This document shows positions 1 to 54,647 of a DNA stretch of 54,647 bases, piece after piece. Every line of letters starts with the position of its first letter. Position 1 is the first letter of the stretch. The stretch lies in the NCBI RefSeq assembly GCF_000377785.1, contig NZ_KB898730.1:1-54647 (forward strand), given 5' to 3'. A program made the position numbers and the translations under genes. This DNA is from Thioalkalivibrio sp. ALJ24. Its GTDB lineage: Bacteria > Pseudomonadota > Gammaproteobacteria > Ectothiorhodospirales > Ectothiorhodospiraceae. The notes beneath the pieces are model-generated. The model was not told the DNA's origin and ran no database searches. It saw only the letters and a program-made list of their open reading frames with translations.

Positions 1-207
1 CATCTGCTTGAGCCGGCGGTTCTCCTCCTCCAGCTCCTTGAGGCGCTTGAGGTCCGAGGCGGCCATGCCGCCGTACTTCGACTTCCAGTTGTAGAACGTC
101 GGCTGGCTGATCCCGTGCTTGCGGCAGATCTCCTTAACGGACTGCCCGGCATCCGCCTCCTTCAGGATCGACAGGATCTGGTTCTCGCTGAAGCGTGACT
201 TCCGCAT
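1..207 (-). CDS. IS3-family transposase OrfA, cut by the window edge
   Basis: The 69 visible residues begin MRKSRFSENQI and continue with a helix-turn-helix of the IS3/IS911 OrfA type (EICRKHGISQPTFYNWKSKY), followed by the start of the leucine-zipper coiled coil (LKRLKELEEENRRLKQM). OrfA binds the terminal inverted repeats and, in this family, is fused to the OrfB integrase by a -1 frameshift. The ATG at 207 is the only good start; the gene runs off the window at base 1, so OrfB and the far end of the element are not visible. Confidence in the family is high; whether the element is intact cannot be judged. Confidence 0.9.
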   Translation of the reverse strand, partial: MRKSRFSENQILSILKEADAGQSVKEICRKHGISQPTFYNWKSKYGGMAASDLKRLKELEEENRRLKQM

Positions 208-260
208 GGCTCCCCTCCCGGCGGCTCGACCTCGATTGTGCCAGAGCACTCTAATAACCA
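1..260 (-). mobile_element. Left part of an IS3-family insertion sequence (partial)
   Basis: OrfA starts about 50 bases from a point where the sequence changes character. Homology to a nucleotide-sugar dehydrogenase begins right after it, around base 258-267. IS3 elements usually place OrfA 40-70 bases from their terminal repeat, so the tip is probably near 250-262 (plus-strand sequence ctctaataacca). The exact end and any target duplication cannot be set without the other end of the element. Confidence 0.55.
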
Positions 261-497
261 CTGGTCCTCGTGGATGGGAAGCTTACGGATACGGCGGAGG
301 CGCTCGAGCGATATGCCCTGGAACTGCTGGAAGGCGAGCCGGATGACGGCGCGTAGGATACAATGGAGCCGGTCGTGCCGCACCGGGAGTTCTTGGCGCT
401 GGGCGGCGAGGGCGTGCGTCGCCTGGGACGCGAGAATGCGGTGGTGTTCGACGTGAAGTCGGCTTTGCCGCCCGAAGGGACGGATCCACGCCTGTAG
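258..497 (+). pseudogene. 3' remnant of a nucleotide-sugar (UDP-/GDP-sugar) dehydrogenase
   Basis: A single reading frame from 258 to the TAG at 495-497 resembles the C-terminal 75 or so residues of VipA/TviB/WbpA-type dehydrogenases. The first block (DTAEALERYALELLEG) matches the segment after the DP-x-A motif. The second (VPHREFLALGGEGVRRLG, then VVFDVKSALP, ending DPRL) matches the family's C-terminal end. An in-frame TAG at 354-356 separates the blocks, and the spacing across it fits the family without gaps, so it reads as a nonsense mutation. Everything upstream is replaced by the IS3 element. The enzyme would have made a uronic acid for the polysaccharide locus that follows; this copy is dead. 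Bases 498-753 hold no recognisable feature. Confidence 0.65.
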
Positions 498-753
498 GAA
501 CGTGCTTGCACGCAAAACCCGCGTCATCGCGCCGTTCGCGCCCAAGGCCGCTTCCACACGGTGCCGCCGTAGAAGGGGGTTTTGTGAGCATGCCCGCCCC
601 CCCGAACGTTATGTGTCATCAGTGCGGATGCCGGGTTAGGGTCGGCCCAAAGACGAGTGCAATGGACAGGACCGTGTCGACAAGACTAGTTGCTTTTGCG
701 GTCGTCAAGGGCGGATCACTGGGTTCGACCCCGAAATCGGCCAGGGAGGGGGC

Positions 754-1941
754 GTGAGCGATAACAAACATATGGATGGAAGCCAGCCCTCACGGTGCGT
801 TGGGCGCATGGCCGTGGTCTCGGCCCATGCGCGCTCTCTTACGAATTTTCGGGGGCCGTTGATTCGGGCACTCCGTGACGCCGGGGTTGAGGTCCACGCT
901 CTGGCGCCGGAGGTGACTGGGAACGAGGGGGTACGCGCCGAGCTGGAATCGTGGGGTGTTCACCTCCACGAGGTTCCTCTGAGCCGTACGGGGTTGAGCC
1001 CGCTTGAAGATGTTCGGGCCCTGTTCAACTTGCGCCGAAAACTTCGGTCGATCGCCCCTGACGCGGTCTTCAGCTACAACATCAAGCCGGTGATCTACGG
1101 GACGTTGGCCGGGAGTATGGCGCGGGTGCCGCGTCGTTATGGCCTGATTACGGGGCTTGGTTATGCCTTCTCCGAGAACCCTCGCGGTAAGCGGTTGGTG
1201 ATTCAGAAAGCGGCTCTGGCGTTGTATAGGTTGGCCGGTGCACGTATCTCGACCATGTTCTTTCAGAATCCTGATGATAGGGATGCGTTTCTGAACTGGA
1301 GGATTCTTGATCGGCCGGCGCAGACGTGTCTGGTCAATGGCTCCGGGGTCGATTTGGCGCACTTCACCCCCAGACCACCCGGAACCGGGAAGATCCGCTT
1401 TTTGATGCTTGCCCGGCTCCTGGGCGAGAAGGGGGTTCGGGAGTTCGCGGGCGCAGCTGCCCGAATCAGGGAACGGTTCCCGGATGTCGAGTTTCGGTTG
1501 GCGGGTGATCTGGACGCGAATCCCAATGCAGTGTCCCAAGCCGAGCTGGATGAGTGGGTAACGAATGGGACGCTAACGTATCTGGGTCGAGTGTCCGACG
1601 TGCGCCCCGAACTGGAGGCGGCCACTGTTTTCGTGCTTCCCAGCTACTACCGAGAAGGCACTCCGCGTACGGTTCTTGAGGCCATGGCGACTGGCCGACC
1701 GGTGATCACGACCGATGCCCCGGGGTGCAGAGAGACGGTCGAGCATGGTGAAAACGGTTTCCTGGTTCCCGTCAAGGATGTCGATGCCCTTGAGGCGGCG
1801 ATGGAACGGTTCGTTCTGGATCCGGGTCTGGCCAGGCACATGGGGCAAAAATCCCTGCAGATGGCGGTTGAGAAGTACGACGTACACAAGGTCAATCAGG
1901 TCATGCTCCGCCGGATGGGAGTGGAGTCGGCCGAGGGGTGA
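754..1941 (+). CDS. GT4-family glycosyltransferase (PglA-like), surface polysaccharide assembly
   Basis: A 395-residue GT-B fold enzyme. It has an N-terminal acceptor domain (RMAVVSAHARSLTNFRGPLI, with SYNIKPVIYG around residue 108). The C-terminal donor domain shows LARLLGEKGVREF (about residue 220) and the E-x7-E region EGTPRTVLEAMATGRPVITT near residue 310. It would transfer a sugar from a nucleotide donor to an undecaprenyl-linked acceptor on the cytoplasmic side of the inner membrane. The GTG at 754 was chosen because a gggaggggg ribosome site lies just upstream; ATG 772 is a possible alternative. It heads an operon and overlaps the next gene by four bases (GTGA). Donor and acceptor specificity cannot be read from the sequence. 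Confidence 0.88.
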   Translation: MSDNKHMDGSQPSRCVGRMAVVSAHARSLTNFRGPLIRALRDAGVEVHALAPEVTGNEGVRAELESWGVHLHEVPLSRTGLSPLEDVRALFNLRRKLRSIAPDAVFSYNIKPVIYGTLAGSMARVPRRYGLITGLGYAFSENPRGKRLVIQKAALALYRLAGARISTMFFQNPDDRDAFLNWRILDRPAQTCLVNGSGVDLAHFTPRPPGTGKIRFLMLARLLGEKGVREFAGAAARIRERFPDVEFRLAGDLDANPNAVSQAELDEWVTNGTLTYLGRVSDVRPELEAATVFVLPSYYREGTPRTVLEAMATGRPVITTDAPGCRETVEHGENGFLVPVKDVDALEAAMERFVLDPGLARHMGQKSLQMAVEKYDVHKVNQVMLRRMGVESAEG

Positions 1942-2705
1942 GAAGGATTTTGGCGATGGGGAGACTCAAGGATCTTGGAACACTGCTGTACGCGGGAGCG
2001 ATGCTTCCGGCGCTGGCCTGGAGTGTCCGTCACAGGCAGGGACTACACCGGAAGCTGATGCGGCCGTTGTTGACTGGTCCGTACCAGGGAGCGGTCGTTT
2101 GGGACATCCAGGACGTGGTCTATGAATACGAACGAGGCGAGCTGTCGCACGAGGCCTTCATCACCAGGGTGAATCAGCGTATGTGCGCTGCCGTGGAGAA
2201 CGGTGAACTGGATGCGTGGCTGAAGCAGCCGGTCGGGCCCGACGAAAACCGCGACATCGTTCTGGCCCGTTGCCTGGGCTATGCGCCGCTGAGATGGTGG
2301 TACCTCAAGGTGCACTATATGGCGAAGGACAATGTCCACGGATTGCATGCTCACCGGAACGTGCTGTCGACACAGGTGGTGGCCAGTGGTTCTCTGCATG
2401 TTCAGGAGTTCGATCTTGAGGGCTCTCTGGACGCAAACCCGACGCGACTCCGACAGCGAACGGATGCCGTTGTGGGTGCGGTGAACGGGTTCATCACGAC
2501 CGATGACGTGTGCAACGTCCATGGATTTGCGCCCGTTGAAACACCGGCGGTCCGTTTTCAGTTCTACCTGAGAGGCCATACCGGCGTGAAAGCGATGCTG
2601 CGTCCCCGGCGTGGACGGCTGTACGTCCACCTGGATGGTGAGCCGGCGGCAGATGGGTCCGTCACCGCCACTCTGGGGCGGGCCGGCAAGGCCGGGGAGT
2701 CCTGA
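1938..2705 (+). CDS. Cupin-like protein of unknown function in the polysaccharide operon
   Basis: 255 residues with no family I can name with certainty. The middle and C-terminal parts suggest a cupin beta-barrel. A first motif with two histidines two residues apart (VHGLHAHRNVLSTQVVASG, about residues 132-150) is followed by LHVQEFD. A second with N-V-H-G-F-A-P (about residue 195) precedes VRFQFYLRGHTG. Spaced His motifs of this kind usually bind a metal in dioxygenase- or epimerase-like cupins. The N-terminal 110 residues are basic then helical. The start GTG overlaps the glycosyltransferase stop; ATG 1956 is an alternative. Its position between a glycosyltransferase and the initiating phosphosugar transferase suggests sugar modification or control of assembly, but this is only context. 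Confidence 0.7.
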   Translation: MRRILAMGRLKDLGTLLYAGAMLPALAWSVRHRQGLHRKLMRPLLTGPYQGAVVWDIQDVVYEYERGELSHEAFITRVNQRMCAAVENGELDAWLKQPVGPDENRDIVLARCLGYAPLRWWYLKVHYMAKDNVHGLHAHRNVLSTQVVASGSLHVQEFDLEGSLDANPTRLRQRTDAVVGAVNGFITTDDVCNVHGFAPVETPAVRFQFYLRGHTGVKAMLRPRRGRLYVHLDGEPAADGSVTATLGRAGKAGES

Positions 2706-2728
2706 GCGGGCCTGGGAGAGATGGATTG

Positions 2729-3379
2729 ATGGGTGATGCCGGCAAACGTCTGTTTGATCTGCTGTCCAGTGGTCTGGCGCTGGTGCTGCTATCGCCCTTG
2801 CTGCTGGGGATCGCGGTCGCCATCAAGCTGGATTCGCGCGGCCCGGTGCTGTTCCGGCAGCAGCGGGTCGGACAGAGTCAGCGGCCCTTTCGGGTGTTGA
2901 AGTTCCGGACCATGGTGGATCGCGATCCCGATGCGATCGATCAGCACAGCGAGCGGGTGGTGAGCGAGGGCGAGGATCCCCGGATCACGCGGATGGGGCG
3001 CTTTTTGCGGGCCACCAGTCTGGATGAGCTGCCGCAGCTGTGGAACATCTTCCGCGGCGACATGAGCGTGGTGGGGCCACGGCCGGTGTTGCCGGAACAG
3101 GTGGAGGTGGTGCCGAGCGAATTCATGGCGCGGTTTGAAGTGCGGCCCGGCCTGACGGGGCTGGCGCAGGTTCGCGGGCGCCGCACGCTGGGGTGGCTGC
3201 AGCAGCTCGAGGCGGATGCGGAATACGTGTCGCGACGCGGAGTGCTGTACGACCTGTGGTTGATCCTGCGTACGATCCATGTGGTCGCGACCGGCCGCGG
3301 GGTGTATGGCACGCCCGGGCAGAACTGGCGGGCCTATCGCGACTCGCTGCGACAGGACGGGGGGCGGGACGACCAATGA
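2729..3379 (+). CDS. Undecaprenyl-phosphate sugar phosphotransferase (PglC/WcaJ-type initiating enzyme)
   Basis: A 216-residue small monotopic phosphosugar transferase. It has one N-terminal membrane helix ([20 protein letters not shown]), then the conserved [17 protein letters not shown], the KFRTM segment, the catalytic region around residue 85 ([25 protein letters not shown]) and [10 protein letters not shown]. It moves a sugar-1-phosphate from a nucleotide sugar onto undecaprenyl phosphate and so starts repeat-unit synthesis. The length matches the PglC class, without the four extra helices of WbaP/WcaJ. Start ATG 2729 follows a gggagag site; a TTG at 2726 is also in frame. It is coupled to the next gene by an ATGA overlap. 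The sugar transferred is unknown. Confidence 0.92.
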
Positions 3380-4203
3380 AGGGCGATCCGTTGCGTTTCA
3401 TGCTGATCACCGGTGAACCGGAAACCGGGCGGGCCGCGGAGCTTGCCGGAGTGGACCGGGTGTTCGTGGACATGGAAACCCGAGGGAAGCAGGAACGCCA
3501 GGGTCACCTGAACACCCATCGGGCCAGTCATACGCTGGAAGACGTGGAACGGGTGGCCGCGAGCGTGGAGCGGGCCGAAGTCATGGTGCGCGTGAATCCG
3601 CCCGGCCCGGGGACCCCGAATGAGGTCGAGGCGGCGATCGAAGCAGGTGCGCAACGTCTGATGCTGCCGATGTTTGTTTCTGTCGGCGAGGTCGATGCGT
3701 TCCTGGAGCAGGTGGATGGTCGGGTTCCGGTCACATTCCTGGTGGAGACGCCGGCGGCACTGGCGCGGCTGCCGCTTTATCTGGATCGCCTGGGCCCGCG
3801 CGATCACGTGCATATCGGGCTCAACGATCTCAGCCTGGCGGCCGGACTCGATTTCCTGTTCGAGCCGCTGGCGGGGGGCATGCTGGAAGAGCCGGCGCGC
3901 CTGTGTCGTGAGGCCGGGGTCGTGTTCGGTTTTGGCGGGGTGGGGCGCATCGGCAATGGCGACGTGCCGGCGGAGTGGATCCTCGGTGAACACCTGCGCC
4001 TGGGTTCGAGCTGGGTGATCCTGTCGCGGAGCTTCCGCGGGGCCGATGGAGAAGGAGACCGTCGGCCAGAACCGGAACGACTGCGCGAAGAGCTGCAGCG
4101 GCTGCGTGACTGCGAGGCTGCCCTGCGCCGCGAAGGTCCCGACTTCTTCGAACAGAACCGGACCCGCCTGCGCGACCGGGTCTTTGCACTGGCGGCGGCA
4201 TGA
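3376..4203 (+). CDS. HpcH/HpaI aldolase/citrate-lyase-like protein
   Basis: 275 residues of the phosphoenolpyruvate/pyruvate TIM-barrel superfamily. The metal-ligand pattern of class II pyruvate aldolases is visible: Glu in FLVETPAALARL (about residue 122) and Asp in HIGLNDLSLAAGLD (about residue 153). An Arg in VMVRVNPPG likely contacts the carboxylate. Such enzymes cleave or form C-C bonds using pyruvate-type substrates. The gene overlaps the sugar transferase (ATGA) and the following dehydrogenase (ATGA), so it is translationally tied to polysaccharide assembly. That is unusual for this family and suggests production of a small acidic precursor or a 2-keto-acid modification; the actual substrate is not known. 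I used the ATG at 3376 because longer upstream starts lie inside the transferase gene. Confidence 0.8.
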   Translation: MKGDPLRFMLITGEPETGRAAELAGVDRVFVDMETRGKQERQGHLNTHRASHTLEDVERVAASVERAEVMVRVNPPGPGTPNEVEAAIEAGAQRLMLPMFVSVGEVDAFLEQVDGRVPVTFLVETPAALARLPLYLDRLGPRDHVHIGLNDLSLAAGLDFLFEPLAGGMLEEPARLCREAGVVFGFGGVGRIGNGDVPAEWILGEHLRLGSSWVILSRSFRGADGEGDRRPEPERLREELQRLRDCEAALRREGPDFFEQNRTRLRDRVFALAAA

Positions 4204-5168
4204 ATATCCGGCGGATCCTGGTGTTGCAGAAGGCCGAGGTGCTGGAGGGGCAGGCGGAATCGATTCGCCGGCACCTGGAGCATGCCCTGCCGGATGCGCA
4301 GGCCGTGATGGCCGGGCGTCCGGAGGACGTGCCGCAGGGGGAATCCTTTGATGCGGTGATCGCGCCCACGCTGCCGTGGCTGGCACCGGCACTGAATCGC
4401 CTGGGAGGGTATCGGTGGATCCATTTTCTCTCGGCGGGGGTGGAGAAGATCTGGGACATGCCCTTCGACCGGCAAGGCGTGATCCTGACCCGCAGCAGCG
4501 GCGTCCATGGCGCGCCCATGAGCGAATACGCGCTGGGGGCGATGCTGCACTTCGCCAAGGGCTTCGATCGCTTTGTGGAGCAGTCCCGGGAGCATCGCTG
4601 GGAGCGCGCCTGGCTGGACGAGCTGACCGGCCGCACGGTGATGATCCTGGGGATGGGCCATATCGGGGAAATGGTGGCCCGCCGCGCCGGTGCCTTCGAT
4701 ATGCGGATCATCGGGGTGCAGCGCCGCCCTCGCGCGTCGGAGGCGGCGGAGCGGGTGGTTGCGCTCGACGAAGCGGGTGACTGGCTCGGGGAGGTGGACT
4801 ACCTGGTGGTCTGCCTGCCGTTCACGGGGGCAACCCGTCATCTCGTGGATGCTGGCTTCCTCGCCCGGCTGCCGGCCCACACGGTGCTCATCGACATCTC
4901 GCGGGGCGGGGTAGTGGATGACGGTGCCGTGGTCGAGGCCCTGGATGCCGGGCGGCTGCGCGGCGCCGCACTGGATGTGTTCGAGGAGCAGCCCCTGCCC
5001 CCGGAGTCGCCCCTGTGGGCGCGGCCGGACGTGCTGCTGACGCCCCATGTCTCGGGGACCTCGCCGCACTACATGGAACGGGCACTCCAAGTCTTCGCCC
5101 GCAATGCCCGCGCCCTGCAGGCAGGGGAGTCGCCGGTCACGCCGGTCGACCCCGAAGCCGGCTATTGA
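4200..5168 (+). CDS. D-2-hydroxyacid dehydrogenase, NAD-binding
   Basis: 322 residues of the D-isomer-specific 2-hydroxyacid dehydrogenase family (GhrA/SerA-like). The NAD-binding Rossmann motif is G-M-G-H-I-G at about residue 151. The catalytic Arg lies in ISRGGVVDDGAVVEAL (about residue 233), the Glu in LDVFEEQPLP (about residue 264), and the His in LLTPHVSG (about residue 282). It would interconvert a 2-keto acid and a D-2-hydroxy acid. It is the last gene of the operon and overlaps the aldolase-like gene by four bases. An aldolase that makes or uses a keto acid followed by a keto-acid reductase reads as a two-step route to a small hydroxy acid, perhaps a polymer substituent. That link is inference. 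Confidence 0.87.
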   Translation: MNIRRILVLQKAEVLEGQAESIRRHLEHALPDAQAVMAGRPEDVPQGESFDAVIAPTLPWLAPALNRLGGYRWIHFLSAGVEKIWDMPFDRQGVILTRSSGVHGAPMSEYALGAMLHFAKGFDRFVEQSREHRWERAWLDELTGRTVMILGMGHIGEMVARRAGAFDMRIIGVQRRPRASEAAERVVALDEAGDWLGEVDYLVVCLPFTGATRHLVDAGFLARLPAHTVLIDISRGGVVDDGAVVEALDAGRLRGAALDVFEEQPLPPESPLWARPDVLLTPHVSGTSPHYMERALQVFARNARALQAGESPVTPVDPEAGY

Positions 5169-5230
5169 TCCTGCTCCGGGGTTGCGGCGGAGGCCGCTTC
5201 TGCATCCCGATCCGGTACCAGGTTCGGGCC

Positions 5231-5257
5231 GATTCGCCAGGGGGCGGGCCTCCTACG
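5231..5257 (-). repeat. REP-like palindromic repeat, copy 1
   Basis: On the minus strand this reads CGTAGGAGG followed by GCCCGCCCCCTGGCGAATC, the layout of the short REP elements common in pseudomonads and relatives (GTAGGAG plus a G/C palindrome plus GCGAAT/GATCC). A second copy in the same orientation lies at 6305-6330. The TAG that ends the DUF2235 gene (5253-5255) lies inside this repeat. Confidence 0.55.
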
Positions 5258-6227
5258 GCGGGGTGTGCTGGGTGAAGAGCTCGGGGCGGTAGTCGAGGGC
5301 CTGGTGGCGGGCTTTGGCGGAGGGGTGCAGGGCGTCGGGCGGTACGTCGCGCGGGCGGTCGCCGAGGTGCAGCAGGCGCAGGGTGCGGCCGGCCCAGGTG
5401 TTCCAGGGTTCGTGGATGGGGCCGGCGGGGTCGGGGGCGACGGGGGGTTCATGGGCGTCTTTGACGATCAGGCCGGCCTCGGCGGCTTCTTCGAGCATCC
5501 ATTGCAGGGCGATCTCGGCGAGCTGGCGCTGTTCGTAGCCGCCGCCGACGTCGGCGTGGGCGCCGGGGAACCAGAGTTGCTTGAGGGTCTGCCCGGGCTC
5601 GGCGCGGGATTCGTCCCACAGCAGCGCCTCGAACTTGGGGCGGCGTTCGTCGATGGCCAGGGCGTGGCGGGCGTGGGTGACTTCGGGGCTGAGCCGGGTG
5701 TCGAAGAAGCGGCGGTTGCGGTAGAGGTAGCCGAGTGAGCCGACGGTGTCCCAGGCGCCGATGAAGTGCACCGGGCAGGGTCGGGTGTGCTGCTTGCGAA
5801 AGCGTGCGGCCGCGTCTTCGTTGTCGTGCCCGGTGTACAGCTTCGAGGCCTCGGCGATGAGATCTTCCCGCCCGGGATGCAGCAGCCCGCATTTGCGCAG
5901 CATGCCGGAGAGCGCGCGCACGGCATACGCGCCGCGCGAGAAGCCGAACAGGTACACCCGGTCCCCTTCCCGCACCTGCTGCATCAGGAAGCGGTAGCCG
6001 TTCTCGATGTTGGCGGTGAGTCCGTGGCCGAACAGCTTGCCCAGGCTGGTGCCGATGATGTTCTCGCGCCGCATGCCGAACGGGGAGAAGGTGCCCACGC
6101 CGGGCTCGTAGGCCGAGACCTGACAGGCGGTGGTGGGGATGCGCCGGATCAGGTGCACCACGTTGGTGTTGACCTTGCCCTTCTGGTTGGCGGTGCCGTC
6201 GCAGCAGAAGACGATGTTCCGTTCCAT
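5253..6227 (-). CDS. DUF2235 alpha/beta-hydrolase (Tle1-like phospholipase domain)
   Basis: 324 residues, starting MERNIVFCCDGTANQ, the typical DUF2235 opening. The nucleophile elbow is LFGFSRGAYAVRAL (about residue 108, Ser in G-F-S-R-G). A second conserved block, FIGAWDTVGSLG (about residue 170), is followed by WFPGAHADVGGGY (about residue 234), which supplies the Asp/His of the triad. Members include type VI secretion phospholipase effectors (Tle1), but many stand alone, and no T6SS or immunity gene is visible here. ATG 6227 is preferred over 6239 because GAGGG lies six bases upstream of it. The C-terminus ends abruptly inside a REP-like repeat, so the stop may have been supplied by the repeat. 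Confidence 0.85.
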   Translation of the reverse strand: MERNIVFCCDGTANQKGKVNTNVVHLIRRIPTTACQVSAYEPGVGTFSPFGMRRENIIGTSLGKLFGHGLTANIENGYRFLMQQVREGDRVYLFGFSRGAYAVRALSGMLRKCGLLHPGREDLIAEASKLYTGHDNEDAAARFRKQHTRPCPVHFIGAWDTVGSLGYLYRNRRFFDTRLSPEVTHARHALAIDERRPKFEALLWDESRAEPGQTLKQLWFPGAHADVGGGYEQRQLAEIALQWMLEEAAEAGLIVKDAHEPPVAPDPAGPIHEPWNTWAGRTLRLLHLGDRPRDVPPDALHPSAKARHQALDYRPELFTQHTPP

Positions 6228-6530
6228 GGAAACCCTCATGCGGTGTGTGTCATCAAGGGGGATTGTAGGTCAGGATGGGTGGCGCTGGGGGCGTCCGGCG
6301 AGGCGGATCGGCCGGGGGCCGGCCTCCTGCGGGGGGTAGGGCCGGCGCTTCGGCCGATTGGGCGTGGGCTGGCATTCATGACGGCGGCGATTTGTTAGGA
6401 TCCGGGGGTGTTGCCGGCCCGAGTGGATGTCCATGCAACCCATGCAGGCGTTGATTGCAGCCCGAGCGTCGGGCCGCGTTGCGGTGGCCGGCGGCGATGA
6501 AGCCCCCGCGCCGGCGCGTCGGGTGTTTCC
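6228..6530. other. Non-coding interval between divergent genes, containing a REP-like repeat
   Basis: About 300 bases separate the start of the DUF2235 gene from the MFS transporter gene. Apart from the REP-like copy at 6305-6330 and a short GC palindrome just after it (GGCCGGCGCTTCGGCC), I see no gene. It should hold both divergent promoters, but no clear -35/-10 pair stands out. Confidence 0.5.
6305..6330 (-). repeat. REP-like palindromic repeat, copy 2
   Basis: On the minus strand: GCAGGAGG followed by CCGGCCCCCGGCCGATCC, which closely matches copy 1 at 5231-5257 and has the same orientation. The core GGCCGGCCCCCGGCC can form a hairpin. The two copies bracket the DUF2235 gene. Confidence 0.55.
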
Positions 6531-7856
6531 GTGGCGCTGATCCGGCGCTATCCGCCGAAGGCTCCGGCGCCCCGCCGGGAGATCTTCGGCTGGGCGATGT
6601 TCGACTTCGCCAATCAGGCGTACACCCTGCTGATCATCACCGTGATCTTCGGCGATCTGTTCACCCGCGTGATCGTGGGGGACGGGCCGGATTACCGCCT
6701 GGGCAACCTCCTGTGGAGTGTGGCGCTGGCGGTGAGCTACGGGATGGTGGTGGTGCTGGCGCCGCTGGCGGGGTCGATCATGGATGCCACGGCCACGCGC
6801 AAGCGCTTCCTGCTGGCTTCCTGGGCCCTGACCGTGGTGACCACGGCGCTGCTGTATTTCGTCGAGCCGGGGCTGATCTGGTTCGGCATGGCGCTGATCA
6901 TCGCGTCCAATTTCGGTTACGCCATCGGCGAATCGTTCATTGCCAGTTTCCTGCCGGATCTGGGCCCGCCGGAGCGGCTGGGCTGGATCTCGGGGCTGGG
7001 CTGGGGTCTGGGCTATCTGGGCGGGCTGGTGGCCACGGCGTTTGCGCTGGGGCTGCTGGGCGAGGTGAGCGAGGAGAACTTCGACCGCATCCGCTGGGTG
7101 GGGCCGTTCGCCGCGGCGTTCTTCCTGGTCTCGGCGTTGCCGACCTTCCTGTTCCTGAAGGAGCGCGGCACCCGCCGCGAGCTCGCGCGTCGGGTGCAGC
7201 TGGGGCTGGGCTGGCGCCGGGTGGTGCTGGCCCTGAAACGCCTGGGCGAGGACCGCGCGCTGCGCAGCCTGTTCGTGTCGATCTTCTTCCTGATGGCGGG
7301 GATCTACATCATCATCGCCTTCACCTTCATCTACGGCTCGCAGGTGATCGAGTGGGATGAATCCACGCGAGTCACGATGTTCGTGATCACCCAGATCACG
7401 GCGATCGTCGGGGCGATGGGGTTCGGCTGGCTGCAGGACCGAGCGGGGCCGGTGCGGATCTACCGTCTGACGCTGATCATGTGGTGCCTGGCGGTGCTGG
7501 CGATCTACGCCACGCCGACGGTGGCGGACGCCCTGGCCGCGCTGCTCGGCCGCCCGGTGGAGGCGCAGGAGGTGTTCCTGGTGGTGGGGGCGGTCGCCGG
7601 GCTGAGCCTGGGGGCGGCGCAGTCGGCCGGCCGCGCGCTGGTGGCGATCATGTCCCCGCCGCGCGAGGCCGGGCGCTGGTTCGGGTTCTGGGGGCTGGCG
7701 GCCAAGGCGGCGGCGATCTTCGGCCTGCTGGGGCTGGGCCTGCTGCAGACCTGGCTGGGGCTGGCCAACGCCATCCTGTTCTGCCTGGTGCTGTTCGTGA
7801 TCGCCCTGATTGCGTCTGCCCCGGTGCGCACACCCGACCACATCGCCGGCGTGTAA
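6531..7856 (+). CDS. MFS transporter, UMF1 (BtlA/Atg22-like) family
   Basis: 441 residues with about 12 hydrophobic segments. The N-terminal FGWAMFDFANQAYTLLIITV is the diagnostic opening of the UMF1 family (usually W-x-L-Y-D-W-A-N-S-A-Y). The loop LDATATRKRF-like (MDATATRKRFLLASW) lies between helices 2 and 3, and LSLGAAQSAGRALVAIMSPPREAGRWFGFWGLAAK near residue 350 is the conserved C-half loop. It is an inner-membrane transporter whose substrate is not predicted; homologues are annotated only as permeases. The GTG at 6531 is the best start although its ribosome site is weak. It stands alone, facing away from the DUF2235 gene. Confidence 0.85.
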   Translation: MALIRRYPPKAPAPRREIFGWAMFDFANQAYTLLIITVIFGDLFTRVIVGDGPDYRLGNLLWSVALAVSYGMVVVLAPLAGSIMDATATRKRFLLASWALTVVTTALLYFVEPGLIWFGMALIIASNFGYAIGESFIASFLPDLGPPERLGWISGLGWGLGYLGGLVATAFALGLLGEVSEENFDRIRWVGPFAAAFFLVSALPTFLFLKERGTRRELARRVQLGLGWRRVVLALKRLGEDRALRSLFVSIFFLMAGIYIIIAFTFIYGSQVIEWDESTRVTMFVITQITAIVGAMGFGWLQDRAGPVRIYRLTLIMWCLAVLAIYATPTVADALAALLGRPVEAQEVFLVVGAVAGLSLGAAQSAGRALVAIMSPPREAGRWFGFWGLAAKAAAIFGLLGLGLLQTWLGLANAILFCLVLFVIALIASAPVRTPDHIAGV

Positions 7857-7877
7857 AGCACTGCGGGGCGAGGGGCC

Positions 7878-8282
7878 TCAAGACGGATCGATCATCCGCC
7901 GGCCGAATTCCAGCAGCACGCGGTATTTGCCGGTGGTCACGACTTCGGCGATCCGTTCCGGGTTCAGGTCGAGGTAGTCGTGGATCAGCGCATTGCGCAT
8001 GCCGACGATGCGGTTCCAGTCCGCGTCAGTGGGGTCCAGATCATGGGTGCGCAGGCGCGAAAAGACCCGCCGGGCTTCGGTGGGCACTTCGGCCCCGTGA
8101 TCCTTGAGCGCCCTGCGTGCGATCCCGATGCAGGCCTCGATCAGCAGCTGCAGATTGCGTTCCGTAGCGCGGTAGAGGATGGCCGAACGTTTCCCCTCCT
8201 GCAGCTGCCCCGCGATCTCCTCGAGTTCTTCGGCCAGCTGCGCGAGATGTTCGCGCATGGCGTCGCGATAGGGGTCATCCAT
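7878..8282 (-). CDS. hepT: HepT-like toxin (DUF86, HEPN ribonuclease)
   Basis: 134 residues, all helical. Near the C-terminus it carries GMRNALIHDYLDLN, the R-x4-H-x-Y catalytic motif of HEPN ribonucleases (RNALIHDY). The N-terminal half (LQLLIEACIGIARRALKDHG) matches the HepT dimer helices. HepT cleaves RNA and in characterised pairs is inactivated by MntA, which adds AMP to the tyrosine of the motif. The gene overlaps mntA by eight bases on the same strand, the usual antitoxin-first order of this type VII system. Nothing looks truncated, so I judge the pair functional, though this is untested. Confidence 0.9.
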   Translation of the reverse strand: MDDPYRDAMREHLAQLAEELEEIAGQLQEGKRSAILYRATERNLQLLIEACIGIARRALKDHGAEVPTEARRVFSRLRTHDLDPTDADWNRIVGMRNALIHDYLDLNPERIAEVVTTGKYRVLLEFGRRMIDPS

Positions 8283-8697
8283 GGCGCTGTTGTTGCTGGT
8301 ATTGGTGGTCGAGTTCCCACATGGATGCGATCCGGTTTTCTTCGCGGGCCAGGCGCAGCGGGTCGCGACAGAACAGGACCTGACCGCCGGTCACGATGGC
8401 ACGCGCCAGCGGCAGGGGGGCCTGGTTGATGTCCACCACGGAGAGCCGGTCGGATGGCAGCTCCAGCGCCTCCGCCCAGTCCATCGCCAGCAGTTCCGGC
8501 TGCAGACGACGCTCCCAGGCATCCTCCGGAAACTGGTTGAAGGCGACCGCAAGGTCGTAGTCGCTGTCCGGGCGCGCCTCGCATCGGGCGCGGGACCCGT
8601 ACAGCCAGAGGATATCGACCCGCGGGTCGTCGTCGGCGAGCCGTTCGAGGGTCCCGGCGTCAAGCGTTCCGGGGTCGATCAGGGGCGTGGGCTCCAT
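8275..8697 (-). CDS. mntA: MntA-like nucleotidyltransferase antitoxin
   Basis: 140 residues with the minimal nucleotidyltransferase motif G-S-x10-D-x-D: WLYGSRARCEARPDSDYDLA at about residues 32-51, with exactly ten residues between Ser and the first Asp, and a third acidic position near SVVDIN (about residue 87). MntA proteins AMPylate and neutralise their HepT partner. It is the upstream gene of the pair and overlaps hepT by eight bases. The C-terminal tail is polar and Gln-rich (HQYQQQQRHG), which is not part of the core fold. The start ATG at 8697 gives the expected family length. Confidence 0.9.
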   Translation of the reverse strand: MEPTPLIDPGTLDAGTLERLADDDPRVDILWLYGSRARCEARPDSDYDLAVAFNQFPEDAWERRLQPELLAMDWAEALELPSDRLSVVDINQAPLPLARAIVTGGQVLFCRDPLRLAREENRIASMWELDHQYQQQQRHG

Positions 8698-8721
8698 CGG
8701 GCCGCGGTCGCGGTGTCCGGC

Positions 8722-8988
8722 TCAGTGCGCGTGGTGGCCCTGGTGCAGGTATTCCACGCCGTCGAGGCTCTGCAGCTGGATCTCGCGCACCGGGATGAAA
8801 CGGTTGCTGCCGGGGGTCACGATCTCTTCGGTCACGCGCACGCGATAGGGCGGCTCGTGGTTGAGCAGCTGGCCCACGTAGCGCTTGCCTTCGGCCTCCA
8901 CGCGCACCGGGGTGGTGTCTTCGTACTGGCTGAAGTTGTAGGTGACTTCGCGCGGGTACTGCAGGTTGCCTTCCGAAAAGGTGCTCAT
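8722..8988 (-). CDS. Small conserved-looking protein of unknown function
   Basis: 88 residues, beginning MSTFSEGNLQYPREVTYNF and ending in a His-rich tail (LHQGHHAH). No signal peptide or membrane segment; the alternating pattern (VRVEAEGKRYVGQLLN, RVRVTEEIV, IPVREIQLQSL) suggests a small beta-barrel or beta-sandwich. I do not recognise the family. The ATG at 8988 is preferred to an in-frame start at 9039 because gagaa lies at a suitable distance and the extra N-terminal residues look like untranslated sequence. It lies between two toxin-antitoxin loci on the same strand but shows no toxin or antitoxin motif. Confidence 0.6.
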   Translation of the reverse strand: MSTFSEGNLQYPREVTYNFSQYEDTTPVRVEAEGKRYVGQLLNHEPPYRVRVTEEIVTPGSNRFIPVREIQLQSLDGVEYLHQGHHAH

Positions 8989-9050
8989 CGCCGGATTCTC
9001 GCTGTTGGGTGAGTGAGATGGCGCTACTTTACCCGGCAAGAGCGGTGTTG

Positions 9051-9245
9051 TCAGGGCCTGAAGGCGCCATGGGGCCGGTTCTGTTCGAGGTCGAATGTGG
9101 CGGGGCGGTGGGGTCGATCCCGGTACTCTTCGATGCGGACCCAGGTGAGGGATGCTTCGGCTTCGGCAAGTTCCCGGCGGTCTTTCAGGCCGAGGTGGTT
9201 GATGTAGACGTTGGTGCCGGGCCAGGTTTCAGGTTCGACCGGCAT
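9051..9245 (-). pseudogene. Truncated Fic/Doc-family toxin (N-terminal fragment only)
   Basis: The 64 residues contain the conserved N-terminal region of small Fic proteins: a TNVYINHLGLKD-like opening (normally V-L-K-N-K-L-G), then ELAEAEASLTWVRIEEY and FDLEQ. Intact Fic toxins continue for about 130 more residues to the HPFxxGNGR AMPylation motif. Here the frame ends nine residues after FDLEQ, and I found no Fic motif in any frame down to the next gene. The start overlaps the end of the VbhA-like antitoxin by 17 bases, the normal arrangement of a VbhA-VbhT type pair. The toxin is therefore almost certainly dead by deletion of its 3' part. Confidence 0.65.
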
Positions 9246-9447
9246 ACCAGGAACGGATCTCGCCAACGGCCTTGTCGGCATTGATCTCCCCGCGAGCCAT
9301 GGCGGCGACCAGGGCTTCGGTCCGCGGGTCGGCTTGCAGTCCCTCAAGGCGGATGTTGGCGCGGGATCGCCGCACGCGCTCAACCGGGTCGTGTGGCCCG
9401 AGGGGCTGCAAGCTAAGGCGCGGTCTCTTGATCGGCTTCATTTCCAT
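9229..9447 (-). CDS. VbhA-like antitoxin of a Fic system (toxin broken)
   Basis: 72 residues. The centre has RANIRLEGLQADPRTEALV and the C-terminal half AAMARGEINADKAVGEI, matching VbhA-type antitoxins (a helix with the inhibitory motif S/T-x-x-x-E-G/N, then y-x-x-G-E-I-t-x-d-E-a). The glutamate that would block ATP binding is present (R-L-E-G), but the Ser/Thr four residues before it is Asn. With the adjacent Fic gene truncated, this is an orphan antitoxin whose inhibitory motif may be drifting. The start is ATG 9447 (MEMKP) or 9441; longer in-frame extensions look non-coding. Confidence 0.7.
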   Translation of the reverse strand: MEMKPIKRPRLSLQPLGPHDPVERVRRSRANIRLEGLQADPRTEALVAAMARGEINADKAVGEIRSWYAGRT

Positions 9448-9526
9448 TCTCAATCCAGAAACACTCTCTAACGGTTCAGTGTAGCACCGTGCGTTTCGCC
9501 CGGTCTGCCATGACGAGGACGGTGCC

Positions 9527-10954
9527 TCAACCATGGTCGGGCCTCGGCGGGTTCTTGATGGTGGCGAAGGCATCGAGGGCGGCCTGGCGGCTCTGTTTCA
9601 GGTCGACCATGGGGGCGGGGTAGTCGACGGCGAGGCCGGGGCGCAGCTGGTGGATGTCGCGGGCGGGGGCGCGGGCGAGTTCGGGGACGAAGCGCCGGAT
9701 GTAGGCCGCGTCGGGGTCGAAGCGTTCGCCCTGGCGCTGCGGGTTGAAGATGCGGAAGTAGGGCGCGGCATCGGCGCCACAGCCGCCGGCCCATTGCCAG
9801 CCGAGGGTGTTGGCGGCGAGGTCGGCGTCGACCAGGGTGTCCCAGAACCAGCTGGCGCCCGCGTGCCAGTGCAGCCGCAGGTTCTTGGTCAGGAAGGAGC
9901 CGACGGCCATGCGCATGCGGTTGTGCATCCAGCCGGTCTCCCACAGCTGGCGCATGGCGGCGTCGATCACCGGGATGCCGGTACGACCCTGCTGCCAGCG
10001 CTCCAGGTCTTCCGCCGACTCGCGCCAGGGGAAGGCCTCGAAGCGCGGGTTCAGGGGCTGCTCCGGGGTGTGGGGGAAGTGGTAGAGCACGTGGTGGGCG
10101 AAGTCGCGCCAGCCGAGTTCGCGCACGAAGGGCTCGGCCGGGCCGTCGGTTGGCTCGTGCCCGGCCTGGCGCAGGGCGCGCAGGATCTGCGTCGGGCTGA
10201 TCTCGCCGAAATGCAGATGCGGTGACAGCCGTGAGGTGCCGTCGGTGTCGGGGCGTTCGCGGCGTTCGGTGTAGGCGCCCAGGCCGCGTTGGATGAAGCC
10301 CTGCAGACGTTCCAGAGCGGCGCGCTCGCCGGGGTCCCAGGCCGCGGCCAGCCCACTGTCCCAGCGGATGCGCGGCAGCAGGTCGAGGGCCTCCAGCGGT
10401 TCCGAGGCCGGGGGCGACGGTGGCGCGGGGATGCGGCTCGGGGCCGGCAGCGGGTCGCGTTCCACCCCGCGCTTGCAGGCGGCGCGCCAGTACGGGGTGA
10501 AGACCCGGTAGGGCGTGCCCTGGCCGGTGGCCAGTTCCCAGGGTTCGTGCAGCAGGGCGGCGGCGAAGCTGTGCACCTCCAGGCCGTCCTCGCGCAGCGC
10601 GGCCTTGATGGTGGCGTCGCGCGCGGTGATCACCGGTTCGTACAGGCGGTTCCAGTAGACCGCGCCGGCGCCGGTCTCGCGCACCAGCGCGCGGAGCTGT
10701 TCGAGGCTGGAGCCCCGGCGCAGGGTCAGCCTGGCCCCCAGGGCTTCGAGCTCGTCCCCCAGCGCCTGCAGGCTGTGATGCAGCCACCAGCGTGACGCTG
10801 CGCCGGGGGCCCAGGGCGCTTCTTCGTGCGGGGCGTGGATGTACACCGGGATTACCGGGCCGCCGCGGCTGAGGGCGGCGTGCAGCGCGGGCTGGTCGGC
10901 CAGGCGGAGGTCGCGGCGCAGCCAGACGAGGGCGGGGGACGACGGGGTACTCAC
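9527..10954 (-). CDS. phrB: Deoxyribodipyrimidine (CPD) photolyase, class I
   Basis: 475 residues. The N-terminal antenna domain is LVWLRRDLRLADQPAL (residues 9-24). The long helical FAD domain has GTSRLSPHLHFGEISP (about residue 247), ELGWRDFAHHVLYHFP, WQQGRTGIPVIDAAMRQLWETGWMHNRMRM (about residue 345), and WQWAGGCGADAAPYFRIFNP near residue 405. These are the class I CPD photolyase signatures, including the Trp electron-transfer chain. It repairs cyclobutane pyrimidine dimers with blue light using FADH-. The GTG start at 10954 overlaps the stop of the upstream photolyase (GTGA), so both are made from one transcript headed by the MerR regulator. The real gene starts well inside a much longer open frame. 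Confidence 0.93.
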   Translation of the reverse strand: MSTPSSPALVWLRRDLRLADQPALHAALSRGGPVIPVYIHAPHEEAPWAPGAASRWWLHHSLQALGDELEALGARLTLRRGSSLEQLRALVRETGAGAVYWNRLYEPVITARDATIKAALREDGLEVHSFAAALLHEPWELATGQGTPYRVFTPYWRAACKRGVERDPLPAPSRIPAPPSPPASEPLEALDLLPRIRWDSGLAAAWDPGERAALERLQGFIQRGLGAYTERRERPDTDGTSRLSPHLHFGEISPTQILRALRQAGHEPTDGPAEPFVRELGWRDFAHHVLYHFPHTPEQPLNPRFEAFPWRESAEDLERWQQGRTGIPVIDAAMRQLWETGWMHNRMRMAVGSFLTKNLRLHWHAGASWFWDTLVDADLAANTLGWQWAGGCGADAAPYFRIFNPQRQGERFDPDAAYIRRFVPELARAPARDIHQLRPGLAVDYPAPMVDLKQSRQAALDAFATIKNPPRPDHG

Positions 10955-12540
10955 AGGCGGTCTCCTTCGCGCAGGCGCCGGCGCAGCTCGCCCGCGCGGT
11001 CGCGGATCTGCTGCAGGCGCTCGGGGTCCATGCGTTCGACGTGCTTCCACTGCAGCGCGGTGCGCGGGTGGCGGGCGAAGCGCTCGCGGTGGCGGTCGAG
11101 GAAATCCCAGTACAGGGTGGTGAACGGGCAGGCACGCTCGCCGGTGGCCTCGCCCGGGTCGAAGCGGCAGTGGCGGCAGTAGTTGCTCATGCGCTGGATG
11201 TATCGCCCGGTGGCCACGTAGGGTTTGGAGGCCATGCGCCCGCCATCGGCGTACTGCGACATGCCGAGCACGTTGGGCAGCTCCACCCATTCCACCGCGT
11301 CCACGTAGATGCCGAGATACCAAGCGTGGATCGCGCGCGGTTCCACGCCCAGCAGCTGGGCGAACAGCCCGGTCACCATCAGGCGCTGGATGTGATGGGC
11401 GTAGCCCAGCCGCAGGGTCTGGCCCACCGCCTGCGCCAGGCAGGTCATGTCGGTGTCGGTGTCCCAGTACAGCCGTGGCAGCGGTTCGTGGGCGTCCAGC
11501 GCGTTCCAGGCGTGCCAGTCGTCGCCGAAGTGGAAATACAGACCGCGCACGTACTCGCGCCAGCCGAGGATCTGGCGGATGAAGCCCTCCACCGCCTCGA
11601 TGGGCGCGTGTCCGTCGTGCCATGCGGCCTCGGCCTCGCGGATGGCCGCGCGTGGATCCAGCAGGTGCAGGTTGAGCGCGGCGGAGATCCGCGCGTGGTA
11701 GAGCCACGGCGCATCGGTCCACATCGCGTCCTGCCAGGTGCCGAAGGCGGGCAGGCGGTTCCGGATGAAATCCTCCAGCGCCGCCTGCGCGTGCTCCGGG
11801 GTGACCGGCCAGTCGAAGGCCTCCAGCTCGCCCGGCAGGTGCGGCAGGTGGGTGCGCACGTCGTCGATCGCCCCCCGGGTGATGGCATCGGGCGTGAAGC
11901 CCATCGGCTCCGGGATCAGGCCGGGTCCCTGACGGCCGAAGCTGCCCCGGTTGCTGGCGTCGAAGTTCCACGCGCCGCCGGCGGGCGCTTCGCCGTCCAT
12001 CAGGACGTCGTGCTCGCGGCGCAGCTTGCGGTAGTAGTGCTCCAGGCGCAGCTCGCGGCGCGACCCGGCCCAGCGGCCGAAGGCCTCGGGGGTGTCGATG
12101 AAATGCGGGTCCTCGCGGATCTTCAGACGCAGCCCGTGACGAGCGGCGGCGTTTTCCAGGCCCCGCTGCACGCGCCGTTCGCCGGGCTGCAGTACGCACA
12201 GGTTCTGTGGCTGCAGGTACGCGAGGTCGTGTTCCAGCGCGCCGCCGAGGTGTTCCTGTTCCGGGCCCTGAGCGGAGTCGAACGTACGGTAGTGCACGGT
12301 CAGCCCGGCCGCGCGGCGGCGCTCGGCGAACTGGCGCATGGCCGCCAGGAACAGCGCGCTGCGGGCCCGGTGTGAGGGGACATGCGTGGATTCCGCGGTG
12401 ACCTCGGCCATCCACAGGGCATCCTGTGCCGGGTCGAGGGTTGCGAGGACCGGGTGTTCGGGGGAGAGCTGATCGCCGAGGACGATCAGCAGGGTGCGTG
12501 GCCGGTGCGCGGCGGTCGCCTCGTCGTGGCAGGGCGTCAT
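10951..12540 (-). CDS. Iron-sulfur cryptochrome/photolyase, prokaryotic (6-4) type (FeS-BCP)
   Basis: 529 residues starting with the FeS-BCP opening LLIVLGDQLSPEHP. Four cysteines at 367, 455, 458 and 471 have the 88-3-13 spacing of the [4Fe-4S] ligands of Agrobacterium PhrB; the last three lie in SNYCRHCRF and RACPF. The FAD domain shows GFIRQILGWREYVRGLY (about residue 319), GYAHHIQRLMVTG (about 379) and WVELPNVLGMSQYADGG (about 418). Characterised members repair (6-4) photoproducts or act as light sensors (CryB). It lies between the regulator gene (33 bases downstream of its stop) and phrB, which it overlaps. All key cysteines are present, so activity is expected. Confidence 0.92.
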   Translation of the reverse strand: MTPCHDEATAAHRPRTLLIVLGDQLSPEHPVLATLDPAQDALWMAEVTAESTHVPSHRARSALFLAAMRQFAERRRAAGLTVHYRTFDSAQGPEQEHLGGALEHDLAYLQPQNLCVLQPGERRVQRGLENAAARHGLRLKIREDPHFIDTPEAFGRWAGSRRELRLEHYYRKLRREHDVLMDGEAPAGGAWNFDASNRGSFGRQGPGLIPEPMGFTPDAITRGAIDDVRTHLPHLPGELEAFDWPVTPEHAQAALEDFIRNRLPAFGTWQDAMWTDAPWLYHARISAALNLHLLDPRAAIREAEAAWHDGHAPIEAVEGFIRQILGWREYVRGLYFHFGDDWHAWNALDAHEPLPRLYWDTDTDMTCLAQAVGQTLRLGYAHHIQRLMVTGLFAQLLGVEPRAIHAWYLGIYVDAVEWVELPNVLGMSQYADGGRMASKPYVATGRYIQRMSNYCRHCRFDPGEATGERACPFTTLYWDFLDRHRERFARHPRTALQWKHVERMDPERLQQIRDRAGELRRRLREGDRL

Positions 12541-12573
12541 CGGCGGTGACGGGAGCGCGGGGACACCGCGGCC

Positions 12574-13572
12574 TCAGCCGCGGCCGAGCCGTTGCCACAG
12601 CAGGTCGGCGGCTTCCAGCGGCGCGCCGGGCAGGACCTCCACCGGGCGCTGGCTCTCGACCTGAGCGAGTTTCGGTGCGGCGGAGCCGGCGATATAGACC
12701 GGCACGCCGGGGCTCTTCAGGATCGCCTCGACCTGGTTGAGTTCGGGGCTGCGCAGCAGCTGCGAGGAGCCGTGCAGGATGACCCCGCGTGCGGAACGGG
12801 TCTGTACCAGGGATTCCAGTGCCTTCGCGCTGGTCGCGTCGAACAGCGGCAGGGTGGACAGTCCGCGCCGCGCGCAGCTGACCTGCAGCAGCATTCCACC
12901 GACCTGCTGATGGCCGCCGCCCAGGACCAGGCAGGGCGCTGCCGGGCCTTCGCAGGCGCGCAGGGCGGTGCGCAGCTGGTCGGCCAGGGCCGCGGTCGCC
13001 CAGGCCGAGAATACCGCCAGGCGCACCTCGCCTTCCGGCGTGTGGCGGGACTCCTCGCGCAGCTGGCGGTAGACCTCGAGGAACGCACGTTCGTGTACCC
13101 CCTCCCAGCCGTGGCGCATCACCAGCCGCGTGTAGGCGCGGTCCAGCTGTTCGACGTCCAGCGCATCCACCGCGTGGCAGAGGGCGTTGGCGATCGGGTC
13201 GGCGGTGTGCGGAGCGACGCCCGGTCCGCTGACCGCCGGGCGGCGACCGGGGGCAGGGGAGGAACCGTCGTCGGCGGGGGTGTCGTCGGCCTCCGCGGTC
13301 GCGTCCTCGTCTTCGCGCTGGAGTACGCGATGGACCTGCGAGACGGGGATGCCCTGATCCAGCAGTTCCATGATCCGCTGGATCCGCTGGATGTCTTCCT
13401 CGCTATAGAGACGATGCCCCTTGGGCGTGCGCATCGGGCGGATCAGCCCGTACCGACGTTCCCAGGCGCGCAGGGTGACATCGTTGATGCCGGTCTCCGC
13501 ACAGACATGACGGATGGGATAAAGCCCCGCCTGCGGATGGGTAGTGGCGTCGTTCTCGGTCGCGTTAGCCAT
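12574..13572 (-). CDS. MerR-family regulator with CarH/MlrA-like C-terminal domain
   Basis: 332 residues. The winged-helix MerR domain at about residues 17-85 (YPIRHVCAETGINDVTLRAW, ERRYGLIRPMRTPKGHRLY) is followed by an acidic linker. The C-terminal region (130-332) resembles the helical bundle plus Rossmann domain of cobalamin-binding regulators CarH/LitR. The B12 signature is degenerate: where CarH has E-H, this has FS (LAVFSAWATAAL), and D/E-x-H-x-x-G reads GGHQQVG. In this it is closer to E. coli MlrA/BluR. It heads the photolyase operon. Tandem 11-bp repeats begin six bases upstream of its ATG, so autorepression is likely. There is no well-spaced ribosome site (GGAG abuts the ATG); the transcript could be leaderless. 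Confidence 0.88.
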   Translation of the reverse strand: MANATENDATTHPQAGLYPIRHVCAETGINDVTLRAWERRYGLIRPMRTPKGHRLYSEEDIQRIQRIMELLDQGIPVSQVHRVLQREDEDATAEADDTPADDGSSPAPGRRPAVSGPGVAPHTADPIANALCHAVDALDVEQLDRAYTRLVMRHGWEGVHERAFLEVYRQLREESRHTPEGEVRLAVFSAWATAALADQLRTALRACEGPAAPCLVLGGGHQQVGGMLLQVSCARRGLSTLPLFDATSAKALESLVQTRSARGVILHGSSQLLRSPELNQVEAILKSPGVPVYIAGSAAPKLAQVESQRPVEVLPGAPLEAADLLWQRLGRG

Positions 13573-13577
13573 GCTCC

Positions 13578-13610
13578 GGACTATACAGGAACTGTACAAA
13601 TCATGTACGA
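13578..13610 (-). promoter_or_regulatory. Putative operator: three tandem 11-bp direct repeats upstream of the merR gene
   Basis: On the plus strand three consecutive 11-mers read GGACTATACAG, GAACTGTACAA and ATCATGTACGA. The middle copy matches the CarH-type repeat nAnnTnnACAn exactly; the outer two keep the T and AC at the same positions. CarH and LitR bind several such direct repeats as oligomers. A minus-strand -10-like TATAGT (13580-13585) lies inside the array, so binding would block transcription of the regulator-photolyase operon. Effects on the divergent DUF255 gene 95 bases away are possible. Confidence 0.65.
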
Positions 13611-13704
13611 AAAGGCGGCAGATCGGCCCGGGGCTTTCGTCATGGAATGGTTGGGTCGCGTTAATGGTCTCACAGATACGACTCGTTCTGGTGCAGAGGT
13701 GCCC

Positions 13705-15663
13705 ATGATTTACGGCGATTCCCCGCACTCCGGCCTGCACATGGGCCTGCGCATTGGCAACCGGATGCGGTCCGGGCTGCTGGCGGGCCTGATTCCCGGT
13801 CTGATCCTGGGTCTGGCCGCGGCCGGTCCGCTGGCCGCGGAGCCGAAAAATCCGGAGATGGCCGACAGCATCTCCCCGTATCTGCGCCTGCACGCGGAGG
13901 ACCCGGTGCAGTGGCGCGCCTGGGACCGGGATCTGCTGGACCAGGCCCGCGAGAGCGGCCAGCCTCTGCTGATCTCCAGCGGCTATTTTTCCTGCCATTA
14001 CTGCCACGTGATGCACGAGGAGAGCTTCCTCGACGAGGGCATCGCCGAGCGGCTCAACGAGCACTTCATCCCGGTCAAGCTGGATCGCGAGGTGCACACC
14101 GCGCTGGATACCTATCTGCTGGAGTTCCAGCGCGCCACCGGGGGCAGCGCCGGCTGGCCGCTGAACGTGGTGGTGATGCCCGAGGGCCATGCACTGACCG
14201 GGATCGTCTATGCGCCGCGGGATGGCTTTGCCGACTTCCTGGATGGGGTGGTCGAGCGCGTGCGGGCGGACGAGGAGCGCCTCGCGGAGCTGGCTGCGGC
14301 GGGCTCGCGCGAGCTGCAGGAGCGGCTGCGCGCCGACGAGGAACCGCTGTCGACGGAGCGCGCCGGGCGCCTGCCGGATGTGCTGTGGAACCGCATGGAG
14401 CGCGAGGCCGATGATCTGGGCGGCGGTTTCGGGCAGGAGACCAAGTTCCCGCACTCCCCGTATCTCGAAGCGCTGCTGGACGCGCACGCGACCGACCGCG
14501 CGCCGGCGTGGACGGAAGAATTCCTCGCGGTGACGCTCGAGGAGATGGCCGGTTCCGGGCTGCGGGACGTGCTGGGCGGCGGCTTCTTCCGCTACTCCGA
14601 GACCCCGGACTGGGGCACCCCGCACTTCGAGATCATGCTGGAGGACCAGGCGCAGCTGGCGCGCGTGTACCTGCGGGCCGGCGAGCAGTTCGGACGCGGG
14701 GACTGGACGCGCCTGGGTCTGGAGACCCTGGATTTCGTCGGTCGCGAGATGGCACTGCGCGAATCCGACCCGGGCACGGTCGAGGCCCCGGAAGGCGATT
14801 TCCGTGGGTTTGCCTCCAGCCTGTCGGCGCTGGATGACGAGGGCCGCGAGGGCGGTGCCTATCTGTGGCCGGGCTCGGAGCTGGAGGCCGCGCTGGAGGA
14901 TCATCCGGAGCCGGACCTGGTGCGAGCACGCTTCGGCATGGACGGCTCGCCGTCGTTCAGCGACGGTCACCTGCCGGCCGATGGCACGGATACCGCGGCG
15001 CTGGCCGAGCGTTTCGACCTCGACCAGGAGCGGGTGCGCGAGTACGTCGATCGGGGCCGCGAGGCGCTGATCGAGGCGCGTCAGGAACGCGGCCTGCCGC
15101 GCGACGAGAAGGTGCTGACCGGCGCCCACGGCCTGCTGCTGTCGGCGCTGGCCGAGGCGGTGCGCCAGGACCTGGGCGAGGAATACGAGGCCATGGGCCG
15201 TGACGTGCGCGACTGGCTGGCGGCACGCGCCGACGCGCCGGAGGATCTGCCGGCGCTGCTGGGCCTGCCGGCCGAGGAGGCCGGCCCGGCCACGCTGCCG
15301 GATTATGCGTACGTGGCCCGCGGCCTGCACGACTGGGACGCCGCCACCGACAGCGGTGACGGCGAGCGGGTGCGCGCCCTGCTGCGTGCCGCCTGGGAGC
15401 GCTTCGCCGGCGAAGACGGCTTCCGCACCACCGAGGACCCGCCGCTGCCGGGCATGATCGCCGAGCGTTTCCATCCGGCCGTGCACCGCCCGTCGGGTAC
15501 CACCGCCGTGCTGCAGCTGACGGCCGAACACGCCGCCGCGGATGCGGATCTGGAGACGGCGCTGGCGGACTATGCGCTGGAGCCGGGACAGGGCATCGAG
15601 AGCAATCCCCTGCATCACGCGGGCCTGATCCTGTGGCTGGAGGAACGCCGGGACGAAGGCTAG
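13705..15663 (+). CDS. DUF255 (YyaL/SSP411-like) thioredoxin-fold protein, exported
   Basis: 652 residues. An N-terminal hydrophobic segment (SGLLAGLIPGLILGLAAAG, ending LAAEP at about residue 47) looks like a signal peptide. The DUF255 thioredoxin domain follows, with SPYLRLHAEDPVQW and GYFSCHYCHVMHEESF (about residue 95; CHYC redox-like pair), then FIPVKLDREVHTALD. The rest resembles the alpha/alpha six-hairpin barrel (GGGFFRYSETPDWGTPHFE, GAYLWPGSELEAAL). The molecular role of this widespread family is unclear. The ATG at 13705 has agaggtg upstream; ATG 13741 is an alternative. It is transcribed away from the MerR operator region. A distant relative is encoded at 23688-25253. Confidence 0.85.
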   Translation: MIYGDSPHSGLHMGLRIGNRMRSGLLAGLIPGLILGLAAAGPLAAEPKNPEMADSISPYLRLHAEDPVQWRAWDRDLLDQARESGQPLLISSGYFSCHYCHVMHEESFLDEGIAERLNEHFIPVKLDREVHTALDTYLLEFQRATGGSAGWPLNVVVMPEGHALTGIVYAPRDGFADFLDGVVERVRADEERLAELAAAGSRELQERLRADEEPLSTERAGRLPDVLWNRMEREADDLGGGFGQETKFPHSPYLEALLDAHATDRAPAWTEEFLAVTLEEMAGSGLRDVLGGGFFRYSETPDWGTPHFEIMLEDQAQLARVYLRAGEQFGRGDWTRLGLETLDFVGREMALRESDPGTVEAPEGDFRGFASSLSALDDEGREGGAYLWPGSELEAALEDHPEPDLVRARFGMDGSPSFSDGHLPADGTDTAALAERFDLDQERVREYVDRGREALIEARQERGLPRDEKVLTGAHGLLLSALAEAVRQDLGEEYEAMGRDVRDWLAARADAPEDLPALLGLPAEEAGPATLPDYAYVARGLHDWDAATDSGDGERVRALLRAAWERFAGEDGFRTTEDPPLPGMIAERFHPAVHRPSGTTAVLQLTAEHAAADADLETALADYALEPGQGIESNPLHHAGLILWLEERRDEG

Positions 15664-15697
15664 ACTGCGCGTTTTCCACGCAAGCAGGAGTGCGCGC

Positions 15698-16684
15698 ATG
15701 TCCGCCCAGCCCACTGCGCTGAAATCCGTCACCTTCCACGGCCTGGAGCCCGGGCCGCGCCTGATCGTGCTGGGCGCGGTGCACGGCAACGAACTGTGCG
15801 GCACCGAGGCGACCGAGCGGCTGCAGGCGGAACTGGAGGCCGGCGAGCGCGAGCTGCTGCGCGGTACGCTGACGCTGGTGCCGCGCACAAACCCGCTGGC
15901 GGTGCAGCGCAACCAGCGCATGGGCGAGCGCAATCTCAACCGCAACCTGCGGGTGACCGAGGATCCGCAGGACTTCGAGGACCGCATCGCCAACCGGCTG
16001 TGCCCGCTACTGGCCGCGCACGACGTGCTGCTGGACCTGCACTCGTTCCACACCGGGGGGCAGCCGTTCATCATGCTCGGCCCGCGCGACAACAATGGCG
16101 ACCTGGAGCCGTTTGCGCAGGCCGCCGAGGAGCAGGCGCTGGCGGCCTGCCTGGGGCCGCGGCGCATGGTGGAGGGCTGGCTGGACACCTATGCGCGCGG
16201 GGTGGAGAAGCGCATGAAGAACCCCAACGCGAGCCACCGGGCGCAGATCCTGTCCACCGATCCGAGCTACGGTATCGGCACCACCGAGTACATACGCAGC
16301 CAGGGCGGCTACGGGGTGACCCTGGAATGCGGCCAGCACGACGACCCGCAGGCGCCGGAGGTGGCCTACAACGCCATCATCAACGCGCTGGCCCAGCTGG
16401 ACATGCTGCCGCAGCGCGCCACGCCCGGGCAGGCCGAACCGGAGGTGCTGCGCCTGGTGGAGGTGATCGACCGGGATCATCCGGACGATGCCTTCGCCCG
16501 CGAGTGGAAGAGCTTCGATCCGCTGACCCGCGGTGACCTGATCGGTGTGCGCGCCGATGGCACCGAGGTGCGCGCACCGGAGGACGGTTTCATCGTCTTC
16601 CCCAACCCCAACAGTCTGCCGGGGAACGAGTGGTTCTACCGCGCGGAGTTCAGCGACCGCGAGGTGCCGCCCGGTCCGCAGTAG
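15698..16684 (+). CDS. Succinylglutamate desuccinylase/aspartoacylase-family zinc hydrolase
   Basis: 328 residues of the AstE/AspA branch of the M14 carboxypeptidase-like fold. The zinc ligands are visible: His and Glu in LGAVHGNELCGTE (about residue 29) and His in LLDLHSFHTGG (about residue 114). The substrate-binding block PRTNPLAVQRNQRMGERNLN (about residue 65) and the catalytic Glu in GYGVTLECGQHDD (about residue 207) are conserved. A C-terminal beta domain ends the protein (IGVRADGTEVRAPEDGFIVF). These enzymes remove an acyl group from an N-acyl amino acid. No arginine-succinyl pathway genes are nearby, so the substrate is open. The ATG follows an aggag site. Confidence 0.88.
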   Translation: MSAQPTALKSVTFHGLEPGPRLIVLGAVHGNELCGTEATERLQAELEAGERELLRGTLTLVPRTNPLAVQRNQRMGERNLNRNLRVTEDPQDFEDRIANRLCPLLAAHDVLLDLHSFHTGGQPFIMLGPRDNNGDLEPFAQAAEEQALAACLGPRRMVEGWLDTYARGVEKRMKNPNASHRAQILSTDPSYGIGTTEYIRSQGGYGVTLECGQHDDPQAPEVAYNAIINALAQLDMLPQRATPGQAEPEVLRLVEVIDRDHPDDAFAREWKSFDPLTRGDLIGVRADGTEVRAPEDGFIVFPNPNSLPGNEWFYRAEFSDREVPPGPQ

Positions 16685-16715
16685 GCCCCGAGGCTGCAGC
16701 GGGCCCCGGAGCGGC

Positions 16716-17807
16716 TCAGTCGCCCGCGGGCAGTCCGGCGGCGCGCTGCAGGGCGCGGTCCATGGCGTTGAGCGCCTCGAGCTCGTTACGGCCGCCACGG
16801 TCGCCGCTCTCGGCACGAATCAGTTCCAGGCGGGGCGGGGTGGTGTCCGGGGGCGCCGCCAGGGCTTCGAGGCCGCCATCGCGCTCCACCCGGTTGATCT
16901 GCTGCCAGCCGCGTTCGGTCTGCAGCACCCCCTTGAGGCGGTCCGCGTCCTGGTCCCGGATCAGGGCCTCCAGCGCCGCGTGATCGAACACGGTGGAGGC
17001 CGGGAAGCGCCATGAACGGCCGACGAATCCGTCGCCGCGGTTGTCGATCACGACCCAGTCACTCGCGTCGGATGCGGGCGCATGGCCGTGTTCGTGCTCA
17101 TGCTCGTGTTCGTGGCCGTGGTCATCGCCATCGTCCGCGTTCGCGGACAGGTACGCCCGGGCTTCCGGGAACAGGGCGCCGCCGTGCTCCAGCCGCGCGG
17201 CATCCAGCAGCGCCACGTCGATGTGCCCCTTGCGGGTCTCGATCACCTGCGGGCGCGGGGCGGGAAGACTGGCCACGAACGCATGCAGGGCCTCGCGGTC
17301 GGCCTCGCTCCAGGCGTCGGCCTTGTTCGCGATCAGCACGTCGGCCACCGCGATCTGGTCGTTCCAGTTGGGGTGCTCGCGGTGGCGCGGCGAGGCCAGG
17401 TGGCGCGCGTCCATCACCGTGACCGTCGCGCGCAGATCCAGCGCGGTGTCGTAGGGCGGGGCGGTCAGCGTACGGATGATCTCGGCCGGATGCCCGAGGC
17501 CGGTGGGCTCGATCAGGATGCGGTCGGGGCGCTGCTGGCGGATCAGGCGGTTCAGGCCCACGGTGAACATCTGCGCGGAGACGCAGCACAGGCAGCCGCC
17601 GGGGATCTCCTCGGTGCGCACGCCGGTGTCGGCCAGCAGGCCGCCGTCCACGCCGATCTCGCCGAACTCGTTGACCAGTACCGCCCAGCGTTCGTCCTGC
17701 GGACGCTGCGCCAGCAGCGCGCGGATGGTCGTGGTCTTGCCGACCCCGAGGAAGCCGGTGACGAGGTTGACCGGGATGTCCCGGTGGGCGGGTTCTGCGC
17801 GGCTCAT
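16716..17807 (-). CDS. COG0523 (CobW/ZigA-like) GTPase, metallochaperone
   Basis: 363 residues. The P-loop TGFLGVGKTT is at residues 17-26, the CxCC metal motif in GGCLCC at 71-75, the switch/Walker B region in ILIEPTGLGHP (about residue 103), and the guanine-specificity motif in IANKAD (about residue 150). A histidine-rich run of HEHEHEH type lies at about residues 230-245, before the CobW C-terminal domain. Such proteins use GTP to deliver zinc or other metals to client enzymes. The ATG at 17807 has ggaga nearby; upstream in-frame extensions are unlikely. It converges on the AstE-like gene and is divergent from msrP. No Zur-like box was recognised, so which metal it serves is unknown. Confidence 0.9.
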   Translation of the reverse strand: MSRAEPAHRDIPVNLVTGFLGVGKTTTIRALLAQRPQDERWAVLVNEFGEIGVDGGLLADTGVRTEEIPGGCLCCVSAQMFTVGLNRLIRQQRPDRILIEPTGLGHPAEIIRTLTAPPYDTALDLRATVTVMDARHLASPRHREHPNWNDQIAVADVLIANKADAWSEADREALHAFVASLPAPRPQVIETRKGHIDVALLDAARLEHGGALFPEARAYLSANADDGDDHGHEHEHEHEHGHAPASDASDWVVIDNRGDGFVGRSWRFPASTVFDHAALEALIRDQDADRLKGVLQTERGWQQINRVERDGGLEALAAPPDTTPPRLELIRAESGDRGGRNELEALNAMDRALQRAAGLPAGD

Positions 17808-17959
17808 GGCGGTCTCCGTGGTGCGACAGTGATACATGATAACAGGGGTGGCTGCCGATCCCCGATGCATGCTGGTTCGGGACGGGTCGCACCCGGGCGC
17901 CCGAACTCCGTCGCCGCTGCGGGGTCGATTGGTTCAGATCCCCGGACGAGGAGTGCCCC

Positions 17960-18925
17960 ATGCTGATTCGTGTTCGCCGGCGCAGTGACATCCCGCGCAG
18001 CGAGGTGACCCCCGAGGCGGTCTACCGGCGCCGCCGCGAGTTCATGAAGGGCGGCCTGGCGCTGGGGGCGGGGTTCGGCCTGGGGGCCCTGGGGCTGGCC
18101 GGACCGGCGGCCGCCGACCTGCGCGACGAACTGGAGCCGCTGGAGGCGGAGCCGGGCGAGTTCTCCACCGACGAGACCCTGACCCCGTTCGAGGACGCGA
18201 CCACCTACAACAATTTCTACGAGCTGGGGACCGGCAAGGAGGATCCGCATCGTCTGGCCGACCGGCTGCAGACCGATCCCTGGAGCATCCGCGTGGAGGG
18301 GCTCTGCGACAACCCCGGGGAGTATGCGCTGGAAGACTTCATCGATCCCTGGTCGCTGGAGGAGCGGATCTACCGCCTGCGCTGCGTGGAAGGCTGGTCG
18401 ATGGTGATCCCGTGGATCGGTTTCGAGCTCAACCGCATCATCGACCGTGCCGAGCCGACCGGCAGCGCCCGCTACGTCGCCTTCGAGAGCATCCACGACC
18501 CGGACAACCTGCCGGGGCAGCGCCGCAGCGTCCTGGAATGGCCGTACGTGGAAGGGCTGCGCATGGACGAGGCGCGGCACCCGCTGACGATCGTCTCGGT
18601 GGGGATGTACGACCATGTGCTGCCGAATCAGAACGGGGCGCCGATCCGGCTGGTGGTGCCGTGGAAATACGGTTTCAAGAGCATCAAGTCGATCGTGCGC
18701 ATCCGCTTCGTCGAGGACGAGCCGCCGACCTCGTGGAATCGCATGCAACCGAACGAATACGGTTTCTACAGCAACGTGAACCCCGATGTGGACCACCCGC
18801 GCTGGTCGCAGGCCACCGAGCGGCGCATCGGCGAGTTCCGCCGCCGTCGCACCGAGATGTTCAACGGCTACGGCGAAGAGGTCGCCTCGATGTACGAGGG
18901 CATGGACCTGACCGAGAAGTACTGA
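17960..18925 (+). CDS. msrP: Periplasmic methionine-sulfoxide reductase catalytic subunit (molybdoenzyme)
   Basis: 321 residues. A twin-arginine leader (RRREFMKGGLALGAGFGLGAL, about residues 24-44) is followed by the sulfite-oxidase fold. NNFYELGTGKEDPHRLAD is typical of MsrP, and the molybdenum-ligating Cys lies in YRLRCVEGWSMVIPW (about residue 140). The C-terminal half has VPWKYGFKSIKSIVRI and WNRMQPNEYGFYSNVNP, both MsrP signatures. It reduces oxidised methionines in envelope proteins, taking electrons from MsrQ, whose gene starts directly after its stop. Export is folded, via Tat. The length is normal and all key residues are present. Confidence 0.95.
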   Translation: MLIRVRRRSDIPRSEVTPEAVYRRRREFMKGGLALGAGFGLGALGLAGPAAADLRDELEPLEAEPGEFSTDETLTPFEDATTYNNFYELGTGKEDPHRLADRLQTDPWSIRVEGLCDNPGEYALEDFIDPWSLEERIYRLRCVEGWSMVIPWIGFELNRIIDRAEPTGSARYVAFESIHDPDNLPGQRRSVLEWPYVEGLRMDEARHPLTIVSVGMYDHVLPNQNGAPIRLVVPWKYGFKSIKSIVRIRFVEDEPPTSWNRMQPNEYGFYSNVNPDVDHPRWSQATERRIGEFRRRRTEMFNGYGEEVASMYEGMDLTEKY

Positions 18926-19558
18926 ATGGCAGGACGCCGGCGCGCATCGGCCCGCCCGCCGCGCGGGGTGTGGACCCTGGTGCTGGCGGCCTCGCTGGCG
19001 CCGGGGGTGTGGATCGCGTTGCGCGCGGCCGGGTGGTTCGGCGGGCTTGGGGTCAATCCGATCGAGCGGCTGCTGGAGGATACCGGCACCCACGCGATGA
19101 TCGCGCTGCTGGTGGCGCTGGCGGTCACGCCGTTGCGCCAGTGGACGGGTCTTGCCTGGATCAGTGCGCTGCGGCGGATGCTCGGGCTGGTGGCCTTCGC
19201 CTGGGTCAGCGCGCACCTGCTGGTCTGGGTCGGACTGGATCTGTTCTTCGACTGGGTACTGATCCTGGACGACATCCGCCACCGGCCCTATGTCACGGTC
19301 GGGTTCGCCGCCTGGCTGATCCTGCTGGCGCTGGCGCTGACCTCCACGCGGGGTGCGCAGCGGCGGCTGCGGCACTGGTGGCCGCGTCTGCACCGCCTGG
19401 CCTACGCGGCGGGCGTGCTGGCCATCCTGCACGTGCTGTGGCTCACCCGCGGCGCGGACTACATCGAGGTCGGGATCTATGCCGGCGTGCTGGCGGTGCT
19501 GCTCGGCTGGCGGCTGTGGCGGGCCCTGCAGCCGGTGCGAAGGCCCCGGGCGGGATGA
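18926..19558 (+). CDS. msrQ: Heme-binding inner-membrane subunit of the MsrPQ system
   Basis: 210 residues with six predicted membrane helices and the ferric-reductase-like pattern of MsrQ/YedZ. Conserved residues include GTHAMIALLVALAVTPLRQW (about residue 53), RRMLGLVAFAWVSAHLLVW (His near residue 93) and RRLHRLAYAAGVLAILHVLW-like LHRLAYAAGVLAILH (about residue 150). Histidines in these helices bind heme b and pass electrons from the quinone or flavin pool to MsrP in the periplasm. The ATG begins immediately after the msrP TGA, so the two are co-translated. Nothing unusual was seen. Confidence 0.94.
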   Translation: MAGRRRASARPPRGVWTLVLAASLAPGVWIALRAAGWFGGLGVNPIERLLEDTGTHAMIALLVALAVTPLRQWTGLAWISALRRMLGLVAFAWVSAHLLVWVGLDLFFDWVLILDDIRHRPYVTVGFAAWLILLALALTSTRGAQRRLRHWWPRLHRLAYAAGVLAILHVLWLTRGADYIEVGIYAGVLAVLLGWRLWRALQPVRRPRAG

Positions 19559-19588
19559 AAGATCTCCACGCGCCGCGTGCGTGCTGGC

Positions 19589-19594
19589 TATAAT
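19589..19594 (+). promoter_or_regulatory. Candidate -10 element (TATAAT)
   Basis: A perfect TATAAT, rare in this GC-rich sequence, sits 31 bases before the TTG start at 19625. No good -35 hexamer is seen at 16-18 bases, so recognition would rely on the -10 or an activator. Confidence 0.45.
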
Positions 19595-19624
19595 CTGCAT
19601 CAGAACCTTATTTGGAGCAGCCCC

Positions 19625-20248
19625 TTGGCCACCTTTACCCTCACCCTGCATGCCCCCGACGCCGAGCAGCCCGAACTGCAGACGGTCTCGGTGGACGAAT
19701 CCGGCGACGAGCTGCCCGAATACGGGCAGGTCTGGGTGTGGGACATCCTTTACGCTCAGCAGCTGTTCGCGCTGGGTGATACCGGGTCGGCACAGGAACT
19801 CAAGGAGATCCTCGAGCTGTGGGCGGTGAACATGTCCAGCAAGGTGTTCCAGCCGCACCAGCACATCCTGAACAAGGGTTATCTGGATCTCTCCGAGAAC
19901 CTGAAGCTCGTGACCGACGAGGCGGAGCGCCCGGCGCCGGCGGACGGCGACCGTGTGATCGAGGTGCAGGTCACCGGGCAGGTCGGGCAGATGCCGGAGG
20001 TTTCCGTGTCGCCCGAGTCGCTGGAGGCGACCGATCGGGTGAATCTGGTCCTGGGACTGGCGCAGCACTTCAACTATGCCAACGACAAGTTCGGCCGCGA
20101 ACTGCCGATCCATGTGCTGGCGCTGCGCAAGTACCACGCGGACATCCAGCTGCCGCATACCCGCGAGGCGATGGAGGACGGCCCGATGTATGCTATCCAG
20201 AAGGCCATGGAGTATTTCCAGGCTGCCAACGAGGGGACGGTCCAGTAG
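19625..20248 (+). CDS. Conserved-looking protein of unknown function
   Basis: 207 residues, cytoplasmic (no signal or membrane segment). It starts MATFTLTLHAPDAEQPELQT from a TTG at 19625; this start is preferred to an in-frame start at 19577 because ggag lies six bases upstream and a TATAAT precedes it. The middle is helical (VWDILYAQQLFALGDTGSA, ELKEILELWAVNMSS). The C-terminal part contains VNLVLGLAQHFNYANDKFG and ends in helices. I do not recognise the family; the acidic composition is like that of its neighbours. It is followed 12 bases later by the DUF2007 zinc-ribbon gene, so the two probably form a small operon. Confidence 0.7.
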   Translation: MATFTLTLHAPDAEQPELQTVSVDESGDELPEYGQVWVWDILYAQQLFALGDTGSAQELKEILELWAVNMSSKVFQPHQHILNKGYLDLSENLKLVTDEAERPAPADGDRVIEVQVTGQVGQMPEVSVSPESLEATDRVNLVLGLAQHFNYANDKFGRELPIHVLALRKYHADIQLPHTREAMEDGPMYAIQKAMEYFQAANEGTVQ

Positions 20249-20260
20249 CGCCGGACTGGC

Positions 20261-20575
20261 ATGAAGACCGTCTATCACAACGCCGATCCGGTGATGGCCG
20301 AGTTCATCGGCGGCATGCTCAACGATGCGGGTATCCCTGCCCATGTGCATCAGGCCGGGCTCTACGGCGCCTCCGGAGAAATCCCGCCCAACGAGTGCTG
20401 GGCGCGTATCGTGGTGGTCCACGAGGAGCAGGCCACCGAGGCGCGGGAAATGGTGAAGGAATACCTCGAGGGTGACCCGGTGGGCGATGCCACCGAATGG
20501 ACCTGCCCGAGCTGCGGCGAGCGGATCGAGCCGCAGTTCACCCAGTGCTGGAACTGCGGCCGCGAGCGGCGCTGA
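20261..20575 (+). CDS. DUF2007-like protein with C-terminal zinc ribbon
   Basis: 104 residues. Residues 1-70 (MKTVYHNADPVMAEFIGGML, then NDAGIPAHV and WARIVVVHEEQATEA) match the DUF2007 / putative signal-transducing protein fold, a small ferredoxin-like alpha/beta domain. Cys 82, 85, 96 and 99 (TCPSC and CWNC) form a zinc ribbon. The fold is found in PII-like small proteins, but its partner is unknown. It is 12 bases downstream of the 207-residue unknown gene and converges on the transglycosylase. Confidence 0.82.
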   Translation: MKTVYHNADPVMAEFIGGMLNDAGIPAHVHQAGLYGASGEIPPNECWARIVVVHEEQATEAREMVKEYLEGDPVGDATEWTCPSCGERIEPQFTQCWNCGRERR

Positions 20576-20591
20576 CCCGCCGATCGCGGCC

Positions 20592-21407
20592 TCAGCCCCC
20601 GTCGATCGCCGTGCGCGGATCGGAGCCGTTGTACAGGTTGCCGATGCGGCGCAGGTATTCCTGCGTCTCCGGGTACGGCGGTACGCCCCCGTGCTGTTCC
20701 ACTGCACCCGGTCCGGCGTTGTAGGCGGCCAGCGCCAGGTCCAGATCCCCGTCGAACAGGTCGAGCATGGCGGCGAGGTAGCGCACGCCGCCGCGGATGT
20801 TCTGCACCGGGTCGAAGCGGTCGCTGACCCCCAGCTCCTCGGCGGTGCCGGGCATCAGCTGCATCAGGCCCCGGGCGCCCACGCGTGATACCGCCTCGGC
20901 ATCGAAGCACGACTCGACATGGATCACCGACAGCACCAGATCGCGGTCCACGCCCTCGCGGGCGGCCGCATCGCGGATGATGTCGGCGTATTCTCCGCCG
21001 CCGCTGGCCAGCGCTCGTTCCGCATGGCGGCCGCAGCGGGCGCGCGCCGGTGGCCGGCCGTACTGCGCGACGAGTTCCATGCCCGGACCCTGGTTGCGCA
21101 GGTTGGTGACCAGGCGTTCGCCGTCGGGGCCCTCGAATACGAAGATCTCGGTCGGGGACCAGCCATCGTCGTGACCGCCGGCGGAGGCCGAACCCGAGCC
21201 GCCGGAGGAACCCGAGGGGTTGGGAACGGCCTCGTAGTCGCCGTGTTCCGGGGGTTCGTCACTGATCACGCGGGAGCCGTCGGCACCGATCCAGGTGTAG
21301 TAATCGGCCTGGACGGTCGGTGCCAGGCCGAGGGCCAGCATGCCTGCGGCGGCGAGCAGGGCGGACAGGCCCGGCCGGAACCTCGTAACATGATGGCCCG
21401 TGTTCAA
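20592..21407 (-). CDS. DUF4124 plus lytic transglycosylase (SLT) domain protein, exported
   Basis: 271 residues. Signal peptide (GLSALLAAAGMLALGLAPTVQA), then a DUF4124 module starting YYTWIGADGSRVISDEPP (about residue 36). A Gly/Ser linker follows, and then the SLT domain: ESCFDAEAVSRVGARGLMQL (about residue 176, catalytic Glu), MPGTAEELG, and LALAAYNAGPGAV near residue 235. It would cleave the MurNAc-GlcNAc bond in peptidoglycan, forming 1,6-anhydro ends. The TTG at 21407 has a good gggagag site; an in-frame TTG at 21455 falls inside the inverted-repeat arm at 21438-21469 and is less likely. Confidence 0.88.
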   Translation of the reverse strand: MNTGHHVTRFRPGLSALLAAAGMLALGLAPTVQADYYTWIGADGSRVISDEPPEHGDYEAVPNPSGSSGGSGSASAGGHDDGWSPTEIFVFEGPDGERLVTNLRNQGPGMELVAQYGRPPARARCGRHAERALASGGGEYADIIRDAAAREGVDRDLVLSVIHVESCFDAEAVSRVGARGLMQLMPGTAEELGVSDRFDPVQNIRGGVRYLAAMLDLFDGDLDLALAAYNAGPGAVEQHGGVPPYPETQEYLRRIGNLYNGSDPRTAIDGG

Positions 21408-21437
21408 GACGACTCTCCCGTCGATGCGACGATCCCT

Positions 21438-21709
21438 ATGGGAAACACTGTTCAATATACACGTTCGCGTTGGTGCCCCGGGTTTTCCGAGACAACGCGC
21501 GTCGTGCAGCGGGTAGTGGTTCTACCCGCAAGCGGCGCAACGCCGGATCGGGGAACCCGGGGCGCCAACCCCGAAGGGGCTCGGCCGCTTTTGAGCGTGC
21601 CCGGCGTTGCGGCTCCCTTGTGCAGAATGACTGCACCGTGGTCACCGCGCCTTGTTCGCACGCAAAAGCGACTCGAGCGCGAACGTGTAGATTGAGCAGT
21701 GTTTCCCAT
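21438..21709. repeat. 272-bp element with 32-bp near-perfect inverted-repeat ends (MITE-like)
   Basis: The arms 21438-21469 and 21678-21709 are inverted copies, identical at 30 of 32 positions (shared core GAACGTGTA and CAGTGTTTCCCAT). The 208-base interior has no credible gene but several hairpins. One is GCGGGTAG/CTACCCGC at about 21517-21537. Another pairs GCAACGCCGG with CCGGCGTTGC across a larger loop, and a third is GTGCAG/CTGCAC. The right arm ends within the birA start codon region and the left arm lies just upstream of the transglycosylase gene. No clear target duplication was found. It may be a miniature inverted-repeat transposable element or a structured regulatory RNA or DNA. Confidence 0.65.
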
Positions 21710-22571
21710 GACCGCGCTTCCCTCGACTGCCGACATTATGGCGCCGGAAACCCCGCTGCTGGAAGGCCTGTTGCGGGATCGGCTCGCAGCCGACCCGGCC
21801 GGGCCCGATACCGGGCCACGCGTCGAGGTGTTCGCGCGTCTGGCCTCGACCAGCCGTCACCTGCTGGAAGCCGTCGCCGACGACGATTTGCCGGCCCCGG
21901 GGCGGGTCTGCGTGGCGCACGAGCAGACCGCCGGGCACGGCAGGCGCGGGCGCAGCTGGCGGCTGCGTCCCGGGGACGGTCTGGCGCTGTCCGTGGCATG
22001 GCCCCTGAAACCGGGGCAGCGGGTGCCGCCACGCTGGCCGGTGGTGGCGGGCCTCGAGCTGAGCGAGGCGCTCCGCGAGCTGGGCTACCGGCAGGTGGGG
22101 CTCAAGTGGCCCAACGATCTGGTCGCCGACGGCGCCAAGCTGGGCGGGATCCTGGTTGAGCAGCGTGCGCCGGGTGGCCCGGGCGGTCCGCGCGGGCGCC
22201 TGGTAGTCGGTGTCGGAATCAATCGGGCCGGTGCGGCACGGCTGGGGCTGGAGCGTGCGGTCACCGATCTCTCCGCACTGCGCCCGGAGCCCCCGCCGGA
22301 CTGGCTGGAGCTGGCCGCCCTGGTGGCGGCCCGCCTGATGCGGGTGCATGTCCGGGTGATGGCAGGCGGGCCGTCCGATCTCGCCGCCCGCCTGCCAGCG
22401 GTGGACCGGCTGGCGGGGCGGGCGGTGGAATGCATGGAGAGCGGCCAGGGTTTTCACGCCCTGGGCATCGATCCCGTGTCCGGGACCCTGCGGGTGCGTC
22501 CGGAGGACGGCGGGCCGGAGCGCGCGCTGCATTCGGGCGAGGTCCGGCTGCGTGGACGAGACGATGGCTGA
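21708..22571 (+). CDS. birA: Biotin--protein ligase, without the N-terminal DNA-binding domain
   Basis: 287 residues. The biotinyl-AMP loop is GHGRRGRSWRL (about residue 79), with the ST-R-H-L-L segment RLASTSRHLLEAV upstream, KWPNDL (about residue 133), LGGILVEQ, and VVGVGINRAG near residue 168. It activates biotin as biotinyl-AMP and attaches it to the biotin carboxyl carrier. The E. coli enzyme has about 60 extra N-terminal residues forming a winged helix that represses bio genes; none is present here, so this is a class I ligase. The ATG at 21708 overlaps the arm of the inverted-repeat element; ATG 21738 is possible. It overlaps coaX by eight bases, a common gammaproteobacterial pairing. 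Confidence 0.92.
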   Translation: MTALPSTADIMAPETPLLEGLLRDRLAADPAGPDTGPRVEVFARLASTSRHLLEAVADDDLPAPGRVCVAHEQTAGHGRRGRSWRLRPGDGLALSVAWPLKPGQRVPPRWPVVAGLELSEALRELGYRQVGLKWPNDLVADGAKLGGILVEQRAPGGPGGPRGRLVVGVGINRAGAARLGLERAVTDLSALRPEPPPDWLELAALVAARLMRVHVRVMAGGPSDLAARLPAVDRLAGRAVECMESGQGFHALGIDPVSGTLRVRPEDGGPERALHSGEVRLRGRDDG

Positions 22572-23430
22572 GAGGACGCCGGACCTGTACTTGCTGCTGG
22601 ATCTCGGCAGCAGTCGCCTGAAATGGTCGCTGCGCGATGCCGACGGACATGAACGTGCGCGCGGGGCCGAGGCCGGGATCGCGACCGGGGTCGCGCGCAT
22701 GGTCCAGGACGTGCCCCGTGTGCCGGCCGGCGCGTGGCTGGCGCGGGTCGGGGCGCCGGAGCGTTCGCAGCGGTTGCGCGAGGCGCTGGCTACCGCCTGG
22801 CCCGGACTGGAGGTGCGCGAGGTCGCGCCGCAGCTGGTGCCGGCGCCGGACGGTACGGACGCCGAGGGGACGTTCGGGCCGGAGAGCGGCGCGTTGCGTT
22901 CGGCCTATGCCGACGGGCAGCTCGGCGTGGACCGCTACTGTGCCCTGCTGGCGGCGCGCGCACGCTGCCCGGGGCGGCCGGTGGTGCTGGTGGACGCGGG
23001 AACCGCGGTGACGGTGGACGTGCTGCGGGCCGACGGCGTGCATGCCGGCGGCTATATCCTGCCGGGGCTGTACATGGCCCGGGAGCGGATGCAGCGGCTG
23101 TTGAGCGACCGTGTGGCCCCGCTGGCGCCGGGCGAGGGTTTCGACCCCTGGCCGGTCACGGATCCCGGACGCAACACCACCGAGGCCCTCGACCGGGGCT
23201 GGGCGACGGCCTGGGCCGGCGGGGTGGCCGCGGTGGTGACGCAGGCGCGCGCGGCTGCGCACACGGCCGGGCCGGTAGCCTGCCGCCTGGCAGGGGGCGA
23301 CGCCGCGGCGCTGCGGGCGTATCTTGATGCCCCGGTGACGGACGACCGGGGAGCGGTGCTGGACGGGCTGGCGGTGCTGGCCGGTCTGGCGCTGCCGGAG
23401 ACCGGGGAGGGGGAGGACACCGATCCATGA
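22564..23430 (+). CDS. coaX: Type III pantothenate kinase
   Basis: 288 residues of the ASKHA fold. LLLDLGSSRLKWSL (about residue 10) holds the first phosphate-binding Asp. GVDRYCALLAARA (about residue 120) carries the family G-x-D-R motif. VLVDAGTAVTVDVL (about residue 138) is followed by GGYILPGLYMARE (about residue 158). It phosphorylates pantothenate in the first step of CoA synthesis and is feedback-insensitive compared with CoaA. The start is taken as ATG 22564, inside the end of birA; GTG 22552 is an in-frame alternative. The next gene starts within its stop codon (ATGA). Confidence 0.92.
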   Translation: MAERTPDLYLLLDLGSSRLKWSLRDADGHERARGAEAGIATGVARMVQDVPRVPAGAWLARVGAPERSQRLREALATAWPGLEVREVAPQLVPAPDGTDAEGTFGPESGALRSAYADGQLGVDRYCALLAARARCPGRPVVLVDAGTAVTVDVLRADGVHAGGYILPGLYMARERMQRLLSDRVAPLAPGEGFDPWPVTDPGRNTTEALDRGWATAWAGGVAAVVTQARAAAHTAGPVACRLAGGDAAALRAYLDAPVTDDRGAVLDGLAVLAGLALPETGEGEDTDP

Positions 23431-23654
23431 TGCGCTGGACCATCTACGCGCTGCTGCTGGCCAACCTGGGCTATCTGGCCTGGGCCTGGCAGGACGGGCA
23501 GCTCAATCCCGATCCCTGGGCGGATGCCCCGCCACCCGAGGCGGGCGGCGGCTCGATCGAGGTGCTGGAGGTGCGTACCGGTGCCGATGCGCAGGAACTG
23601 CGTGAACGGCTGCGCGAACACGAGGCGGATCCCGCCGAGCCGGTTCCGGAGTAG
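23427..23654 (+). CDS. Short membrane-anchored protein; SPOR-domain gene position but SPOR domain absent
   Basis: 75 residues. MRWTIYALLLANLGYLAWAW is a membrane anchor typical of the SPOR-domain proteins that follow coaX in pseudomonads and relatives. After it come a Pro-rich stretch and a charged helix (DAQELRERLREHEADPAEP). A SPOR peptidoglycan-binding domain of about 75 residues would normally follow but is missing. I see no SPOR-like sequence in other frames before the convergent gene 34 bases on. Either a natural minimal form or a truncated gene. It overlaps coaX by four bases. Confidence 0.72.
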   Translation: MMRWTIYALLLANLGYLAWAWQDGQLNPDPWADAPPPEAGGGSIEVLEVRTGADAQELRERLREHEADPAEPVPE

Positions 23655-23689
23655 GATCGGGCGGAACAGGCCCGGATCCGGAACGGCTC
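23637..23689. terminator. Inverted repeat between convergent genes, possible bidirectional terminator
   Basis: Arms GAGCCGGTTCCGGA (23637-23650) and TCCGGAACGGCTC (23677-23689) pair with one bulged base across a 26-base loop, exactly between the ends of two convergent genes. There is no U-run, so this would be a weak or factor-assisted terminator, or a stabilising hairpin. Confidence 0.4.
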
Positions 23690-25253
23690 ATTCCTCCCCG
23701 GGGAGGCCGCGTTGCAGGGCGAAGAAGCCCAGCGCGACATCGTCCGGGTCCGCGCCGGGCCGTATCTGCAGCTGGGTCCGGACGGCTTCGGGGTCGACGT
23801 GGCTGGCCGCGACGTCCTCCGCCGGCAGGTAGTGCAGCCACCAGGCGAGCGCCGCCTGAGTCGGGACCTCGGTCCACGGATCGAGTTCATCGTCCAGCCG
23901 TTCGGCGTGGGCGTTCAGGTCCTCGTCGAAGAACGCTTCCAGACGGTCGAGCCGGCCCTGAGGGTCGAGGTTCGCGGCGGCGGTGTCGGCCGGGTCGCGG
24001 TCCAGCGCACGGGCGGCCTTGTGCAGCTCCTGGCGAGCGATCTCCGGCCAGATCTGCGCGGGCAGATAGCCCTCCATCTCCTGACGGCCGTCCGCATCCA
24101 CCGCGTGCAGGAAGCCGGCAGGGAGGCCCAGATAGGCGTCCACCCCGCGCAGTGCGGTGTTGGCCAGCTCCAGCCAATCCTCGTCCTCGAAGATGCGCGC
24201 CCCGGCGGCCAGTGCCGCGATCGCCTGGCCCGAGGTGTGGGCGAAGGTCGTACGGTCGACCCGCGGCGGGTCGGTCGCTTCGCGCTCCTCGGGATCCAGT
24301 CGGTAGTACTCGTTGTCGGCGTACTGCGAGTTGCCGAAGCGGCGCTGGTCGGGGTCCCACATCTGCTCGCGCATCCAGCGGGCGATGTCCTCGGCGATGT
24401 CGCGGTAGCGCTCCTTGCCGGTGGTTTCCCAGGCGCGGGCGAACATCCACAGGAAGGCCGCGTTCTGGTCCAGGCGCTTGGAGGTCTCCAGTGCCCGGTC
24501 GGGGTCGCGCTGGTCGAAATCGAAGAAGAAGAAGAAACCGCCGTCCACCGGGTCGAACAGGTCATCGGCGACCTGATCGAGCATGCCGGGCATGCGTTCC
24601 TGCCATTCCTCCTGCGTGAGCAGGAAATGGTAGGTCCAGGGCTGCGGGCGCTTGCTCAGGGTCCCGAACAGCCCGCTGCCGCTGAGCCGGTCATCGTCGG
24701 CGACGTAGACCTGATCAAGCATGTCGAGGAAGCCGTCGATCGAGTCGATGGGCTCCTCGTCCGGGGTCTCCTCGCGCCCGGTGACCGACACGACCCGCTG
24801 ACGCTCTTCCAGGATCCGGTAGAGGGAATCGGCGCGGATGTGGCCGGTGAAGCGGGAGATCACGTCGTCTTCCGGGGTGGTGATGACCACGAACGGCAGC
24901 CCGCGGCCGCCATAGCGGGTGAACAGATCGGCGCGGCGGTCCAGATCCACCAGTATCGGGACGTACTCCTCGTTGAGCTGTTCCACCACCATCGGGTTTT
25001 CCAGCGATTCGTTCTGGAAATCGATGCACCAGGTGCACCACTGGCCGTGGAAGTAGAAGAACAGCGGCCGGCCCTGCTCCTCGGCCTCCTCGAACAGCTC
25101 GGAATCGAACTCGTTCCAGTCGATCTGCGACCCCTCGGGATAGTCCTCGGACATCGCGGGTGCGGTCAGCAGCCACAGCGCCGCGGTGATCAGGGTGGCC
25201 AGCAGCCCCCCCGGGTGACGGTGAACGCAGCGGTGGCCTGAGATGCGGAACAT
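23688..25253 (-). CDS. Exported thioredoxin-fold protein with alpha/alpha-barrel-like C-terminal domain
   Basis: 521 residues. A basic N-terminus is followed by a signal-type segment (LLATLITAALWLLTAPAMS). A thioredoxin-like domain (about 40-150) contains PLFFYFHGQWCTWCIDFQNE, with W-C-T-W-C at about residues 73-77, and the cis-Pro region RGLPFVVIT. The remainder (GGFFFFFDFDQRD, FLWMFARAWETTGKERYRDI, HTSGQAIAALAAGARI) resembles the helical barrel of DUF255 proteins such as the one at 13705, but similarity is only moderate. It probably acts in periplasmic thiol chemistry or protein quality control; this is inferred from the CxxC. The ATG at 25253 has aggaagg upstream. It is convergent with the coaX operon and divergent from the COG4255-like gene. 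Confidence 0.78.
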   Translation of the reverse strand: MFRISGHRCVHRHPGGLLATLITAALWLLTAPAMSEDYPEGSQIDWNEFDSELFEEAEEQGRPLFFYFHGQWCTWCIDFQNESLENPMVVEQLNEEYVPILVDLDRRADLFTRYGGRGLPFVVITTPEDDVISRFTGHIRADSLYRILEERQRVVSVTGREETPDEEPIDSIDGFLDMLDQVYVADDDRLSGSGLFGTLSKRPQPWTYHFLLTQEEWQERMPGMLDQVADDLFDPVDGGFFFFFDFDQRDPDRALETSKRLDQNAAFLWMFARAWETTGKERYRDIAEDIARWMREQMWDPDQRRFGNSQYADNEYYRLDPEEREATDPPRVDRTTFAHTSGQAIAALAAGARIFEDEDWLELANTALRGVDAYLGLPAGFLHAVDADGRQEMEGYLPAQIWPEIARQELHKAARALDRDPADTAAANLDPQGRLDRLEAFFDEDLNAHAERLDDELDPWTEVPTQAALAWWLHYLPAEDVAASHVDPEAVRTQLQIRPGADPDDVALGFFALQRGLPGEE

Positions 25254-25395
25254 GATGCCTTCCTGTCGCGTGGGCGCGCACGTTTTCTTCGAATATAGAC
25301 CCCGCGTACAGGCCTCGCTGACAGGGCCGGGATGGTCTCTCCATCGACGGCGGAGCAGCTGCTACCATGCGGTTTCCCGTCACGGAGGTCTTTCC

Positions 25396-25443
25396 ATGTT
25401 TGACGAAATCGGGCCCGGCGGTGTTCCGGGGTGGCCGGCATGA
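25396..25443 (+). CDS. 15-codon upstream ORF coupled to the next gene
   Basis: ATG 25396 follows an excellent ggaggtctttcc ribosome site and encodes MFDEIGPGGVPGWPA. It ends in a TGA that overlaps the ATG of the next gene (ATGA, 25440-25443). It could be a leader peptide used for translational coupling. Alternatively it could mark a frameshifted N-terminus of the following protein. No attenuator-like run of one amino acid is present. Confidence 0.4.
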   Translation: MFDEIGPGGVPGWPA

Positions 25444-26405
25444 GCGAGGTGCGGATCCTGGTCCCGGGACTGCGTGATGCACTGGTAGCCGCGCGCGCGG
25501 CTACCGGCGGCGGGCTGGCCCTGCGCCTGCTGCGCCAGCTGCTGGCGCGTTCGCAGCCCGGGCCGGCGCCCGAGGGTACCGCCTCCGACCGGCCATCGGG
25601 CTGGGAGCCTGTGCTGGCGCAGGCCCTTGGATATCGTCCGCCTGCGCCGGATGCGGCGGCCTCCGCGCGTACGTGGCTCGCCAGCCCGGTGGCGCTGAAT
25701 GCCGGGATGCAGGATCTGACCGCGCAGCCGGTGGACGGCATCGATGACGCGGACCGCGAGGCCCTCTGGGCTGCGGCCGAGCCCGAGCTGGAGGCCCACG
25801 GGGCGCGGCTGGAACGCTCGCCGCAGGGACTGTGGCTGCTGACCATGACCGCGGCCGGCCCGGATGGCACGGCCAGCCCTTCCGCCGGCTGGGGCCGGCC
25901 GATGCCGGCCTCATCGCTCGACAGCGAGGCCGCCCGCAGCCTGCAGGTGCTGGGCAACGCCATCCAGATGGCCTGGTTCGATCACCCGGTCAACCAGCGT
26001 CGCGCGGAACACGGGCAGGCGCCGGTGCAGGGCCTGTGGTTCTGGTCGCCGGGCGAGGCGCCGGCCACCGCACCGGCGCTGCGGGTGGCCGGCGGCGGGA
26101 TTCACGGCCGCTGGCTGGCGGAAAGCGCCGGCGCGCAGTGGGAGCCGGATCCGGCGGCCGGCGGCGACGTGATCGTGATGGATGCGCTGCAGGGGCCGGC
26201 GACGCCGGAGCGCATGCTGGAGCTGCTGACCTCGCTGGTGCTGGAGGTGATGGCGCCGCGCGCCGCCGGCCTGCGCTTCGGCCGCATGCGCCGGCTGGAG
26301 ATCGAGGACCCGCTGCTGCCGCCGTCCGAGGCACCGCGCCGGGTACTGCGCGGACGTGACACCTGGGCGCTGTGGCGCCGTCGCGCGCCCTGGCCGGGAC
26401 TGTGA
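25440..26405 (+). CDS. COG4255-like uncharacterised protein
   Basis: 321 residues, cytoplasmic, Ala-rich. It opens with MSEVRILVPGLRDAL and ends DTWALWRRRAPWPGL. The overall pattern resembles the COG4255 proteins sometimes labelled cofactor-independent phosphoglycerate mutase-like, which in gammaproteobacteria lie upstream of recJ-prfB-lysS. Recognisable blocks are NAIQMAWFDHPVNQRRAEHG (about residue 178), GLWFWSPGEAP (about residue 200) and GGDVIVMDALQGPA. Here recJ is absent and prfB follows directly. None of the metal-binding motifs of true phosphoglycerate mutases is visible, so enzymatic activity should not be assumed. Start ATG 25440 (GTG 25431 also in frame). Confidence 0.68.
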   Translation: MSEVRILVPGLRDALVAARAATGGGLALRLLRQLLARSQPGPAPEGTASDRPSGWEPVLAQALGYRPPAPDAAASARTWLASPVALNAGMQDLTAQPVDGIDDADREALWAAAEPELEAHGARLERSPQGLWLLTMTAAGPDGTASPSAGWGRPMPASSLDSEAARSLQVLGNAIQMAWFDHPVNQRRAEHGQAPVQGLWFWSPGEAPATAPALRVAGGGIHGRWLAESAGAQWEPDPAAGGDVIVMDALQGPATPERMLELLTSLVLEVMAPRAAGLRFGRMRRLEIEDPLLPPSEAPRRVLRGRDTWALWRRRAPWPGL

Positions 26406-26443
26406 GCGTCGCGGCCGGATACCACCGGCCGGCCCCGGATTGA

Positions 26444-26449
26444 TATACT
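26444..26449 (+). promoter_or_regulatory. Candidate -10 element for prfB (TATACT)
   Basis: A TATACT lies 29 bases upstream of the prfB ATG, just after a 7-bp GC hairpin (CGGCCGG/CCGGCCG, about 26411-26431) that may end the previous transcript. No convincing -35 hexamer is present. Confidence 0.4.
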
Positions 26450-26477
26450 CCTTCGCTTTTTCCGCAGGGGAAGAACC

Positions 26478-27576
26478 ATGGAACTGAGTCCGCTGTACAG
26501 CCGGATCGAAGACCTGCAAGGCCGCATCGACGGCCTGAGGGGGTACCTTTGACTATGCCGGCAAGGAAGAACGGCTGGAAGAAGTCCAGCGCGAGCTGGA
26601 AGAAAACCCCGACATCTGGAACGACCCCGAGAAGGCCCAGGCGCTGAACAAGGAGCGCGCCCAGCTGGAGGGCGTGGTCCTCAACATCCGCGAGATTACG
26701 GATGCGCTGAACGACAGCTACGAGCTGCTGGAGATGGCCGAGGCCGACGAGGACGCGGAGACCGTGTCGTCGGTGGAGGCCGATGTGGCCGGTCTGACCG
26801 CGCGGGTCGAGGCGCTGGAATTCCGCCGCATGTTCTCCGGCGAGATGGACGAGGCCAACGCCTACGTCGACATCCAGGCCGGCTCCGGCGGCACCGAGGC
26901 GCAGGACTGGGCCAACATGCTGCTGCGCATGTACCTGCGCTGGGCCGAGAGCAAGGGCTTTCGCACCGAGGTGACCGAACTCTCCGAGGGCGAGACCGCG
27001 GGGATCAAGAGTGCGACGGTGCGCGTGGAAGGCGATTACGCCTTCGGCTGGCTGCGCACCGAGACCGGCGTGCACCGCCTGGTGCGCAAGTCGCCGTTCG
27101 ACTCCGGCAACCGCCGCCACACCTCGTTCGCGTCGGTGTTCGTCTCGCCCGAGGTGGACGAGAACATCGAGATCGAGATCGATCCCTCGGATCTGCGTGT
27201 GGATACCTACCGTTCCTCCGGGGCCGGCGGGCAGCACGTCAACACCACCGACTCGGCGGTGCGCATCACCCACGAGCCCACCGGCATCGTGGCCGCCTGT
27301 CAGGCCGGGCGCTCGCAGCACAAGAACCGCGAGATGGCGATGAATCAGCTGCGGGCCAAGCTGTACGAGCAGAAGATCCAGGAGCAGAACGCGGCCAAAC
27401 AGGCGGCGGAAGAGACCAAGGCCGACATCGGCTGGGGCAGCCAGATCCGTTCCTATGTGCTCGACCAGTCGCGGATCAAGGATCTGCGCACCAGCGTGGA
27501 GATCGGCAACACCCAGGGCGTGCTCGACGGCAACCTCGATCCCTTCATTGAAGCCAGCCTGAAGAGTGGGCTGTAA
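26478..27576 (+). CDS. prfB: Peptide chain release factor 2 (programmed +1 frameshift)
   Basis: Release factor 2 recognises UGA and UAA. The frame from ATG 26478 runs 24 codons to an in-frame TGA at 26550-26552. A +1 shift at CTT-T then continues to 27576, giving about 365 residues. The shift signal is canonical: AGGGGG, three bases, CTT TGA C. The anticodon-mimic SPF motif lies in [14 protein letters not shown], and the catalytic GGQ in [20 protein letters not shown]. The protein is complete and its own stop read-through provides autoregulation by RF2 level. lysS follows after 17 bases, a widely conserved prfB-lysS pairing. Confidence 0.96.
26538..26553 (+). promoter_or_regulatory. prfB programmed +1 frameshift site
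   Basis: Internal Shine-Dalgarno AGGGGG at 26538-26543, spacer TAC, then slippery CTT (26547-26549) followed by TGA and C. The ribosome slips forward one base when RF2 is scarce, reading GAC instead of stopping. Layout and spacing are identical to the E. coli signal. Confidence 0.96.
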
Positions 27577-27593
27577 CCCCCGGGAAACCCTCG

Positions 27594-29087
27594 ATGACCG
27601 AAACCACCGACGAGAACAAGCTGATCGCGCAGCGCCGCGCCAAGCTGGACGCGCTGCGCGCCGATGGCCAGGCGTTCCCCAATGATTTCCGCCGCGACGC
27701 GCTGGCCGGGGAGCTGCACGCGGCCCACGGCGAGACCGACGGCGAGGCGCTGGAGGCCGAGGGCATCGAGGTCCGTGTGGCCGGGCGCATGATCGGCAAG
27801 CGCGTGATGGGCAAGGCCAGCTTCGTGCGCCTGCGCGACATGAGCGGCGACATCCAGCTGTTCGTGCAGCGCGATGCCCTGCCGGAAGGGGTGTACACGG
27901 CGTTCAAGCAGTGGGACCTGGGCGACATCGTCGGCGCGCGCGGCACGCTGTTCCGCACGAAGACCGGCGAGCTGACCGTCAACCTGAGCGAGTTCCGGCT
28001 GCTGACCAAGGCCCTGCGGCCGCTGCCGGAGAAGTTCCACGGCCTGACCGACCAGGAGGCGCGCTATCGCCAGCGCTACGTGGACCTGATCACCAGCCCG
28101 GAATCGCGCGAGCTGTTCCGGCGGCGCTCGCGGATCCTCCGCTTCATCCGCGACTACTTCGAGGATGCGGGCTTTCTCGAGGTGGAGACCCCGATGATGC
28201 AGGTGATCCCGGGCGGGGCCGCGGCGCGCCCGTTCGTCACCCACCACAACGCGCTGGACATGCCGCTGTACCTGCGCGTGGCGCCGGAGCTGTTCCTCAA
28301 GCGCCTGGTGGTGGGCGGGTTCGAGAAGGTCTTCGAGATCAACCGCAATTTCCGCAACGAGGGGCTGTCCACCCGGCACAACCCCGAGTTCACCATGCTG
28401 GAGTTCTACGAGGCCTTCGTGGATCACCACGCGCTGATGGATCGCACCGAGGCGCTGCTGCGCGGGCTGTGCGAACACGTGCTGGGGACCACCACCGTGG
28501 AATACCAGGGCGTGACCTACGAGTTCGGCCGGCCGTTTGCGCGCATGACCGTGCGCGAGGCGATCCTCGCCCATAACGACGACATCGCGGATGCCGACCT
28601 CGACGACATCGAACGCGTGCGCGCGCACTGCGAGCGCAAGGGTATCGAGGTGAAGCCGGGGGTCGGGCTTGGCAAGCTGTGGACCGAGCTGTTCGAGGCG
28701 ACCGCCGAGAATCAGCTGCACGATCCGACGTTCATCACCGCCTATCCCACCGAGGTCTCGCCGCTGGCCCGGCGCAACGACGACAACCCGTTCGTCACCG
28801 ACCGCTTCGAGCTGTTCGTCGGCGGGCGCGAGATCGCCAACGGGTTCTCCGAGCTCAACGATGCCGAGGATCAGGCCGAGCGGTTCCGCGAGCAGGTCGC
28901 GGAGAAGGAAGCGGGTGACGACGAGGCGATGCACTTCGACGCCGACTTCATCCGCGCCCTGGAGCACGGCCTGCCGCCCACCGCCGGGGAGGGCATCGGC
29001 ATCGACCGTCTGGTGATGCTGCTGACGGATTCCAGCTCCATCCGCGACGTCCTGCTGTTTCCGCACATGCGCCCGGAGGCCGGCTGA
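27594..29087 (+). CDS. lysS: Lysyl-tRNA synthetase, class II
   Basis: 497 residues. The N-terminal OB-fold anticodon domain ([20 protein letters not shown], about residues 62-81, then [11 protein letters not shown]) precedes the class II catalytic core. Motif 1 is around [21 protein letters not shown] (about 194-214), motif 2 [20 protein letters not shown] (about 250-269), and motif 3 [13 protein letters not shown] near residue 465. It charges tRNA-Lys. It is downstream of prfB with 17 bases between them, and likely co-transcribed. Length and motifs are standard. Confidence 0.97.
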
Positions 29088-29116
29088 GCCGGCCCGGACG
29101 CCGGCGGGGCGGCGTC
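29078..29116 (+). terminator. Two GC hairpins at the end of lysS
   Basis: GGCCGGC-tga-GCCGGCC spans the lysS stop codon and GACGCC/GGCGTC (29097-29102 with 29111-29116) follows at once. The strong stems lack a U-run, so terminator function is only likely. Confidence 0.35.
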
Positions 29117-29133
29117 AGTCAGTCACCCCGTCG

Positions 29134-29298
29134 TCATATCACCCCGTCGAGCCGCAGGTAGCCGATCAGGAACAGGACTGCCAGCACCCCGGCCAGGGCG
29201 TACAGCCAGTTGGACAGGGTGGGGTTGTTGGGGCGGCTGAAGAACGCCGCCCACAGCGCGAGCAGGATCAGGACGAAGAAGAAGAACAGAAAGCGCAT
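29134..29298 (-). CDS. Small two-helix inner-membrane protein, 54 residues
   Basis: Starts MRFLFFFFVLILLALWAAFF, then a short polar turn (SRPNNPTLSNW) and a second hydrophobic helix (LYALAGVLAVLFLIGYL), ending RLDGVI. Both helices are convincing membrane segments with a hairpin topology. The ATG lies three bases after the ygfZ stop on the same strand, so it should be co-transcribed with it. I do not know a named family; function unknown. The strong codon-by-codon hydrophobic pattern and tight spacing argue for a real gene. Confidence 0.68.
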   Translation of the reverse strand: MRFLFFFFVLILLALWAAFFSRPNNPTLSNWLYALAGVLAVLFLIGYLRLDGVI

Positions 29299-29301
29299 GC
29301 G

Positions 29302-30348
29302 TCAGGCCCCTTCGGGAACGTCGTAGGGGAGATCGCACAGCGTGACCGGCGCGCCGTCCGGGGCGCCGCAGCGCAGTTCGGCCTCGGCTGCGTCCACCTT
29401 GAGCACCGCCAGGGCGGAATACTGGCCGTCGGGATGCAGTTCGGCGGCCACCAGTTCGCCGTCGGACTGGTCCGGGCTGCCATCGGCGCGGAACAGCGGC
29501 GTGCCCGGGGTCGGGCGTTCGCCGGCCCGGATCGCGATGCGGAACATGCGGCGCTTGAGCTTGCCCAGGTAGTGCATGCGCGCCACCACCTCCTGTCCCG
29601 GATAGCAGCCCTTTTCGAAGCTGATCGCGCCCAGCGCGTGCAGGTTCAGCATCTGCGGCACGAACATCTCGGTGGTGGCCTCGACCACGCTCGGGATCCC
29701 GGCGAGGATGTCCAGCAGCTGCCATTCGTGCGGGCCCACCGGGGCGCCGCGCACGTTGAGGGCGTCCCACAACCGGCGCATCGCATCCAGCCCGCCGAAC
29801 AGCTCGAACCGCGGGTGCATGCCGTGCACGCGCATGGCGGTGACCCCGTCCTTCTCCAGCACCTCGTGGATCTGCGCGGGGCAGGCGCCCAGGGCGTTTT
29901 TCAGCTCCTGTTCGGCATCCGGGCCGGACAGGCCGAAGTGGATGCGGCTGTCGCCGGCCTGTTCGATGATCACGTCGGAGCGCAGCACGAACATCTGCAG
30001 CCGTTTGGCGACCGGCTCCACGCGGTCCGCCGGCATCTCCAGCAGATAGCCGTCCTGGGTGGGCAGCACCCGGAACACCGCGTAGGCGCGGCCCTTGGGG
30101 CTGGAATAGCTGGACAGCTGGGCGTGGGTGGCGTCCACCTGCGCGATGTCGTTGCCGAACTGTCCCTGCAGGAATTCGGTGGCGTCGGCCCCGCGGACTT
30201 CCAGCAGTCCGCGATGGGACAGGTCGCAGATCACGTCACCATTGACGGCGACCCGCCGCTCGCGCTCCGGATTGCCGTAGTGGACGAGGTCGTCGCCTTC
30301 GAATTCGGCGCCGGAATCGACGAGGTGTTTCTTCCAGTCTTCGCGCAT
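29302..30348 (-). CDS. ygfZ: Folate-binding Fe-S cluster repair/tRNA-modification protein YgfZ
   Basis: 348 residues with the GcvT-like fold. The family signature K-G-C-Y-x-G-Q-E is present as FEKGCYPGQEVVARMHYLGK (about residue 234). ICDLSHRGLLEVRGADATEFLQGQFGND (about residue 43) is the N-terminal folate-binding region. YgfZ (IbaG partner in some species) uses tetrahydrofolate to support Fe-S enzymes such as MiaB. It is divergent from the succinate dehydrogenase operon, itself an Fe-S complex. The ATG at 30348 has a strong aggag site; an upstream in-frame start at 30393 is unnecessary. Confidence 0.92.
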   Translation of the reverse strand: MREDWKKHLVDSGAEFEGDDLVHYGNPERERRVAVNGDVICDLSHRGLLEVRGADATEFLQGQFGNDIAQVDATHAQLSSYSSPKGRAYAVFRVLPTQDGYLLEMPADRVEPVAKRLQMFVLRSDVIIEQAGDSRIHFGLSGPDAEQELKNALGACPAQIHEVLEKDGVTAMRVHGMHPRFELFGGLDAMRRLWDALNVRGAPVGPHEWQLLDILAGIPSVVEATTEMFVPQMLNLHALGAISFEKGCYPGQEVVARMHYLGKLKRRMFRIAIRAGERPTPGTPLFRADGSPDQSDGELVAAELHPDGQYSALAVLKVDAAEAELRCGAPDGAPVTLCDLPYDVPEGA

Positions 30349-30459
30349 CACGCATCTCCTGTGGCCACGGTGGCGGCATTTCACTGGCGGCAAGATAGTA
30401 GACGAACGGCGTGTCGGGTGTCAGGATCCCTTATATTGCCCATCCGCGCGAGAGGTTCC

Positions 30460-30843
30460 ATGGCCCGGCCGCCGGCTCGACCCGTCTTCCTGGATCTGCG
30501 CAGGATCCGCTTCCCGCTCAACGCGGTGGTGTCCATCCTGCACCGCATCACCGGCGTACTGCTGATCCTGGCCCTGCCGGTCCTGCTCTGGCTGCTGCAG
30601 CTCTCGCTCTCGGGTCCCGACGGCTTCGCCCGCGTGGCCGGCTGGGTCGGCCATCCGCTGGGCCTGCTGGTGCTGCTGGGGGTCCTGTGGTGGCTGCTGC
30701 ATCACCTGTTCGCCGGCATCCGCTATCTGGCGATGGAATTCGGGATCGGCGAGGACCGCGAGGGCTCGCTGCGCACCGCGCGCCAGGCTCTGATCGCGGG
30801 GATCGTCGCCACCCTGATCGTCTGGGGAGGACTGTGGCTGTGA
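30460..30843 (+). CDS. sdhC: Succinate dehydrogenase cytochrome b556 subunit
   Basis: 127 residues with three membrane helices. The N-terminal [29 protein letters not shown] contains the quinone-site Ser and Arg region of SdhC (S-x-x-H-R-x-T-G). [15 protein letters not shown] (about residue 80) carries the heme-ligand His. Together with SdhD it anchors complex II, binds heme b and passes electrons to ubiquinone. It is the first gene of the operon; start ATG 30460 follows agagg. A TATATT at 30432-30437 may be the -10. It overlaps sdhD by four bases (GTGA). Confidence 0.94.
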
Positions 30844-31178
30844 GACTCCTGAGCGGACAGCGCGCCTGGCTGCTGCAGCGGATCACCGCGGTGTATCTGG
30901 GTGTGTACAGCGTGCTGATGCTGGGCTACTTCATCTTCTTCGCGCCGGCCGATCACGCCCGCTGGGTGGCCTTTGTCGGGCATCCGCTGGTGGGCCTGCT
31001 GACGGCACTGGGTGTGGTGGCCCTGCTGCTGCACGCCTGGATCGGCCTGCGCGACGTGATCATGGACTACGTCCATCCCTTCGGCATCCGCCTGACGGTG
31101 CTGATCCTGTCGGCCACCGGCCTGCTGATCCTCGGCCTGTGGGCCTTCGCAATACTGTTCAAGGCATGGCTTTCATGA
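30840..31178 (+). CDS. sdhD: Succinate dehydrogenase hydrophobic anchor subunit
   Basis: 112 residues with three membrane helices. It begins with GTG inside the sdhC stop ([20 protein letters not shown]). Conserved features are Q-R-I-T-A at the quinone site and [23 protein letters not shown] (about residues 62-84), the SdhD signature with the heme-ligand His and the D-Y pair near the quinone. It ends by overlapping sdhA (ATGA). Normal length. Confidence 0.93.
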
Positions 31179-32950
31179 ACGTGACCCGGCGCAAGTTCGA
31201 CGCCCTCATCATCGGGGCCGGCGGGGCCGGCCTGCGGGCGGCCCTGCAGCTGTCCAACGCCGAGGCCAAGGTGGCCGTGGTGTCCAAGGTGTTCCCCACG
31301 CGCTCGCACACCGTGGCGGCCCAGGGCGGGGTGAACGCCGCGCTGGCCAACGTGCTGCCGGATTCCTGGCACTGGCACATGTTCGATACGGTGAAGGGCT
31401 CCGACTACCTCGGCGATCAGGACGCGATCGAATACATGTGCCGCGCCGCCTCCAAGGTGGTCTACGAGCTGGACCACTTCGGCGTGCCGTTCTCGCGCCT
31501 GGACAACGGCAACATCTACCAGCGTGCGTTCGGCGGGCAGAGCCAGAACTTCGGTCAGGACCAGGCCGCGCGCACCTGCGCCGCCGCCGACCGCACCGGC
31601 CACGCGATCCTGCACTCGCTGTACCAGCAGAACCTGCGCGCGAGCACCCATTTCTTCGACGAATATTTCGCGGTGGACCTGCTGCGCGATGCCGAGGGCC
31701 ACGTGCTGGGGGTGCTGGCGTTCGAGATCCTCAGTGGCGAGCCGATCGTGATCGAGGCCAAGACCACGCTGATCGCCACCGGCGGGGCGGGACAGCTGTT
31801 CCGCACCACCACCAACGCGCTGATCAACACCGGCGACGGCATGGCGATGGCCCTGCGCGCGGGGATCCCGCTGGAGGACATGGAGTTCGTGCAGTTCCAT
31901 CCCACCGGGATCGCCGGGCGCGGGATGCTGATCACCGAGGGCGCGCGCGGCGAGGGCGGCTATCTGATCAATTCCGACGGCGAGCGCTTCATGGAGCGCT
32001 ATGCGCCGAACGCGAAGGATCTGGCCTCGCGCGACGTGGTCTCGCGCGCGATCGCCACCGAGGTGCGCGAGGGCCGCGGCTGCGGGCGCAACGCCGATCA
32101 CGTGTTCCTCGACCTGCGTCATCTGGGCGCGGACACCATCATGCAGCGCCTGCCGGGCATCCGCGAGGCCAGCCAGACCTTTCTCAACGTGGACCCGATC
32201 GACGCGCCGATCCCGGTGTTCCCGACCTGTCACTACAGCATGGGCGGGATCCCCACCAACCGCGTCGGGCAGGTGGTCGCGCCGGTCAAGGACTCGCCCG
32301 AGGACCCGGTGCCGGGGCTGTATGCGGCCGGCGAGGCGGCCTGCGTGTCGGTCCACGGGGCGAACCGGCTGGGCGGCAACTCGCTGCTGGACATCCTGGT
32401 GTTCGGCCGCGCGGCGGCCAATCACATCCTCGAATACCTCGAGGAGAACCGCTATCACCGTCCGCTGTACGAATCCGCAGTGGAGCAGGCCATGGCGCGG
32501 CTGACCCGCTGGGACCGGCGGGATTCGGGCACCGGCGAAACCGAGTCGGTGGACGGGCTCAAGCGCGAACTGCGCAAGGTGATGGAGGACCACTGTTCGG
32601 TGTTCCGCACCGACGAGGTGATGCGCGAGGGCGTGGAGAAGGTGCGCGAGCTGCGCCGGCGCCTGGAGCATGCGGTGATCCATGACCATACGCCCACCTT
32701 CAACACCGCGCGGGTGGAGGCGATGGAGCTGGAGAACCTGATGGACTGCGCGATCGCCACCATCCGTTCCGCGCTGGGGCGCGAGGAAAGCCGCGGCGCG
32801 CATTCGCGCGTCGACTTCCCGGAACGCGACGATCAGCGCTGGCTGCGTCACAGCCTGTACTCGCTGGAGGACGACAGCCTCGACTACAAGCCGGTGCGGA
32901 CTCAGCCCAATACCGTGGCCTCGTTCCCGCCGAAGGAGCGCGTGTACTGA
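31175..32950 (+). CDS. sdhA: Succinate dehydrogenase flavoprotein subunit
   Basis: 591 residues. The FAD-binding motif is [11 protein letters not shown] (about residue 14). The covalent-FAD histidine lies in [15 protein letters not shown] (about residue 43). Catalytic elements include [11 protein letters not shown] (about residue 250), [13 protein letters not shown] (about residue 349) and [18 protein letters not shown] (about residue 393). It oxidises succinate to fumarate at the inner face of the membrane. The ATG at 31175 overlaps the sdhD stop; ATG 31166 would add three residues. sdhB begins at its stop codon. Confidence 0.96.
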
Positions 32951-33651
32951 TGGAATTCTCGATCTACCGCTTCAATCCGGAGACCGACACGCTGCCGAAG
33001 ATGCAGCCCTTCACCCTGCCCGACGACCAGGTGGAGCCGGGGATGATGCTGCTGGATGCCCTGCTGCTGCTGAAGGAGCAGGATGATTCGCTGGGTTTCC
33101 GGCGTTCCTGCCAGCACGGGGTCTGCGGTTCGGACGGCATGAACATCAACGGCACCAACGGGCTGGCCTGCGTGACCCCGCTGGAGGAGCTGGACACCCC
33201 GGTGACCCTGCGTCCGTTCCCGGGGATGCCGGTGGTCCGCGACCTGATCGTGGACATGACCAATTTCTGGGACCAGTACCGTGCCGCCGAGCCCTGGCTG
33301 GTGAACGACAGCCCCGAGCCCGAGGTGGAGCGCAAGCAGGACCCGGCCGACCGCGACGAGCTGGACGGGCTGTACGAGTGCATCCTGTGCGGCTGCTGTT
33401 CGGCGGCCTGCCCGTCGTACTGGTGGAACCCGGACAAGTTCCTAGGCCCCGCCGCGCTGCTGCAGGCGGCGCGCTTCATCAAGGACACCCGCGACGAGGC
33501 CACCGAGCACCGGCTGGACCGGCTGGACGATGCCTGGAAGCTGTACCGCTGCCACACCATCATGAACTGCACGCAGGTGTGCCCGAAGGGCCTCAACCCG
33601 GCGAAGGCGATCAGCGACATTCGCCGCACCATGCTCAAGCGTTCGCTGTGA
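32950..33651 (+). CDS. sdhB: Succinate dehydrogenase iron-sulfur subunit
   Basis: 233 residues. The N-terminal [2Fe-2S] domain has RRSCQHGVCGSDGMNING and GLACVTPL (about residues 52-80). The C-terminal domain has CILCGCCSAACP (about 144-155) and CHTIMNC plus CTQVCPKGLNP (about 201-217), supplying the [4Fe-4S] and [3Fe-4S] ligands. It carries electrons from FAD to the quinone site. One base of overlap with sdhA and GTGA overlap with sdhE show tight coupling. Confidence 0.96.
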   Translation: MEFSIYRFNPETDTLPKMQPFTLPDDQVEPGMMLLDALLLLKEQDDSLGFRRSCQHGVCGSDGMNINGTNGLACVTPLEELDTPVTLRPFPGMPVVRDLIVDMTNFWDQYRAAEPWLVNDSPEPEVERKQDPADRDELDGLYECILCGCCSAACPSYWWNPDKFLGPAALLQAARFIKDTRDEATEHRLDRLDDAWKLYRCHTIMNCTQVCPKGLNPAKAISDIRRTMLKRSL

Positions 33652-33905
33652 CGGAACCCGACAGCCGCATTCGCTGGCGCTGCCGTCGGGGCATGCTGGA
33701 GAACGACTGGCTGCTCGGGCAGTTCCTCGCGCACGGATATGCGCAACTGGACCAGGAGGGTCGTGATGCCTTTGATCGGCTGCTGGATTATCCGGACAAC
33801 GTCCTGTTCGCGGTGGTCATGGGTCGCCAGACAACCGCGGATGCCGGGATAGCCCGGCTTGTGCCGCTCATCCGCGCCGCCGCTGCGGCTGCGCCTGCAC
33901 CCTGA
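33648..33905 (+). CDS. sdhE: FAD assembly factor SdhE
   Basis: 85 residues starting with GTG inside the sdhB stop. The family motif R-G-x-x-E is present as RRGMLENDWLLGQFLAHG (about residues 13-30), followed by FDRLLDYPDNVLFAVVMGRQ. SdhE promotes covalent attachment of FAD to SdhA (and to fumarate reductase). The C-terminal tail is Ala-rich and longer than usual. Its end overlaps the next ORF by 47 bases, as sdhE and ygfX often do. Confidence 0.92.
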   Translation: MTEPDSRIRWRCRRGMLENDWLLGQFLAHGYAQLDQEGRDAFDRLLDYPDNVLFAVVMGRQTTADAGIARLVPLIRAAAAAAPAP

Positions 33906-34824
33906 TCCACGGCTCGAACGGGCGATCGCGGCCGGGCAGTACCTGCTGGGCGGGGCCGTGCTGGCGTATGCGCTGATCCATGCCGAGTGGTGGACCGGGC
34001 CGTTGGTGTTGCTGCTGATCGCCATCGCGCTCGGTTGGGGCCGTTACCGGCCGCAACCGCGCTTCGACTGGCTGGGCTGCACCGCACACGGGCGCTGGTG
34101 GCTGGCTACCGCCGACGGACTGCGCCAGGAACGCATCCACGATATCGAGATCCTGCCGGACACCCGGGTGTTCGCGTGCCGGGTGCTGCTGCGCTGCCGT
34201 CCTGCGGCTGGCGGGCGGCCGCTGACCCTATGGCTGTACCCGGGGCGGATGGATGCGGAAGACCTGCGGCGTCTGCGCATGCGGCTGCGCTGGCCCGCGC
34301 CGGGTCCGGCGGAATCCGGGGAGCCGGTGAGGCCTCGCGACGTGATCGCGCGCGGCGTTGCTATACTTGGCGCACTGCGAGCAAGCGGAGGCCGGATCAT
34401 GGCGGGAGACCCAACGCGTCCCGACAACGCACAGGTCATGGTGGACGTGTCGCACCTGCTGAGCGACGACCCCGATCACGTCTACAGCGAGGAGGAACTG
34501 GACGCGATCGAGGAGCTCGACCCCGAGCTGGCGCTGCGGCTCGACCGGGCCCAGACCCACGCGGAGCGGGAACAGGCCGACGTGCCGGCCGACGGCCCGA
34601 TCGACGAGGACGCGGTGCGCGCGGCCATCGAGGAGGCGCGGCGCATCCTGATGCAGGACGGCGGCGATATCGAGTTCGTCGAACTGGACGGGCGCACGGT
34701 GCGCGTGCGTCTGAAGGGCGCCTGCGTTGGCTGCCCGCGTTCCACCCTGGACCTGAAGAACGTGGTCGAACGCCTGGTGCGCTCGCGCGCCCCGGGCGTG
34801 GCGTCGGTCGCCAACACCTTCTGA
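33859..34824 (+). CDS. YgfX (CptA)-like membrane region continuing in frame into a NifU C-terminal domain
   Basis: One 321-residue frame. Residues 1-145 look like YgfX: two hydrophobic segments (LLGGAVLAYALIHAEWW, VLLLIAIALGWG), a WWLATADG-type strand and the terminal LRRLRMRLRW. Residues 146-180 are a linker. Residues 181-321 are acidic and end in a NifU C-terminal domain with C-V-G-C. YgfX normally stops after about 140 residues and lies next to sdhE, as here. No stop codon occurs between the two parts. Either this is a true fusion, or the frame is open by chance and the NifU-like protein is made separately from ATG 34399. The start (TTG 33859) overlaps sdhE and is uncertain. Confidence 0.6.
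   Translation: MCRSSAPPLRLRLHPDPRLERAIAAGQYLLGGAVLAYALIHAEWWTGPLVLLLIAIALGWGRYRPQPRFDWLGCTAHGRWWLATADGLRQERIHDIEILPDTRVFACRVLLRCRPAAGGRPLTLWLYPGRMDAEDLRRLRMRLRWPAPGPAESGEPVRPRDVIARGVAILGALRASGGRIMAGDPTRPDNAQVMVDVSHLLSDDPDHVYSEEELDAIEELDPELALRLDRAQTHAEREQADVPADGPIDEDAVRAAIEEARRILMQDGGDIEFVELDGRTVRVRLKGACVGCPRSTLDLKNVVERLVRSRAPGVASVANTF
34362..34367 (+). promoter_or_regulatory. Candidate internal -10 element (TATACT)
   Basis: TATACT lies 32 bases before ATG 34399 inside the linker of the YgfX-NifU frame. It resembles the -10 candidates before prfB and the gene at 19625. No clear -35 is present. Confidence 0.35.
34399..34824 (+). CDS. NifU C-terminal-domain protein (probable separate product)
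   Basis: 141 residues if initiated at ATG 34399 (MAGDPTRPDN). An acidic N-terminal half (SEEELDAIEELDPELALRLD) is followed by the NifU-C fold: RRILMQDGGDIEFVELDG (about residue 81), RVRLKGACVGCPRSTLDLKN (about residue 102, with the cluster-binding CxxC) and VERLVRSRAPGVASV. Such domains carry or transfer Fe-S clusters, fitting a position after the succinate dehydrogenase operon. A TATACT at 34362-34367 could drive it independently. It is in frame with the YgfX-like region upstream, so a longer fused product cannot be excluded. Confidence 0.75.
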   Translation: MAGDPTRPDNAQVMVDVSHLLSDDPDHVYSEEELDAIEELDPELALRLDRAQTHAEREQADVPADGPIDEDAVRAAIEEARRILMQDGGDIEFVELDGRTVRVRLKGACVGCPRSTLDLKNVVERLVRSRAPGVASVANTF

Positions 34825-34830
34825 AGACCG

Positions 34831-36906
34831 TCAGCGGTCGCCGGCTGCGGCGGATGCAGCTGCAGCGGGCGCAGCGCCCGTGCCGGTATCCGGGCGGCGC
34901 GGGATGCGCGCAACGGCGGCTTTCAGCGCCTGGCGGTGGTGGCGCCGGCCGGTCTCGTCCAGCGGCGCGAAGCGCAGGGCGTTGTAGTGCCGGGCAAAGT
35001 CCTCCAGGGCCTCCTGGTCCTGCGGCCGTGCCGCGGCCACGCGCCGTACCCAGGCATCCACGCTCTCGTGCGCAGCATGCGCCAGGCCCGCGCGACGCAG
35101 GCGGCGCGACAGGCGCAGCAGGGCGCGCTGTGCCGGATCGCGGCGTTCGCGGCCGCGCAGCAGCATCCACAGCGCGACCCCGGCGGCCAGGGTGCCGAAG
35201 CTGACCCCCAGCGCGATCAGCACGCTGCGCCAGTCCCGCGGATCGAGGCCGAAGCGCTCGAACAGCTCCCGCTGGCGTTCCGGGGTAAAGGCCAGCACCC
35301 AGGTCTCCCAGCGGAACCCGATGAATTCCCGCCAGTCCTGCAGTTCGAAGCGTAACTGCTGCAGCCAGGGCAGCCCTTCGCGGTCGAGAAACGCCGGGCG
35401 TTGTTCGCCCTCCGAGGGCGACAGGCCCTGCAGGCCCTGTTCGATGCGTTCCGGAGCGATCGCGCCGGTTGGGTCGACCCGCATCCAGCCATGACCCTCG
35501 ATCCAGACCTCGTTCCAGGCGTGCGCATCGGCGTTGCGCAGACGCAGGTAGTCGCCGCGGTCGCGCCATTCGCCGCCGAGATACCCCACCACCACGCGGG
35601 CGGGGATGCCCGCCGCGCGCATCAGCACCGCGAAGGCCGAGGCGTAGTGCTCGCAGTACCCGGCATGGGTCTCGAACAGGAAGGCATCGGTGGGGTCACC
35701 GTCGGGAACCGGTGGCTGCAGGGTGTAGCGATAGGGCTCGCCGGAGAAGCGCGTCAGCGCGGCTTCGACGATGGCGCGCGGATCGTCGTGGGAGGCCGCC
35801 CAGAGCTGTGCCTGGGTACGTGCCTCTGGCGCGGTGTCCGGGGGCAGCGCCAGCGCACGCTCGCGGGTCTCGGAATCCAGTTCCGGGGTGTTTTCCTCGC
35901 TGCCCGGATGGGCCGACAGATCCGCCGCGGCGGAGTACTGGATGCGCGAGGTCACACGCTCTTCGCGAATCACCTGATGGTTGTCCCGCAGCACGGCGTC
36001 GTCGGGCAGTTCGGCCGGGTAATCCAGCACCGGCAGGTAGCGTGCCCGGGTCGGCTCGAGGGTCACGGTGTAGGCCACGGTGTCGCCGTCGGTCTCCGGC
36101 ACGTCGATGGCGGAACCGTCGCGGTCGGCCCGCCACTGGCGCCCGTCGAAATCCGTCATCACCATGCTGCGCCAGTACTGCTGGCGCGGCGGCGGGACGT
36201 CGCCGTCGAACTCGACCCGCGCGGAGACCGATTCGTCCTGCAGCAGTTCGGCGATGTCGCCGGGGTTCATCTCGTCGGACAGCCCGGTCCGCGCGGTGTC
36301 GTCCCGGTCCTCGCGATCGCCCCACAGCGGCCCTTCGATGCGCGGGAACACGATGAACAGGATGATCATGAACGGCAGGGCATGCACCAGCATGGCTCCG
36401 GCGCGGCGGGCGAGAAACTGCGGCGACAGCGGGCGGGCGGCGTGCAGCTGCACCAGGGCCGCCGTCAGCAGCAGCGCCCCCAGCAGCGACCACAGTCCGA
36501 TCCAGAAGGCCTGGTCGAAGAAATACGTGGTGACGATCACGAAATAGCCGAGGAACAGTGCGATGACTACGTCGCGCCGGTTGCGGGCCTCCAGCAGTTT
36601 CAGGGCGATCATCACCAGCAGCAGGGCGCTGCCGGCCTCCTGACCGAACAGCGTGCCGTAGTGCCCCAGAGTCAGAGCACCCGCTCCAACGGCCAGCACG
36701 CTCATCACCCACAGCGAGGGCGCGCGCGTCCCGCGCCAGTGCACCCAGGCGCGCAGCAGCACTGCCAGCGCCATCAGCAGCGTGACCCAGGCGGGCTGGT
36801 ACCAGGCATGCGGCAGCGCGGCCACCGGCAGCGCGATCAGCGCGATGCCCAGCCCGCGCAGTTCGCCGGGCGGCGGCGCGGGGCGGGTGAGCCAGCCGTC
36901 CGTCAC
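34831..36906 (-). CDS. TgpA-like membrane transglutaminase (DUF3488 plus transglutaminase core)
   Basis: 691 residues. About six N-terminal helices form the DUF3488 membrane domain (LGIALIALPVAALPHAWYQP, TYFFDQAFWIGLWSLLGALL). A periplasmic transglutaminase-like domain follows, with catalytic Cys in THAGYCEHYASAFAVLMRAAGIPARVV-type sequence (about residue 420), His in NADAHAWNEVWIEGHGW (about 460) and Asp in RVDPTGAIAP. A further helix near residue 565 and a DUF4129-like basic tail end the protein. TgpA of Pseudomonas aeruginosa is essential and thought to act on the cell envelope. It is the third gene of the MoxR-DUF58-TgpA unit and overlaps DUF58 by four bases (GTGA). Confidence 0.92.
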   Translation of the reverse strand: MTDGWLTRPAPPPGELRGLGIALIALPVAALPHAWYQPAWVTLLMALAVLLRAWVHWRGTRAPSLWVMSVLAVGAGALTLGHYGTLFGQEAGSALLLVMIALKLLEARNRRDVVIALFLGYFVIVTTYFFDQAFWIGLWSLLGALLLTAALVQLHAARPLSPQFLARRAGAMLVHALPFMIILFIVFPRIEGPLWGDREDRDDTARTGLSDEMNPGDIAELLQDESVSARVEFDGDVPPPRQQYWRSMVMTDFDGRQWRADRDGSAIDVPETDGDTVAYTVTLEPTRARYLPVLDYPAELPDDAVLRDNHQVIREERVTSRIQYSAAADLSAHPGSEENTPELDSETRERALALPPDTAPEARTQAQLWAASHDDPRAIVEAALTRFSGEPYRYTLQPPVPDGDPTDAFLFETHAGYCEHYASAFAVLMRAAGIPARVVVGYLGGEWRDRGDYLRLRNADAHAWNEVWIEGHGWMRVDPTGAIAPERIEQGLQGLSPSEGEQRPAFLDREGLPWLQQLRFELQDWREFIGFRWETWVLAFTPERQRELFERFGLDPRDWRSVLIALGVSFGTLAAGVALWMLLRGRERRDPAQRALLRLSRRLRRAGLAHAAHESVDAWVRRVAAARPQDQEALEDFARHYNALRFAPLDETGRRHHRQALKAAVARIPRRPDTGTGAAPAAAASAAAGDR

Positions 36907-37928
36907 GCCGTGACCTCCGACGGCAGCGGTACCGGTTGCGTGCGGAAGCGGGCCAGCGTCTGCAGGCAGTGATCGCGGTGTTCCGGCCCCTGAGCCGGGT
37001 CGATGTGCCGGCCCGGCAGACGCAGGCCCCAGGTGCGTTCCTGCGCATGGGCCTCCAGGACCTGGTGGCAGAGCATCGACAGGCGGGTTTCGGTGTCGCC
37101 ATGGGGCAGGGCGTCGTAATCCAGCCAGACATCGTTCTGCACGCCGCCGGGGCTCTCGCGCACGTGCAGCTTGCCGCTGCGGGCGAAGGCCTTCCAGATG
37201 ATGCGCCCGGGCGGGTCGCCGGGCCGGTAGGGACGGATGTGGTCGGGTGGTTCCTCGGAACGTCCGCGGGCCCCGGTCTCCTGGTCCCCGTCGTCCTGGC
37301 CGCTGGCCGTGTGCCCCGGGTCCAGCGGTCGCGGGTAGACCAGGATCTCGGTGTCCAGATTGAGCCAGCTCCAGGCCTCCAGTACGCCCAGCGGGAAGCG
37401 GGTGTCCACGCGCTGGCGCGGCAGGTGGTAGACCCCGCGCGGCAGGGCCGGCAGCGGGATGCGCGCATCGGCGTGGCCGCCGGCCGGGATTGCTACGGGG
37501 GCACCGGCATGTCCGCCGATCCGCGCGTAGACCGCTTCGCGCGCACGACCGTCGGTTTCCGCAATGCGCAGCCGGGCCTCCCCCGGCGTCCCGGCGAACA
37601 TCGGGTCCACCGGCAACGGGCGTATCTCCAGTCCCAGCAGGTTGCGATGGGTGTACCAGATCGCGTTGTGGCCGATGCCGGCCAGCAGGAAGGTCAGCAG
37701 GAACGCCATGTTGTTGGCGTAATTGATCGACCCCAGCAGCATGATCAGGATGATGCCCAGCAGGGTGTAGCCGGCCCGGGTCGGCAGGATGTAGATGCGG
37801 TCGCGGCCGAGGCGTGCGTGATCGCCATCATGGGCGTGGCGGCGGTTGATCCAGCGGATCGCGTCGTCCCGCAGGCGCTGCCAGGCGCCGCGCAGGCGGT
37901 CGCGCCGGTTCAGCGACTGGGTACGCAT
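36903..37928 (-). CDS. DUF58-domain protein
   Basis: 341 residues. A basic N-terminus precedes two membrane helices (TRAGYTLLGIILIMLLGSIN, YANNMAFLLTFLLAGIG). A periplasm- or cytosol-exposed part contains the DUF58 signature DHIRPYRPGDPPGRIIWKAFARSGKLHVRE-like sequence (about residues 232-262) inside a von Willebrand A-like fold. DUF58 proteins are partners of MoxR ATPases and transglutaminases in a conserved three-gene cassette. The gene overlaps moxR by 19 bases and the transglutaminase gene by four. The ATG at 37928 is the first start consistent with the hydrophobic pattern. Confidence 0.9.
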   Translation of the reverse strand: MRTQSLNRRDRLRGAWQRLRDDAIRWINRRHAHDGDHARLGRDRIYILPTRAGYTLLGIILIMLLGSINYANNMAFLLTFLLAGIGHNAIWYTHRNLLGLEIRPLPVDPMFAGTPGEARLRIAETDGRAREAVYARIGGHAGAPVAIPAGGHADARIPLPALPRGVYHLPRQRVDTRFPLGVLEAWSWLNLDTEILVYPRPLDPGHTASGQDDGDQETGARGRSEEPPDHIRPYRPGDPPGRIIWKAFARSGKLHVRESPGGVQNDVWLDYDALPHGDTETRLSMLCHQVLEAHAQERTWGLRLPGRHIDPAQGPEHRDHCLQTLARFRTQPVPLPSEVTA

Positions 37929-38824
37929 TCCAGCAGGGCCTCCACGGTGCGGGCGGGATCCTGCGGGTCGCGCGCGCGGACGCGGTGGCCGGCCACCGCC
38001 GGCAGGATCCGGGCGATGTCGTCGGGGGTGATGTAGTCGCGGCCATCGAGAAACGCGTGCGCCCGCGCCGCGCGCAGCAGGCCCATGCCGGCGCGTGGCG
38101 ACAGGCCGTGGGCGAAGCGCGCGGTGTCGCGGCTGGCACTGATCAGTTCCTGGAGATAGTCGAGGACCTTGGGGTCGGCATGCACCGCGTCCACCGCGGC
38201 CTGCCACTCGGCCAGCTGTTCCGGGGTTGCCATCGTCTCCGGCGCCGGGTGCCCGGTGTCGCCGCGGCGTTCCAGCAGGTCGCGTTCGGCCCGCGGGTCG
38301 GGGTAACCCAGTTCGATGCGCATCAGGAAGCGGTCCATCTGCGATTCCGGCAGCGGGTGGGTGCCCACCTGTTCCTCGGGGTTCTGCGTGGCGATCACGA
38401 AGAACGGCTCCGGCAGGTCACGGGTCGCGCCTTCCACGCTGGCCTGGCGCTCCTCCATGGCCTCCAGCAGCGCGCTCTGGGTCTTCGGAGGGGCGCGGTT
38501 GACCTCGTCGGCCAGCAGTACCTGGGTGAAGATCGGCCCGGGGTGGAAACGGAACTCGCCGCTGCCCTGTTCGAACACGGACACCCCCAGTACGTCGCCG
38601 GGGAGCAGGTCGCTGGTGAACTGCACGCGCCGGTAGTCGAGGTTCATCGCCCGCGCCAGGGCATGCGCCAGCGTGGTCTTGCCGACCCCCGGCAGATCCT
38701 CGATCAGCAGGTGGCCGTTGGCCAGCAGGCAGGTCAGCGCCAGGCGGATCGCCCGCGGCTTGCCGAGTAGGATCCGGTTGAGGGCCTGTTCTACCCTTTG
38801 CAGGGCATCCGTTCCCGTTGTCAT
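37910..38824 (-). CDS. MoxR-family AAA+ ATPase
   Basis: 304 residues. Walker A is LIEDLPGVGKTTLAHALARA (about residue 40), with the adjacent MoxR motif FTSDLLPGDVLGVSVF. Walker B is VLLADEVNRAPPKTQSALLEAM (about residue 104), sensor 1 FFVIATQNPEEQVGTHPLPE (about 140), and sensor 2 region SPRAGMGLLRAARAHAFLDG (about 248). MoxR ATPases act as chaperones that mature or activate vWA-domain partners, here most likely the DUF58 protein encoded next. It is the first gene of the cassette and divergent from the Mla operon. The ATG at 38824 follows gagaac. Confidence 0.94.
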   Translation of the reverse strand: MTTGTDALQRVEQALNRILLGKPRAIRLALTCLLANGHLLIEDLPGVGKTTLAHALARAMNLDYRRVQFTSDLLPGDVLGVSVFEQGSGEFRFHPGPIFTQVLLADEVNRAPPKTQSALLEAMEERQASVEGATRDLPEPFFVIATQNPEEQVGTHPLPESQMDRFLMRIELGYPDPRAERDLLERRGDTGHPAPETMATPEQLAEWQAAVDAVHADPKVLDYLQELISASRDTARFAHGLSPRAGMGLLRAARAHAFLDGRDYITPDDIARILPAVAGHRVRARDPQDPARTVEALLECVPSR

Positions 38825-38949
38825 GGCGTTCTCGGGTTTCGTGTTGGGTCTGCAGAGTATGTGGCGGGCGGAAGGTTCCCGTTCATTTATGGAGTGTCCC
38901 CGCCCCGGTTGCACGGATACCATGGGCCGACATCCGCCGGAAATACGCC

Positions 38950-40101
38950 ATGAATCCAGCCGCAGGGGGGCAGCGCGCACCCTTCCAGCATGATGCCACA
39001 GACGGGGACCCACCCGGTCTGAGGTTGTCGGGCACCCTCGACATCGCCGCCGTGGAGCGGGCCTGGGGCCCGCTGCGTGAGCGTGTGCGCGCACTCGCGC
39101 GGGAGGCGGGTGACGGCGTCCTGCGGGTCGATGTTTCGGCACTGGAATTCTGTGACGGAGCGGGCGCGGCGCTGCTGCATGCCCTGCAGCGGGATGCCGC
39201 CGCCTGCGGGGTCTCGCTGGAACTCGACGGTGCCGGCCACATGATCGAGGAACAGCTGGTTCCCTACCGCGAGCTGGAGGAGGTGACCCCGGTGCGCGGT
39301 GACCGCCGGGCCGGCTGGCGCCACCGCACGGTGCAGGCGGTGGGGAAGGTGGGGCGCGCCGGCTGGGAACAGATGGCCTTCATCGGCGAGCTGGGGCGCG
39401 CTCTCATGCGGGCGTTGTGGCATCCGCGCCAGGTACGCTGGAGCGACACCCTGCGGGTGGCCGAGGCGGCCGGATTCCGGGCTCTTCCCATCGTGTCGCT
39501 GATCGCCTTCCTGATGGGGGTGATCCTCGCGTTCCAGTCGGCGATCGCGATGCGTCAGTTCGGCGGGGAGATCTTCGTGGCCAATCTGGTGGCGGTGTCG
39601 CTGTTCCGTGAGCTGGGCCCGCTGATGATGGCGATCCTGCTGGCGGGACGCTCGGGGGCGGCGTTCGCCGCCGAGATCGGCACCATGAAGGTCAACGAGG
39701 AGGTCAATGCGCTGCAGACCATGGCCCTGGATCCGGTGCGTTTCCTGGTGGTGCCCAAGGTCCTGGCCGGGATCCTGGTGGCCCCGCTGCTGGCACTGTA
39801 CGCGAACCTGATCGGGCTGCTGGGCGCGGGGCTGGTGCTGCAGGGATTCGGCATCCCGTGGGTGGCGTTCTTCAATCAGGTCACCGGGGCGGTGTCGCTG
39901 TCGGACCTGTTTTCGGGGCTGTTCAAGGCGGGGGTGTTCGGTCTGCTGGTGGCCAGCGTGGGCTGCCTGCGCGGTCTGCAGACCGGCAACGGGGCGGCCG
40001 CGGTTGGCAGCTCGACCACCAGTGCGGTGGTCACGGCGATCATCCTGATCGTGGTGTTCGACGGGCTGTTCGCGGTCCTTTTCTATCACTTGGGGGTCTG
40101 A
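38950..40101 (+). CDS. mlaE: Mla-type phospholipid ABC transporter permease with N-terminal STAS domain
   Basis: 383 residues. The N-terminal 110 residues form a STAS-like domain (LRLSGTLDIAAVERAWGPLR, then VDVSALEFCDGAGAALLHAL), the role played by separate MlaB in E. coli. The rest is the MlaE permease: LPIVSLIAFLMGVILAFQSA, FGGEIFVANLVAVSLFRELG, AAEIGTMKVNEEVNALQTMA and several hydrophobic helices. It works with MlaF and MlaD to move phospholipids between inner and outer membranes and preserve outer-membrane asymmetry. The ATG at 38950 lies 125 bases from the divergent moxR gene. The operon lacks mlaC and a separate mlaB. Confidence 0.9.
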   Translation: MNPAAGGQRAPFQHDATDGDPPGLRLSGTLDIAAVERAWGPLRERVRALAREAGDGVLRVDVSALEFCDGAGAALLHALQRDAAACGVSLELDGAGHMIEEQLVPYRELEEVTPVRGDRRAGWRHRTVQAVGKVGRAGWEQMAFIGELGRALMRALWHPRQVRWSDTLRVAEAAGFRALPIVSLIAFLMGVILAFQSAIAMRQFGGEIFVANLVAVSLFRELGPLMMAILLAGRSGAAFAAEIGTMKVNEEVNALQTMALDPVRFLVVPKVLAGILVAPLLALYANLIGLLGAGLVLQGFGIPWVAFFNQVTGAVSLSDLFSGLFKAGVFGLLVASVGCLRGLQTGNGAAAVGSSTTSAVVTAIILIVVFDGLFAVLFYHLGV

Positions 40102-40104
40102 CCG

Positions 40105-40899
40105 ATGACGGCTGCGGAGGCGGAACCGGTGATCCGGGTCGAGGGCCTGACCATGGGCTTCGATGATTTCGTGCTGATGCGCGATCTGAACTTCGAGGTC
40201 CGGCGCGGCGAGATCTTCGTGATCCTGGGTGGCTCGGGCAGCGGCAAGAGTACGCTGCTCAAGCACATGATCGGCCTGTATGCGCCGCAGGCCGGGCGGA
40301 TCTGGATCGGCGGCGAGGACATCGCTCACGCCGACGGGGCCCGCCTGGAGACGATGCTGCGGGGCATGGGGGTGATGTATCAGATGGGCGCGCTGTTCGG
40401 CTCGATGACCCTGCTGGAGAACGTGCGCCTGCCGCTGGAGGAGCACACCTCGCTGCCGCGCGCGGCGATGGACGCGGTGGCCCGCGCAAGGCTGCAGCTG
40501 GTCGGCCTGGGGGCGTTCGCCGATTTCGTGCCCTCGGAGATCTCGGGCGGCATGCAGAAGCGCGCGGCCATTGCCCGGGCGATGGCCCTGGACCCGTCGG
40601 TGCTGTTCCTGGACGAGCCCTCGGCGGGTCTCGACCCGATCACCTCGCGCGAGCTGGATCGGCTGATCCTGCGGCTGGCCCGCAGCCTGGGCATGACCAT
40701 CGTGATCGTCAGCCATGAGCTGGCCAGTATCTTCGCCATCGCCGACCGGGTGATCATGCTCGACAAGGAGAGCCGCGGTATCGTGGCGGACGGCGATCCA
40801 CGGCGTCTGCGCGAGGAGTCCGCGCATCCCTGGGTACGGCGCTTTCTCGGCGGCGAGACCGGGGGAGCCGAAGTGGATAATCAAGAGGTGTCCGCATGA
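40105..40899 (+). CDS. mlaF: Mla-type ABC transporter ATP-binding subunit
   Basis: 264 residues. Walker A is GGSGSGKSTLLKHMIG (about residue 42), the Q-loop lies around VMYQMGALFGSMTLLENV, the signature is PSEISGGMQKRAAIARAMAL (I-S-G-G-M, typical of MlaF, about residue 145), and Walker B is VLFLDEPSAGLDPI. The H-loop is IVSHEL. It hydrolyses ATP to power the lipid transporter formed with MlaE and MlaD. Three bases separate it from mlaE and it overlaps mlaD by four bases. Normal length and motifs. Confidence 0.93.
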   Translation: MTAAEAEPVIRVEGLTMGFDDFVLMRDLNFEVRRGEIFVILGGSGSGKSTLLKHMIGLYAPQAGRIWIGGEDIAHADGARLETMLRGMGVMYQMGALFGSMTLLENVRLPLEEHTSLPRAAMDAVARARLQLVGLGAFADFVPSEISGGMQKRAAIARAMALDPSVLFLDEPSAGLDPITSRELDRLILRLARSLGMTIVIVSHELASIFAIADRVIMLDKESRGIVADGDPRRLREESAHPWVRRFLGGETGGAEVDNQEVSA

Positions 40900-41927
40900 G
40901 TTCCCTGCAGCATTTCCGCCTGGGCCTGTTCATTCTGGGCGGGCTGGCCTCGCTGGTGATCATCCTGCTGATCGCGACGGCGGGCACTTTCTTCCGGCCG
41001 TCGATGATGATCGAGACCTACATGGATTCTTCGGTGCAGGGTCTCGAAGTGGGTGCGCCGGTGAAGTTCCGCGGGGTGCAGATTGGCGAGATCACCCAGC
41101 TGGGGTTCACCTCGGTGGAGTACGAGCAGGACGTGCCGCCGGCCGAGCGCAAGCGCTACGTGCTGGTGCGGGCCCGGCTGTGGCCCGACCGCTTCGCCAC
41201 CACGCCGCAGGAGGCCCTGTTCGAGGACGACGTGCTGGAACAGCTGGTGGACGCCGGGCTGCGGGTGCGCATGGCGGCCCAGGGGATCACCGGGATGAAC
41301 TATCTGGAGGCGGATTTCAGCGATCCGGAGGAACACCCGCCGCTGGACCACCCCTGGGACCCCGAGTACACCTACCTCCCGTCGGCCCCCAGCATTGCCA
41401 TGCAGTTCATTGAATATGCCGAGAACCTGCTGGAGCGCATCGACGAGATCGACATCGAGGGCGTGATCGGGAATCTCAACAGCCTGCTGGTCAATCTCGA
41501 CGAGACCGTGTCGAGCATTGACGTGGAGGGCATTGCCGGGCGAACGGACGACCTGATTGGCGAGCTGGAGACCACGGCGACCAGCGCCGAGCGCATCATG
41601 GAGTCCGTCGAGAATCTCCTGGACCATCCGGATACGCAGGCCCTGCCGGGCGAGACCCTCGAGACCATGCGTCAGCTGCGGCGCACCGCGGAGCAGGCCG
41701 AGATCGGCGAGCTGGTGGAGAAGATCGAGGGGATGGTGGATCGGCTGGATCGCGGCGTCGAGGTGAACGAGGCCAAACTCACCGAGACCCTGGAAGAACT
41801 CCAGAACACCACGCGCAGCCTGCGCAGCCTGTCGGATGACGTGCGCCGCAACCCGGCGGGGACGCTGTTCGGCGCACCGCCGCCGCGCAGTACCATGGAT
41901 CGAGACAACCGGGACGAGGAACGCTGA
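40896..41927 (+). CDS. mlaD: MlaD-like MCE-domain periplasmic lipid-binding subunit
   Basis: 343 residues. One N-terminal membrane helix (LGLFILGGLASLVIILLIATA) is followed by the MCE domain (MIETYMDSSVQGLEVGAPVKFRGV-type, about residues 40-62, then IGEITQLGF). A long helical and coiled-coil C-terminal part follows (IDVEGIAGRTDDLIGELETT, RQLRRTAEQAEIGELVEKI). It is longer than E. coli MlaD (about 180) and more like the PqiB/YebT-type single-MCE proteins with an extended needle. It forms a ring that shuttles lipids. It overlaps both neighbours. Confidence 0.9.
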   Translation: MSSLQHFRLGLFILGGLASLVIILLIATAGTFFRPSMMIETYMDSSVQGLEVGAPVKFRGVQIGEITQLGFTSVEYEQDVPPAERKRYVLVRARLWPDRFATTPQEALFEDDVLEQLVDAGLRVRMAAQGITGMNYLEADFSDPEEHPPLDHPWDPEYTYLPSAPSIAMQFIEYAENLLERIDEIDIEGVIGNLNSLLVNLDETVSSIDVEGIAGRTDDLIGELETTATSAERIMESVENLLDHPDTQALPGETLETMRQLRRTAEQAEIGELVEKIEGMVDRLDRGVEVNEAKLTETLEELQNTTRSLRSLSDDVRRNPAGTLFGAPPPRSTMDRDNRDEER

Positions 41928-42565
41928 TGATGCGCGTGGTATTGCTGGCGGTGCTGGCCGCCTTCCTGCTGGGCGGCTGCGGGCTGCTCGCCGAACGCGA
42001 ACCGGTGGACCGGGCTTGGTTCCTGCTGGAATTGCCGGAGGAATCCGATGCGCAGCTCGCCGACGACGCAGCGGCGCCAGTGGCGGTCGAACTGGGATCG
42101 GTACGGGTGGCGCCGGCCTACGCCGACAAGGGGCTGGTCTACCGCCTGGGGCCGCACGAATATGAGTCGGACTACTACAACGAGTGGTTCCTGCGCCCGG
42201 CCGAGCAGGTGGAGCAGCTGCTGCGCGAGCGCTGGACGCGCGAGGACGGCGACGTGCGGCTGGTGGATGATGCCCGGGCCGAACGTGCGGCCGGGCAGCC
42301 GGTGATCGAACTGCACGTGCTGGTCACCGCGCTGTACGGGGATCTGGACGCGGGGGGCGAAGAGGACATCGCGCGGGTGGGCCTGCGAGCCCGGCTGGGG
42401 GGTGCCGAGCGAGCCGAACTGGCGCACTTCGAGGCGGGCGAACCCCTTGATCGCCGCTTGCCGCAGGCGCTGGTGGCGGCGTTGTCGCGCGGGATGGGGG
42501 ATACGCTGCAGGGGCTGGAAGCGAAGCTGGAAGCCTTCGCCCGGGCCGAGGCAGAAGCGTCATGA
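41927..42565 (+). CDS. ABC-type transport auxiliary lipoprotein (PqiC/DUF330-like)
   Basis: 212 residues. A lipoprotein signal with lipobox LLGGC (Cys at about residue 18) is followed by a mixed alpha/beta domain: VAVELGSVRVAPAYADKGLVYRLGPHEYES (about residues 46-75), then YNEWFLRPAEQVEQLLRERW. This matches the auxiliary lipoproteins that accompany MCE transporters with long MlaD proteins. It probably anchors the MCE needle at the outer membrane. It begins at the mlaD stop and overlaps the glutathione peroxidase gene by four bases. Confidence 0.88.
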   Translation: MMRVVLLAVLAAFLLGGCGLLAEREPVDRAWFLLELPEESDAQLADDAAAPVAVELGSVRVAPAYADKGLVYRLGPHEYESDYYNEWFLRPAEQVEQLLRERWTREDGDVRLVDDARAERAAGQPVIELHVLVTALYGDLDAGGEEDIARVGLRARLGGAERAELAHFEAGEPLDRRLPQALVAALSRGMGDTLQGLEAKLEAFARAEAEAS

Positions 42566-43074
42566 CGGCGGCGGTCACGGTCCACGACTTCGAGGTGACC
42601 CGGGCCGACGGCGCCCGCCAGTCGCTGGCCGAGTACCGGGGCGAGGTGTTGCTGATCGTCAATGTCGCCTCGCAATGCGGTTTCACCCCGCAGTATGAAG
42701 GCTTGCAGGCCCTGCAGGAGGCGTATGGCGAGCGGGGTTTCCGGGTGCTTGGGTTCCCCTGCAATCAGTTCGGCCGGCAGGAGCCCGGCGATGCCGATTC
42801 GATTCGCGTCTGCGGGCTGCGCTATGGCGTGAGCTTTCCGGTGCTGGCCCGCATCGAGGTCAACGGTCGGGGTGCCGATCCCCTGTTCGCGCACCTGCGG
42901 TCGGCGTGTCCCGGAGCCCTGGGCACCCAGCGCATCAAGTGGAATTTCACCAAATTCCTGGTGGGGCGGGACGGCCGGGTGATCCGCCGCTTCGCGCCCA
43001 TGCGGCGCCCGGAGGAGCTGCGCGCCGCCATCGAACAGGCGCTGGACGAGCCCGCGCCGGCCCGTGCCGAATGA
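42562..43074 (+). CDS. Glutathione peroxidase-family thiol peroxidase
   Basis: 170 residues. The peroxidatic Cys lies in VNVASQCGFTPQYEGLQAL (about residue 38), followed by GFPCNQFGRQEPGD (about 68-81) and the catalytic Trp/Asn in IKWNFTKFLVGRDG (about 127). Like most bacterial members it uses Cys rather than selenocysteine, and probably works with thioredoxin rather than glutathione. No signal peptide, so it should be cytoplasmic. It is embedded in the lipid-transport operon with four-base overlaps on both sides, suggesting a link to lipid-peroxide protection (inference). Confidence 0.93.
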   Translation: MTAAVTVHDFEVTRADGARQSLAEYRGEVLLIVNVASQCGFTPQYEGLQALQEAYGERGFRVLGFPCNQFGRQEPGDADSIRVCGLRYGVSFPVLARIEVNGRGADPLFAHLRSACPGALGTQRIKWNFTKFLVGRDGRVIRRFAPMRRPEELRAAIEQALDEPAPARAE

Positions 43075-43598
43075 GCGATCGGGATGACCTGCACTGGATG
43101 GAGCAGGCGCTCGCACAGGCCGAGGCCGCAGCCGCAGCCGGCGAGGTACCCGTGGGCGCGGTGCTGGTGGACGCGGATGGTCAGCTGCTGGCCGCGGCCC
43201 ACAACGCGCCCATCGCCAGCTGTGATGCCACCGCGCACGCCGAGGTCCGCGTCCTGCGCGAGGCGGGGGAACGCCTGGGCAACTACCGTCTGCCCGGCAC
43301 CACGCTCTATGTGACCCTGGAACCCTGTTCGATGTGTACCGGCGCCATCATCCACGCCCGCGTGGCGCGGCTGGTGTACGCCGCGGCCGATCCACGCACC
43401 GGGGCCACCGGCAGTGCCATCGACCTGATCCATCATCCGGCCCACAATCACCACGTGGAGGTCACCGGCGGCGTGCTGGCCGAATGCGCCGCGACCCAAC
43501 TGCGTGACTTCTTCCGCGCCCGTCGGCGCAACACGCCGGCCGTCGGGGACGACGATAAGGCACAGCCCGAACCCGATCCGCAAAGGAAAACTTCATGA
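43071..43598 (+). CDS. tadA: tRNA adenosine(34) deaminase
   Basis: 175 residues of the cytidine/deoxycytidylate deaminase fold. The zinc-binding and catalytic residues are H-A-E in DATAHAEVRVLREAG (about residue 56) and P-C-x-M-C in LEPCSMCTGAIIHARV (about residue 85). TadA converts A34 to inosine in tRNA-Arg(ACG). The ATG overlaps the peroxidase stop (ATGA). The C-terminal tail (about residues 155-175, charged and Pro-rich) is longer than E. coli TadA's. The next gene starts within its stop. Confidence 0.93.
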   Translation: MSDRDDLHWMEQALAQAEAAAAAGEVPVGAVLVDADGQLLAAAHNAPIASCDATAHAEVRVLREAGERLGNYRLPGTTLYVTLEPCSMCTGAIIHARVARLVYAAADPRTGATGSAIDLIHHPAHNHHVEVTGGVLAECAATQLRDFFRARRRNTPAVGDDDKAQPEPDPQRKTS

Positions 43599-43966
43599 TC
43601 CGAATCCGCCACATGCTGCTGGCCCTGCCGCTGGCTGCGGGCCTGCTGGTCACGGCCGTTGCCGCAAACGAGATCCATAGCGTGGAAGCCCTGAACCAGG
43701 CACCGGAAGAGCTTGAGGGCGAGACGGTGCGTCTGGAAGGTATCATCGCGCAGGTCAGCGAGGACATCATGGGCCGCAATTTCCTGCGGCTGGTGGATGG
43801 CACCGGCGAGTCCGGTGACTTCATCACCCTCACCAGCCAACAGACCGCCGAGCCGGGTGATCGGGTGCGGGTTGAAGGGGTCTACGTGCTCGAAAGGGAC
43901 TTCGGAGCCGGTTATGTCTACCCGGTCCTGATCGAAGAGGCCCGCCTGAAGGATATGGACGACTGA
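43595..43966 (+). CDS. Exported OB-fold protein of unknown function
   Basis: 123 residues. A signal peptide (MLLALPLAAGLLVTAVAA) is cleaved near residue 24. The mature part is a small beta-barrel of OB/BOF type (EGETVRLEGIIAQVSEDIMG, RVRVEGVYVLERDFGAGYVYPVLIEEA). It resembles the periplasmic DUF/BOF nucleotide- or sugar-binding OB proteins but no specific ligand can be given. It is co-translated with tadA (ATGA overlap), yet is secreted, so its function is likely linked to the lipid/envelope genes upstream. No catalytic motif is visible. Confidence 0.75.
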   Translation: MIRIRHMLLALPLAAGLLVTAVAANEIHSVEALNQAPEELEGETVRLEGIIAQVSEDIMGRNFLRLVDGTGESGDFITLTSQQTAEPGDRVRVEGVYVLERDFGAGYVYPVLIEEARLKDMDD

Positions 43967-44037
43967 CAACATGCCACCGCGACGGTGCTGACGCGATGTG
44001 AAGGCATCGAACAACCGCGCTGTCGGGTTGCCTCGCG

Positions 44038-45294
44038 CTACAGGCCGTTCCGGGCGAGCAGTTCCGGGATCCGGCGCTTGAAGCGGAAGAAGCCGTGGGT
44101 GGCATGTGGCCAGGCGAGTTCGTCCCAGGTCCGGCGCAGTGGAATGACATCGATCCCTTCTTTCGCCAGCTCCCGGGCGACGATATCCAGGGCCTCGGCC
44201 AGGGGGCCGACGGGCGCCTCGGGTGTCGCGATGGTGGTCACGCCCGCGGCGGCGCACTGCACCCGGAGTTGCTCTGCATGGATTTGCGGGAGAACGGTTG
44301 CGGGCTGCTGCAGGGCCTCGCCCGCGTGGCGCGCCGCATCCTCGGCCAGTGTGTCGACCCAGTGGGCGGTCGTGGCACCAAAGGGCCAGGGGATGTCGGG
44401 GTGGCCGCGTCGGGCGACGGCGATTGCCGCCACGTCGGTTCCCGCCGGCAATACTTCCTGACCGCTGAAGTCGTCGCCATGCAACAACAGGAGCACGCGC
44501 CGTCCGCGCGGCAGGGTTCGCGGGCCCGGGAGGGCGCTGGCGGGAGGCGCTGTCTCGTCGCGGATCGCGGGCGCTTCGGACGCCAGACCCTGCGGGCCGA
44601 ACCGATGGTCGGTAAAGCGGGCAATATTGTCGGTCGTCGCGAGGTAGGTCTTGCCCGGCGTCTGGATGCCGGCGACCCAGCGCCAGCCCAGGGTGTTGGA
44701 GGCGGGATCGGCGTCGAGCAGATGGCGCAGGAAGAAGTCCGCCCCCAGTGTCCACGGCAGCCTCAGGGTGAAGATCCAGATCGAGGCGAACCACATGCGC
44801 GCGTGGTTGTGCAGATACCCGGTTGCGACCAGTTCGCGGGCCCAGTGGTCGAATCCTTCGACTCCGCTGCGTCCGGCCTCGGCCGCGGCAACGCGCTCGC
44901 GCAGGCCATCGTCTTCGGCAAGGCGTGACCGTTCGATGTCACGTTCCGCCAGGAAGGCCCGCCAGACCCCGGGGCGCATCTGCAGCCAACCCTTCCAGTA
45001 GGTCCGCCAGAAGACCTCCTGAACGAACTTCTCGGCCGCCTCGGGTGCATGCCGGGCCAGCACCCGCGCGATCACCTCGTGTTCGCTGATGGCCCGGTGA
45101 CGGATGTAGGGCGAAAGCAGCGACACGTTGTCGCGTTCACCGCGTCCGGGATCGTGGTTGCGCCGGGCCGCGTAGTGATGGCCCGCACGCGGGGCAAAAT
45201 CCGACAGCCGCTCCAGGGCGGCTGCCCGCGACGGCGGGAAAAGGGCGGCGCGACCGTCCGGGGCTTCGCCGTCGGCGTCGACGACGCCGTTCAC
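44038..45294 (-). CDS. Photolyase homologue with FAD domain first, antenna-like domain last
   Basis: 418 residues. Residues 22-230 are the FAD-binding helical domain: LLSPYIRHRAISEHEVIARV (about 59-78), EVFWRTYWKGWLQMRPGVW, GYLHNHARMWFASIWIFTL (about 159-177) and ASNTLGWRWVAGIQTPGKTY (about 198-217). This lacks the usual N-terminal antenna domain. After a Pro-rich linker, residues 262-418 form an alpha/beta region that ends ELAKEGIDVIPLRRTWDEL and GFFRFKRRIPELL, resembling the end of a photolyase antenna domain. The order looks circularly permuted. The GTG start overlaps the stop of the FAD oxidoreductase gene (GTGA). Repair activity is unproven. Confidence 0.82.
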   Translation of the reverse strand: MNGVVDADGEAPDGRAALFPPSRAAALERLSDFAPRAGHHYAARRNHDPGRGERDNVSLLSPYIRHRAISEHEVIARVLARHAPEAAEKFVQEVFWRTYWKGWLQMRPGVWRAFLAERDIERSRLAEDDGLRERVAAAEAGRSGVEGFDHWARELVATGYLHNHARMWFASIWIFTLRLPWTLGADFFLRHLLDADPASNTLGWRWVAGIQTPGKTYLATTDNIARFTDHRFGPQGLASEAPAIRDETAPPASALPGPRTLPRGRRVLLLLHGDDFSGQEVLPAGTDVAAIAVARRGHPDIPWPFGATTAHWVDTLAEDAARHAGEALQQPATVLPQIHAEQLRVQCAAAGVTTIATPEAPVGPLAEALDIVARELAKEGIDVIPLRRTWDELAWPHATHGFFRFKRRIPELLARNGL

Positions 45295-46253
45295 GAGCCA
45301 CCCGTTCGCGGGTCGGGAAGGGTTTCCAGGACCGCGTCTGCGAGGGCCCGACCACTGTCGAATGCCGCCTCTACGCGTGGTCCCAGGGCCCAGTCGCCAC
45401 AGGCACCCAGACGCTGCCCGGCGTCCCAGAGGCACGGCCGCCCGGCGGCCTGCTCGACCCGCGCGTACAGCCATCGGTGGACCTGATGGTGGAGCAGGCG
45501 GGCGGAGCCGAGCAGGGGCCGCAGAGCGGTCAGTAGCGGATGCGCCAGTTGATCCGGGTCTTGCTGGATGTGCTCGCGTGACCAGTCGGGACCGGCGTGG
45601 GCCACGAGGGTCTCGGATTCCGCGTTACGGCCGGGTTTGGTGCCGTTCCGGGCAACCCATGAAAGTGGCTGACCGGACAATTCGCACGATGTTTCGTGCA
45701 GGTCGGTGGAGCCTTCGACGGCGGCCATCAACGCAATGCAGGGGGCATAACGAACGCCCGCGAGCGCCGCAAAGCCCGTTCCGGCGGTGGCCGACAGTTC
45801 GGCGGCCTGCGGTGCGGGCAGGGCGAGCAGGACTGCATCGAACGGGCCCTCGAGCCCCGCATGTTCAGGCGTCGACTCGAGCTGCAGATGCCAGGCACCG
45901 TCGGAACGTCGAAGCCGCTCGACCCGGGAGTTGCGCCGCACCTCCAGGGGCGCAGCCAGCGCGCCGGCCGGGGCCGTCATGTCGGGACGGCCGACGTACC
46001 GGTCGGTTCCCCACGCCGCCACCGCACCCTGGTCCTGCCAGGCGTGCACCTGGTGGCGAAAGTCTGTGCCACGAGCGGTGAAATACTGGGCCCCGTGATC
46101 GAAGCTCAGGCCATCCGTGTGCCGCGTGGCCATGCGTCCGCCGAGGCCCCGGCTCTTCTCCAGCACGAGACAGTCATGGCCGGCATCGTGCAGCCGTCGG
46201 GCGGCTGCGAGCCCGGAGATCCCGGCGCCTATGATGGCGATGCGTGCCACCAC
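45291..46253 (-). CDS. Renalase-like NAD(P)/FAD-dependent oxidoreductase (COG3380)
   Basis: 320 residues. The dinucleotide-binding motif is IAIIGAGISGLAAARRLHDA (about residues 5-24), followed by LEKSRGLGGRMATRH (about 32-46) and FDHGAQYFTARG (about 52-63), all typical of the renalase/COG3380 group. A C-terminal FAD contact is CGDWALGPRVEAAFDSGRAL near residue 286. Bacterial renalases oxidise off-pathway isomers of NAD(P)H; this homologue's substrate is unknown. It lies between the short-chain dehydrogenase and the photolyase homologue, overlapping the latter, a grouping often seen in light-stress loci. The start is GTG 46253 or GTG 46250. Confidence 0.87.
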   Translation of the reverse strand: MVARIAIIGAGISGLAAARRLHDAGHDCLVLEKSRGLGGRMATRHTDGLSFDHGAQYFTARGTDFRHQVHAWQDQGAVAAWGTDRYVGRPDMTAPAGALAAPLEVRRNSRVERLRRSDGAWHLQLESTPEHAGLEGPFDAVLLALPAPQAAELSATAGTGFAALAGVRYAPCIALMAAVEGSTDLHETSCELSGQPLSWVARNGTKPGRNAESETLVAHAGPDWSREHIQQDPDQLAHPLLTALRPLLGSARLLHHQVHRWLYARVEQAAGRPCLWDAGQRLGACGDWALGPRVEAAFDSGRALADAVLETLPDPRTGGS

Positions 46254-46256
46254 CCC

Positions 46257-47031
46257 TCAGCCGCCCGTCGGGACCATGGGGCGCACGCGGGAGAACCCGC
46301 CGTCCACCGACAGGACCTGGCCGGTGACCCATTCGGCCTCGTCGGACAACAGCCATGTGACGGCCCGCGCGAGGTCTTCCGCCTGCCCGTAACGCTGCAG
46401 CGGATACTGCGCTTCGATCTGCGCCTCGGCACGCGGGGAGGCAAACAGCCGTTCGGTGGCGCCCGTCCGTGTCAGCCCGGGGGGCGATCCCGTTGACCCG
46501 GATGCCGTGGCCCGCGTAGGTCGCCGCAGCGGCCGGGACCAGGCTGGCGATCGCGCCCTTGGCCATCGCAATCGCCTCGTGATTGGCGACGCCGATCTGG
46601 GCGACGACCGAGCTGAACAGAACGGCGCTGCCCCGGGGTTCGTCCGTCTGGAGTCGGGCCTTCACCCAGGCGCGCAGGGTGTAGAAGGCGCTGTCCTGGT
46701 TGGCCGCCATGCAGTCGCGATACTGCGCCTGTGTGGTTCGGTGCAACGGGGCCAGCAGCGCGCTGCCGGCACAGTGAGCGAGTCGCGCAGGGGGCTCGCC
46801 GAAATGTGCGGCCGCCCGGACCACGGCCTGATCCGCGCCTTCCGCGGTGCTGACATCCGCGACGATGGTGCATGCCTCGAGGTCATCCGGAAGCTGCCCG
46901 CGAAGGGCGTCCAGTCCCTCGGCATTGCGCGAGACGAGAGCAACCCGGTCATGGGCGGGATCGAGCGATCGCACAAGCGCGCTCGCCACCCCGCCGGTTG
47001 CGCCGGTCACCAGTACTGTTCGTTTGCTCAT
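46257..47031 (-). pseudogene. Short-chain dehydrogenase/reductase with a one-base frameshift
   Basis: The first frame (MSKRTVLVTGATGGVASALV) has the NAD(P) motif T-G-A-T-G-G-V-A, the Ser of VLFSSVVAQIG and HGIRVNGIAP. It then runs into unrelated sequence. The correct continuation, GLTRTGATERLF, then LQRYGQAEDLARAVTWLLSD and SVDGGFSRVRP, is in another frame and ends at 46257. The switch lies at a run of six G on the plus strand (46479-46484); one base fewer restores the frame. The usual Y-x-x-x-K is atypical here: HEAIAMAKGA has the Lys, but His/Glu where Tyr is expected. Sequencing error, phase-variable tract or real mutation are all possible. It is the first gene of the operon. Confidence 0.8.
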
Positions 47032-47303
47032 CTCGCGTGGGTCCTTCGGGGTTTTTTCCGGGTCGATACACAGCGTTCGTCCCGGTTCCGACGGGCGAGT
47101 TCAACCGGGGTCTTTGGTGCTCGTCGCGCAGTGCAATCGTCCCGCCTGAATGCGGCGGGGCGGGGCGTCAGGTTCGGCCGATCAGGGCCGGTTCGCTGCG
47201 GCAATCGTCACCGATGTCGGTCCAGGCATGCCGCGCGCAGCACGATCCATGATTTCTTGATCCCGGGATTCCCGACTGGGCTCGGGTTCCGGACGCAAGC
47301 TTG

Positions 47304-48203
47304 TCACAGGTAGGCGGCGGTTCGATGAAGAATCGCATGGCGATCCGCCAGGGCCGTGATGTCGCGGTCGTAACCGCCGCCGATCACCGCTGCCACGGGC
47401 ACGGCCCTCTCGCGACAGACCTGCAGCACATGCCGGTCCCGCGCCTCGAGGCCCGCATCGGTCAGCTCCAGATGCCCCAGCCGGTCCGCCTGGTGCACGT
47501 CGACGCCGGCGTCGTAGACCACGAGATCCGGGCGCACGTCGTCGATCAGGGTCGCCAGGGTATCCCGCAGGGTGGCCAGATAGGCATCATCGCCAGTGCC
47601 CCGGGCGAGTTCGATGTCGTGGTCGCCGGGCGTCTTGCGCGCCGGGAAATTGCTCCCCGCATGCATGGAGAAGGTCACCACCTCGGGGGTGTCCGCGAAG
47701 ATGGCGGCGGTGCCGTCGCCCTGATGCACGTCGAGGTCGATGATCAGGACGCGTCGGACCCAACCCCTGGCCCGGGCGTGCGCTGCCGCCACCGCGATGT
47801 CGTTGATCAGGCAGTAGCCGCTCGCGAATCCCGCGTGGGCATGGTGAGTGCCGCCGGCGGTGTTCAGGGCCAGTCCGTCGCTCAGCGCGGCCTCCACGGT
47901 CAGCAGGGTGCCGCCCGTCTCCAGCCGTACCCGCTCCACCAGCGCCTCCGACCACTGAAATCCGCTGCGCCTCTGGGCAGCCCTGCTGGTCTGGCCGGCG
48001 AGGAAGGCATCCAGGTAGGCCGGTGTATGCACGCGGGACAGGGCGTCCCAGGAGACGATATCCGGCTGCACCCATTCGAACGCCGTGTCGGACAGCCCGG
48101 TTTCCAGCCGCTCCCGCAGGACCCGGAACTTGGCCATCGGAAACGGATGCCCATCGGGCAGTTCGATCGTGTACCCCGGATGATGGATCAGCTTGAGCGG
48201 CAT
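47304..48203 (-). CDS. Histone-deacetylase-family (acetylpolyamine/acetoin-type) amidohydrolase
   Basis: 299 residues of the arginase/deacetylase fold. Zinc and catalytic residues are visible in LNTAGGTHHAHAGFASGYCLINDIAV (His pair at about residue 120), IIDLDVHQGDGTAAIF (Asp/His ligands, about 155) and YDAGVDVHQADRLG (Asp, about 236). The bacterial family removes acetyl or similar groups from small amines; this one most resembles the group annotated as histone deacetylase-like. It follows ubiG by 16 bases and is probably in the same operon. The 272 bases between its end and the SDR gene hold no gene. Confidence 0.9.
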   Translation of the reverse strand: MPLKLIHHPGYTIELPDGHPFPMAKFRVLRERLETGLSDTAFEWVQPDIVSWDALSRVHTPAYLDAFLAGQTSRAAQRRSGFQWSEALVERVRLETGGTLLTVEAALSDGLALNTAGGTHHAHAGFASGYCLINDIAVAAAHARARGWVRRVLIIDLDVHQGDGTAAIFADTPEVVTFSMHAGSNFPARKTPGDHDIELARGTGDDAYLATLRDTLATLIDDVRPDLVVYDAGVDVHQADRLGHLELTDAGLEARDRHVLQVCRERAVPVAAVIGGGYDRDITALADRHAILHRTAAYL

Positions 48204-48219
48204 ACAGCGAACCGGGCCT

Positions 48220-48978
48220 TCAGTCGGCGGGCTTTCGTGCCAGCAGCATGTAGTTGACGCTCATGGATCGCGACAGCCACATCCGGCGGGTGAGCGGATT
48301 CACCTTCACCCCCGTCTGCGCCACGGGCTCCAGGCCGTCCCGCGCCAGCAGATCGCGTGTTTCGCGGGGCGTGACAAAACGCTTCCACTGATGCGTGCCT
48401 CGGGGCAGGATGCGGAACAGGTACTCGGCACCGACGATCGCGACCACGAACGACACCGGATTGCGATTGATGGTGGCCAGGAAGGTGTGGCCGCCGGGAC
48501 GCAGCATGCGGTTGACGCTCGCCATGAATGCGGGCAGATCCGCTACATGCTCGACCACCTCCATGTTCAGGATCACGTCGAAGTCCTCCCCGCGCTCGGC
48601 GAGGGCCTCCGCCGTATTGACCTCGTAGCGGATATCCAGGCCCTGCTCGTCGGCATGCAGCCTCGCCGCGGCGATGTTGCGGTCGACCACGTCCACGCCC
48701 AGCACGTCCGCGCCCAGGCGGCTCATGGCCTCGCTCAGCAGCCCGCCGCCACAGCCGATGTCGAGCATGCGCAGGCCGGTCAGCGGACGCTCGGCCTTCG
48801 CGTCCCGTCCGAGCGAGCGGCAGAGCTGGTCACGGATGTAATCGCTGCGCAGGCCATTCAGCACGTGGAGCGGCCAGAGTTTTCCGTCCGGTTGCCACCA
48901 CATCTGGGCCAGAGCGCGGTAGCGTTCCACCTCGGCGGGATCAACGGTTCGGTCGTGTTCGGGATGGGGGGAGGTCAT
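48220..48978 (-). CDS. ubiG: Ubiquinone O-methyltransferase
   Basis: 252 residues. The opening VDPAEVERYRALAQMWWQPD and LHVLNGLRSDYI are characteristic of UbiG. The S-adenosylmethionine motif I is MLDIGCGGGLLSEAMSRLGA (about residue 70), with VLGVDVVDRNIAAARLHA and the later ILNMEVVEHVADLPAFMAS (about residue 135). MLRPGGHTFLATINRNP is the substrate-side block. It performs both O-methylations in ubiquinone synthesis at the membrane face, consistent with a ubiquinone-based respiratory chain and the SDH operon in this window. The start ATG at 48978 fits the family length. Confidence 0.94.
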   Translation of the reverse strand: MTSPHPEHDRTVDPAEVERYRALAQMWWQPDGKLWPLHVLNGLRSDYIRDQLCRSLGRDAKAERPLTGLRMLDIGCGGGLLSEAMSRLGADVLGVDVVDRNIAAARLHADEQGLDIRYEVNTAEALAERGEDFDVILNMEVVEHVADLPAFMASVNRMLRPGGHTFLATINRNPVSFVVAIVGAEYLFRILPRGTHQWKRFVTPRETRDLLARDGLEPVAQTGVKVNPLTRRMWLSRSMSVNYMLLARKPAD

Positions 48979-49169
48979 AGGCTGCGTTGCTCGCCATCGG
49001 CATCAAGGTCTCTGTCTGACCATATGACGACGGTTTTGATCGCATCCGCTCGTGCACAGGGTACCCGCCCCGGAAAAAAGAGCGGATATCCGGGGTCCCG
49101 GGCGCCGGAGCGAAGCCTGACCGGGAGCTTGTCGGGAGTAAAGAGGCCCCGAATCTCGGGTCAGGTGAT

Positions 49170-49192
49170 AGATCACGCTTGCGAAGCGATCT
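49170..49192. terminator. Stem-loop between the PH-domain gene and ubiG
   Basis: AGATC-ac-GCTT-gcg-AAGC-GATCT forms a nine-pair stem with a two-base bulge and three-base loop, 17 bases after the end of the PH-domain gene on the minus strand. It lacks a U-run; terminator or other RNA function is uncertain. The surrounding 230 bases hold no gene. Confidence 0.35.
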
Positions 49193-49208
49193 GTAGAGCC
49201 CCGGCTGA

Positions 49209-49748
49209 TCAATTCCGGGCGCGGGCGGCCTCGATGCGTTCCATCAGCAGCCGCTTGAGGCGTTTGGGGTTGGAGACATGCTGCATGTGGAACTCGCCTT
49301 CGTCGCCCCCGCCGCTGGATGACACCTCCAGTGACCCCACCAGCAGCAGCCGGTCGACGATGCCGCGCCGGATGGTCGGAATCCGCGCGTTCTCGTAGTA
49401 CATCGCGCGCTCCTTGTTGGCCACGAGACCAATGGAGGCGTGCATGTAGTCCGCATGCAGGGTCCAGGTGAAGTAGTAACGGGACAGGGTGATCCACAGC
49501 GCGACGATCAGCGCCCCCAGGATCCCCGTCGCCATCCCCAGTACGCCGACGCCGGTCTCTCCCAGCAGCGGGAGCTCCAGGCTGGTGGCCGCGATCCGCT
49601 GCAGGAATTCCGCGTCCTGATCGGCCAGCCACGAAACGCCCGCGGGCGCGGCGAGTCCGCCCGCCAGTAACAGGAACAGCACGATCAGTCGGCCGTAAAA
49701 CGCACGGACGGCGGGCCGGATCACGATGGTTTCGGAAGTATCGCTCAC
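49209..49748 (-). CDS. PH-domain (bPH2/YdbS-like) membrane protein
   Basis: 179 residues. Two hydrophobic segments (LIVLFLLLAGGLAAPAGVSW and GVLGMATGILGALIVALWIT) are followed by a bacterial pleckstrin-homology-like domain: RYYFTWTLHADYMHASIGLV (about residue 89), ARIPTIRRGIVDRLLLVGSL (about residue 121, the I-P-x-x-x-I-R turn typical of YdbS) and a C-terminal basic helix. The role of these proteins is unknown; many sit in the inner membrane. It is divergent from the type I secretion operon, 256 bases away. Confidence 0.78.
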   Translation of the reverse strand: MSDTSETIVIRPAVRAFYGRLIVLFLLLAGGLAAPAGVSWLADQDAEFLQRIAATSLELPLLGETGVGVLGMATGILGALIVALWITLSRYYFTWTLHADYMHASIGLVANKERAMYYENARIPTIRRGIVDRLLLVGSLEVSSSGGGDEGEFHMQHVSNPKRLKRLLMERIEAARARN

Positions 49749-50004
49749 GTTTTATCCTCTCTCCGTTGCCGCTACGCGGGAAGCGCTGTCGCGAGTGCGG
49801 TGCGTCATAATGTGCATCACCCTCGATCCTCGAGACCAGCGGGGCTGTGCGGTGCTCGACCGAAGGATTTCGGTTGGGGCACACTGGATCCGACAGCTAG
49901 TTAGTACTGTTTTCTGCGAGTACCATGATCTGCAAGCTCGGCATTCTCGGTATTCGCCCTGTGAATCAGATTAATAAGCGACCAAGCCTTGAGGATTGAC
50001 CGAG

Positions 50005-52146
50005 GTGACCGAAAATGCCGAGCCTCGCGCGAATGATGAACTCCTGACCGCACTGGGGCTTGTGGCGTCCTTTCACGGGCGTCGTGTAACGCCCGAGGCA
50101 CTGGTCGCCGGTCTCCCGCTGGACGGGGGGCAACTGACCCCCTCGCTGGTGGAGCGTGCCGCGGAACACGCGGAACTCTCGGCCCGCCACACCCGTGCCC
50201 CGCTGGCGCAGATGGAACCCGCCTGGCTCCCGGCCCTGATCCTGCTGGAGCCGGGTCGGGTCTGTGTGCTTCTGCGCCTGGATTTTCACAATGATCGCGC
50301 CACGGTGCTCTGGCCGGAGTGGGGCGATGCCGAATCCGAGGTCCCACTGAGCGAGCTTGAGGCCCGGTACGGTGGCCATGCGATCTACATCCGGCCCCGC
50401 TTTCAGCTGGACGCCCGGGGCACGGAAGTGGAGCCGCGGCATCGCCACCACTGGTTCTGGGACGTCATCCGCGAGAACCGTCGGCTGTATCGGGATGTGA
50501 TCGCCGGATCCGTCGCGATCAACCTGTTCGCGGTGGCGATGCCGCTGTTCGTGCTCAATGTCTATGACCGGGTGGTACCGCACCACGCGACCGAGACCCT
50601 GTGGGTGCTCACCAGCGGGATCCTGATGGTGCTGGTGTTCGACCTGGCGCTGCGGCTGCTGCGCAGCCGGTTCGTGGATCGGGCCGCCACCCGGGCCGAC
50701 GTGAAGCTGTCCTCCCGACTGATGGGCCATGTGCTGGGCATGCGCATGGAGGCGCGACCGGCAACGACCGGGTCTTTTTCGGCGGTTCTGCAATCCTTCG
50801 AGTCGGTGCGTTCGTTCATCGGCTCGGGGACTGTGGTGGCCCTGGTGGATCTGCCTTTCGTGCTGATGTTCGTGGCGATCATCGCGCTGATCGGCCCGCC
50901 AATGGCGATCCCCGTCATCGTCGGGATCGTGTTCGTGCTGCTTTATGCGATGGCGACCCAGCGCAAGCTGCACGAACTTTCGGAGACCACCTGGCGGGTG
51001 GGCGCGCAGCGCAACGCCACGCTGGTGGAGTCGGTCTCCCAGCTGGAAACCCTCAAGGCCACACGCGGTGAATCCCGGGTCCAGAGTATCTGGGAGCAGG
51101 CATCCACTTATCTGGCGCGTATCTCGGCGGAGCTGCGGGTGCTGAGTGCCTCGGTGTCCAGCGTTGCACTGTGGGCGCAGCATACGGTGGCGGTCAGCGT
51201 GGTGGTGGTGGGCGTGTACCTGATCATGGATGGCGCCCTCACTCAGGGCGGGCTGATCGCTGCGTATCTGCTGTCTTCGCGGGCGATGGCCCCGATCAGC
51301 CAGGCCGCCGGTCTGCTGGCCCAGTACCACCAGTCCTCCACCGCGCTGGAGTCGCTCAACTCGGTGATGGAGTCGCCGCTGGAACGCCCGCAAGGCAAGT
51401 CCTTCGTGGACCGCCCGGTGGTCGAAGGGCGGATCCGGTTCGAAGGGGTGGGGTTCAGCTATCCGGACGCGGGGCGCGAGGCGCTGCGCGACGTGGATCT
51501 GAGTTTCGACGCCGGTGAGAAGGTGGCCCTGCTGGGGCGCGTCGGATGCGGCAAATCCACGCTGGCGCGGCTGCTTCTCGGTCTGTATGTCCCCGCGGCC
51601 GGGGCGGTACGCGTGGATGACGTCGACATCCGGCAGATCGATCCGGTGCGGCTGCGCAGCCATATCGGCTACGTGCCGCAGGAGCCCGGGCTGTTCTACG
51701 GCACGCTGCGCGAGAACATCGTACCGGCCAACGGGGCCGCCGTGAGCGACGCGGCGCTGCTGCGCGCGATCGAGCTTGCCGGCCTTGGAGATCTGGTCAA
51801 CGCCCATCCCGAAGGCGTGGAGCTGCATGTCGGAGAAGGCGGGCATCGTCTGTCGGGTGGGCAGCGCCAGGCCGTGGCCATCGCGCGGGCCCTGGTGCAC
51901 GAGCCGCGCATCCTGATGCTGGACGAGCCGACCAGCGCGCTGGATCAGTCCGCCGAGGAAGCGTTGATTCGGCGGCTGAAGGACGCAACGGCCGACTGCA
52001 CTGTCCTGGTGGCCACCCACCGCCAGTCGCTGCTGGCCCTGGTCGATCGCGTCGTGGTTCTGGACGCCGGTCGGGTGGTGGCGGATGGTCCGCGCGACGA
52101 AGTGCTGACCGCGCTGCGCGAAGGCCGGATCCGGAGGGGGAGCTGA
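50005..52146 (+). CDS. Type I secretion ABC transporter (LapB/LssB-like) with C39-like domain
   Basis: 713 residues. The N-terminal 130 residues form a C39-peptidase-like domain (LLTALGLVASFHGRRVTPEA, then LVAGLPLDGG). The cysteine position that cleaves leader peptides is not conserved, as in LapB and HlyB. Six membrane helices span about 160-430. The ATPase has Walker A LLGRVGCGKSTLARLLLG (about 510), signature LSGGQRQAVAIARAL (about 617) and Walker B ILMLDEPTSALDQS. It drives export of the adhesin encoded downstream through a tripartite channel. GTG 50005 is preferred: gaggа-type site nine bases upstream; TTG 49996 is too close to it. The 256 bases before it contain promoter sequence but no gene. 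Confidence 0.9.
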   Translation: MTENAEPRANDELLTALGLVASFHGRRVTPEALVAGLPLDGGQLTPSLVERAAEHAELSARHTRAPLAQMEPAWLPALILLEPGRVCVLLRLDFHNDRATVLWPEWGDAESEVPLSELEARYGGHAIYIRPRFQLDARGTEVEPRHRHHWFWDVIRENRRLYRDVIAGSVAINLFAVAMPLFVLNVYDRVVPHHATETLWVLTSGILMVLVFDLALRLLRSRFVDRAATRADVKLSSRLMGHVLGMRMEARPATTGSFSAVLQSFESVRSFIGSGTVVALVDLPFVLMFVAIIALIGPPMAIPVIVGIVFVLLYAMATQRKLHELSETTWRVGAQRNATLVESVSQLETLKATRGESRVQSIWEQASTYLARISAELRVLSASVSSVALWAQHTVAVSVVVVGVYLIMDGALTQGGLIAAYLLSSRAMAPISQAAGLLAQYHQSSTALESLNSVMESPLERPQGKSFVDRPVVEGRIRFEGVGFSYPDAGREALRDVDLSFDAGEKVALLGRVGCGKSTLARLLLGLYVPAAGAVRVDDVDIRQIDPVRLRSHIGYVPQEPGLFYGTLRENIVPANGAAVSDAALLRAIELAGLGDLVNAHPEGVELHVGEGGHRLSGGQRQAVAIARALVHEPRILMLDEPTSALDQSAEEALIRRLKDATADCTVLVATHRQSLLALVDRVVVLDAGRVVADGPRDEVLTALREGRIRRGS

Positions 52147-52147
52147 G

Positions 52148-53572
52148 ATGGCCGGCTCGGACAGGCGCAGCGCGGAGCAGAAGGGGTTCGAGGCCGTCGG
52201 TCGCGCGTCCGGCCGGGGTAGTCGTCCCCTGCGCCCGCTCGTGGAACGCCTGTTCGGGGGACATGCACGGCAGGTCTCGCTGGAACGCGACTGGGAAAAC
52301 GACGCCGAGTGGGCCCGGGTGCAGCAGGAGCCCGTGCGTGCGCGGCGGTTCCTGTATCTGGTGCTGGCGGTCTTCGCGGCGCTGGCGGTGTGGTCGTACT
52401 TCGCGATGATCGACGAGGTGACGCGCGGGACCGGTCAGGTGATCCCCTCCAGTCAACTGCAAAGGATCCAGAACCCGGATGGCGGGGTGGTCCAGGAGAT
52501 CATGGTGCGCGAGGGCCAGCGGGTGGAGGCGGGCGAGGTCCTGATGCGCATCGACCCGACCCGTTTTGTGGCGGATTTTCGTGAAAACCGCACGCAGTCC
52601 CTGGCGCTGGAGGCCCGCGCGGCCCGTCTGCGCGCACTGATTCGGGAGGAGCCCTTCCAGCCTTCGGAAGAACTCCTGCGGGAAGCGCCGGGCATTGTTG
52701 CCGAAGAACGCGATGCCTATGACAGTCGAAGGGAAGAGCTGCGCGAGCAGCGCCAGGCCCTGCAGGAACAGCTGATGCAGCGGCGCGAGGAACTGCGCGA
52801 GGCCGAGTCCCGGCACTCGACGGCCGGACGCGAAGTGAGTATGGCCAGCCAGGAACTCGAGCTGACCCGCCCGCTGCTGGAGAGCGGGGCGGTTTCGGAG
52901 ATGGAAATCCTGCGCCTGGAGCGGGAGGTCTCCGTGGCGCGGGGCGAGCGCGAGCAGGCGGGAGCCGCCGTATCGCGGCTGGAAGCCGCGGTGGAGGAGG
53001 CGGAGACGCGTCTGCGCGAGCTGGGTGCCGAGCGCCGCGCGCAGTGGCGCGATGATCTCGTCCAGGTGACCTCGGACAAGCAGGCACTGGACGAGTCCGG
53101 CGCCGGCCTCGCGGACCGGGTCCACCTGACGGAGGTGCGCGCGCCGGTGGATGGCATCGTGCAGCGCCTGCATGTCACGACCATCGGTGGGGTGGCCCAG
53201 GCCGGCCATGATCTGGTCGAGATCGTCCCCGTGGACGACCAGTTGCTGGTGGAGGCGCGCATTGCCCCGCAGGACATCGCGTTCCTGCATCCGGGGCAGG
53301 AAGCGACGATCAAGCTGACCGCCTACGACTTCAACATCTTCGGCGGTCTCGACGCCGAGATCGAGCATATCAGTGCCGACACCATCACCGACGATGACGG
53401 TGAGAGCTTTTATCTCGTGCGTTTTCGAACCCGCGAGGAAGTGGATGGACGGATGGAGGTCATTCCCGGGATGACCGCCGACGTGGATGTCCGAACCGGG
53501 GAACGTACGGTCATGCAGTTCCTGCTCAAACCGTTGTTGCGGGCGTGGTCCGACTCGCTCGGGGAACGCTGA
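52148..53572 (+). CDS. HlyD/LapC-family periplasmic adaptor (membrane fusion protein)
   Basis: 474 residues. A cytoplasmic N-terminal stretch is followed by one membrane helix (RFLYLVLAVFAALAVWSYFA, about residue 59). The first lipoyl half has VIPSSQLQRIQNPDGGVVQE (about 97) and VREGQRVEAGEVLMRIDPT. Then comes a long alpha-helical hairpin coiled coil (REELREQRQALQEQLMQRRE, REVSVARGEREQAGAAVSRL). The second lipoyl half (VRAPVDGIVQRLHVTTIGGV, about 331) and a C-terminal beta-barrel (QEATIKLTAYDFNIFGGLD) complete it. It bridges the ABC transporter and an outer-membrane TolC-like protein. It starts two bases after the transporter gene. Confidence 0.94.
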   Translation: MAGSDRRSAEQKGFEAVGRASGRGSRPLRPLVERLFGGHARQVSLERDWENDAEWARVQQEPVRARRFLYLVLAVFAALAVWSYFAMIDEVTRGTGQVIPSSQLQRIQNPDGGVVQEIMVREGQRVEAGEVLMRIDPTRFVADFRENRTQSLALEARAARLRALIREEPFQPSEELLREAPGIVAEERDAYDSRREELREQRQALQEQLMQRREELREAESRHSTAGREVSMASQELELTRPLLESGAVSEMEILRLEREVSVARGEREQAGAAVSRLEAAVEEAETRLRELGAERRAQWRDDLVQVTSDKQALDESGAGLADRVHLTEVRAPVDGIVQRLHVTTIGGVAQAGHDLVEIVPVDDQLLVEARIAPQDIAFLHPGQEATIKLTAYDFNIFGGLDAEIEHISADTITDDDGESFYLVRFRTREEVDGRMEVIPGMTADVDVRTGERTVMQFLLKPLLRAWSDSLGER

Positions 53573-53592
53573 TTGTGCGTTTCAGAGTATTC

Positions 53593-53608
53593 TGTGATGC
53601 GTATCACG
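53593..53608 (+). promoter_or_regulatory. CRP-like palindromic site upstream of the adhesin gene
   Basis: TGTGATGCGTATCACG matches the CRP/Vfr-type pattern TGTGA-N6-TCACA at nine of ten conserved bases and is followed by a T-run (GTTTTT). It lies 38 bases before the adhesin ATG. Control by cAMP-receptor-type regulators is a reasonable expectation but is inferred from the sequence pattern only. Confidence 0.5.
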
Positions 53609-53646
53609 TTTTTGCGCTGGCATAAGGCCGGCGATGGAGAGGAACC

Positions 53647-54647
53647 ATGATGACGGCCAAAGTGATTTCGATGGTAGGCGACGCCTGGGTGCGGGATGCG
53701 GAAGGTAACCTGCACGAGTTGCGCCCCGGGCAGACCCTTCAGGAAGGGGAGACCGTCGTCACGGCCGATGGTGGCCGGGTGGTTCTGGATACTGAAACGC
53801 ACACTGCGGTGGTGGTCGTGGGCGGGGCGGATGAGCTGACGCTTACACCCGACATGATGGCGGATTCGGAGCAGGCAACCGGCTCCGCAGAAGAGACGGA
53901 TGAACTCGACCCTGAAGACGTCGAGCGGATGATCGACAGGCGAGTCGAACTGGAGGGTACGCCAGCCGCCGAGCTCGAGCTGAGCGACACCGGGGAGCCG
54001 GACGACGCCGGTCCCGAAGAACCGGAAGTGGAATCGGATCCGGATGAGGACGGCCACAATTGGGTGCGCCTTGATCGCGTCGGGGACGAAACCGAGCAGA
54101 GCTATGTCTACCGAGTGGGTCGTGTGGCCGATGAGACCGAGCAGTTCTACGCCTACGACGGCTATGAAACAGACGATCGCGAGTGGGAAGCCCGCGGGGG
54201 CGAAGAGGGCGAAAGAAGCTCCCTGCCCGATGGCTCGATCACCGTCAGCCTTGCAGCCGTGAATGCAAGCAACATTGCGGATGCGCCCATATCCGGCACC
54301 ACGACGGGAGTAAACGAGGGACAGTCCGTAAGCCTCGTCATCAGTGACGGCAACCCGAATACCGACGATGTGCTCGCGACGGCGACCGTTGGAGAGGACG
54401 GCACCTACAGCACCAACGCGGATCTGAGCGGTCTGCAAGAAGGGGATTTGACGGTCACCGCGACCGTTGAAGATCAGGCGGGTAACGATCAGACCGCGAC
54501 GGACTCCTCGATCCTGGACACCACACCACCCACCGTCGAGGTGATGCTGGACGATGAGGGTGCGCCGCTGGCTGCAGGCGAAGAGACCTCGATCACGATC
54601 GACTTCAGTGAAAAGGCGTTTGACGTCGACAGTGGAGAGGCGCTGAC
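53647..54647 (+). CDS. Giant LapA-like repeat adhesin, N-terminal part (runs off the window)
   Basis: The 333 visible residues begin MMTAKVISMVGDAWVRDAEG. Residues 3-60 are the N-terminal retention module that plugs the outer-membrane pore in LapA-type adhesins. A very acidic region follows. The cleavage site for LapG-type proteases, normally T/P-A-A-G, appears as TPAAE at 105-109, then a linker with two copies of a DETEQ-containing unit (about 146-172). From about 195 (GSITVSLAAVNASN) immunoglobulin-like repeats start. These have I-S-G-T-T-T-G-V-N-E-G and L-S-G-L-Q-E-G-D-L-T-V, then LDTTPPTVEVMLDDEG, the typical Big-domain pattern. It is the cargo of the type I system immediately upstream. 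The ATG follows ggagagg. Confidence 0.9.
   Translation, partial: MMTAKVISMVGDAWVRDAEGNLHELRPGQTLQEGETVVTADGGRVVLDTETHTAVVVVGGADELTLTPDMMADSEQATGSAEETDELDPEDVERMIDRRVELEGTPAAELELSDTGEPDDAGPEEPEVESDPDEDGHNWVRLDRVGDETEQSYVYRVGRVADETEQFYAYDGYETDDREWEARGGEEGERSSLPDGSITVSLAAVNASNIADAPISGTTTGVNEGQSVSLVISDGNPNTDDVLATATVGEDGTYSTNADLSGLQEGDLTVTATVEDQAGNDQTATDSSILDTTPPTVEVMLDDEGAPLAAGEETSITIDFSEKAFDVDSGEAL

Follow-up and report, generated by a model that had tools for sequence, protein, structure and literature searches.

A conserved array of 11-bp repeats as putative operator of a LitR-type regulator without cobalamin motifs, upstream of photolyase genes in Thioalkalivibrio

The question raised by this locus of Thioalkalivibrio sp. 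ALJ24 is how a MerR-type regulator gene that heads two photolyase genes is itself controlled, and which signal its product obeys. The DNA analysed (the window) is a stretch of 54,647 nucleotides, part of contig C7 of a 2.81-Mb genome. The gene order given by the initial annotation was confirmed, with all three genes on the minus strand: a LitR/CarH-type MerR regulator of 332 amino acids (12574..13572; Pfam MerR_1, E 2.4e-18; residues 1-331 were used in the regulator comparisons), a DPRP/PhrB-type photolyase as the second operon gene (10951..12540; PF04244, E 4.4e-66) and, overlapping it by 4 nt, a PhrA class I photolyase with a GTG start (9527..10954; PF00875 and PF03441).

Directly upstream of the litR-like ATG, three head-to-tail 11-bp repeats are present on the minus strand at 13581..13613, three bases away from the interval 13578-13610 first proposed for them. 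Read on the minus strand they are TTTTCGTACAT (13603-13613), GATTTGTACAG (13592-13602) and TTCCTGTATAG (13581-13591), in the order CGTACA-N5-TGTACA-N5-TGTATA (plus-strand hexamers TATACA at 13582, TGTACA at 13593 and TGTACG at 13604), and the array ends 8 nt from the start codon of the regulator gene. Three 11-mers had been expected, and the middle one matches nAnnTnnACAn exactly, but the outer two do so only in part (CGTACA and TGTATA). As TGTACA is its own reverse complement, the array does not settle the direction of the repeats. The relaxed hexamer used for scanning, [TC][AG]TA[CT][AG], is also its own reverse complement, so that a scan of the plus strand covers both strands, and the array proved to be the sole place in the window with at least two such hexamers at 11-bp spacing. 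Plain period-11 self-similarity is unexceptional here (51 of 54,614 window positions score the same or higher). With five TGTACA-type hexamers as the criterion, dinucleotide shuffles of the 134-bp intergenic stretch contained a triple in 0 of 20,000 cases and a pair in 2 of 20,000, and shuffles of the whole window contained a triple in 0 of 100. A tandem operator of 11-bp TnnACA repeats, a trait of the B12-dependent CarH proteins, is matched at the sequence level in the window by one full and two partial repeats; the class II LitR operator T(G/A)TACA-N12-TGTA(C/T)A was not found in the window, nor was any N12 pair of the relaxed hexamer.

Conservation of the repeats upstream of orthologous regulator genes had been set beforehand as the test on which the operator could fail. 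The regulator was searched in 47 genomes of the family, of which 42 gave a match at E 0.001, in some cases confined to the helix-turn-helix, and loci were fetched for the best 30 of the 42, which leaves the other 12 outside the upstream comparison. One locus (L028) lacks upstream DNA; in all 29 others, the window being one of them, an 11-bp-spaced hexamer pair or triple precedes the litR start, and the operator was not refuted. In a wider set of named genomes, represented by the best 80 of 593 relatives (L179-L183 and L189 stem from genomes already in the 47-genome search), two hexamer spacings stand out within 350 bp upstream, 11 bp with 22 loci and 18 bp with 15; every other distance between 6 and 40 bp occurs in 3 loci at most, and in 100 shuffles neither of the two came up more than once. 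A PhrA-like match lies within 4 kb on either side in 64 of these 80 loci. The assignment of the array as a putative operator of the LitR-type regulator, and with it the autorepression of the regulator gene predicted at the outset, is therefore well supported by comparison.

The array also coincides with a predicted promoter and overlaps both of its elements. The CGTACA hexamer of repeat 1 (13604..13609, minus strand) is the predicted -35 element, separated by an 18-bp spacer from the predicted -10 element TATAGT (13580..13585, minus strand), which runs out of repeat 3. In the window the -35 candidate is weak, sharing only three of six bases with TTGACA. A -10-like hexamer follows the last repeat in 29 of 29 loci (TACAAT in 24, TATAGT in 2, TACACT in 2 and TACAGT in 1), and repeat 1, or what replaces it, occupies the -35 place with the 18-bp spacer, as a strict hexamer in 9 of the 29 loci and in degenerate form in the rest. 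The FAD-oxidoreductase operon discussed below has a like geometry, with TTTACA at the -35 place in 25 of 28 loci and TATAAG, TATAAA or TATAAC at the -10 place in 28 of 28. The claim that the array covers the likely promoter stands on this anatomy and its conservation; when 13540-13740 was scanned for a strict sigma-70 consensus, no promoter was found.

The litR-like ATG (13570..13572, minus strand) follows 7 nt past the -10 element. This gap measures 6 nt in 21 loci and 7 nt in 6 (27 of 29), and the remaining two loci score 1 nt because of an earlier in-frame start codon. A Shine-Dalgarno-like motif 4-14 nt upstream of the litR start was found in 0 of 29 loci; the GGAG of the window and its nearest relative, 1 nt away from the ATG, is too close to fall within that range. 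The short gap and the lack of a Shine-Dalgarno-like motif lead to the prediction that the litR mRNA is leaderless.

Since repeats 1 and 3 coincide with the predicted -35 and -10 elements, it might be argued that the repeats are conserved as a promoter shape only and are not bound by the regulator. However, the central TGTACA is well kept although it falls within the spacer, for which a promoter has no sequence requirement, and we regard this explanation as highly improbable; a second point against it comes from the chemotaxis genes treated below.

The regulator protein bears on the question of the signal. Its best sequence matches in the PDB are 3whp and CarH (5c8d), its N-terminal MerR helix-turn-helix is close to that of CarH, and it is predicted to keep the CarH fold, with a C-terminal helical bundle and a Rossmann domain, all of which are traits of the LitR/CarH family. 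These features, together with repeats that resemble CarH operators (PMC9304148, as far as the part of that source available to us goes), would suit a regulator that senses light itself through adenosylcobalamin and leaves the repeats upon photolysis of the cofactor, all the more as 11 of 22 homologs that keep the B12 motifs, in a set including the best 80 of 593 relatives, also have 11-bp operators. But the position of E-R-H-E-I-G in CarH reads G-H-Q-Q-V-G, neither of the cobalamin ligand motifs of Thermus CarH (W...EH and [DE]xHxxG) is present, and no Pfam B12 domain is listed for the protein to E 10, a range in which the filtering in HMMER removes most of what scores above an E of about 0.1. 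Adenosylcobalamin as the sensor was set aside because the ligand residues are gone, and sensing of the classical CarH kind is very unlikely. The B12-based light sensor known from its relatives has apparently been lost in this regulator, which shares the lack of a functional cobalamin motif with the class II LitR proteins.

Operator spacing and cobalamin motifs were compared in 95 proteins, namely the window's, those of 14 of the 29 other family loci and those of the best 80 of 593 relatives (L020 and L179 being the same gene). Both motifs occur in 22 of the 95, with an 11-bp spacing in 11, an 18-bp spacing in 1 and neither in 10; the other 73 include 25 with 11 bp, 13 with 18 bp, 1 with both and 34 with neither. 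In a tree, the motif-bearing proteins cluster together with two that the motif pattern missed, the 18-bp proteins without motif fall into a Halomonadaceae group that includes one 11-bp row, and the Thioalkalivibrio proteins lie outside both groups. The root and the long branches of this tree are unsure, and its one Pseudomonas sequence sits on a long branch, with PplR and PmlR2 outside the set.

Searching the genome for the same repeats, as had been suggested, returned six 11-bp-spaced pairs with at most one mismatch, spread over four places of which the window is one. With up to two mismatches, 20 sites stood against 18 in a reversed control, which is hardly above background, and only pairs with 0-1 mismatch were used because two-mismatch sites could not be told from background. 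Outside the window, one site (C5:143756) lies upstream of a Tll0287-like heme-protein gene and a short-LOV gene; sites at C3:232577-232604 lie between divergent DUF3429-folE genes and a FAD-oxidoreductase/cyclopropane-synthase (UfaM-like) operon; and one site (C11:5571) precedes cheY-cheA-cheW, where CheA was assigned by Pfam and CheY, CheW and a neighbouring STAS protein were named from reading their sequences. A regulon of light-related functions, with operators conserved at DNA repair, LOV, FAD/cyclopropane-synthase, folE and chemotaxis genes, is supported by comparison. The pair is present upstream of the LOV operon in 22 of 30 relatives' loci and absent, by the pattern used, from 8: at one (G016) the operator lies farther upstream, past an inserted transposase-like gene, contig edges account for two of the other seven, a near-match with two mismatches is seen in three, and the last two lack even that. 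Upstream of the FAD operon it is found in 28 of 30 loci, the misses being G013, which has a near-match, and G003, a genome without a match to the regulator.

Before cheY, the pair is present in all 9 close orthologs (at least 88% identity, counting the own genome), but in none of 13 loci of other genera and none of 8 further CheY loci. The site lies between the STAS-like gene and cheY in the own genome and before the STAS-like gene in G018, G021 and G023. A site that shifts relative to the genes and yet persists, and that is not found at the cheY loci of other genera, also argues against repeats conserved merely as promoter shape. An array accompanies orthologs of a PAS-PAS chemoreceptor (E 1e-100 or better) in 9 of 9 genomes; the own genome has no such ortholog at that threshold. 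Near the che operators, TCAAGTTT stretches were seen (L065 about 5590-5640, also L129 and L131), which we take to resemble the -35 element of flagellar sigma-28, so that the che operon may have two promoters. We found no literature that ties such a LitR/LOV regulon to chemotaxis genes.

The short LOV protein, encoded under a like operator, is the likelier sensor than adenosylcobalamin. Among PDB entries it is closest to short 'Sensory box' LOV proteins that carry the motif DCRFLQ, several of them from P. putida; a short LOV protein of the PpSB-LOV type in the genome is a further trait of class II LitR systems. A LOV match of at least 78% identity exists in 30 of 30 same-genus genomes, among which the regulator is missing or weakly matched in G027, G028 and G031 (completeness 58-77) and its gene is cut by a contig end in G038. 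The sister genus g2 differs, with the regulator in 8 of 10 genomes and a close LOV ortholog in 3 of 10, and in five g2 genomes that have the regulator and lack the close ortholog the best LOV-like matches are 48-53% identical. These five genomes favour a variant in which operator and regulon are the same and the signal is not LOV, for example oxidative stress or a ligand of the degenerate C-terminal domain. It is also favoured by VCA0056-0058 of Vibrio cholerae, where, as here, a MerR gene is in a predicted operon with a photolyase gene, and where the available part of the source describes induction by blue light with reactive oxygen species as the proposed signal and gives no operator (PMC5241685). 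The presence of the operator at the LOV operon itself in most loci and of the LOV gene throughout the genus speaks against this variant, which we consider unlikely, though it deserves more weight than the two explanations dismissed above. A second LOV protein of the own genome (NCRFLQ; L050 715-2592) appears by sequence to combine a membrane domain, LOV and GGDEF.

The model that best fits these data, and that is probably correct, is a B12-free LitR repressor on the array that the short LOV protein releases under blue light. In darkness, LitR bound to the 11-bp repeats would block RNA polymerase, resulting in autorepression of litR-phrB-phrA, and, judged by the conserved operators, it would also hold down the genes for the Tll0287-like heme protein and the short LOV protein, the FAD-oxidoreductase/cyclopropane-synthase operon with the divergent DUF3429-folE genes, and the cheY-cheA-cheW operon. 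In blue light, the LOV protein would bind the repressor and strip it off the DNA, by homology to P. mendocina, where, according to the available text of the source, illuminated PmSB-LOV attaches to PmlR2 and inhibits both its binding to DNA and its repression (PMC9758184). With litR and the LOV gene both among the targets, the circuit would be expected to reset itself. Counted against the blue-light LOV model are the N5 spacing, since the footprinted PmlR2 sites have N12 spacing (PMC9758184), the LOV and FAD loci without a pair, the uneven occurrence of regulator and LOV protein in g2, the empty promoter scan and the weak -35 element of the window.

As far as the consulted portions of the sources extend, the system resembles PmlR2/PmSB-LOV of P. 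mendocina and PplR/PpSB-LOV of P. putida, both class II LitR, in a MerR protein without cobalamin motif, a short LOV protein encoded in the same genome, a promoter covered by TGTACA half-sites, and photolyase, UfaM-like, FAD-oxidoreductase and folE genes as common targets (PMC9758184). It differs from class II LitR in 11-bp steps (N5, two or three repeats) in place of TGTACA-N12-TGTACA, in the scattered positions of the litR, LOV, ufa/folE and che targets, and in a putative target set that extends to the che operon and, in certain relatives, to a PAS chemoreceptor (PMC9758184). With CarH of Thermus thermophilus and Bacillus megaterium it shares tandem 11-bp TnnACA repeats over promoter elements and the predicted fold, but the cobalamin ligands are absent, the LOV protein is separate, and the regulator adjoins photolyase rather than carotenoid genes (PMC9304148). 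The N5 operator, the dispersed regulon and the proposed chemotaxis targets set this form of LitR photoregulation apart from the one described for P. mendocina.

Taken together, a tentative picture, which falls somewhat short of probable, is that of a non-phototrophic sulfur bacterium whose LitR lacks the B12 sensor and keeps the CarH-type 11-bp operator, and in which one blue-light LOV switch governs DNA repair, folate and membrane-lipid protection and chemotaxis, so that light would induce repair and swimming away; the regulator mRNA would be leaderless, and operator, promoter and start codon would be merged into some 45 bp. If true, the system would be an intermediate in LitR evolution, in which cobalamin sensing was lost, the CarH operator geometry was kept and sensing passed to a separate LOV protein. 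It would predict that a lithotroph controls its chemotaxis genes by light, and would offer a compact operator-promoter pair for asking how one MerR fold reads half-sites spaced by 11 bp as opposed to 18 bp. Judged by titles and the openings of abstracts, no work on photobiology or light control in Thioalkalivibrio was found.

Several further observations concern the target sites. Exact TGTACA-N5-TGTACA was found at 40 sites, which lie in 17 of 19 genomes, and a reversed control gave none; the 40 sites are at litR (5), LOV (8), che (7), an MCP gene (9), pntB-priA (10) and outside known targets (1), the last (G022:C6:168430-168446) at none of the recognised target genes. The pntB-priA site, exact in 10 and with one mismatch in 2 of 30 priA loci, was first read as a target; it resembles a hairpin and was not counted as an operator, because changes of the type TGCACA-N5-TGTGCA elsewhere keep the inverted repeat. 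Its palindrome is found at L172 5378 and at position 1501 of L158, L159 and L170, and is followed by a conserved ACCCACA stretch. At the LOV operon, the Tll0287-like gene (L064 5822-6451) lies between the operator and the LOV gene, and in G016 the transposase-like gene (L174 4838-6088) splits the two genes.

Divergent from litR, a gene for a YyaL-like protein with a thioredoxin-like DUF255 (13705..15663, plus strand; PF03190, E 2.6e-40) shares one intergenic stretch with the operator. A divergent YyaL match is found across from litR in 26 of 30 loci, window included, which are all 26 same-genus loci with upstream DNA, and the YyaL-like gene is a possible second target of the operator.
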